From the NCBI GenBank assembly GCA_028715705.1, contig JAQURJ010000011.1:1-38351 (forward strand): a stretch of 38,351 nt of DNA, written 5' to 3'. Each line of letters opens with the position of its first letter. Position 1 is the first letter of the stretch. Below the pieces are notes generated by a model, which had not been told where the DNA came from, ran no database searches, and saw nothing but the letters and a program-made list of their open reading frames with translations. The position numbers and the translations under genes are program-made. Source of the DNA: Phycisphaerae bacterium. Lineage in GTDB: Bacteria > Planctomycetota > Phycisphaerae > Sedimentisphaerales > Anaerobacaceae. Shown piece after piece: positions 1 to 38,351 of the stretch.

Positions 1-280
1 ATCTGCTAATGGAAACACTGATAATCGAATACCCACGAATGTCAAAAATCAAAGAGCACAAGGGCATAAGGGCATAAGAGTACAGAGGGTTTGACCGTAA
101 AAATCGCGTCCGCCTCTAAAAATTCAAGTTTATGGCTGTTTTCAGTACTGTAAATGCGGCTGGGAAATTATTTTCAGAGGTTGTCCTGTGTATTGTGTTA
201 TTTTTGTTTAACAATTACCCAAAATAATCCGATGTACAAAGCACTAGTATGCGAAATAACTAAAAATGAAGGGATAAATC
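1..280. other. Non-coding leader region before TonB receptor
   Basis: No convincing gene is seen here. An 8-nt unit, agggcata, occurs twice in tandem at 61-76. The stretch from about 200 to 235 is AT-rich and could hold a promoter for the receptor gene, but I could not match a good -35/-10 pair. I see no recognisable cobalamin riboswitch or Fur-box-like palindrome. Confidence 0.5.
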
Positions 281-2272
281 ATGTGTCCACAAAAAAACCA
301 ACCAGGGAAGTTTTTGGCACTTTTACTTATTTTAGGGTTGATTTCCGGTTTTAGTTTGCAGGCACTGGCAGAGGAGAAAGACCCGAACAATGAAGAAAAT
401 TACTTCGATATGTCGCTGGAAGAGCTGATGGATGTTCCGATAACACTGGTTTCCAAAAAAGACGACAAACTATTTACCAGCCCGGCTGCTGTTTATGTAA
501 TTACTGCCGAGGACATTCGTCGTTCAGGTCATCAATCGATACCTGAACTGCTGCGGATGGTGCCCGGGATTGAAGTAGCACGACTTGATACCAATAAGTG
601 GGCCATCACATCGCGTGGCTTTAACACCATGTTTGCCGAGAAGCTTCTGGTAATGATTGACGGCCGTTCTGTGTACACACCTTTACATGCCGGTGTTTAC
701 TGGGATGTTCAGGATGTCCTGCTTGAAGATATTGAACGAATAGAGGTGGTACGCGGTCCCGGAGGCACTCTATGGGGTGCCAATGCCGTTAACGGTATCA
801 TCAACGTTATCACCAAAGACACCAAGGAAACCCAGGGAGGGCTGATTAGCACAGGCATTGGTACTGATGAGAATGCCCTTTCTGCTTTTAGATACGGCGG
901 TAAACTTTCCGACAACGCTTATTATAGAGTATATGCTAAATACTTCGACCGTGACGGCGCGAAATTCAGCGACGGCGGTCACGCCTTTGACGAATCGGAT
1001 ACGTTACGACAGGGTTTCCGCATTGACTGGGACAGTTCTTTACGCGACCATATAACCCTTCAGGGCGATTGTTACACCGGCCATTTCGGTCAGCGTACGT
1101 TTATGCCTTCTCTTAGCCCGCCGTACATGCCTACTGAGAATAATGTTATAGATGTTAGTGGACAGAATGTTTTGGCCCGATGGACCCACGAAGTATCCGA
1201 GACATCGGGTATGGCCCTACAGTTTTACTACGACCGCACAAGGCGCAATCTTAGCCCTCTCTTTGAGAGCCGCGATACTTATGATATTGATTTCCAGCAT
1301 TATTTCCGGTATGGCGACCGCCACAACATTATCTGGGGTCTTGGCTATCACAATACAGGCGACAACACAGAAGGCAGTTACATTATGAGTCTTTCCCCAT
1401 CCAGTCGTAATGACGAGACTTTTAGTGCCTTTGTCCAGGACGAGATTACTCTTATCAAAGATAGGCTTAAGTTCATCGTGGGGTCGAAATTTGAGAAAAA
1501 CGACTATACCGGTTTTGAATATCAGCCGAGCGCACGTCTGTTATGGACTCCCGATGAGCGTAATACGATATGGACATCTTTTACCCGTGCGATATCGACG
1601 CCTTCGCGTTTTTATGCCGATGGGCTTCAACATTATCTTGTGATAAATCCATTCGTGGTTTTCTCTTTTTCCGGCAGCGACGCCCTCAAGTCACAGGAAG
1701 TTAAGTCTTATGAGCTGGGCTATCGGTTAAAACCCGCCGATAACCTGTATTTTGATATTACAGGCTTCTACAACGAGTATGACCACCTCTTTGCCCTTGA
1801 GAATAACCCTACAGTCTTTACCAAAATTTACGACAACAAGATGTACGGCGAGACATATGGCGGTGAAATATCAGCCAACTGGCGAGCGAATAAAAACTGG
1901 AGGATGACCGCCGGTTATGGTTTTCTACAGATGCAGTTGCACCGGGAAAGTTCGAGTACCAACACCAGCACCAGTACCAGATATGAACACAGTTCACCAC
2001 ATAATAATTTCCGTCTGATATCTTATTTAGATTTACCCAATAACCTCGGACTTAACGCTGCGCTTTATTACGTTGACAATGTACCTGAGTACGATATTCC
2101 TTCCTATGTTCGACTGGATGTAGGTCTTAACTGGCACGTTAATAAAAATATAGAGCTGTCCGTAGTAGGTCAGAATCTGCTTGATTCCGGCCATCCCGAG
2201 TTTAGAGACAATAGTTCTGCCACTGCCGAGATACAGCGTGGTGTGTTTGGAAAGCTGGTTTATAGATTCTAA
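281..2272 (+). CDS. TonB-dependent outer-membrane receptor
   Basis: This is a 663-residue outer-membrane beta-barrel receptor for energy-coupled uptake. Residues 1-31 form a signal peptide with a basic start, a hydrophobic LLLILGLISGF core and a likely cleavage after LQALA. A plug domain follows (about 55-180) with the family signatures VYVITAEDIRRSG, LLRMVPGIEVAR, RGFN, LLVMIDGRSVY and RIEVVRGPGGTLWGANAVNG. The barrel fills the rest and ends in aromatic YRF, the usual C-terminal signal for the BAM machinery. The start is chosen because AAGGGA lies just upstream and the signal peptide begins there. The substrate cannot be told from sequence: this large subfamily is often annotated as siderophore, vitamin B12 or general receptors. 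The gene stands alone, with no TonB/ExbBD or ABC genes beside it. Confidence 0.93.
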   Translation: MCPQKNQPGKFLALLLILGLISGFSLQALAEEKDPNNEENYFDMSLEELMDVPITLVSKKDDKLFTSPAAVYVITAEDIRRSGHQSIPELLRMVPGIEVARLDTNKWAITSRGFNTMFAEKLLVMIDGRSVYTPLHAGVYWDVQDVLLEDIERIEVVRGPGGTLWGANAVNGIINVITKDTKETQGGLISTGIGTDENALSAFRYGGKLSDNAYYRVYAKYFDRDGAKFSDGGHAFDESDTLRQGFRIDWDSSLRDHITLQGDCYTGHFGQRTFMPSLSPPYMPTENNVIDVSGQNVLARWTHEVSETSGMALQFYYDRTRRNLSPLFESRDTYDIDFQHYFRYGDRHNIIWGLGYHNTGDNTEGSYIMSLSPSSRNDETFSAFVQDEITLIKDRLKFIVGSKFEKNDYTGFEYQPSARLLWTPDERNTIWTSFTRAISTPSRFYADGLQHYLVINPFVVFSFSGSDALKSQEVKSYELGYRLKPADNLYFDITGFYNEYDHLFALENNPTVFTKIYDNKMYGETYGGEISANWRANKNWRMTAGYGFLQMQLHRESSSTNTSTSTRYEHSSPHNNFRLISYLDLPNNLGLNAALYYVDNVPEYDIPSYVRLDVGLNWHVNKNIELSVVGQNLLDSGHPEFRDNSSATAEIQRGVFGKLVYRF

Positions 2273-2742
2273 AAGTCTCCGACAAAAAGAGTGTTATTGT
2301 GCGGCAGTCTCAGGCCTTTTGGAGCAAAAGGCGTATTTTATTACACTGGTTATGAATATGTTAAATTTCGCACTTTTTTGAAATGTTAAAGATAGGCACA
2401 ATAAGCCGCAGCGGGCTTATGCGATTATTTATCACTTACAGCATTCTGCCCGTAAGTGGTAATAATTTACAAAAACATTACCGGAAAATATCTTTATACC
2501 GAGGCTTTTGTCTCGCCGAGTCCGTATATATCTCATATGGTGGCCGACAGCGACAGGGTTGGTTCTGCCCTATGAATAACTGTTTTAACTTCTTAATCTG
2601 AGGGATATGATGTTCCTTGATCATCCCAATGGCGTTATCTATTTTAATTGATTATATTAAACCCTCAGGTTATAGTGCTGGGGAGCGTATATTGTGGTTA
2701 TAGGTATTGGGGACAAAAAGGCTTTTTAACAACGGGAAAATT
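2273..2742. other. 470-nt gap between receptor gene and gmhA
   Basis: No intact gene is supported here. A short degraded-looking frame is listed separately at 2456-2575. TATATT at 2688-2693 could be a -10 element for gmhA, but no good -35 lies at the right spacing. No terminator hairpin with a T run was found after the receptor gene. Confidence 0.4.
2456..2575 (+). pseudogene. Possible degraded coding fragment
   Basis: One frame stays open for 39 codons between stops, without a start codon. It reads as a natural-looking peptide containing NITGKYLYTEAF, then VSPSPYISHMVADSD. It lies downstream of a TonB receptor and might be the tail of a decayed receptor or other protein, but I cannot name the family. 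It may also be chance. Confidence 0.2.
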
Positions 2743-3303
2743 ATGAACGAAAAAATACAAAGTTATCTGAAAAACCATTCTGCGGCGTTTGAAAAGCTTG
2801 CCGCAAATAGCGATAATATTCAAAAAGCGGCTGAACTGGTAATAAGTTGTTTCCAGCAGGGGGGTAAGGTCCTGCTTTGCGGCAATGGCGGTTCGGCTGC
2901 GGACAGCCAGCATATAGCGGGCGAATTTGTCGGCAGGTTCAGAAAAAATCGTCAGCCGCTGCCGGCTGTTGCGCTTTGTGCGGATACGGCGGTAATTACC
3001 TGCATAGCAAACGATTACAGTTTTGACGAGATTTTCAGCAGGCCGGTGGAGGCGCTTGGCAAGAAGGGTGACATTCTGTGGGCGTTTTCAACGAGCGGTT
3101 CATCGGCCAATGTACTCAAGGCAGCAGAAAAGGCAAAAGAAAAAAATATAAAAATTTTAGCGTTCACGGGCAAGGCGAACAGCAAGCTTGAGGCTATGGC
3201 TGATGTGTGCATTTGCGCATCGGCAGAGTTGACCTGCATAGCGCAGGAGATGCACCAGATCGTGTATCACTTGATTTGTGAAATGATTGATGAACTTTAT
3301 TAG
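2743..3303 (+). CDS. gmhA: Phosphoheptose isomerase GmhA
   Basis: This cytoplasmic SIS-domain enzyme isomerises sedoheptulose 7-phosphate to D-glycero-D-manno-heptose 7-phosphate, the first step to ADP-heptose for the LPS core. From the ATG at 2743 it has 186 residues, close to the usual 190. CGNGGSAADSQH (46-57) and STSGSSANV (116-124) are the sugar-phosphate loops. The zinc/catalytic set known from E. coli GmhA (His61, Glu65, Gln172, His180) maps to His57, Glu61, Gln168 and His176, all present. An upstream in-frame TTG at 2707 would add 12 poor residues and is not preferred. The later pathway enzymes HldE and GmhB are on the opposite strand about 30 kb away. The related DiaA/SIS proteins are the alternative, but the full metal set and the heptose context favour GmhA. 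Confidence 0.88.
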   Translation: MNEKIQSYLKNHSAAFEKLAANSDNIQKAAELVISCFQQGGKVLLCGNGGSAADSQHIAGEFVGRFRKNRQPLPAVALCADTAVITCIANDYSFDEIFSRPVEALGKKGDILWAFSTSGSSANVLKAAEKAKEKNIKILAFTGKANSKLEAMADVCICASAELTCIAQEMHQIVYHLICEMIDELY

Positions 3304-3315
3304 GTGTAACCACTT

Positions 3316-3675
3316 TTAGCTTTTTGGCCTTATCCAGTTAAACAGCCAGAACGGTAAGGCGATAAGAATAACGATTGGTGCGACAACCAGTAAGATCAAT
3401 AGATTAAAGAACTTACCGACGAATGAAATTCTTCTGTTTGCTGTTACATTACCCCACATCCGCAGCAATCCGCCGTAATTGAACCGGATATTAACGAACG
3501 GCAAATATGGTGTTAGCGGATTTATCGCCGACGGCGAGCCGCACTTATCACAATATTCCTGCAACGGGCTGCATTCGGATAGACAATTAGGACAAACCGG
3601 CATTGCATCGTTGGCAAGGGCGTCTTCGTCCAGATGTTCTAACGGTTCGAGAGTATCCTTTTCCTGCTTTTCCAT
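3316..3675 (-). CDS. Small zinc-ribbon membrane protein, unknown function
   Basis: This is a 119-residue protein of no named function. Residues 1-25 are acidic and probably disordered. Cys28, Cys31, Cys42 and Cys45 form a CPNC...CDKCG zinc ribbon. A basic stretch (FVGKFF) then leads into one long hydrophobic segment (about 88-112), and the protein ends RPKS. The layout is a cytosolic zinc ribbon tethered to the membrane by its C-terminus. GAGG precedes the start. The gene converges with gmhA, their stops 12 nt apart, and diverges from the malic enzyme gene. Proteins of this shape are common but uncharacterised; the ribbon may bind protein or nucleic acid. Confidence 0.75.
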   Translation of the reverse strand: MEKQEKDTLEPLEHLDEDALANDAMPVCPNCLSECSPLQEYCDKCGSPSAINPLTPYLPFVNIRFNYGGLLRMWGNVTANRRISFVGKFFNLLILLVVAPIVILIALPFWLFNWIRPKS

Positions 3676-3718
3676 GCCTCAATTTTAGCTTATCCTCGCA
3701 AAAAAAACAATTTTTTCT

Positions 3719-3747
3719 TTAGCAACTCGAAGGCTTTTGCGTATAAT
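3719..3747 (+). promoter_or_regulatory. Sigma-70-like promoter of malic enzyme/V-ATPase operon
   Basis: TTAGCA (3719-3724) and a perfect TATAAT (3742-3747) are separated by 17 nt, which puts the transcript start near 3754. The downstream genes run without a clear break from 3829 to 14427, so this may drive the whole malic enzyme and V-ATPase unit. Confidence 0.6.
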
Positions 3748-3754
3748 ACCGCCT

Positions 3755-3768
3755 CGTATGCGCATACG
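3755..3768. promoter_or_regulatory. Perfect 14-bp palindrome at +1, possible operator
   Basis: CGTATGCGCATACG is a perfect inverted repeat that begins right at the predicted transcript start. Two direct copies of acaaacgg follow at 3772-3779 and 3780-3787. A regulator bound here would block the promoter. The protein that would bind is unknown. Confidence 0.4.
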
Positions 3769-3828
3769 GCGACAAACGGACAAACGGTAGTTTACAGTAT
3801 TAAAAACGTCATAATAAGAGGTTGTTGA

Positions 3829-5214
3829 ATGCTAAATCTTAAAGGCACAAGCTGGCAGCAGCGATACGCAGCGACAGGTATATATACGCTTCGGTGCAAG
3901 GCTCTGGACAAACCGGGGATGTTCGCGAAGCTGAGCGATTTGATAGGCAAAGCCGGTGTAAATCTTGGCGATATATCCACCATCAATCTCGAGAGCGAAT
4001 ATAAAATTCGCGATATAACGGTTTTTACATCCGGTGAAAACCAGCTTGCGGCGTTGATAGATATGATAGGCCAGACCGACGGTCTTGATGTTATCAGCGT
4101 TCGTGACGAGGTGATTGAGACGCATCGCCGCGGTTCGATAGATGTTGTCAGCAAAGCAAAGCTGGAAAGTCTGACCGACCTGCGAATGGTTTATACGCCG
4201 GGCGTCGCTTCGGTTTGCAAGCAGATACAGAAAAATCCAGAACTGGCGTGGGAACTGACGGGCATCTGCGACAGGGTTGCCATTGTTACGAACGGTACCG
4301 CGATATTGGGGCTTGGCGATATCGGTATAGTGCCGGGGCTGCCAGTGATGGAGGGGAAGGCTTCGATATTTGCTGAATTTGTAAATATAAGTGCGTTTCC
4401 GATACTGGTTGACAGCAAAGACCCTGATACGATCGTCGATACTATCTGCCGGATCGCGGCGGGGTTCGGGGCGATACAACTTGAGGATATATCGGCTCCG
4501 ACGTGTTTTGAGGTGGAAGAAAAGCTGATCGAGCGGCTGGATATTCCAGTTTTTCACGATGACCAGCACGGGACGGCTACGGTGGTTCTTGCGGCACTGA
4601 TAAACGGTTTGAAGCAGGTTGGGAAGAAGGCCGAAGATTGCAATGTTATTATGATCGGCGCGGGTGCCGCTGGTATCGCTATAAGCAAGATGCTGCTGAA
4701 TTTCGGCGTGAAGGATATTGTGGTTTATGACTCGGTCGGTGCGGTTTATCGGGGCAGAGTTGAAAAGATGAACCCTTATAAGAAGGAGCTTGCCGAGATA
4801 ACCAATAAGCAGAATGTAAAAGGCGCTTATGCCGACGGCTTTGCTGGCAAGGATATTTTTGTCGGCGTCGCCAGCCCGAATATGGTTAGCAAAGAGATGA
4901 TAGCGAAGATGAATAAGAACGCTATCGCTTTCCCACTGAGCAATCCGATTGGCGAAATAAGCGTTGAAGAAGCACTTGAAGCGGGGGCGGCGATAGCTGC
5001 AGACGGACGAAGCATTAACAATGCTCTTGCGTATCCGGCACTTTTTAGAGGGGCACTGGACGCTCGGGCAAAGGCGATAACGATGGAAATGAAAATAGCG
5101 GCTGCACAGGAAATCGCAAGACTTGCCGGTGACGATGCGATGTTGCCGGATATATTGGATAAAGAGATGCATCGCAAGGTTGCGGCAGTTGTGGCGCAGG
5201 CGTGGAAAGAATAA
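3829..5214 (+). CDS. ACT-domain malic enzyme (malate dehydrogenase, decarboxylating)
   Basis: This 461-residue cytoplasmic enzyme oxidatively decarboxylates malate to pyruvate and CO2. Residues about 16-90 form an ACT domain (LRCKALDKPGMFAKLSDLIG), a ligand-binding regulatory fold. The catalytic part begins near 105 with MVYTPGVASVC. It carries NGTAILGLGDIG, the EGKA lysine segment, LEDISAPTCF and FHDDQHGTA with the acidic metal ligands, and GAGAAGIAISKML as the dinucleotide loop. NAD is likely, but cofactor choice is not settled by sequence. AGAGG lies upstream of the ATG. The V-ATPase operon starts 19 nt after the stop, so the two are probably co-transcribed. The ACT domain suggests allosteric control by an amino acid or other small ligand. 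Confidence 0.9.
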   Translation: MLNLKGTSWQQRYAATGIYTLRCKALDKPGMFAKLSDLIGKAGVNLGDISTINLESEYKIRDITVFTSGENQLAALIDMIGQTDGLDVISVRDEVIETHRRGSIDVVSKAKLESLTDLRMVYTPGVASVCKQIQKNPELAWELTGICDRVAIVTNGTAILGLGDIGIVPGLPVMEGKASIFAEFVNISAFPILVDSKDPDTIVDTICRIAAGFGAIQLEDISAPTCFEVEEKLIERLDIPVFHDDQHGTATVVLAALINGLKQVGKKAEDCNVIMIGAGAAGIAISKMLLNFGVKDIVVYDSVGAVYRGRVEKMNPYKKELAEITNKQNVKGAYADGFAGKDIFVGVASPNMVSKEMIAKMNKNAIAFPLSNPIGEISVEEALEAGAAIAADGRSINNALAYPALFRGALDARAKAITMEMKIAAAQEIARLAGDDAMLPDILDKEMHRKVAAVVAQAWKE

Positions 5215-5233
5215 GAATAGGGATAGATATATT

Positions 5234-5539
5234 ATGGAACTGGTAAAGAAAATAAAAGAGGCTGAAAACCAGGCGAAACAGATAATTGAGGACGCTCGCA
5301 AAAAGGGGGGCGAAATGGCAGAGCAAGCCCAAAATCAGCGTCAGCAGCAGCAAGCGGATTCTGAGCAGCAGCGTAAAAAAGCTATCGCGGATGCTGTTGG
5401 GGCCGCAAAAGAGCAGGCACAGGGACAGGTCGCTTCATTGAAAGATGATGCGGAGAAACAAAAAAAAGATATGCGTGAAACAGCTGAAGCAAAAATAGAA
5501 CATTGCGCCAAAGAAGTTATCGACTTTATACGGGGTTAA
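5234..5539 (+). CDS. ntpF: V-type ATPase subunit G/H (peripheral stalk)
   Basis: This 101-residue protein is almost entirely a charged, Ala/Gln/Lys-rich coiled coil (about 1-90). It starts MELVKKIKEAENQAKQII, the typical opening of archaeal AhaH and bacterial NtpF subunits that pair with subunit E in the peripheral stalk. The ATG at 5234 is chosen because AGGGAT precedes it and the coiled coil starts there. Reading from the upstream ATG at 5123 would overlap the malic enzyme gene. Subunit I starts 3 nt after the stop. Sequence similarity in such coiled coils is weak, so the call rests on length, composition and first position in a V-ATPase operon. Confidence 0.85.
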   Translation: MELVKKIKEAENQAKQIIEDARKKGGEMAEQAQNQRQQQQADSEQQRKKAIADAVGAAKEQAQGQVASLKDDAEKQKKDMRETAEAKIEHCAKEVIDFIRG

Positions 5540-5542
5540 CGA

Positions 5543-8030
<2,488 letters not shown>

Positions 8031-8054
8031 TAAAATTTAGAAAGCGAATTTATT

Positions 8055-8636
8055 ATGGATGCCCAACAGGTAATTAATAAGATACTCGCCGATGCGCAAA
8101 AAGAGGCTGATCAGATAATCGCCGCTGCTAAACAGCAGCAAGCCGACGAGCAGAAAAAGTTCGACAAAGGGCTTGCGGAATTTGGTAAGGAGACACAAGT
8201 CATCGCGCAAAAGCGGGCACAGGATGAAAAGGACCATATCCTTGCCGCAGCCCGTATGGCTGAAGCAAAGGAACTTCTTACAGAAAAACGCAAAGTGCTT
8301 GACGAGATGTTTGTCAAATCTAAAGAGAAGCTGTCGGCTCTCGATGAAGCGTCTTACAAAGAGCTAATGGCCAAACTTATGGCCCAGGCGTCTGAAACAG
8401 GTGATGAAGAAGTTCTGATCGGTGCGAATGAAAAACACATCGACGCCGCTTTGGTAAGTCAGGTCAACAATAAAATCGGCTCAGGAAAATTGACCCTCTC
8501 AAATGAAAAAATAAATGCGACTGCTGGTTTTGTTTTGAGAAAGGGACGTGTCAGAACTAATGTAACTGTCGATGTGCTTATTGAGCAGGCGCGGGAAAAA
8601 CTTGAAGTGAAACTGGCAAAAGAATTGTTTGGTTAG
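8055..8636 (+). CDS. ntpE: V-type ATPase subunit E (peripheral stalk)
   Basis: This is a 193-residue stalk subunit. Residues 1-90 form a long Ala/Lys/Gln coiled coil that would pair with subunit G/H, and residues 100-193 form the mixed globular domain that caps the A/B head. Family signs are the early INKILADAQKEADQII repeat pattern and the late GFVLRKGRVRTNVTVDVLIEQ segment, a version of the conserved glycine and arginine region near the end of subunit E. No strong ribosome binding site is seen before the ATG. The gene sits between K and C, as in the ntp operon. A 77-nt gap containing a dispersed repeat separates it from subunit C. Confidence 0.88.
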   Translation: MDAQQVINKILADAQKEADQIIAAAKQQQADEQKKFDKGLAEFGKETQVIAQKRAQDEKDHILAAARMAEAKELLTEKRKVLDEMFVKSKEKLSALDEASYKELMAKLMAQASETGDEEVLIGANEKHIDAALVSQVNNKIGSGKLTLSNEKINATAGFVLRKGRVRTNVTVDVLIEQAREKLEVKLAKELFG

Positions 8637-8655
8637 ACACGAGTTACAGGCTTTT

Positions 8656-8685
8656 TGAGACAGGATTAACAAGATTCACAGGATA
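8656..8685. repeat. Dispersed 'aggattaac' type repeat inside operon
   Basis: The 77-nt gap between ntpE and ntpC contains gacaggattaacaagatt followed by cacaggat. The same degenerate word (gggattaac, ccgattaac, gggattacaggatt) recurs at 19020-19090. The element is non-coding and sits in the middle of an otherwise tightly packed operon. Confidence 0.5.
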
Positions 8686-8713
8686 TTTTTAGAGACTGAT
8701 TGATATATCTAAA

Positions 8714-9751
8714 ATGGCTGAAATGGTTCAAAAGCAGGTTATTGATTTTGCGGTTTATCCGCCGGTTGGCGGTGAAGACTGGCGTTATGCATTTGCTACG
8801 GCCAAAGTGCGTGCGCTGGAAACGGTTCTTTTAAGCAAGCCGGTCCTTCACGATATGATAAACGCAGCCAACTTTGACCAAACGGTGGATGTGCTAAGTT
8901 CGACCGAATATGCACTTGGGCAGGGTTCGAGGACGATCGGCGATATTGAAAAGATGCTGCTTGAAAAACGGACAGCGGTAAGAAAAATGTTCTGTGATCT
9001 TATGGAAGATAGTGGAATTGTAACGCTGCTCAAAAGCCGTGTCGATTTTTCGAATCTGCGGCTGGCGGTGCGGCGTGAAGTGACTGATAAACCTATCGGA
9101 CTGGATTACAGCGATGATGGCAATGTCCCTGCTGACGAGTTCGAGCAGGTTTTCGAGAGCGAAAGCTACTTTAAGCTGCCGGAACATATGCAGGAAGCTA
9201 TCGAGCAGGCGGTTCTGGCTTATTATCAGGATAAGGATATTCGGCGGATCGATTATGCGATAGATAACGTGCAGGCTCTTTACGCGGTGCGTGAAGCCGA
9301 AAAGCTCAATAATGAGTTTATGGCAGGCCTGTCGAAAATGCAGACCGACTTAACTAACATTCGGACAATGCTGCGATTAAAGTTCGCCGAAATGGACATA
9401 AGGGATGTTTTCCTCGAAGGCGGATATATCGAAATAGAAAGGTTCAAAGCCGGGATTGAGGCTGGTTTTGACACTATACCGCAAATTTTCTTTGCAACAC
9501 CGTATCATCATATAGTTGATAGCGGAACGCACTATCTGGCTGGGGAAAAGTCGTTTTTGCGGCTGGAACAATTGTGCGATGAATTCATTGACGGGTATCT
9601 GAAAAGCACAAATACAATCGCGGCTGGGCCTCAGCCGGTAATTGCGTACTTACTGATAAAGGAAAAAGAAATTCGCGATGTGCGGCTGGTGCTGACAGCC
9701 AAGAAAAATCAGCTGGATAACAGGGTTGTGCTTGACCGAATTGGAAAATAA
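8714..9751 (+). CDS. ntpC: V-type ATPase subunit C (ac39/d-type rotor socket)
   Basis: This 345-residue, mainly helical protein sits on the c ring and holds the central shaft. It has the family's usual length and features: YAFATAKVRALETVLLS near the N-terminus, VDFSNLRLAVR, NNEFMAGLSKMQTDLTNIRTMLRLK in the centre, and the closing AYLLIKEKEIRDVRLVLTAKKN. That last segment is the most conserved part of the ac39 family and holds the Lys/Glu/Ile/Arg pattern. No clear Shine-Dalgarno precedes the ATG, and the gap upstream carries a dispersed repeat. The gene ends 2 nt before subunit F. Confidence 0.92.
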   Translation: MAEMVQKQVIDFAVYPPVGGEDWRYAFATAKVRALETVLLSKPVLHDMINAANFDQTVDVLSSTEYALGQGSRTIGDIEKMLLEKRTAVRKMFCDLMEDSGIVTLLKSRVDFSNLRLAVRREVTDKPIGLDYSDDGNVPADEFEQVFESESYFKLPEHMQEAIEQAVLAYYQDKDIRRIDYAIDNVQALYAVREAEKLNNEFMAGLSKMQTDLTNIRTMLRLKFAEMDIRDVFLEGGYIEIERFKAGIEAGFDTIPQIFFATPYHHIVDSGTHYLAGEKSFLRLEQLCDEFIDGYLKSTNTIAAGPQPVIAYLLIKEKEIRDVRLVLTAKKNQLDNRVVLDRIGK

Positions 9752-9753
9752 AG

Positions 9754-10077
9754 ATGGCAGAAACAGAAAAAAAAGCGGCAGCTCTTGGCGGTGAAGATTT
9801 TATTCTTCCGTTCTCGGCTCTTGGGCTGGATACGTTCCAGACCGATTCGAAAGAGCAGACGCAGGCAGCGGCAAAAAAAATCATAAATGCCGGTTATGCA
9901 CTGATAGTTGTTGCCGAAAACATTGCTGCAGATGCCGAGCTGGTTTTTGGTGAGTATCACAATAAGGCCTTGCCGTCGATAACCATCGTGCCGTTCACCA
10001 CCGAATCAACTGGTATGGCAGTGGCAGGGCTGGGCGAAGCAATAAGGCTCGCGACAGGGATAAACATTCTCAAATAG
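9754..10077 (+). CDS. ntpG: V-type ATPase subunit F (NtpG)
   Basis: This 107-residue protein has the alternating strand/helix pattern of V-ATPase subunit F, the small central-stalk protein that binds subunit D and tunes activity. Typical elements are the early FILPFSALGLDTFQ, the central GYALIVVAENIA and the loop PSITIVPFTTESTG, followed by a helix rich in small residues. The N-terminal 10 residues are Lys/Ala/Glu rich. It follows subunit C by 2 nt and precedes subunit A by 11 nt, the position of ntpG in the Enterococcus operon. Identification relies on length, fold pattern and position together. Confidence 0.88.
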   Translation: MAETEKKAAALGGEDFILPFSALGLDTFQTDSKEQTQAAAKKIINAGYALIVVAENIAADAELVFGEYHNKALPSITIVPFTTESTGMAVAGLGEAIRLATGINILK

Positions 10078-10088
10078 CAGAGGATAAG

Positions 10089-11867
10089 ATGACAGAAAAA
10101 AGAAAAGGTAGAATAATTAAGGTTGCCGGGCCGGTGGTCGTGGCAGAAGGCATGACCGGGGCAAGGATGTATGATGTGGTTCGTGTGGGTTCGCTCAACC
10201 TGATAGGCGAGATCGTTGAACTTCACAGTGATACGGCTTCGATACAGGTTTACGAGGAAACCGGCGGAATAGGCCCTGGCGAAGTTGTAGTCGATACCGA
10301 AGCTCCTCTTTCGGTGGAACTTGGGCCCGGACTGATAGAAAGTATTTACGACGGGATACAAAGGCCGCTTGACACCCTTTACGCAAAGGAAGGGGCGTTT
10401 ATGGGTCGAGGCTCCGATGTGCCCGGTCTTAACCGCGAGAAAAAGTGGGATTTTGAGGCAACCGTAAAGGCTGGAAGCAATGTAGCCCATGGTGACATCG
10501 TAGGCCAGGTTCAGGAAACAACTTTACTTCTCCATAAGATAATGATTCCTCCTGGTGTGAGCGGAATACTGAAAGAAATTAAAAGCGGCCAATACACAGT
10601 GACAGATACTATCGGAATTGTGGAAACCGACGGCGGTGAAAAGCACGAACTGAAACTGATGCAGAAATGGCCTGTTCGTGAACCTCGCCCGGTCAGCAGA
10701 AGACTTGCCCCCAAAGATGTGCTGGTTACAGGCCAGCGTATCATTGATTCGTTCTTCCCGATAAGCAAGGGCGGAACGGCTTGTGTGCCTGGACCTTTCG
10801 GCAGCGGAAAAACCGTTGTACAGCACCAGCTTGCAAAATGGGTCGATGCCGATATCGTGGTTTATGTTGGCTGCGGCGAACGCGGAAACGAGATGACCGA
10901 CGTATTGACCGAATTTCCTGAATTAAAAGATCCTCGCAGCGGCGAGCCTTTGATGAAACGTTCTGTTTTGATAGCCAATACCTCAAATATGCCCGTAGCC
11001 GCTCGTGAGGCATCGGTTTATACCGGTATTACCTTAGCCGAATACTTCCGTGATATGGGCTATACCGTCGCCTTAATGGCTGACAGTACAAGCCGATGGG
11101 CGGAAGCCATGCGTGAAATTTCAACGCGTCTTGAAGAAATGCCAGCCGAAGAAGGATATCCGGCTTATCTCGGTGCAAGGATCGCCAGCTTCTACGAAAG
11201 AAGCGGCAAGGTCGAATGTGCCGGTTCGCCGAAACGTGAGGGTGCGTTATCCGTTATCGGTGCGGTCAGCCCGCCCGGCGGCGACCTGTCCGATCCGGTG
11301 GTGCAGGCGACGCTACACGTGGTGAAGGTGTTCTGGTCATTGCAGGCAAAGCTTGCTTATCAGCGTCACTTCCCGGCTATCGATTGGCTGACCAGCTATT
11401 CGTTCTATAAGGAGTATCTTAAGGATGGTTTCTCCGATAAGGAACTCGGGCTGGAAATGGATAAGCTTACTGTGCAGGCGATGAGCATTCTTGAAGAGGA
11501 ATCCCAGTTAAAGGAAATCGTTCGGCTGGTTGGTGCCGAAGCTTTGAGTCCGAAAGACCGGCTTAGCCTTGAGACGGCAAGGACGCTGAGGGAAGATTAT
11601 CTTCACCAGAATGCATTCCATGCGGTAGATACTTATACCTCGCTGGAAAAGCAGTACCAGATGCTGAAGACGATAATGCATTACTATAATCAGTCACTTG
11701 CGGCTATCACTCGCGGCATCGAGCCGGAAGAACTGTTCAAGCTGGAAGTTCGCGAACAGATAGCAAGAGCCAAATACATTCCGGCTGACCAGATAGAAAA
11801 AATTTCGCAGATACGCGAGATGATAGATTCGCAGATCAAGGATATTGTTCAAAAAGTAGGTGTCTAA
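10089..11867 (+). CDS. ntpA: V-type ATPase catalytic subunit A
   Basis: This 592-residue catalytic subunit hydrolyses or makes ATP in the cytoplasmic head. The Walker A loop GPFGSGKT is at 235-242. The catalytic GERGNEMTDVL segment and the DSTSRWAEAMREIS segment follow, then SFYERSG and GAVSPPGGDLSDPV. The non-homologous insertion (about 115-190) that distinguishes A subunits from F-ATPase beta is present, as shown by GDIVGQVQETTLLLHKI. Length and motifs are normal. GAGGAT precedes the ATG. The stop abuts the ATG of subunit B with no gap. Confidence 0.98.
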   Translation: MTEKRKGRIIKVAGPVVVAEGMTGARMYDVVRVGSLNLIGEIVELHSDTASIQVYEETGGIGPGEVVVDTEAPLSVELGPGLIESIYDGIQRPLDTLYAKEGAFMGRGSDVPGLNREKKWDFEATVKAGSNVAHGDIVGQVQETTLLLHKIMIPPGVSGILKEIKSGQYTVTDTIGIVETDGGEKHELKLMQKWPVREPRPVSRRLAPKDVLVTGQRIIDSFFPISKGGTACVPGPFGSGKTVVQHQLAKWVDADIVVYVGCGERGNEMTDVLTEFPELKDPRSGEPLMKRSVLIANTSNMPVAAREASVYTGITLAEYFRDMGYTVALMADSTSRWAEAMREISTRLEEMPAEEGYPAYLGARIASFYERSGKVECAGSPKREGALSVIGAVSPPGGDLSDPVVQATLHVVKVFWSLQAKLAYQRHFPAIDWLTSYSFYKEYLKDGFSDKELGLEMDKLTVQAMSILEEESQLKEIVRLVGAEALSPKDRLSLETARTLREDYLHQNAFHAVDTYTSLEKQYQMLKTIMHYYNQSLAAITRGIEPEELFKLEVREQIARAKYIPADQIEKISQIREMIDSQIKDIVQKVGV

Positions 11868-13280
11868 ATGATAAAAGAATATCAGACGGTAAGAGATATT
11901 TCCGGGCCGCTTGTGTTGGTCGATCAGGTTGGCGAAGTAAAATACAATGATATTGTCACTGTTGAGCTTGGTGACGGAACGGTGCGTAACGGCCAGATAC
12001 TCCAGGCCGAAAAAGGCAAGGCGCTGATTCAGGTCTTCGAGGGTACGCATGGTATCGATGTTAAGAACAGCACTGTGCGGTTCCTTAATAAGCCGCTGGA
12101 ATTAAATGTCGCCCCAGATTTGCTCGGTCGCGTTTTTACCGGCCTTGGCGTTCCCAAAGACGATGGGCCAAAAATCATACCAGCCGACCGCCGCAATATC
12201 AACGGAAACGCTATTAACCCATTCGGTCGTGACTATCCAAACGAATTTATCCAGACCGGCATCAGCACTATTGACGGACTGAACCCTATTGTCCGCGGTC
12301 AGAAGCTGCCGATATTCTCGGCGTCTGGTTTGCCGCATGACGATATGGCTGCACAGATAGCACGGCAGGCGACTATTCGCGGTGAAGGCGAGCAGTTCGC
12401 TGTAGTGTTCGCGGCTATGGGTATTACGTTTGAGGCGGCACAGTTCTTTATTAATGATCTGACCCAGACCGGCGCTATCGAGCGGTCTGTTATGTTCATT
12501 AATCTTGCGGACGACCCGGCTATCGAACGTATCGCGACACCACGTTTTGCGTTGACTGCTGCTGAATACCTCGCGTTCGACCTCGATATGCACGTTCTGG
12601 TTATCCTCAATGATATGACCAATTACTGCGACGCTCTGCGTGAGATAAGCGCGGCTCGAAAGGAAGTTCCTGGTCGCCGCGGCTATCCGGGTTATCTCTA
12701 TACCGACCTTGCAACTATCTACGAACGAGCTGGACGCATAAAAGAGAAAAAAGGTTCGATTACAATGCTTCCGGTTCTTACAATGCCGGAAGATGATAAA
12801 ACGCATCCTGTTCCGGACCTTACCGGATACATTACAGAAGGGCAGATCATACTGTCTCGGTCTTTGCAGAGAAAGGGGATTACCCCGCCGGTCGATGCGC
12901 TGCCGAGTCTTAGCCGCCTGAAGGACAAAGGTATCGGAGAAGGCAAGACCCGTGAAGATCATGCGGACCTCTATAATCAGCTTTACGCGGCGTATTCTCG
13001 TGGAAAGGATGTACAAGAGCTTGCCACGATCATGGGCGAAGCGGCTCTTTCCGATGAGGATAGAAAATATATGGAATTTGCCAACCAGTTCGAGGCTCGC
13101 TACGTTTCGCAGGGCTATTATGAGAATCGTACAATTGAGCAGACGCTTGACCTTGGCTGGGAGCTTTTGAGTATGTTCACCAATGCTGAACTGAAACGTA
13201 TCGACGAAAAGCTCATCGCCAAGTATATGCCGCGATTTAGAAAAGAAAAAACCGAAGAACCAGCGGAGGCCGCAAAGTAG
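11868..13280 (+). CDS. ntpB: V-type ATPase regulatory subunit B
   Basis: This is the 470-residue non-catalytic head subunit. In place of a Walker A motif it has [18 protein letters not shown], the hallmark of V-type B subunits. Other family segments are [58 protein letters not shown] and [15 protein letters not shown]. It starts on the base after the subunit A stop and ends on the base before the subunit D start, so A, B and D are probably translated in a coupled way. Confidence 0.98.
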
Positions 13281-13895
13281 ATGCTGAATGTCAACCCGAC
13301 ACGGATGGAACTGCTCAACCTTCGCAAGCGTATTGGTCTTGCGCGGCGAGGGCATCGGCTGCTGAGTGAAAAACGCGACGAGATAAGCCGTAATCTTATC
13401 CAGATAGCCAACGAGATACGCCCGTTGCGAAAGCAGGTCGAGACGCAGCTTCAGCAGACTTTCAGAGAGTTTATGCTTGCCCGCGCGACTATGGAGCCGG
13501 AAGATACAAAGGCAGCTTTGGAAATACCGACTAAGAAATTCAGCCTCGCTGTGACAATAGCCAGTATTATGAACGTCAAAGTTCCCCGTTTTTCCAAACA
13601 GATAGAGGGTGACATCGTTTGCTACGGCTATGGTTCGACATCGGGCGAGCTTGACGCGTCACTGTTGGCGCTGGAGCGGGTCTTTGACAAGTTGATGGAA
13701 CTTTCGGAGAAAGAAAAAAAGGCTCGGCTTCTGGCAAAAGAACTTGCGATGACGCGGCGAAGGGTGAATGTGCTCGAACACGTCGTACTACCCGAAATGG
13801 AAGAAACGATAAAATTCATCATGGACAAACTTTCCGAAGCCGAACGCGACAACATCAGCCGCCTGATGAAAATTGCCGACATTATTCGCAAATAA
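13281..13895 (+). CDS. ntpD: V-type ATPase subunit D (central shaft)
   Basis: This 204-residue shaft subunit is two long helices forming an antiparallel coiled coil. It has the conserved opening NPTRMELLNLRKRIGLARRGHRLL and the closing RRVNVLEHVVLPEMEETIKFI, then a short charged tail. It couples rotation of the c ring to the A3B3 head. It is the last V-ATPase gene. The E. hirae operon continues with ntpJ for K+ transport, but here an RDD membrane protein follows after 55 nt. Confidence 0.96.
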   Translation: MLNVNPTRMELLNLRKRIGLARRGHRLLSEKRDEISRNLIQIANEIRPLRKQVETQLQQTFREFMLARATMEPEDTKAALEIPTKKFSLAVTIASIMNVKVPRFSKQIEGDIVCYGYGSTSGELDASLLALERVFDKLMELSEKEKKARLLAKELAMTRRRVNVLEHVVLPEMEETIKFIMDKLSEAERDNISRLMKIADIIRK

Positions 13896-13950
13896 GTAAA
13901 AATATTATTTTACCATCAGAGAAATCCTTTTCATAAGAAACAGGGTAGTC

Positions 13951-14427
13951 GTGAACGAAGAACAATTAGTTCAATCTGAAGATCCGCAGCCGGAGGGTGA
14001 AACGGTAGAATTTGCCGGTTACGCGGGCTTTTGGAAACGGGTCGCCGCAACGGTTATAGACTCTTTTATACTGGCGCCTGCGGCGATGGCTTTGCTGTAT
14101 GCTTTCGATATCCCGCTTAAGACCGCCAATTTTCTGGATATTCCGCTTAAGGTGCAGATTGCCGCATTTTTTGTCGAAACGATATATAACGCCTTGCTTG
14201 AATTTTCACCGCTGCAGGGTTCTATCGGCAAAATTGTTTTGCGCATAAAAGTTACCGATATTTATGGCGACAGGATTGGTCTTGAAAGGGCGTTTATCCG
14301 CAATCTTTCAAAGATTGTTTCGCGGATTATTTTTTTTGTTGGTTATCTTATGATAGCTTTTACCCCGCGAAAGCAGGGACTGCACGATATGATTGCCAAT
14401 TGTGCGGTAATTAACAAATCATTCTAA
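13951..14427 (+). CDS. RDD family membrane protein
   Basis: This is a 158-residue protein with a GTG start and a weak purine-rich AACAGGG upstream. An acidic N-terminal tail (1-23) precedes GYAGFWKRVAATVIDSFIL, the RDD signature with Arg and Asp in the first membrane helix. A second helix lies at about 66-90 and a third near 120-140, before PRKQGLHDMIAN, which carries the last conserved Asp. Some RDD proteins have been reported as Na+(Li+)/H+ antiporters, but most are unassigned. Its place at the end of a V-ATPase operon that looks sodium-linked makes an ion-related role possible, not shown. The transcript appears to end at the hairpin 38 nt downstream. Confidence 0.85.
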   Translation: MNEEQLVQSEDPQPEGETVEFAGYAGFWKRVAATVIDSFILAPAAMALLYAFDIPLKTANFLDIPLKVQIAAFFVETIYNALLEFSPLQGSIGKIVLRIKVTDIYGDRIGLERAFIRNLSKIVSRIIFFVGYLMIAFTPRKQGLHDMIANCAVINKSF

Positions 14428-14464
14428 CTGTGTAAGAGGGTACGATATACTCGGTTATCCCTAT

Positions 14465-14490
14465 GCAAGTACAGAAAGTACTTGCGTTTT
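14465..14490 (+). terminator. Rho-independent terminator after RDD gene
   Basis: GCAAGTAC and GTACTTGC form an 8-bp perfect stem around a 5-nt AGAAA loop, followed by GTTTT. The T run is short, so termination may be partial. It separates the V-ATPase operon from the lipid-transport genes. Confidence 0.6.
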
Positions 14491-14549
14491 AAGATAGATT
14501 TGTTAATTAATGACGGTCAAAAGACTCATTATTGCTATCGAGGTGGCTT

Positions 14550-15308
14550 ATGGAACTCTCTGTTAAACAAAATGTTATGACCTGTATAACAGGTCTTTGG
14601 TGTGTGGTTCTGGTTCTGCTGGTATTGGGGGGGTATGGCGTCTATGCGGAGGGAAAATGTCCGAAGGACGCAAACGAACAGCCTGGGTGCAAATCGAATT
14701 GCACTGTGTTGGATGTGAACGACTCAAACGAACTGTGGTGGAGCAGGTGGGACGCTTTTGTTAAGGACACGAACGACCCAAACGAGCTGTTGGCAGCCAA
14801 GTGGAATGCCGTTATAACAGTCCTTCAGAGCAAAGAGCTGGATCAGGAACTTAAAAAGAAGATAATCGACAAAATTATGAGCCCGATTTTTGAAACCGAG
14901 CTGATGGCAAAGTTGGCATTGGGCAGAACACACTGGCCGAAATTGACGGATTCTCAACACAAGAGATTTACGGATCTGTTCACCGAACGGCTCAAGATCT
15001 CTTATCTGGAGAAAATCACGCTCTACAAGAATGAAAAAGTCTTATTTAAACCTGCAATACAAAAGAAAGACACCATCAAAATATCTATGGTGCTGATATC
15101 CGACGACAAAGAGGTAGCAATACTATACAAGCTTCGCAAGATGGATGACGCCGGCAGGAGCAAGATGAACGAACGCTGGAAAATTTATGATGTGGAAGTA
15201 CAGGGTGTCAGCATCCTCCTGACATACCGGTCACAATTCGATGATATTCTTCGCCGGGGCAGCGTGAATGATCTTTTTTCTCAGTTAGAGAAGACAACTG
15301 TTCAATGA
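14550..15308 (+). CDS. MlaC/Ttg2-like periplasmic lipid-binding protein
   Basis: This 252-residue exported protein resembles the MlaC/Ttg2D/HpnM family, which carries lipids across the periplasm. Residues 1-33 are a signal peptide ending VYA. The conserved core runs through IMSPIFETELMAKLALGRTHWPKLTDSQHKRFTDLFTERL and the final WKIYDVEVQGVSILLTYRSQFDDILRRG. GAGGTGG before the ATG at 14550 supports this start over an in-frame one at 14532. Between signal peptide and core is a Cys/Asn-rich insertion with an imperfect internal duplication (NDSNELWWSRWDAF, then NDPNELLAAKWNAV). The stop overlaps the start of the RND gene (ATGA), so the two are translationally coupled. Family membership is good; the ligand is unknown. 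Confidence 0.82.
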   Translation: MELSVKQNVMTCITGLWCVVLVLLVLGGYGVYAEGKCPKDANEQPGCKSNCTVLDVNDSNELWWSRWDAFVKDTNDPNELLAAKWNAVITVLQSKELDQELKKKIIDKIMSPIFETELMAKLALGRTHWPKLTDSQHKRFTDLFTERLKISYLEKITLYKNEKVLFKPAIQKKDTIKISMVLISDDKEVAILYKLRKMDDAGRSKMNERWKIYDVEVQGVSILLTYRSQFDDILRRGSVNDLFSQLEKTTVQ

Positions 15309-17842
15309 TGCAAAATTTACTCAAGCGTACCGGTATTATGACTAAATATCGCCCATTAACACAGTTTTTTTTTGATAGGGCGGTTCTGAAGCATCCTGTG
15401 ATAGTCATTGTCTGCATACTGGCAGCGGTTGTTTTTTTGGGGGTTGAGGCTACACACTTCAGGCTGGACGCTTCTGCGGACACACTACTTCTCGAGAACG
15501 ACAAAGATCTGCGTTATTCGCGTTTAATGGCCTCGCGTTACGGAGAACACGATTTTCTTGTGCTGACGTTTACTCCAAAAGGCGAACTGTTCTCGAAGCA
15601 GACACTGGCTACGTTAGGACGATTGCAAGACGACCTGAAGTCCGAGAAAAGTGTCTTATCTGTGGTTTCAATACTGAATGTCCCTCTTTTTGAAAGCCCG
15701 CCTGTAACTCTGAAAGAGTTTACGGGAGAACTGCCAACCCTTTCATCAGGGCGGGCTGACAGAGATATGGCGAGAGTAGAATTTCGTAACAACCCTATTT
15801 ATCAAAAGCTTCTGGTCAGCCCGGATTTAAAGACGACAGCCTTACTGGTCAATTTCGCTGACGATGAAGTTTATCGCGAATTGATAACGCGTCGTGACAT
15901 GTTATTAGAGAAGAAAACCTCTGGTTCGTTAAACTCTGCAGAGCATACCGACCTGAAAGCCGTTGTTGAACAGTTGCAGGAACACAACGACAAAATGAAA
16001 AGTCGTCGTCATCAGGATATCGTTGCAATACGGCAGATTATGGACAAGTATCGCCAGGATGCGGATTTGTTTCTTGGCGGGGTCAGCATGATCGCAGATG
16101 ATATGATCACTTATATTAAGAACGACTTGAAGGTCTTCGGTGTCGGCGTTCTGATATTTCTGATTCTTACGCTTGGTATCATTTTCAGAAGAAAACGATG
16201 GGTATTGCTTCCGACGCTTTGCTGCGGGATATCGGTAATATATATGTTTGGTCTGTTGGGATTGTTTGATTGGAAGGTAACGGTGGTTTCCTCAAATTTT
16301 ATTTCATTGCAGTTGATAATAACTATGGCCCTGACGATTCACCTGATTGTGCGATATCGCGAACTGCTTTCGCAGAATCCGCAGACCCCTAATCGGCAGT
16401 TGATTTTCGATACAATCCGGCTGACGCTTAAGCCTTGTTGGTATACGGTAATAACCACAATTGCTGGTTTCGGGTCTCTGGTTTTTTGCGAAATGCTGCC
16501 GGTCATTATGTTCGGGTGGATGATGATGCTGGGTCTGATTGTCTCTTTTCTTGTGACCTTTTTGCTTTTTCCGGCGGTTCTCGTACTGATGCCAAAAGAA
16601 ACTCCTCGAGACAGACGAGAATCTGATTTTTCCATAACCCCCATCCTTGCGAGATTTACGGAATCGCATGCTGTGCTTATCCTTAGTTTGAGCGGACTTG
16701 TGTTCATTCTTAGCCTCGTTGGAATGTCGAGGCTGAAAGTGGAAAACTCTTTTATCAATTACTTCAAAAAAACCACTGAAATTCACCGAGGTATGAAAGT
16801 AATTGATCAATTTCTTGGCGGTACGACTCCTCTGGATGTAATTGTGGATTTTAGTGAGCCAAATACACAGCCAGCCGTTGTCGAGCCTGCCGCAAGGGTG
16901 AGTGACAGTGTGTTTGACGAATTTGATGAATTCGACAAAGAAGCCGGGGACGAGAAATACTGGTTTACCGCGGACAAGATGAGCCAAATCAAATCTGTTC
17001 ACGAGTATCTTGACAATCTGCCTGAAACGGGCAAAGTGCTTTCGTTAGCCGCCATGTTGAGTGTTGCGGAGAAACTGAACAGCGGAAAGCCTCTGGATAG
17101 TTTTGAGCTGGCTCTGCTTTATAGTGAAACACCGGACAAATTTCGGAATATGCTGGTCAAGCCGTATGTTTCCGTGAATGATAATGAAGCCCGTTTTTGG
17201 GTTCGTGTAAAAGATTCGCAAAAGTCTCTGCGCCGCAATGAGCTACTGGGGAAAATCAAGAGAGACATGACCGGCAAACTTGGATTTGGCGAAAAACAGG
17301 TTCATCTTGCCGGGATGTTGGTTCTGTACAATAATATGCTGCAAAGCCTGTTCAGCTCCCAGATAGTAACGTTGGGGATTACAGTCCTAATGCTTACAGG
17401 GATGTTTCTGATACTGTTTAAATCATTGAAAATAGCCCTCATTGCCATGATTCCGAACATGCTTCCCGTTTCGGTCGTGCTGGGTGTGATGGGGTGGCTG
17501 AACATTCCTCTCGATATGATGACGATAACAATTGCAGCCATCAGTATGGGGATTGCCGTTGATGACACGATTCACTATATATACAGATTTAAACATGAAT
17601 TTAAGAAAGACCATAAGTATCTGCCGACCATGCATCGATGTCATAGAAGCATTGGCCGTGCTATGTACTATACATCGATAACGATTATCATAGGTTTCTC
17701 GATTCTGACTCTGTCGAATTTTATTCCGACTGTTTATTTCGGTTTGCTAACCGGCCTGGTGATGTTCATTGCGATCCTTTCCGCTCTTACCCTCTTGCCG
17801 CAACTACTGATGTTGGTGAAACCTTTTGGCAAGGAGTCTTAA
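15305..17842 (+). CDS. RND/MMPL family exporter (HpnN-like)
   Basis: This 845-residue inner-membrane protein has the RND layout: one membrane helix near 25-45 (HPVIVIVCILAAVVFLG), a periplasmic domain to about 270, five helices, a linker, then a second copy of the same plan. The second periplasmic domain spans roughly 480-680, and LMLTGMFLILFKSL begins the last helix bundle. DMMTITIAAISMGIAVDDTIHYIYRFKHE is the typical RND helix with its charged Asp pair. It belongs with the MMPL/HpnN group, which moves lipids such as hopanoids or mycolates, rather than with multidrug AcrB (no outer-membrane channel or adaptor gene is nearby). It overlaps the MlaC-like gene and is followed by mlaA, so lipid traffic is the best guess. 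Confidence 0.9.
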   Translation: MMQNLLKRTGIMTKYRPLTQFFFDRAVLKHPVIVIVCILAAVVFLGVEATHFRLDASADTLLLENDKDLRYSRLMASRYGEHDFLVLTFTPKGELFSKQTLATLGRLQDDLKSEKSVLSVVSILNVPLFESPPVTLKEFTGELPTLSSGRADRDMARVEFRNNPIYQKLLVSPDLKTTALLVNFADDEVYRELITRRDMLLEKKTSGSLNSAEHTDLKAVVEQLQEHNDKMKSRRHQDIVAIRQIMDKYRQDADLFLGGVSMIADDMITYIKNDLKVFGVGVLIFLILTLGIIFRRKRWVLLPTLCCGISVIYMFGLLGLFDWKVTVVSSNFISLQLIITMALTIHLIVRYRELLSQNPQTPNRQLIFDTIRLTLKPCWYTVITTIAGFGSLVFCEMLPVIMFGWMMMLGLIVSFLVTFLLFPAVLVLMPKETPRDRRESDFSITPILARFTESHAVLILSLSGLVFILSLVGMSRLKVENSFINYFKKTTEIHRGMKVIDQFLGGTTPLDVIVDFSEPNTQPAVVEPAARVSDSVFDEFDEFDKEAGDEKYWFTADKMSQIKSVHEYLDNLPETGKVLSLAAMLSVAEKLNSGKPLDSFELALLYSETPDKFRNMLVKPYVSVNDNEARFWVRVKDSQKSLRRNELLGKIKRDMTGKLGFGEKQVHLAGMLVLYNNMLQSLFSSQIVTLGITVLMLTGMFLILFKSLKIALIAMIPNMLPVSVVLGVMGWLNIPLDMMTITIAAISMGIAVDDTIHYIYRFKHEFKKDHKYLPTMHRCHRSIGRAMYYTSITIIIGFSILTLSNFIPTVYFGLLTGLVMFIAILSALTLLPQLLMLVKPFGKES

Positions 17843-17909
17843 GAATTTGAAACGGGTATGATCAGATGGTATTATTAGAAATTAGACAAAGTTATCAGGA
17901 AGGAATGAT

Positions 17910-18686
17910 ATGAAACCACAGGTTTTTGCCATTGTTATTTTAGCGTTAATGACAGGCGGCTGCGCAGTTTCTGAGAAGAAGGCAGCGTCTATGTTTGATT
18001 CGTCCGATTCAAACCAGCCCGGCGTGTCACAATCTGACGATGAATTTGGTTTGTTTGAAGATGAGCTTGCCGGACAGGTTGTTAAGGTGGCCGATCCGCT
18101 GGAATCCTTGAACCGGATAATGCATGGTATTAATGACATACTGTATTTTTGGGTTGTCAAGCCTGTCACGCATGTATATAAAGCTGTCGCGCCAAAGCCG
18201 GTTCGCCTCGGCATCGGTAATTTCTTTGACAATCTGACAACTCCGGCACGTTTTGCTAACTGTCTTCTGCAGGGCAAAAATCAAGCGGCAGGGAAGGAAT
18301 TACATCGTTTCGTTGTTAATACTACGGCAGGGGTGCTTGGCTTCGGAGACCCGGCGCAGGATCGATATGGGTTGAAACCTACCGAGGAAGACTTGGGCCA
18401 AACGCTGGCTGTATATGGCCTTGGCGACGGATTCTATGTAGTGTGGCCGCTGCTTGGCCCATCGACCTTGCGGGATTCTGTGGGCATTGTTGGCGACTAT
18501 TTTTTGAATCCGGTTCGGTACGTCGAACCGCAGGAAGCTTCTATTGGCATATCTGCGGTGAGTGTCACTAATGAGGGCTCGTTTCACATCGGAGAGTATG
18601 AAGCCTTCAAGTTAGCGGCTGTGGATACATATGTGGCGATGCGTAATGCCTATATTCAATATCGAAGCAAACAAATCAAAGAGTAG
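17910..18686 (+). CDS. mlaA: MlaA (VacJ) outer-membrane lipoprotein
   Basis: This 258-residue lipoprotein has a signal sequence ending MTGGC, so Cys18 would be lipidated, and the next residue is Ala, which fits outer-membrane sorting. An acidic linker (about 22-65) precedes the MlaA domain: DPLESLNRIMHGIND, PVRLGIGNFFDNLTTPARFANCLLQGK, RFVVNTTAGVLGFGDPA, EEDLGQTLAVYGLGDG and WPLLGPSTLRDSVG, all in family order. MlaA removes misplaced phospholipid from the outer leaflet and passes it to MlaC. AGGAAGGA lies upstream of the start. The MlaFEDB ABC transporter is absent here; an RND exporter gene sits 67 nt upstream instead. Confidence 0.95.
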   Translation: MKPQVFAIVILALMTGGCAVSEKKAASMFDSSDSNQPGVSQSDDEFGLFEDELAGQVVKVADPLESLNRIMHGINDILYFWVVKPVTHVYKAVAPKPVRLGIGNFFDNLTTPARFANCLLQGKNQAAGKELHRFVVNTTAGVLGFGDPAQDRYGLKPTEEDLGQTLAVYGLGDGFYVVWPLLGPSTLRDSVGIVGDYFLNPVRYVEPQEASIGISAVSVTNEGSFHIGEYEAFKLAAVDTYVAMRNAYIQYRSKQIKE

Positions 18687-18949
18687 TAACCCGATGTGGA
18701 AAGCTGCGACAATCAGATTAACAGTATTGGAGAAAGTTCTTTGAAAAGTTTCGCTTTGCTTATCGTTGAATTTGTCAGAGTGAGGTGCTAAATGAATGGC
18801 GGACACTTGGTTTGCCAATTATGCCGCCCGTTCCTGTTTCATTTCATACATTTTCTCATATTCGGCTGCGCTCAGAGCAGGCTTGACGTCGGCACAACCG
18901 TTTGAATTTGCGGCTTATGTCGCGGTGCCTTAAAGCAAAAAACAAGGGT

Positions 18950-18966
18950 GGTCACAAATTGTGACC
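18950..18966. repeat. Perfect 17-nt inverted repeat GGTCACAA-A-TTGTGACC
   Basis: Two 8-nt arms flank one central A. It lies 20 nt before a promoter-like pair at 18987-19015, so it could be a regulator site or a hairpin. Its half-sites have the opposite order to a CRP/FNR box (TCACA first), so I do not call it one. Confidence 0.5.
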
Positions 18967-18986
18967 GGATTGAAAAAGTAAAGCGA

Positions 18987-19015
18987 TTGACAATTCGGCT
19001 GGGATGAAGTAGATT
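18987..19015 (+). promoter_or_regulatory. Orphan sigma-70-like promoter
   Basis: A perfect TTGACA at 18987-18992 and TAGATT at 19010-19015 are separated by 17 nt on the plus strand. No plus-strand gene follows; the transcript would run into repeats and then antisense to the 3' end of the gene at 19225-19758. It may be chance, or it may start a small RNA. Confidence 0.35.
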
Positions 19016-19019
19016 TTTG

Positions 19020-19090
19020 ACACGGGATTAACGCGGTTTTCTTTTAGACACCGATTAACACTGTTTTAGACGGGATTACAGGATTGAGGG
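19020..19090. repeat. Cluster of degenerate 'gggattaac' repeats
   Basis: Three close variants occur in a row: cacgggattaacgcgg, cgattaacac and gggattacaggattg, each preceded by a T/A-rich or gac/agac word. They resemble the element between ntpE and ntpC. No coding potential is seen. Confidence 0.5.
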
Positions 19091-19109
19091 GATATTAGAA
19101 CAGCCGGAA

Positions 19110-19125
19110 CCCCGATTGTTCGGGG
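19110..19125. repeat. Hairpin CCCCGA-TTGT-TCGGGG
   Basis: A perfect 6-bp GC-rich stem closes a TTGT loop. No T run follows on either strand, so it is not a normal terminator. It lies just before the 9-nt tandem repeats (19145-19171). Confidence 0.5.
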
Positions 19126-19144
19126 CGAGGCAGCCGAATTTAAA

Positions 19145-19171
19145 CGCTGATTTCGCTGATGACGCTGATTT
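19145..19171. repeat. Three 9-nt tandem repeats (cgctgat unit)
   Basis: The copies are cgctgattt, cgctgatga and cgctgattt. The element is followed directly by ttagcgaat and the 14-nt word ggacacctttaatt that recurs downstream of birA. Confidence 0.55.
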
Positions 19172-19224
19172 TAGCGAATACAGGACACCTTTAATTTTGG
19201 TCCTTCAATTTTCGATTTTGTATT

Positions 19225-19758
19225 TTACCTTGAAACAGGTTCTTGTGACAACCAATACGATTTCCATCTTTCAATAAATTGTTTGCCAAATTCATCTTCC
19301 ATCAAAAAAGCAAATTCCGTTTCACCAAAAGGTCCTTTATAGTAAACCACACAAAGTTCACCAAATACTCCGGTTAAGGGGCGATCAATGCACAAAATAG
19401 ATGAAATAGGCAATATACGTTGTGGCGATATGTCATTGGGGTCTTTTTGTAATTTCCATCCGATTGTGAATAATGAACCATTTCGGGATGTGACAAAGCC
19501 CGCCCCGTGATGGGGGCCAGTAAAAATATTAGGATCAATGCCAAAACCTATAATAGCTGCATTCACTTTTTGATATGATGCTTTTAAGACATCAGATGTT
19601 GTACGGCCGGGATCATATTCTTCTAACTCATCAGATGTATCTTTAGTCGCAATAGCAATTGTTTGCTTGTAACTTGTTGCTTTTATAACTTTATAGTTTA
19701 ACCAAAAAAGATTTACAAAAATGGCAAAAAGCAGTAAATATAGAAGCAGTTTTTTCAT
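19225..19758 (-). CDS. Hypothetical membrane-anchored protein
   Basis: This is a 177-residue protein I cannot assign. Residues 1-22 are one hydrophobic segment (LLLYLLLFAIFVNLFW) after two lysines, either an uncleaved anchor or a signal peptide. The rest (about 28-177) is a soluble domain with Gly-rich turns (GFGIDPNIFTGPHHGAGF) and strand-like stretches. This suggests an extracytoplasmic beta-rich domain, perhaps PH-like. AAGGGAA lies upstream of the start. The gene is visibly more AT-rich than its neighbours and pairs with the gene at 19826-20479 on the same strand. Repeats flank the pair, which fits recent gain. Confidence 0.65.
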   Translation of the reverse strand: MKKLLLYLLLFAIFVNLFWLNYKVIKATSYKQTIAIATKDTSDELEEYDPGRTTSDVLKASYQKVNAAIIGFGIDPNIFTGPHHGAGFVTSRNGSLFTIGWKLQKDPNDISPQRILPISSILCIDRPLTGVFGELCVVYYKGPFGETEFAFLMEDEFGKQFIERWKSYWLSQEPVSR

Positions 19759-19825
19759 TTTAATGTTCCCTTATAAAAAATGTACCAGACATTTTAAGTT
19801 CCCGCTAATCGTTTGGATTACGTGT

Positions 19826-20479
19826 TTATTGGTTTAGATAATTTTGCAGTTTTTTCTTGCTATGCTCATTGGCACCATTAGCCGCAAATATCGCTCGTTC
19901 TTGAATGAATGTATTTTGGTCAATTAGTTCCACTAACCCTTCCATCTTTAAAAGATAAATAGCAATAAACATTTTCCAAAATTTAACAAAGAAAAATAAT
20001 AAACAAACATATGCGATTGCAATCACAAGCAGTATGGAACGGCATATATTTTGTGATATGACCGGACTCGCAAGTTTGTACAGAGGGAATAATGATAACG
20101 GTAGTGCAATTATGATAATCCCGATAAGATGCATACCTGTTTTCACTTCGTTAACAAAATCAGCAAATATAAAATTTTCAACTGGATCAGTTAAATTCAA
20201 TATTTTTAATTTTTTTTCTTGCGTTTCACCTTTGAGCCTGCATTTAATTATTATGGCAGTAACAAACGTTAGCAACAATTGAATTGTAAAGAGAGCCGCA
20301 GTGGATGATAACCAAAAAAGCAAAAAGAAAGGATTTGCAAGAATATCTATACTTGAAAGACTTTCGCCCTTGAAGATAGTTATAAAGTATATATGCCACA
20401 ATAATGCGATGAAAAAACCACCAATAAAACTATAAATTTCATCCCGTTTAAGAGAGCCAATGGGTAAAATCGAGTTCAT
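19826..20479 (-). CDS. Hypothetical four-helix membrane protein
   Basis: This is a 217-residue protein of unknown family. Four hydrophobic helices stand out: about 16-36 (FIGGFFIALLWHIYFITIF), 50-78, 112-132 and 143-165. A cytosolic loop (about 80-110) is Lys/Glu rich, and a charged C-terminal tail ends in KKKLQNYLNQ. GAGGTGA precedes the ATG. It has the same AT-rich base use as the gene that follows it on the minus strand 67 nt away, so the two may form one small transcription unit. No enzyme motif is visible. Confidence 0.65.
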   Translation of the reverse strand: MNSILPIGSLKRDEIYSFIGGFFIALLWHIYFITIFKGESLSSIDILANPFFLLFWLSSTAALFTIQLLLTFVTAIIIKCRLKGETQEKKLKILNLTDPVENFIFADFVNEVKTGMHLIGIIIIALPLSLFPLYKLASPVISQNICRSILLVIAIAYVCLLFFFVKFWKMFIAIYLLKMEGLVELIDQNTFIQERAIFAANGANEHSKKKLQNYLNQ

Positions 20480-20603
20480 TAGTTCACCTCGTCTGTCAAA
20501 TTCTTTATCTTTATTACAGACTGCAAGATCAATATATTAAAATGGACTTTCAATAGAGTCAAAAGAAATCTGGGGAAATAATAGCTGCTAAAGAATACTC
20601 TGG

Positions 20604-20623
20604 ATTCCCGCCTTCGCGGGAAT
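20604..20623. repeat. Hairpin repeat ATTCCCGC-CTTC-GCGGGAAT
   Basis: The perfect 8-bp stem and flanks (ctgg before, gacatgg after) match a widespread class of short dispersed bacterial palindromes, like the ATTCCC-N8-GGGAAT dRS3 elements of Neisseria. It lies in the gap between the AT-rich islet and uvrB. Confidence 0.6.
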
Positions 20624-20648
20624 GACATGGGGGCTGATAATAGCGGGA

Positions 20649-20677
20649 TTGAGTTCTGGGCGGGAAACACTTATAAT
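20649..20677 (+). promoter_or_regulatory. Sigma-70-like promoter of uvrB
   Basis: TTGAGT (20649-20654) and a perfect TATAAT (20672-20677) are separated by 17 nt. The transcript would start near 20684, giving a leader of about 73 nt before the uvrB ATG. I see no LexA-type box around it. Confidence 0.6.
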
Positions 20678-20708
20678 AGCACACTATTATTCTTATGCGT
20701 TATTGTTG

Positions 20709-20738
20709 GAGATTGCTTCGCTGCGCTCGCAATGACAG
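20709..20738. repeat. Dispersed repeat in uvrB leader
   Basis: The word gagattgcttcgctgcgctc followed by gcaatgaca is a commonly dispersed bacterial sequence. ATTGC and GCAAT at its ends can pair. It occupies most of the predicted uvrB leader and ends about 18 nt before the start codon. Confidence 0.5.
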
Positions 20739-20756
20739 TGTTTAATATGGTTTGCT

Positions 20757-22787
<2,031 letters not shown>

Positions 22788-22905
22788 GTATCGGGTTTTA
22801 GGTTGTTAAATTTTCCTGATATTCTGGTTTACTGATTGTCTGCATCCTGATATGCTTATCCCCTTATTATTTACGATTTTTTATGTTTTTTATGGCTAAT
22901 GAAAA

Positions 22906-23775
22906 ATGAAGCTTAATTTGAAACAAATCGAGCCGTTGATAAAGATGGCGGTTGAAGAAGACCTCGGAACAGGTGATGTTACCAGCCGGCTTTTTATCAA
23001 AGAAAACCCTATTACCAAGGCCCATATCATCTCCCGCGAGGAGATAATAGTCTGTGGGATGCAGATAGCCGAGCTTATCCTCAAGCAATATGACGAAAAG
23101 CTTTCTATAAAAGTGCTTATCGAGGACGGCAATGCCGCACATGTCGGCAGCCGTCTTGCGACGATAAGCGGGCCGCTTGTGCCTATGCTAAGTGCGGAAC
23201 GAATACTGCTTAATTTTATCCAGCGGCTAAGCGGTATTGCCACAACAACGCAAAAATATGTTAAGGCGGTTAGTGGTACGAAAGCCAAAATATGTGATAC
23301 TCGCAAGACCATTCCCGGCTGGCGGCTGTTGGAAAAATACGCCGTTCGCTGCGGGGGCGGGTTTAATCATCGTATCGGGCTTTATGATGGGATATTGATA
23401 AAAGATAACCATATTGCTCATATACAAGGTGACTTTTATAAAGGTCTGGTCAATGTTATAGAAGAAGCTCGCAAGGTTAAGGGTATTAAATTTGTGGCGG
23501 TGGAGGTTGACCACGTCGACGACCAGCTCAATCATGTTATGAATATCGATGGTATAGATATGGTGCTGCTTGATAATATGGGGCAGTGGCAGCTGAAGCA
23601 CGCTGTCGAGATGCGCGATGCGATGTGCGGTAAAGGGAAAAAGCCGCTGCTGGAGGCGTCGGGCAATGTCACGCTGAATAATGTCTCGGCTATTGCCCAG
23701 TGCGGAGTTGACCGAATCGCCGTCGGGGCCATTACGCACTCGGCGACATCGGTGGATATAGGGCTGGATATATGA
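22906..23775 (+). CDS. nadC: Nicotinate-nucleotide pyrophosphorylase NadC
   Basis: This 289-residue enzyme joins quinolinate and PRPP to give nicotinate mononucleotide, CO2 and pyrophosphate in de novo NAD synthesis. Family segments appear in order: EEDLGTGDVTS near the start, NFIQRLSGIAT, the DTRKTIPGWRLLEKYAVRCGGG substrate stretch, GLYDGILIKDNHI, the EVDHVDD loop, VLLDNM and LEASGNVTLNNV with the final VDRIAVGAITHSA. Length is typical. The stop overlaps the ATG of birA (ATGA), so the two cofactor genes are coupled. nadA and nadB are not in the window. Confidence 0.96.
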   Translation: MKLNLKQIEPLIKMAVEEDLGTGDVTSRLFIKENPITKAHIISREEIIVCGMQIAELILKQYDEKLSIKVLIEDGNAAHVGSRLATISGPLVPMLSAERILLNFIQRLSGIATTTQKYVKAVSGTKAKICDTRKTIPGWRLLEKYAVRCGGGFNHRIGLYDGILIKDNHIAHIQGDFYKGLVNVIEEARKVKGIKFVAVEVDHVDDQLNHVMNIDGIDMVLLDNMGQWQLKHAVEMRDAMCGKGKKPLLEASGNVTLNNVSAIAQCGVDRIAVGAITHSATSVDIGLDI

Positions 23776-24560
23776 CCGGCAAATTGACCGAATCGCTGGA
23801 TAGTGACAGGATATCGGCGAACCTAAAGACCACCCGCATCGGCAAAAAATTATTCGTCTATAAGAGCACATCAAGTACCAACGATGTTGCCCTTAGATGC
23901 GCAAACAAAGCGGTTAACGATGGCCTTGTTGTCTTTGCCGAGAACCAAACAGCAGGCCGCGGGCGGGGAAAGAATAAATGGCAAAGTTCGGCTGGAAAGT
24001 CGCTTCTGTGTTCGATATTGCTGGTAGGGTATAAGCTTGCCCAGCAGACAATTTCGCTTTTGGCGGCTGTTGCCGCTGCCGAGGCGGTCGGCGAAGAGGC
24101 GAAAATAAAATTTCCAAACGATATTATCCTGAACAATAAAAAGGCAGCTGGGATTCTCATCGAATCGCGGCAAAATGGTGACTCAACCAGCTTTGTCATC
24201 GGCGTTGGGATAAACTGCCATCAGCAGGCGGAAGACTTTCCCGAAGATATCAGGGATACCGCGACCAGTATCGACCTGAATTCCCCCCGTCAATGCGATA
24301 GAAATATTGTGGCAAGGAGGCTCTTGCGGTCGATGGATAGCTGGCTGAAACGAGTGGCGAAGAATCCGGACGCTTTGGCGGATGCCTGGCAACAGAGAAG
24401 TTCACAATTCGGACACAGCGTTACCGTGATTTACAATGGACGCAAATTCAGCGGGGTTTGCATGGGAATTGATACGGAAAAGGGGCTGATCCTGCGGATG
24501 GAACGCGGCGGGATACGGATTTTCGAGCCTGCTCAGAGCAGTATTTTGAGTGTGAGTTAA
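23772..24560 (+). CDS. birA: Biotin-protein ligase BirA (no DNA-binding domain)
   Basis: This 262-residue enzyme activates biotin with ATP and attaches it to carrier lysines, mainly on acetyl-CoA carboxylase. The biotinyl-AMP loop is GRGRGKNKW (62-70), preceded by STSSTNDVA and AENQTAG. KFPNDIILNNKKAAGILIES and GVGINCH complete the catalytic core, and a C-terminal SH3-like domain follows (about 215-262). There is no N-terminal winged helix, so it is a group I ligase that cannot act as the biotin operon repressor. The ATG overlaps the nadC stop by 4 nt. Confidence 0.94.
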   Translation: MTGKLTESLDSDRISANLKTTRIGKKLFVYKSTSSTNDVALRCANKAVNDGLVVFAENQTAGRGRGKNKWQSSAGKSLLCSILLVGYKLAQQTISLLAAVAAAEAVGEEAKIKFPNDIILNNKKAAGILIESRQNGDSTSFVIGVGINCHQQAEDFPEDIRDTATSIDLNSPRQCDRNIVARRLLRSMDSWLKRVAKNPDALADAWQQRSSQFGHSVTVIYNGRKFSGVCMGIDTEKGLILRMERGGIRIFEPAQSSILSVS

Positions 24561-24906
24561 ACCGGACACCTTTAATTCCCGAATGTTACCAAGCTTGTTG
24601 CGATAATTTTAATGAATGCTGTTGGAAAAGCGTGCCAAACGCGGACGCTAATTGAGCGGATACCTCACGTTCGTTCGGTATGACAATTCGTGTCGGGCGA
24701 ATCTTCTTTTTCTTCGGGATTTCTGTGATTTAATCGGTGGTCAAATTTCTCTAAATCTTTATTTTATAAAATTTTATGTAAAATATGTGGTTTGGGGGTG
24801 GAAAAAAGGGGCGTGATTGTAAAATAAAGGCTTGCAATTCGGCTGGAAAGTCATATATTCTATGGGTTTTACTTGATTTGAGAAAGAATAGACAGGAGTT
24901 CCTGAG
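24561..24906. other. 346-nt gap before rpmB
   Basis: No gene is seen. The first part carries ggacacctttaatt (24564-24577), which also occurs at 19183-19196, and a word ending ttcggtatgacaa that resembles dispersed repeats. The second part is AT-rich with the self-complementary ATTTTATAAAAT, then the rpmB promoter. Confidence 0.5.
24832..24859 (+). promoter_or_regulatory. Sigma-70-like promoter of rpmB
   Basis: TTGCAA (24832-24837) and TATATT (24854-24859) are 16 nt apart, and the transcript would begin near 24866. AGGAG at 24894-24898 sits 8 nt before the rpmB ATG, an excellent ribosome binding site for a highly expressed gene. Confidence 0.65.
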
Positions 24907-25170
24907 ATGTCGCGAGAATGTTATTTTACGGGCAAGAAGACGATTGCAGGTAATACCATAGCCAGACGCGGTAAGGCCAAATACCTTGGCGGCGTTGGTC
25001 GTAATGTTACCGGTATCACCAAAAGAAAATTTAAACCCAATATCCAAAAGGTTCGCGCCCTCATCGATGGCAAGGTCTGTCGTTTAAAGGTGTCGGCCAA
25101 GGCGATCAAAATGGGGCTGGTCACTAAGCCGCTAAGGCGTAAGTACAACAAGGCTGAAACCGGCGAGTAG
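24907..25170 (+). CDS. rpmB: Ribosomal protein L28
   Basis: This is an 87-residue, strongly basic protein of the large ribosomal subunit. It begins MSRECYFTGKK, the conserved L28 start, and contains GNTIARRGKAKYLGG, the ITKRKFKPNIQKV signature and SAKAIKMGLV near the end. It has its own promoter, a good Shine-Dalgarno and a strong terminator 33 nt after the stop, so it looks monocistronic. rpmG, a common partner, is absent. Confidence 0.97.
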   Translation: MSRECYFTGKKTIAGNTIARRGKAKYLGGVGRNVTGITKRKFKPNIQKVRALIDGKVCRLKVSAKAIKMGLVTKPLRRKYNKAETGE

Positions 25171-25202
25171 GGTCAAGAGTCAAAAGTAGAGTTAAAAGTT
25201 TA

Positions 25203-25235
25203 AAAAGCGAGGCCGGTTTATGCCTCGCTTTTTTT
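25203..25235 (+). terminator. Strong rho-independent terminator after rpmB
   Basis: An 11-bp perfect stem (AAAAGCGAGGC with GCCTCGCTTTT) closes an 8-nt loop and runs into a T tract. It ends only 7 nt before the gatC start codon, so gatC translation signals would have to lie within the hairpin or be absent. Confidence 0.9.
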
Positions 25236-25242
25236 GTAAACC

Positions 25243-25551
25243 ATGGGTAAGAAAATAGATAAGCAAGAGGTTGAAAAGGTAGCCAAGCTGGCACGTCTCG
25301 ATCTTAGCGAGGCGGAGATTGGCGAGTTTTCTGACCAGTTAAATGCGGTTATTGCATACGTGGAGAAGATGAACGAGCTTGACACCGAGGGCGTCGAGCC
25401 TTTGGCACACTGCCTGCCCGTTCATAATGTTTTTCGCGCCGACGAGGTCAAGCCGTCACTTGGAACAGAAGCGGTTTTGAAGAATGCCCCCCAGCGGGAC
25501 GATGGATTTTTCAAAGTGCCGAAGATACTTGATGACAGCAGTCAGGCGTAA
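25243..25551 (+). CDS. gatC: Asp/Glu-tRNA amidotransferase subunit GatC
   Basis: This 102-residue small subunit stabilises the GatA-GatB complex. It shows the typical VEKVAKLARLDLSEAEI start, the QLNAVIAYVEKMNELDTEGVEP core and the late NAPQRDDGFFKVPKIL tail. The ATG is fixed by homology. It lies 7 nt after the T tract of the rpmB terminator, and no Shine-Dalgarno is visible outside the hairpin. gatA starts 2 nt after its stop. Confidence 0.95.
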   Translation: MGKKIDKQEVEKVAKLARLDLSEAEIGEFSDQLNAVIAYVEKMNELDTEGVEPLAHCLPVHNVFRADEVKPSLGTEAVLKNAPQRDDGFFKVPKILDDSSQA

Positions 25552-25553
25552 AA

Positions 25554-27029
25554 ATGGCGGATGAAATTCTAAATCTTGGTTGCGGGCAGTTGCGAGGGAA
25601 AATCGCGGCTGGTAATATTACGAGCGTTGAGGCTACGAAAGCTATTCTTGCCGAAATCGATAAAAAAGAAAAGGCCATTGGCGCTTATATTACGGTTCTG
25701 AGCGAGTTTGCTATTGAACAGGCAAAGAAGGTCGATGAGAAAATAGCGGCGGGGGAAAAGGTCGGAGCGTTGGCTGGTGTGCCGGTCGCGGTGAAGGATA
25801 ATATGTGCACGGATTTTGCGGCTACGACCTGTGCGTCGAAAATTCTTCAAAATTTCCATCCGCCTTATAATGCCACGGCTGTGCAGAAATTGCTCGATGC
25901 GGACGCGGTTATAATCGGCAAGACCAACCTTGACGAGTTTGCGATGGGTTCGAGCACGGAAAATTCCGGCCTTAAAAAAACGGTCAATCCGTGGGATACG
26001 AGCAGGGTTCCGGGCGGAAGCAGCGGGGGTTCGGCTGCTGCGGTGGCAGCAGGATTGTGTTTTGGTGCGCTGGGTAGCGATACCGGCGGATCGATCCGTC
26101 AGCCGGCAAGTTTTTGCGGTATTGTGGGATTGAAGCCGACTTACGGCAGGGTGTCGCGGTATGGGCTGGTTGCGTTCGGGTCGAGTCTTGACCAGATAGG
26201 GCCGATGGCAAGGAATGTTGATGACGCGGCGCTATTGTTGAACGTGATAGCAGGAAAGGATCCAGCCGACAGTACGAGTGTCAGTGATGAACATGCGCCG
26301 GTGGCCGAGTACCTTAGTAAAATAAACGAGCCAGTTACAAATTTAAAAATCGGGGTGGTTAGCCAGTTCAATGCCGGAGCGGATGAAAGTATTCAGCAGG
26401 CGATAGCCAAGTCGCTTGATGTTTATAAATCGCTTGGCGCGGAAATCGTTGAAATTGAGATGCCGCATTTGTCTTACGCGGTGGCAGCGTATTATGTGAT
26501 CGCGACGGCTGAGGCGTCGAGCAATTTGTCACGATATGACGGCGTGCATTACGGCCATAGAACTGCCAATCCAGCCGATTATATCGAGGTTTATACGAAG
26601 TCGCGCGAAGAGGGTTTCGGTAAGGAAGTGAAGCGGCGGATTATGCTGGGGACATACGCGCTGTCGAGCGGCTATTATGACGCGTATTATTTGAAGGCGC
26701 TGAAGGTTCGTAATTTGATTCGGCAGGATTTTATGAAAGCGTTCGAGAGGTGCGGTTGTATAGTGATGCCGGTCGCTCCGACGACGGCGTTTAAGGTGGG
26801 CGAGAATGTCGGTGACCCGCTGAAGATGTATTTATCCGATATTTATACGATAGCTGTGAACCTTGCGGGAATTCCGGGGGTGAGTGTGCCGTGTGGGTTC
26901 GATGAGAACAAGATGCCGATAGGATTGCAGATATTGTGTCCGGCTTTTGCCGAAGAAAAATTGTTGCGAATAGCGAAAATGCACGAAGGAAGTACGGATT
27001 ACAACAAACGGATGCCGGATATAAGATGA
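25554..27029 (+). CDS. gatA: Asp/Glu-tRNA amidotransferase subunit GatA
   Basis: This 491-residue amidase releases ammonia from glutamine or asparagine for transamidation of mischarged Glu-tRNA(Gln) or Asp-tRNA(Asn). The Ser-cis-Ser-Lys catalytic triad is visible: Lys81 in AVKDNM, Ser156 in GGSSGGSAAAVAAG and Ser180 in GSDTGGSIRQPAS. The downstream RIMLGTYALSSGYYDAYY segment is typical of GatA rather than other amidases. The stop overlaps the gatB ATG (ATGA). Confidence 0.98.
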   Translation: MADEILNLGCGQLRGKIAAGNITSVEATKAILAEIDKKEKAIGAYITVLSEFAIEQAKKVDEKIAAGEKVGALAGVPVAVKDNMCTDFAATTCASKILQNFHPPYNATAVQKLLDADAVIIGKTNLDEFAMGSSTENSGLKKTVNPWDTSRVPGGSSGGSAAAVAAGLCFGALGSDTGGSIRQPASFCGIVGLKPTYGRVSRYGLVAFGSSLDQIGPMARNVDDAALLLNVIAGKDPADSTSVSDEHAPVAEYLSKINEPVTNLKIGVVSQFNAGADESIQQAIAKSLDVYKSLGAEIVEIEMPHLSYAVAAYYVIATAEASSNLSRYDGVHYGHRTANPADYIEVYTKSREEGFGKEVKRRIMLGTYALSSGYYDAYYLKALKVRNLIRQDFMKAFERCGCIVMPVAPTTAFKVGENVGDPLKMYLSDIYTIAVNLAGIPGVSVPCGFDENKMPIGLQILCPAFAEEKLLRIAKMHEGSTDYNKRMPDIR

Positions 27030-28486
27030 GCGATGTTAAATACAAGGTGATTGTTGGGTTGGAGATTCACGTGCAGTTGGCGACGCGGACGAAGATGTTC
27101 TGCGGCTGTGCGCTGAGTTTCGGGGAGGAGCCGAACAGCCGTGTTTGTCCGGTTTGTATGGGGATGCCGGGGTCGCTGCCGGTGATGAATAAGAAGGCGG
27201 TTGAGTATTCGATTCTGGCTGGGCTTGCGCTGAATTGCCGAATAGCGGGTTTTACCAAGTGGGACAGGAAAAGTTATTATTATCCCGACCTGCCGAAAAA
27301 TTATCAGATTAGTCAGTATGATTTGCCGCTTTGCAGTGACGGGTTTATAGAGGTTGGCGGCGAAGGCGGAAAGCTAAAAAGAATTCGAATAAGACGTGCG
27401 CACCTCGAAGAGGACGCGGGCAAGAATATGCACACAGCCGGTTTTTCGCAGGTCGATCTGAATCGGGCGGGGACGCCGCTATTGGAAATTGTCACCGAGC
27501 CTGATATGAACAGCGCTGCCGAGGTCAGGTCGCTGGCCGTGGAGTTGCAACGGATAGTGCGGTATCTTGGCATAAGCGAGGCCAATATGCAGCAGGGGCA
27601 TACGAGGTTTGAGCCGAATATCAATCTTGTTATCGAGAAGGGCGGGCAGGAATATAAGACGGCAATAGTAGAAGTGAAAAATCTTAATAGTTTCAAGGCA
27701 CTGGAACGAAGCGTGGAATATGAGACTGCAAGGCAGCTTGATGATTTTATGGAGACCGGCAGAACAATGCAGATGGGCAATAAATCGACTCGCGGCTGGG
27801 ACGATGTGAATCAGGTGACGGTTTTGCAGCGGGAAAAGGAAGAGGCGCACGATTACAGGTATTTTCCCGACCCTGACCTTGTTCCGGTCCAGATGAGCGA
27901 GGCAGATATTGAACGGATAAAAGCGAGTTTATGTGAGTTGCCTTTACAGAGGCAGGCGCGTTATATAACAGAGTTTAATCTAAGTGATTATGATGCTGGC
28001 GTATTGACTGCCGACAGGGCGACAAGCGACTTTTTTGATGAAGCGATAGCGGCGGGGGGAGTTCCAAAAAGAGTGTGTAATTTATTGACGCAGACTGGGT
28101 TGAGGCTTGCGAATGAAAAAGGATGTGGCATTGCCGAACTTGGGTTTAGTTCGGGGGCGGTTGTAGAGCTTTCAAAGATGGTTGAAAACGGGACTGTTAA
28201 CGCCTCGGTTGCGAGTACGATTTTGGAAGAGATGGCAAAGAGCGATAAGTCGCCGCAGGAAATAGCCGAAGAATTAAACCTTTTGCAGAAAAGCGACGCG
28301 GGGGAACTTGAGCTAATTGTCGATGAAGTTATAGCGGCCAACACGCAAGCCGTGGAAGATGCCAAAAGCGGCGGCAAGAAGACAAAAAAGGCGCAGGGCT
28401 TTCTATTGGGTCAGGTAATGCAGAAAACCAAAGGGCAGGCTAATCCAAAGATCGTATCCGAAATCATGGCGAAGAAGCTGGGCTAA
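27026..28486 (+). CDS. gatB: Asp/Glu-tRNA amidotransferase subunit GatB
   Basis: This 486-residue subunit binds the mischarged tRNA and phosphorylates its Glu or Asp before amidation. The start overlapping gatA is chosen because homology begins at KYKVIVGLEIHVQL; longer in-frame reading is not conserved. Cys pairs in MFCGCALSF and RVCPVCMGMPG form the zinc site. FTKWDRKSYYYPDLPKNYQISQ, DLNRAGTPLLEIVTEPD and the helical C-terminal tail domain (about 330-486) complete the family pattern. It converges with plsY, 9 nt apart. The set implies the indirect route to Gln- and/or Asn-tRNA. Confidence 0.98.
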   Translation: MSDVKYKVIVGLEIHVQLATRTKMFCGCALSFGEEPNSRVCPVCMGMPGSLPVMNKKAVEYSILAGLALNCRIAGFTKWDRKSYYYPDLPKNYQISQYDLPLCSDGFIEVGGEGGKLKRIRIRRAHLEEDAGKNMHTAGFSQVDLNRAGTPLLEIVTEPDMNSAAEVRSLAVELQRIVRYLGISEANMQQGHTRFEPNINLVIEKGGQEYKTAIVEVKNLNSFKALERSVEYETARQLDDFMETGRTMQMGNKSTRGWDDVNQVTVLQREKEEAHDYRYFPDPDLVPVQMSEADIERIKASLCELPLQRQARYITEFNLSDYDAGVLTADRATSDFFDEAIAAGGVPKRVCNLLTQTGLRLANEKGCGIAELGFSSGAVVELSKMVENGTVNASVASTILEEMAKSDKSPQEIAEELNLLQKSDAGELELIVDEVIAANTQAVEDAKSGGKKTKKAQGFLLGQVMQKTKGQANPKIVSEIMAKKLG

Positions 28487-28495
28487 ATTTGTCAC

Positions 28496-29146
28496 TTAGT
28501 GTTTGGTAAAAATTTTTGATTCTGTGCCGCGGGCGATTCTCTTGATGTTTTCTTTATGGCGAATAGTTACCATAAAGGCGATTAGAAGTGCGGCTAAGAG
28601 GAGAGGCCAGAGGGTTGGGAAATTCCAATCAGGAAGAATGGCGATGGCTGCGGATAGAAACAATGGGAAGCTAAAGGCTGCGATTATGGAAGCAAGTGAG
28701 ATATAACGCCAGATAAGAACGCAGATAATCCAGACAACAAGTACGCATGCGCTGACGAGGGTAAAATACGGCCACGCGCCGAGAGCGACGCCGAAACTTG
28801 TTGCGACGCCTTTTCCGCCCTTAAAGCCGATATAAATACTAAAGACATGTCCCATTACAGCGGCTATACCGGCAAACAGCCATAAAAATAACTCTGCGGT
28901 TGTTGGGGGCGAGGAAATCATTCTCGAACCTATGAACATCGGGATAAAACCTTTGCAGACATCGAGCAGGAAGCAAAAATAGCCCCATTTTTTTCCAAGA
29001 GCGCGAGAGAGGTTAGTAGCTCCAAGGTTGCCGGAACCTATGGTAAACAAATCTTTTTTGTGAAGTTTGGCAAGGATGAGAGCAAATGGTATCGAGCCGA
29101 GAAAATAAGAAGCGACTATTAAAATTACAAAATTAACAAAATTCAT
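28496..29146 (-). CDS. plsY: Glycerol-3-phosphate acyltransferase PlsY
   Basis: This 216-residue inner-membrane enzyme moves an acyl chain from acyl phosphate to glycerol 3-phosphate, the first step in phospholipid synthesis. It has several membrane helices and three conserved loops: GSIPFALILAK near 17-27, the GSGNLGATNLSRALG loop and the MGHVFSIYIGFKGGKGVATSFG loop with the conserved His and Gly/Lys stretch. It is the last gene of the minus-strand envelope operon. Its ATG overlaps the stop of the glycosyltransferase gene, so it is translationally coupled to LPS core genes. Confidence 0.95.
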   Translation of the reverse strand: MNFVNFVILIVASYFLGSIPFALILAKLHKKDLFTIGSGNLGATNLSRALGKKWGYFCFLLDVCKGFIPMFIGSRMISSPPTTAELFLWLFAGIAAVMGHVFSIYIGFKGGKGVATSFGVALGAWPYFTLVSACVLVVWIICVLIWRYISLASIIAAFSFPLFLSAAIAILPDWNFPTLWPLLLAALLIAFMVTIRHKENIKRIARGTESKIFTKH

Positions 29147-30312
29147 TTTTGTTCCCGTTTTTTAATTATCGAATCATAGAGGTTATTTAGCTGATCGGCG
29201 ACGCGTGAGATGGAAATATTTTCTTCGAGGTTGTCGGCTGCGATTGTCTGTGAAGCGTTTTTTATGTTGGTTTTATCTGAAAAAAATTGAATAGCCAGGG
29301 CAAGGGCGGTGATATCCAGCGGCGATTTTACGGTTTTACCGTGTCTATCGCTGGTGAACATGTCGGCTGCACCGTTGAAGCCGGTGGTAATGACAGGTTT
29401 ACCGCAGGCGAGAGCTTCGAGGATGAATCGGCTGGCTGGATCGTAGAATGTTGGCAGGATGGCGACGTCGCAGATGGAGAGAGCGTTCTGGATGTGGCGT
29501 AATTTCCCAAGGAAGAGTATTTTCCGATGGATGTTGAGTTTTCTTGCAAGTAATCGATATTTGTAAGAACGGCCACGTCCCGCGATGACAAGATATGTTT
29601 TGGGACAATGCGCCAAGGCCAAAGCTTTTAGCAGGGGGGCGAGGCCTTTAAGGCGGAAATTGTTGGCGGCGAAAAGAAGGAGGACAGGTTCATCGGCTTC
29701 TTTTATTTTCAGATGTGCCAGTATCTGTGAGCGGAGTTTATCGGCTGAGGATGTGTCAATATCTTTGTGTATTTTAACTCCGTTCGGGATGACGCGGATG
29801 CGATGGTCGGGTAAGCCGTAATGTCTTTTGAACTGGTCGGCGACATAATCAGAAAGAGCGGCTACGATGGGGCCGTCTGGCTTTTTGCATAGTTTTTTTT
29901 CGGCTCGCAAAAGGACTGCGCGGCGGAAATTGAAAAAGGAGGTTATTCGTTTATAGATCGCCATAGCAGGGGACTGGTAACTGGCGGCGTTTTGGATAAT
30001 TGTTTCGGCGTAGCTGCCGCCGCGGGGCTGATAAATGTCGGCAAAATCGAACGGAAGGACGCTGTGAACAATATCGTATTGATTATTTTCAAGGTGTTTT
30101 TTTATCGCGGCACTGAAAGTTTTCAGGCCGACCCTGCGGGCATTCGGACAGAGCAGATGAATATGTTTTGCTGAAGTACGGCCAGTAGCGGCAAGAATGT
30201 CGACCTGCATTCCAGCAGCGGTCAGCGCCGAGGAAAGCTCGAATATCGATCGCTCGGCACCACCGAGAACTACATCTGCTCGTTCTATTATGATCGCTAT
30301 TTTTTTGGACAT
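29143..30312 (-). CDS. GT4 glycosyltransferase, WaaG-like
   Basis: This 389-residue GT-B fold enzyme probably adds a hexose to the LPS core. The N-terminal acceptor domain starts with IAIIIERADVVLGGAERSI, a glycine-rich loop typical of family 4. The C-terminal nucleotide-sugar domain includes VIPNGVKI and, near 300-340, LPTFYDPASRFILEALACGKPVITTG, the EX7E-like region (E at FILEA). The resemblance to WaaG (RfaG) is in this region and in the operon context of lpxK, hldE, gmhB and a heptosyltransferase. Donor and acceptor cannot be read from the sequence. A 22-nt gap separates it from the kinase gene upstream. Confidence 0.85.
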   Translation of the reverse strand: MSKKIAIIIERADVVLGGAERSIFELSSALTAAGMQVDILAATGRTSAKHIHLLCPNARRVGLKTFSAAIKKHLENNQYDIVHSVLPFDFADIYQPRGGSYAETIIQNAASYQSPAMAIYKRITSFFNFRRAVLLRAEKKLCKKPDGPIVAALSDYVADQFKRHYGLPDHRIRVIPNGVKIHKDIDTSSADKLRSQILAHLKIKEADEPVLLLFAANNFRLKGLAPLLKALALAHCPKTYLVIAGRGRSYKYRLLARKLNIHRKILFLGKLRHIQNALSICDVAILPTFYDPASRFILEALACGKPVITTGFNGAADMFTSDRHGKTVKSPLDITALALAIQFFSDKTNIKNASQTIAADNLEENISISRVADQLNNLYDSIIKKREQK

Positions 30313-30334
30313 TGCGGGATTATAACATAAATAG

Positions 30335-31165
30335 TTATTTTACAAAAGGTGCTGGTTTTTTACAGCGTTTGTCGTGACAAAGCATCTTGCGGCATTTTTT
30401 TAGTATTTTTTTAATCAGGCGTTTATCTGTGACAGTCAATTTGCCTTTGCCAAGATAATTCTTCAGGAATCTAAGGCGGTCGGTGTATGAAAAAATAGGT
30501 TTCGACGCAGAATAATTCAGTTGCGACAGGTCCTTGACCATATAGCGATAACTAAAAATCACAGGGATAAAGGCACGTCCCAGGTCGATCAGATAAAACG
30601 TATCTGTACCGTTGTAAAAAATATGGCATAAATATAGGTCGCGATGACGGAAACCGGTATCGTGGAATTTACGGACAAAATTTGCCAGCCGGTTAATGAA
30701 CGCATTTTTCCGGCGGTGATCCTCAAAAGGCGGGATTTTTTTTTCCAGCGATTCGGCATCGGGGATTTTTTCGGTTATGGCGAAACTTCTTTTTTCGAGG
30801 ATGCCCCCTCGCTGCTGACCGAAACTGATCAATTTAGGCGTGTTTATCCCGCTGTTATTGAGACTGATTATGGCGCTGGCTTCATAAGCGGCTGTGGTGC
30901 ATACAGCCTTATGTGCCAGCCAGTTCTTTATTTGTGTGAGAACAGGGGGGTGATTGTAAGTTTTCAGGAATAAAGTAATTTGAGGATTTGAAATTTCAAA
31001 TTTAATACGGCGGCGAAATTTCGCCAGATTGGCTTTATTAAGGTCAGTTCCGGCCTGAAAGTTGAAAACATCGTCAATAGATTTTAAGCCTGCCTGCGCC
31101 AACGCGTCCTTGTATTGCGGGAGGGCAGAAAAGGAAGATGTGAGATCGATAGTTTGTGTTTTCAT
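30335..31165 (-). CDS. WaaP/InaA-like LPS core kinase
   Basis: This 276-residue protein of the lipopolysaccharide-kinase (WaaP/InaA) family would phosphorylate a core heptose or Kdo. The ATG at 31165 is favoured: it sits 1 nt past the upstream gene's stop, and the longer reading frame lies inside that gene. The kinase loop is GFRHRDLYLCHIFYNG with Asp176 as catalytic base, and LIDLGRA carries the metal-binding Asp194. The lysine-bearing strand is FLKTYNHPP. The C-terminal 40 residues are very basic (ILKKCRKMLCHDKRCKK), which would suit binding to the membrane face or anionic lipid A. Confidence 0.88.
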   Translation of the reverse strand: MKTQTIDLTSSFSALPQYKDALAQAGLKSIDDVFNFQAGTDLNKANLAKFRRRIKFEISNPQITLFLKTYNHPPVLTQIKNWLAHKAVCTTAAYEASAIISLNNSGINTPKLISFGQQRGGILEKRSFAITEKIPDAESLEKKIPPFEDHRRKNAFINRLANFVRKFHDTGFRHRDLYLCHIFYNGTDTFYLIDLGRAFIPVIFSYRYMVKDLSQLNYSASKPIFSYTDRLRFLKNYLGKGKLTVTDKRLIKKILKKCRKMLCHDKRCKKPAPFVK

Positions 31166-31166
31166 A

Positions 31167-32180
31167 TCAGCCCAAGAGTTTTTCGGAGGCCCCAAAGACC
31201 ATGTCCACAGTTATCCAGTTCATACAGTGGTGTTCTTCTTTTTTGCATTGCGGCTTTGCGCAAGGAGCGCAGGGTACGTCGGCCACAACCTTTATCTCGT
31301 CAGCGGAGCCGGTATCCGTCCACGCCGGGTCATTCGGGCCGAACAGCGTTACGACCTTGCGTTTGAACGCCAAAGCGATATGCCGAGGGCCGGTGTCGTT
31401 GGTGATAACGAGGGCGGCTTTATTAAAAAGGGACTTCAATTGGCCGAGACTAACGGGGGTATGCCCAAGGTTTATCAATTGGTTTTTCGCGTTTTCACAA
31501 ATGGCGTCAGCTATATACTTTTCCTGCGGGCTGACGGAGATGATTATTTTTGCGTTGTATTTATCAACAAGGCGGTCTGCAAGCAGGGCGAATCGCTGAG
31601 GTAGCCAGCATTTACTCGGTCCGAAAGCTCCACCGGGAACAAAAATTACCAGCGGTTGAGGTGATTCTTTCAGAGACGGAATTTTCTGTATCAGTGAGTT
31701 TTCATCGCTATTGTCGATATCAAGCGACAATTTCCTGTTGGCGGTATCGGCTCCGAGCCATGAGGCGATTGCCAGATAATAGTCGAGCATAGAATTGGGT
31801 TTGAACTTACCGCCGCTTCTGGCTGGGTACAGTTTTTCGGTAAGGAAAATACCGCGGCCTTGTCGGCTGTAACCTATGCGGACAGGTATTTGGGCGAGAA
31901 AGCAGGTAAGCGCTGAAGCGAAAGAGTTTTTGAAAAGAACAGCGTGCGTGAATTTATGCGGGCGAAGTGTTTTTGCTATCGCGAAAGGATTGTCGCCTTT
32001 TTGTTCTATCCAATTATCACAAAAATTGTTTGGCGAAAGAATGTTTTTTACAACGACGTTAGCGAGAAATGTAATTTGCGCGTCGCTAAAATGTCCCCGC
32101 AACGCTCGTAACGCAGGGGTGCAGAGGACCGCATCGCCCATCGGAGAAGGCAGCCATACTAATAGTTTAGGTGTTGACAT
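31167..32180 (-). CDS. waaF: ADP-heptose:LPS heptosyltransferase (GT9)
   Basis: This 337-residue family 9 transferase would add heptose from ADP-heptose to the inner core. It starts LLVWLPSPMGDAVLCTPALRALR, the GT9 acceptor-site signature with the conserved Asp. The donor half has FVPGGAFGPSKCWLPQRFALLAD, then ITNDTGPRHIALAFKRKVVTLFGPNDPAWT, the classic heptosyltransferase motif. The CAPCAKPQCKKEEHHCMNWI cysteine-rich stretch near the C-terminus is characteristic of WaaF-type (heptosyltransferase II) enzymes. WaaF is favoured over WaaC by that segment, but the acceptor is unproven. The gene begins 9 nt after gmhB. Confidence 0.85.
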   Translation of the reverse strand: MSTPKLLVWLPSPMGDAVLCTPALRALRGHFSDAQITFLANVVVKNILSPNNFCDNWIEQKGDNPFAIAKTLRPHKFTHAVLFKNSFASALTCFLAQIPVRIGYSRQGRGIFLTEKLYPARSGGKFKPNSMLDYYLAIASWLGADTANRKLSLDIDNSDENSLIQKIPSLKESPQPLVIFVPGGAFGPSKCWLPQRFALLADRLVDKYNAKIIISVSPQEKYIADAICENAKNQLINLGHTPVSLGQLKSLFNKAALVITNDTGPRHIALAFKRKVVTLFGPNDPAWTDTGSADEIKVVADVPCAPCAKPQCKKEEHHCMNWITVDMVFGASEKLLG

Positions 32181-32189
32181 ATTTGAAGG

Positions 32190-33173
32190 TTACCGCCGCT
32201 GCATCATGTAAAAACTTAGGGCCATAAGCTGCAGCACTATCGCGTACGCGAGCGTCATAAATATTTTGTAAGATTGTTCCTGCGGGCTGAGGAGAAACCA
32301 AAAGCTGACAAGCAGGCACACAAATACGGCTGCCTGAAAAATGCCGGCAAAGAACCGCGTTAGTGAAAACTGGTCAAAAAGGTCACTGCGGTAATGTTTT
32401 TTCAAAAGTTGCAGCACTTCTTCCAGGAGATTTTCAGATTTTGCAGTTTGCTCGATTGTGATTTGAGATGGTTGCGGCTCGTTTTGCGGCAGCGGCTGTG
32501 TTTCGTATTCGGTTTCAACTTCGACAGGGTTTTCTTCGACTTGTTGGACGGGCGGCGATTTAATTTCCTGCGGGGCCGGATTTTGGACGGCATTGGCAGC
32601 GGGTTTTGGAGGATAGACTCTGCTTTTTATGACATTGACCGCTTCTTTCAGATTTACGGCTTTGTAGTCGGGCACGACACCTTCGGCTTTAGGTTTTGAC
32701 TCGCGTGGAAGCTGCTCTATCAATATCGTTCTGCATCCGGCACTTCGGCCTGCTTCGATGTCACGGCCTCTGTCGCCTATCATCCACGATTGACTAAGGT
32801 CGATATTGAATTCCTTCGCGGCTTTTAGCAGCATTCCGGGGTTAGGTTTTCTGTCAGTGCTTTCCCTGCGATATTTTTCTATCACTCCGTCGGGGTGAAA
32901 TGGGCAAAAATAAATCTTGTCGAGGTACGCGCCATTATTAGCGAGAAGCTGCCGCAGACGCTCGTGAATCTGCTCAAGCACTTTTTCGGTGACAATTCCG
33001 CGTGCGACAGCCGACTGGTTGCTGATGACGAACAGTTTAAACCCCATCTTTCGAAGCGAAACAAGAGCCTCGGCTGCTCCGGTTATCAATCGAACCTGCT
33101 CCGGGTCGTTGATGTAACCGGGGTCGGCTATGAGGGTATCGTCACGATCAATAAATACTGCTTTATTGCTCAT
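32190..33173 (-). CDS. gmhB: GmhB heptose-bisphosphatase with C-terminal membrane anchor
   Basis: This is a 327-residue fusion, far longer than the usual 180-190. Residues 1-185 form a HAD phosphatase of the GmhB/HisB type: the nucleophile is Asp9 with Asp11 in FIDRDDTLI, then ISNQSAVARG, DRKPNPGM and MIGDRGRDIEAG. It removes the 7-phosphate of D-glycero-beta-D-manno-heptose 1,7-bisphosphate. Residues 186-245 are a Pro/Gln/Glu-rich linker, and 246-327 hold an amphipathic segment and two membrane helices (about 275-296 and 303-324). Three of the four zinc ligands of E. coli GmhB appear replaced (Phe92, Ser105, Asp107; only Cys90 kept). It overlaps the end of hldE by 11 nt. Confidence 0.86.
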   Translation of the reverse strand: MSNKAVFIDRDDTLIADPGYINDPEQVRLITGAAEALVSLRKMGFKLFVISNQSAVARGIVTEKVLEQIHERLRQLLANNGAYLDKIYFCPFHPDGVIEKYRRESTDRKPNPGMLLKAAKEFNIDLSQSWMIGDRGRDIEAGRSAGCRTILIEQLPRESKPKAEGVVPDYKAVNLKEAVNVIKSRVYPPKPAANAVQNPAPQEIKSPPVQQVEENPVEVETEYETQPLPQNEPQPSQITIEQTAKSENLLEEVLQLLKKHYRSDLFDQFSLTRFFAGIFQAAVFVCLLVSFWFLLSPQEQSYKIFMTLAYAIVLQLMALSFYMMQRR

Positions 33174-34653
33174 CTTTTGGCTCTAAAGATCTCATTTTTT
33201 CTATTGTGGCGGTTGAACTTTTGCCCTCGACGAGATCGGTAAGCACTACTTTTCCGCCGTGTGATTCGACAAATTCCCTGCCTATAACACCTTTTTCCGC
33301 CCAGTCTTTTCCTTTAACCAGAATATCCGGCTTTACCTTCTCAACGGTGCTTAGCGGGTCGGGATCATCGAAGATAACAATATAATCGATCGATTCAAGA
33401 GCAGCCAGAACCGAAGCGCGGTCAAACTGGTTGTTTATGGGTCTTGTAGGGCCTTTGATTTGGCGGACGCTGTTGTCGCTGTTAAGCCCAAGTACAACGA
33501 TGTCACCCTGTGATTTGCAGAATTTTAAATATTCGATATGCCCGCGGTGAAGGACATCGAAGCAGCCGTTTGTAAAAACTATTTTGTCGCCGTTATGACG
33601 GTGGAATTCCAGGTCGTGAGTGAGGATTTCCATATCTTTTATTTTGCCGCCTTTTGAACGGTTCAGCGAGACGATCTCGTTGACGATTTCCTGAATGGAA
33701 ACAGTGGCTACGCCGAATTTTTCCACTTCTATACCACCCGCGATGTTAGATAGTTCTACCGCATCCCTATAATCACATTTTACAGCAAGCGTTATCGCCA
33801 GCGTCGCCAATACCATGTCGCCGGCTCCGGTGACATCGTAAACCGTTCGTGGACGCGTTGGAATATGCCCATTGAAAGAGTTGGTAAGCAAATATGCCCC
33901 TTCTTTATCGAGCGTGATAACGACAGCATCAAGACTCAGATCTTTTTTTAATTTTGCGGCGGCTTGGGCGGCTTTTTTTGTATCTTCTATTTCAAAGCCG
34001 ACGGCTATGGATGTTTCCTGCCTGTTTGGCGTTATAAGGGAAGCGCCGCTGTATTTTTTATAGTTGCTTGTTGGGCTTGGGTCGATAAGGATTTTTTTGC
34101 CGCGTTTGTTGGCTGCTTTTATCATGGCCTGACAAGTTTTTTCATCAAGCAGACCCTTATTGTAATCCTGAAGACAGACAACTTCTACCGAATCGAGAAG
34201 GTCTTCAAAATTCTTAATAATCTGGTTTTTCTGGTTTTCCGGTAGCGGGTCGGTGCATTCAAGATCCATTCGGAAAAGCTGCTGCTGATGGCGGTGTTGG
34301 GCAAGGCCGATGAGCCGCTGTTTGTTGATGGTGGGATGGTCTCTGACTTCAAGCAGGCCGTTTGTTTCCGCGCCGGCGTCGGCGAGTTGCTCTTTTAAAA
34401 TCAGACCGTTCTGGTCCTTGCCTATGACTCCGATGCAGAAAACCTTAGCCCCCAGAACGCAGAGGTCTTTGGCCACCGAAGCTGCGCCGCCGAGACTGTT
34501 TTTTGTGTCTTTTATCTTCAAAATCGGCACCGGCGCTTCGGGGCTGATACGCAGGGCGTCGCCGTAGATATAGGTGTCCAGCATAAAATCCCCGACGACC
34601 AGAATTCCCGGTGAGCCGAGGTTAGTTACTATTTTTAACAGCTTTTCATACAT
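33163..34653 (-). CDS. hldE: Bifunctional heptose kinase/adenylyltransferase HldE
   Basis: This 496-residue two-domain enzyme acts at two steps of ADP-heptose synthesis. Residues 1-330 are a ribokinase-type D-beta-D-heptose 7-phosphate 1-kinase with GGAASVAKDL and YDVTGAGDMV, in which Asp279 is the catalytic base. Residues 355-496 are the D-beta-D-heptose 1-phosphate adenylyltransferase, with TNGCFDVLHRGHIEYL carrying the HxGH-type site (His369, His372) and late KGKDW and GKSSTATI motifs. The order and length match E. coli HldE. GmhB, acting between its two reactions, is the next gene and overlaps it by 11 nt. The epimerase HldD is not in this window. Confidence 0.97.
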   Translation of the reverse strand: MYEKLLKIVTNLGSPGILVVGDFMLDTYIYGDALRISPEAPVPILKIKDTKNSLGGAASVAKDLCVLGAKVFCIGVIGKDQNGLILKEQLADAGAETNGLLEVRDHPTINKQRLIGLAQHRHQQQLFRMDLECTDPLPENQKNQIIKNFEDLLDSVEVVCLQDYNKGLLDEKTCQAMIKAANKRGKKILIDPSPTSNYKKYSGASLITPNRQETSIAVGFEIEDTKKAAQAAAKLKKDLSLDAVVITLDKEGAYLLTNSFNGHIPTRPRTVYDVTGAGDMVLATLAITLAVKCDYRDAVELSNIAGGIEVEKFGVATVSIQEIVNEIVSLNRSKGGKIKDMEILTHDLEFHRHNGDKIVFTNGCFDVLHRGHIEYLKFCKSQGDIVVLGLNSDNSVRQIKGPTRPINNQFDRASVLAALESIDYIVIFDDPDPLSTVEKVKPDILVKGKDWAEKGVIGREFVESHGGKVVLTDLVEGKSSTATIEKMRSLEPKDEQ

Positions 34654-34661
34654 ATATTGTC

Positions 34662-35744
34662 TTAAGCTCCGTTAAGCTGCTCAATTCTACCTACTAACAG
34701 GTTTTCAATCAACTCTGTTATTTTTTGGTCGCCAGCGGTAAATTTAAGCTCAATAAAAAGATACGCAAAGGTTACAGGATCATTTCGGTTGGTGGCTAAG
34801 AGAACCGTTTTGGTCCAGTCTTTCTGGGTGGTCAGGATATAATCGGCTTCTATGCGGATAGCCCGGTTGAAGATGTCGGAAATGTCGTCGGCGGTGTAGT
34901 CATAGTGATCATCGAAAGCGATCGATTTTAGTAAATTGGCCCCGCAACTGCGAATGGTCTGAAAAAATGAATCAGGGTTGCCGATACCACAGAAAGCGAG
35001 AACATTCTTATTTTTTATTTGTTCCAAAGGTATCTGCTCTTTTTTTAAGGTCTTCAGGCTGGCAGGCTGGTGGATACTTCGGGCGATGACAAGATTTTTA
35101 TTTATTTGTATGAGCCTATCCTCAATAGCCGCTAATTGAGATTCTGAGATTTGGTCTGTTCGAGTTAAAATTGCGGCGTGTGCCCTTTTTAGGGAATCAA
35201 GCGGTTCCCGCAATAGTCCCGCAGGCAGCAATTTATCGTATCCAAACGGATTGGTCGCGTCGATGGTTACGATGTCGATGTCGCGAGCGAGGCGGCGATG
35301 TTGGAAACCGTCATCCATCACAAACGCATCGCAGCCGTATTTTTCAACAGCGGTTTTAGCGGCTGACACGCGATTCGGATTAATGATAATGCGGCTTGTG
35401 GGGCAATTATGGGAGATAACGGCTGGTTCGTCGGTACAGTTTGCCTGTTTGCTTTTGTAGCCGCGGGTAAGGATACAGCATTTTAGCCCTCTTGAAGATA
35501 AGTAATTAGCAAGCCAGATTACCAGCGGGGTTTTGCCGGTTCCGCCGGCGGTGATGTTGCCAACGCTTAAAACCGGTACATTAATTTTAGAGGATCGCAG
35601 AATTTTGACTGAATACATGGCGTTGCGGGTGCGGATAACTGCCTTGTATATGCAGGCCAGCCGCGCGAGAGACCATCGCAGCATATCTGCCGCCATACCT
35701 CGACTTTGGCCTGAAATCAGTTTACGAAAGCCATCCTGGTTCAA
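34662..35744 (-). CDS. lpxK: Tetraacyldisaccharide 4'-kinase LpxK
   Basis: This 360-residue inner-membrane-associated kinase phosphorylates the 4' position of the lipid A disaccharide. The P-loop AGGTGKTPL lies at about 66-74 after an N-terminal amphipathic membrane helix region, followed by LTRGY, the DDGFQH motif with DIDIVTIDATNPFG, and LLPAGLLREPLDSLKRA. All are typical of LpxK. The likely start is TTG at 35744, since the next ATG (35696) would remove the conserved FRKLISG region. No strong ribosome binding site is seen. It lies 13 nt after icd and 8 nt before hldE. Confidence 0.95.
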   Translation of the reverse strand: MNQDGFRKLISGQSRGMAADMLRWSLARLACIYKAVIRTRNAMYSVKILRSSKINVPVLSVGNITAGGTGKTPLVIWLANYLSSRGLKCCILTRGYKSKQANCTDEPAVISHNCPTSRIIINPNRVSAAKTAVEKYGCDAFVMDDGFQHRRLARDIDIVTIDATNPFGYDKLLPAGLLREPLDSLKRAHAAILTRTDQISESQLAAIEDRLIQINKNLVIARSIHQPASLKTLKKEQIPLEQIKNKNVLAFCGIGNPDSFFQTIRSCGANLLKSIAFDDHYDYTADDISDIFNRAIRIEADYILTTQKDWTKTVLLATNRNDPVTFAYLFIELKFTAGDQKITELIENLLVGRIEQLNGA

Positions 35745-35757
35745 TGCCGCACTCTTT

Positions 35758-36840
35758 TTAACTGTTTTTTATTTTCGCGATGATGGCATCGGCCATTTCG
35801 CTTGTGCCGACTGCTGTCGGGTCGTTTCGGTCATCTTTTAGGTCGTAGGTTACATACTTTCCTTCGGCGATAATGGCGGCGATGGCGTTTTCGAGTTTAT
35901 CGGCTTCAGCCATTTTGTCCATGTGACGCAGCATCAAAACGCCGGAAAGTATCAGAGCTATGGGATTGACCTTGTTCTGCCCCTTATACCTTGGTGCACT
36001 GCCGTGAGTGGCTTCAAAGATAGCGCCTTTTTCGCCAATATTTGCTCCCGGAGCGACGCCCAAACCGCCAACCAGACCTGCGCACAGGTCGCTTAGTATG
36101 TCGCCGTAGAGATTCGGAAGGACAATGACATCGTAGAGTTCTGGTTTTTGGATAAGCTGCATACACATATTATCGACGATCCTATCTTCAAACTCGATAT
36201 CGGGATAATTTTTGGCGACCTGACGACTTACGTCGAGCCAGAGGCCGTCGGTGAATTTCATAATGTTGGCCTTATGGACGCTGGTAACTTTTTTTCGCCC
36301 GTTCTTTCGGGCGTAATCGAAGGCGAATTTGACGATACGTTCGGTGCCGTGAACGGATATAGGTTTTATACTGATGCCGGAATCGGAGGTTATCTGGCGT
36401 TTGCTGTGCTTATTCAGCCAACTTATCAGTTCGGCTGTGTCGTCCTTGCCTTTTTCGTATTCGATGCCAGCGTAGAGATCTTCGGTATTTTCGCGGACTA
36501 TTAAGAGGTCGATATCGCTGTATTTGCTGCGGACACCTTTGTAGGTCTTGCATGGCCGCAAACATACGTAAAGCTCAAATATCTGCCGCAGGTGTACGTT
36601 GATGGAGCGAAAACCTGTACCGACAGGGGTTGTGATGGGGGCCTTGAGGGCTATGCCGGTTCTTTTGACCGATTCGATAGTCTCGTCGGGTAGTGGGGTT
36701 CCGAGCCTGTCCATTACGTCTATGCCGGCTTCGGCTACGTTCCATTTAATGCCGGCCTTGGTGGCGTCTATGCATCTTCGTGCTGCTTCGGCTATTTCGG
36801 GGCCAATCCCATCGCCGGTTATCAAAGTAACTTCGGTCAT
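35758..36840 (-). CDS. icd: Isocitrate dehydrogenase (short NAD/NADP type)
   Basis: This 360-residue beta-decarboxylating dehydrogenase oxidises isocitrate to 2-oxoglutarate and CO2. [10 protein letters not shown] (77-86) keeps the Ser and Asn that bind isocitrate in E. coli Icd, unlike isopropylmalate dehydrogenase. [23 protein letters not shown] (metal-binding Asp) and [11 protein letters not shown] follow. Cofactor residues are mixed: Arg284-Tyr285 correspond to the Lys344-Tyr345 pair of NADP enzymes, but Asp336 replaces Arg395. GGAG precedes the ATG. It is the first gene of a run of eight minus-strand genes otherwise devoted to LPS and lipid synthesis. Confidence 0.88.
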
Positions 36841-36876
36841 GTAACAACTCCTATTGCGTTTTTACAAAGGAGGTAT

Positions 36877-36903
36877 GGTATAATCTGGGGGCGAAAAAGT
36901 CAA
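36877..36903 (-). promoter_or_regulatory. Promoter candidate for icd-LPS operon
   Basis: On the minus strand TTGACT (36898-36903) is followed after 15 nt by TATACC (36877-36882). A 17-nt spacing would give TACCAT instead. The leader then carries GGAG about 7 nt before the icd ATG. No promoter or terminator is evident inside the eight-gene run downstream. Confidence 0.5.
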
Positions 36904-36960
36904 TGCAAGATTCGCAAAGCCGCTTTTTTGCATTAGTTAACGATGTTTTTGATTATTTTC

Positions 36961-36987
36961 TTGAAATGAGGTGGTGAAAGCTATAAA
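36961..36987 (+). promoter_or_regulatory. Promoter candidate for tRNA-Lys
   Basis: TTGAAA (36961-36966) and TATAAA (36982-36987) are 15 nt apart, a slightly short spacing. Transcription would begin near 36994, 13 nt before the mature tRNA. Confidence 0.5.
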
Positions 36988-37006
36988 CTCTCGGCTTTGC
37001 TTTAGT

Positions 37007-37079
37007 GAGAGTGTAGCTCAGTAGGTAGAGCAACGCACTTTTAATGCGTAGGTCTTGGGTTCGAGCCCCAACACTCTCA
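37007..37079 (+). tRNA. tRNA-Lys (anticodon TTT)
   Basis: The 73-nt cloverleaf folds fully. Acceptor GAGAGTG (37007-37013) pairs with CACTCTC (37072-37078). The D stem is GCTC/GAGC. The anticodon stem ACGCA/TGCGT holds loop CTTTTAA with TTT at 37040-37042. The T arm has GGTTCGAGCCCC with the GTTCGA loop. Discriminator A is at 37079. The CCA end is not encoded and must be added after transcription. Confidence 0.97.
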
Positions 37080-37168
37080 ATTTTATAAACCCTTACAAAA
37101 AAATAACTTGCAAGAGTTTTATTGTCAGTTTTGGGTGGGTTCAATAAACCTTTATCGGGAGGGTGGGG

Positions 37169-37876
37169 TTAATTGATTATTTTCCCTTTTATTGTGACGG
37201 TAACGTCGTTTAAGTCGAGTTTGCAGCCGGACTGTTCTATGGCACGCTGAGCAATAATAACCAACCCAGTGCAGCAGGGAACTTCCATGTGAGCTACGGT
37301 GAGGCGCTTGATATTATTATTCTTCAAAAGATCGGTGAGTTTATTCAGGTAAAGCTGATTGTCGTCCAGTTTTGGGCATCCCACAATAATAGTATGTTCT
37401 TTTAAGAGCCGGCTGTGAAAATCGGCCATTGCGAATGGCACGCAATCGGCAACCAGCAGCAGGTCGGCATCTTTAAAATACGCCGCGTTCGGTGAAACCA
37501 GTTTCAATTGCACCGGCCACTGGCGAAGTTGCGACGCGGAGCTTACCATTGTTTCATCCCCAGCTTGCCCAGCATTATCGAACTGCTGCGCCATCATACC
37601 GGGACAGACGAACGCTGGTATTTCCGGTTTGTGCTGCTGGGCGAGGTGTTTTTTGACGGCTTGTTCGTCGAATTCGGCAGATTCGCGTTTTTCTATGGTT
37701 ATGGCATCCTGCGGGCAATGGCCGAGGCAGGCGCCGAGACCGTCGCAATAGGTCTCGCTGACAAGCTTTGCCTTGCCTTCTATTATTTTTATCGCGCCTT
37801 CCGCACAGGCTGTGACACACTTGCCGCAGCCGTTGCACTTATCTTCGTTTATTTTTACTATATTACGAATAGTCAT
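37169..37876 (-). CDS. Ferredoxin-domain protein paired with Hcp
   Basis: This 235-residue cytoplasmic iron-sulfur protein has an N-terminal 2[4Fe-4S]-type domain. The first cluster motif is complete (Cys14, Cys17, Cys20, Cys24). The second has Cys44, Cys50 and Cys54 but Leu47 where a Cys is expected, so it may hold a 3Fe or altered cluster. The remaining domain (about 85-235) has further cysteine motifs: VCPGMM, DCVPFA, VGCPKLDD and VPCCTGL. It directly follows hcp (15 nt) and is probably its electron donor or partner. I do not know an established name for this family. Confidence 0.85.
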   Translation of the reverse strand: MTIRNIVKINEDKCNGCGKCVTACAEGAIKIIEGKAKLVSETYCDGLGACLGHCPQDAITIEKRESAEFDEQAVKKHLAQQHKPEIPAFVCPGMMAQQFDNAGQAGDETMVSSASQLRQWPVQLKLVSPNAAYFKDADLLLVADCVPFAMADFHSRLLKEHTIIVGCPKLDDNQLYLNKLTDLLKNNNIKRLTVAHMEVPCCTGLVIIAQRAIEQSGCKLDLNDVTVTIKGKIIN

Positions 37877-37891
37877 ATCTTTAAATTATCT

Positions 37892-38351
37892 TTATTCTGC
37901 CAGCAGCTCTTTCATATCCTGTTCTACGGTGGTGATGGGAGCGATGTTATACTTATCCACAAGGATTTTCAACACATTCGGGCTGACAAATGCCGGAAGC
38001 GACGGTCCCAGTTTTATGTTCTTAATATCCAGATAAAGCAGCGTCAGCAGTATGGCGACAGCTTTTTGCTCAAACCACGAAAGAACGAACGACAGCGGCA
38101 GGTCATTTACGCCGCAATCGAACGCTTTTGCCAATGCTATTGCTATCTGTATGGCCGAGTATGCGTCATTACACTGCCCGCAGTCCAGTAAACGAGGGAT
38201 GCCGTCGATGTCACCAAGCTGAAGTTTGTTGATGCGAAACTTTCCGCAGGCAAGAGTAAGAATTACTGTGTCTTGCGGCAGCTTCTCGGCGAATTCGGTG
38301 TAGTAGTTTCTGCCCGGCTTAGCCCCGTCGCATCCGCCTATAAGGAAGAAA
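37892..38351 (-). CDS. hcp: Hydroxylamine reductase/hybrid cluster protein, C-terminal part
   Basis: The frame is open to the window edge, so the start and N-terminal part of this protein lie outside; 153 codons are visible. It begins [20 protein letters not shown] and continues [23 protein letters not shown] and [18 protein letters not shown]. The Cys in GGCDG, ACGK and GQCND and the Glu in FEQKA correspond to the hybrid-cluster ligands of Hcp. Hcp reduces nitric oxide (and hydroxylamine in vitro) in anaerobes. The ferredoxin gene follows after 15 nt. The end KELLAE is of normal length for the family. Confidence 0.95.

Follow-up and report, generated by a model that had tools for sequence, protein, structure and literature searches.

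A 38,351-nt stretch of DNA from a Phycisphaerae bacterium (the window) carries three adjacent genes that encode an MlaC-like lipid carrier, a protein of the RND superfamily and the outer-membrane lipoprotein MlaA, an arrangement that we found conserved in bacteria of several phyla. We consider it likely that this cassette specifies a dedicated envelope lipid shuttle, in which a specialised MlaC would work at the inner membrane with an RND-fold protein and not with MlaFEDB. Our best reading of the cassette is that of a variant of Mla/HpnMN lipid shuttling built on an RND protein.

All three genes lie on the plus strand. The mlaC-like gene (14550..15308) encodes a 252-aa exported carrier of the cassette type (PF05494, E 4e-37). 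Its start is the ATG at 14550, with GAGGTGG just 5′ of it, and the TTG at 14532 given in the ORF list is an extension. Inspection of the sequence predicted a Sec signal peptide at residues 1-33 (14550..14648, plus strand), ending between GVYA and EG; residues 15-27 form a helix in the structural model and Ala33 is conserved in at least 90% of cases. The mlaC stop and the start of the RND gene overlap in an ATGA (15305..15308, plus strand). The RND gene (15305..17842) encodes an 845-aa protein of the MMPL/HAE3 type with 12 predicted transmembrane (TM) helices (PF03176, E 5e-35), and mlaA (17910..18686) encodes a 258-aa outer-membrane lipoprotein (PF04333, E 1.4e-68) with, by inspection, a lipobox-like MTGGC at Cys18. 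The Pfam scores were far above the cut-offs (128 versus 26 bits for MlaC, 121 versus 20.5 for MMPL and 231 versus 25 for MlaA). The original prediction of MlaC, RND and MlaA genes in this order, with the ATGA overlap, was accurate. In addition to the MMPL match, the RND protein shows two halves of 6 TM helices plus a periplasmic domain, as in MMPL/HAE3 members; its best NCBIfam model was HAE3 TIGR00921, at 149 bits and thus below the cut-off of 352. Between the RND gene and mlaA there is a promoter-like site with an extended -10 (TTGAAA-17-TATTAT, 17847..17875, plus strand), a consensus match that is by itself no proof of function. The cassette is preceded by a V-type ATPase operon and then by a gene for an RDD-family membrane protein (13951-14427; the whole block covers 8714-14427), which is separated from mlaC by 122 bases. 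The two minus-strand neighbours at 19225-19758 (177 aa) and 19826-20479 (217 aa) gave no Pfam match.

Within the window's family, the MlaC-RND-MlaA cassette was present in all 12 MlaC-bearing genomes that were seen (the window's own genome included), and it was also found in four genomes of family f4 and two of family f92. MlaC was detected in 27 of 397 genomes of a class sample and in 19 of 199 genomes of a phylum sample, where MlaA was present in 26; most of those in the phylum sample belonged to ABC operons of the E-F-D-C-A kind. When named genomes were scanned with an alignment of RND proteins, more than 550 relatives were obtained, and the neighbours of the best 80 were examined. RND, MlaC and MlaA occurred together in 48 of these 80 and MlaC alone in nine more; the other 23 had no close same-strand MlaC, in some cases due to contig ends. 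Cassettes among the best 80 came from Planctomycetota (Scalindua included), Desulfobacterota, Nitrospirota, Campylobacterota, Lentisphaerota, Kiritimatiellota and Elusimicrobiota, and also from MAGs labelled Myxococcota and from SAR324-type Lambdaproteobacteria, a spread of about eight phyla when phyla are named by record labels, some of which may be wrong for MAGs (the 'Chloroflexi' contig L133 is 3 kb long). Among 150 genomes of the class to which a Campylobacterota genome belongs, 86 matched the RND profile, about 79 of them strongly, and 25 of the top 30 Campylobacteria loci examined carried MlaA-MlaC-RND. Two gene orders were therefore seen, MlaC-RND-MlaA in most Planctomycetota and part of the Desulfobacterota versus MlaA-MlaC-RND elsewhere. 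The adjacency of MlaC and RND was constant in both, with short gaps or overlaps in most loci, commonly of -4 or -1 nt. Given this recurrence in relatives, the three-gene arrangement is not due to chance, and the synteny that the original prediction had proposed as a check is well established. At one locus (L111, G567) the RND frame is in two overlapping pieces of 600 and 271 aa, through either a frameshift or an assembly error.

Phylogenetic analysis separated the carrier of the cassette from its outer-membrane partner. In a tree of 64 hand-chosen MlaC proteins whose root was not fixed, the 35 RND-linked MlaC formed one clade (bootstrap 99, SH-aLRT 99), which was present in 98% of bootstrap trees. 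The clade excluded the HpnM-type proteins and the MlaC that other Planctomycetota encode beside ABC genes, as well as L193 and L204, two MlaC located near RND genes in a non-standard arrangement. The monophyly of RND-linked MlaA, on the other hand, was rejected (AU p 1.1e-5), and the MlaA of the Scalindua cassette was nested among MlaA from ABC operons. Because the RND-linked MlaC are one clade and the MlaA are not, the simplest reading of the sequences is that MlaC tracks, or co-evolves with, the RND protein through a specific interface, and that MlaA would be generic and interchangeable. Two observations on these families may be added. One Planctomycetota genome (G130) has three MlaC genes (contigs C17, C165 and C215; loci L031, L035 and L044), one ABC-linked and two solitary. 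In several Planctomycetota, lipoproteins of about 640-700 aa combine MlaA with an alpha/beta-hydrolase domain at the C-terminus that has a GxSMG-type motif (L066, L064, L067-L070 and L073-L075, in genomes G107, G045, G192, G085, G148, G117, G052, G103 and G150); in the L066 fusion both Pfam matches were above cut-off (MlaA 162 bits, Abhydrolase_1 37.5 bits), and a lipase-coupled MlaA is possible.

Predicted structures agreed with these family assignments. A Foldseek search with the AlphaFold model of MlaC (pLDDT 83.8) gave 11 significant matches, all of the MlaC/Ttg2D type (E to 1.6e-10) and several of them solved with phospholipid, the TM score (target) against the phospholipid-bound structures being 0.74-0.82. 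MlaA matched solved MlaA from porin complexes (E 4e-21). The RND model (pLDDT 83.8, pTM 0.78) comprised the 12 TM helices and two periplasmic domains, and its Foldseek matches were headed by MmpL4/5, followed by HpnN and NPC1-type proteins. By VIA-align, MmpL5 reached Z 45 over 695 residues and was tied with SecDF, AcrB and NCR1; as far as the model goes, the substrate is not readable from the RND fold alone.

We then compared the membrane residues of 34 aligned members of this RND family. In TM4 (residues 332-357, 16298..16375, plus strand; model helix and alignment), all 34 have Ala, Ser or Gly where HpnN-type proteins have an acidic residue, the Asp that is usual in proton-coupled RND proteins; Gln336 is invariant and His346 is present in 33. 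TM10 (model helix 738-769, 17516..17611, plus strand; motif GIAVDDTIHY) carries Asp753 in 33 of 34, the exception being L119 (G466). This protein, which at 78% identity is nearest to the window RND, has Asn at 753 and Tyr in place of His346; the TM10 Asp is also lost in the L227 RND, and coupling loss or decay is possible in both. From the alignment, proton coupling can be inferred through a single candidate relay residue, Asp753, and it is uncertain because the TM4 acidic residue is absent and L119 has Asn753. The second periplasmic domain contains an acidic, Phe-containing flexible loop (residues 520-547, including DEFDEF; 16862..16945, plus strand), predicted to be disordered (pLDDT <50), which is found in nearly all window-type RND proteins and is absent in the two of the HpnN type. 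An electronegative loop of MlaD meets the positive groove of MlaC (PMC11289387), and by analogy a docking role for the DEFDEF loop is an idea that could be entertained. As a motif for MlaC docking the loop was non-discriminating, being present also in RND proteins without a neighbouring MlaC.

Because the original prediction described the cassette as lacking an Mla ABC transporter, the Mla genes of the window genome, a MAG of 2.33 Mb in 186 contigs (95.7% complete, 6.6% contamination), bear directly on its interpretation. The description is right for the locus, as no mlaD, mlaE or mlaF lies within the cassette, and wrong for the genome: there is one MlaE on contig C67 (E 1.6e-77), with MlaF adjoining, and one MlaD on contig C41 (E 2e-12), linked neither to MlaE-MlaF nor to the cassette. 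The three ABC components of canonical Mla are thus present genome-wide but outside the mlaC operon, and an RND protein standing in for an absent ABC system is ruled out in this genome. The single MlaC and the single MlaA of the genome are both those of the cassette; since MlaE, MlaF and MlaD are also present, MlaC and MlaA could serve both systems. A stronger version of this argument, in which the two proteins serve the unlinked MlaE-MlaF-MlaD as in E. coli and the RND protein is a bystander efflux pump, has a parallel in C. jejuni, for which mlaA and mlaC have also been assigned to an mlaEFD encoded far away (PMC6549495). We find it improbable, because the RND-linked MlaC clade stands apart from ABC-linked MlaC, the linkage is kept across phyla and the two systems are separable both ways. 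Of 33 relatives tested at class and phylum level, 32 had MlaE, whether or not they carried the cassette; these include all 11 checked members of the window's family that lack MlaC. Conversely, among 35 genomes from other groups that carry the complete cassette, 16 gave no MlaE match. These 16 are mostly MAGs whose completeness is not stated, but the miss rate among comparable MAGs, the class and phylum relatives, was 1 in 33. That MlaE is undetected in so many cassette genomes makes a self-contained RND-MlaC-MlaA route plausible. The view that an RND protein stands next to MlaC and MlaA where the ABC complex would be is upheld by the linkage across phyla and the dedicated MlaC clade. The original prediction was to be given up if a complete mlaFEDB operon occurred in the genome and the three genes showed no conserved linkage in relatives; this refutation fails, as the linkage is strongly conserved despite the presence of MlaE, MlaF and MlaD.

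Like HpnM-HpnN, the cassette combines a periplasmic protein of the MlaC family with an RND of the HAE3 type, and the original prediction had drawn the analogy with hopanoid export. Taken as an identity, the analogy was not sustained. The window RND scored 108.5 bits for TIGR03480 (cut-off 752) and 83.8 bits for NF052374 (cut-off 1100), both HpnN models, MlaC scored 55.7 bits for the HpnM model TIGR03481 (cut-off 160), the TM4 acidic residue is absent, and no squalene-hopene cyclase candidate (PF13243) was found in the window genome, at 95.7% completeness, or in G142. In contrast, two Planctomycetota loci used as positive controls, L038 (G100) and L109 (G252), exceeded the cut-offs with 983 and 898 bits for TIGR03480 and 193 and 186 bits for TIGR03481. 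In both, MlaA lies beside HpnM/HpnN and the genome has a squalene-hopene cyclase (E 2e-136, on the contig of the cassette, and 3e-128). Two RND types, HpnN-type and window-type, therefore associate with MlaC and MlaA, and a full cyclase match accompanies the HpnN type only; in the G100 and G252 bacteria, MlaA may serve HpnMN as its partner in the outer membrane. The model cut-offs and the absent cyclase rule out HpnMN hopanoid export for the window cassette. Despite the weak HpnN/HpnM similarity and the weaker cyclase-domain matches of some cassette genomes (E 1e-20 to 1e-29), we give hardly any credence to the wider proposal of an exporter of hopanoids or other polycyclic triterpenoids. Multi-part efflux of toxic hydrophobic compounds is very unlikely as well. 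It has been proposed for AmeABCD, in which AmeD, also an HAE3 RND in a conserved set, needs dedicated periplasmic and outer-membrane partners for monoterpene tolerance (PMC6394551). However, AmeA, AmeB and AmeC belong to families unrelated to those of the cassette (DUF1302, DUF1329 and COG4447), the carrier here has the lipid-binding MlaC fold, and the hosts of the cassette are anaerobes and marine lineages with no common xenobiotic context. BstABC, the sterol transport system of Methylococcus (PMC10942540), resembles the cassette in moving lipid with an RND protein, a periplasmic carrier and an outer-membrane-side protein, but BstB (phosphonate-binding type) and BstC (TPR-like) are of unrelated families, and the BstA model was not among the matches of the window RND in the NCBIfam model search.

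For the preferred reading, a lipid shuttle with an RND partner, the cargo is probably phospholipid. LpxC was present in all 31 genomes tested, the window genome among them, and its presence makes an LPS outer membrane with an asymmetry problem likely. We propose that MlaC would dock on the RND protein and ferry one lipid molecule at a time across the periplasm between it and outer-membrane MlaA, which probably acts with a porin. MlaC would collect or deliver phospholipid at MlaA and exchange it with the RND protein, whose action could be proton-coupled via Asp753 of TM10. By analogy we prefer the retrograde direction: the MlaA of E. coli is a channel that extracts lipid from the outer leaflet, and NPC2-NPC1 is a case of handover from a carrier to an RND protein. 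The HpnN and MmpL precedents favour export, so that our preference is slight. Anterograde export by the same parts, possibly with a special lipid as cargo, is accordingly a reading to be kept in mind, though we lean against it: the closest characterised RND relatives, HpnN and the MmpL family, send lipids outward (e.g. HpnN and BstA, PMC10942540) and the RND model is structurally similar to HpnN and MmpL4/5, but the known role of MlaA in extracting outer-leaflet phospholipid argues against it, and in none of the loci examined is the cassette accompanied by a gene for lipid biosynthesis.

Work on the direction and energy source of lipid transit through the periplasm has dealt almost exclusively with Proteobacteria and their ABC-driven Mla, Pqi, Let and AsmA-like routes. 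By Pfam and fold, the MlaC and MlaA of the cassette are true members of the families of Mla (MlaA-MlaC-MlaFEDB), the system of retrograde phospholipid transport. The cassette differs from Mla in that its operon has an RND protein as inner-membrane partner, that its MlaC groups in a clade apart from the ABC-linked sequences, and that the ABC core is unlinked in the window genome and often undetected in cassette genomes. Since the MlaC-RND cassette is conserved and often occurs without detectable MlaE, the presence of MlaC and MlaA in a genome does not imply an ABC-driven pathway. According to passages of a survey that used the same Pfam models, MlaA and MlaC occur mostly in Proteobacteria and are additions to an ancestral MlaDEF core (PMC10665443); RND partners are unmentioned in these passages. 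Our search of the open-access literature, with subscription journals outside its scope, found no paper describing an MlaC-RND-MlaA operon. It is conceivable, at somewhat less than an even chance, that, in addition to Mla-ABC and HpnMN, there is a third and widespread class of envelope lipid transport based on MlaC, represented by the cassette, independent of MCE/ABC proteins and spread over about eight phyla. The RND protein would then replace MlaFEDB as inner-membrane lipid acceptor or donor. The cassette offers a three-gene system in which lipid transfer from carrier to RND protein is directly testable.

This possibility has a bearing on Campylobacter. In C. jejuni, mlaA (Cj1371) and mlaC (Cj1372) are clustered apart from mlaEFD (Cj1646-1648), an organisation interpreted as one pathway, and loss of mlaA raises vesicle production (PMC6549495). 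The gene that follows Cj1372, Cj1373, has been called an integral membrane protein (PMC11955535). The order Cj1371-Cj1372-Cj1373 is that of MlaA-MlaC-RND in the 25 Campylobacteria loci described above. By this order, Cj1373 is a candidate for the RND protein of the cassette. The published view of Cj1371 and Cj1372 is that of MlaABC-type transport with mlaEFD elsewhere, unlike the reading with an RND partner; a third class of transport, if real, would explain Campylobacter 'Mla' phenotypes that are now credited to the MlaEFD encoded elsewhere. In several Campylobacteria, a convergent gene for a BON-domain lipoprotein (L230:920-1495 and similar) lies right after the RND gene, outside the operon.
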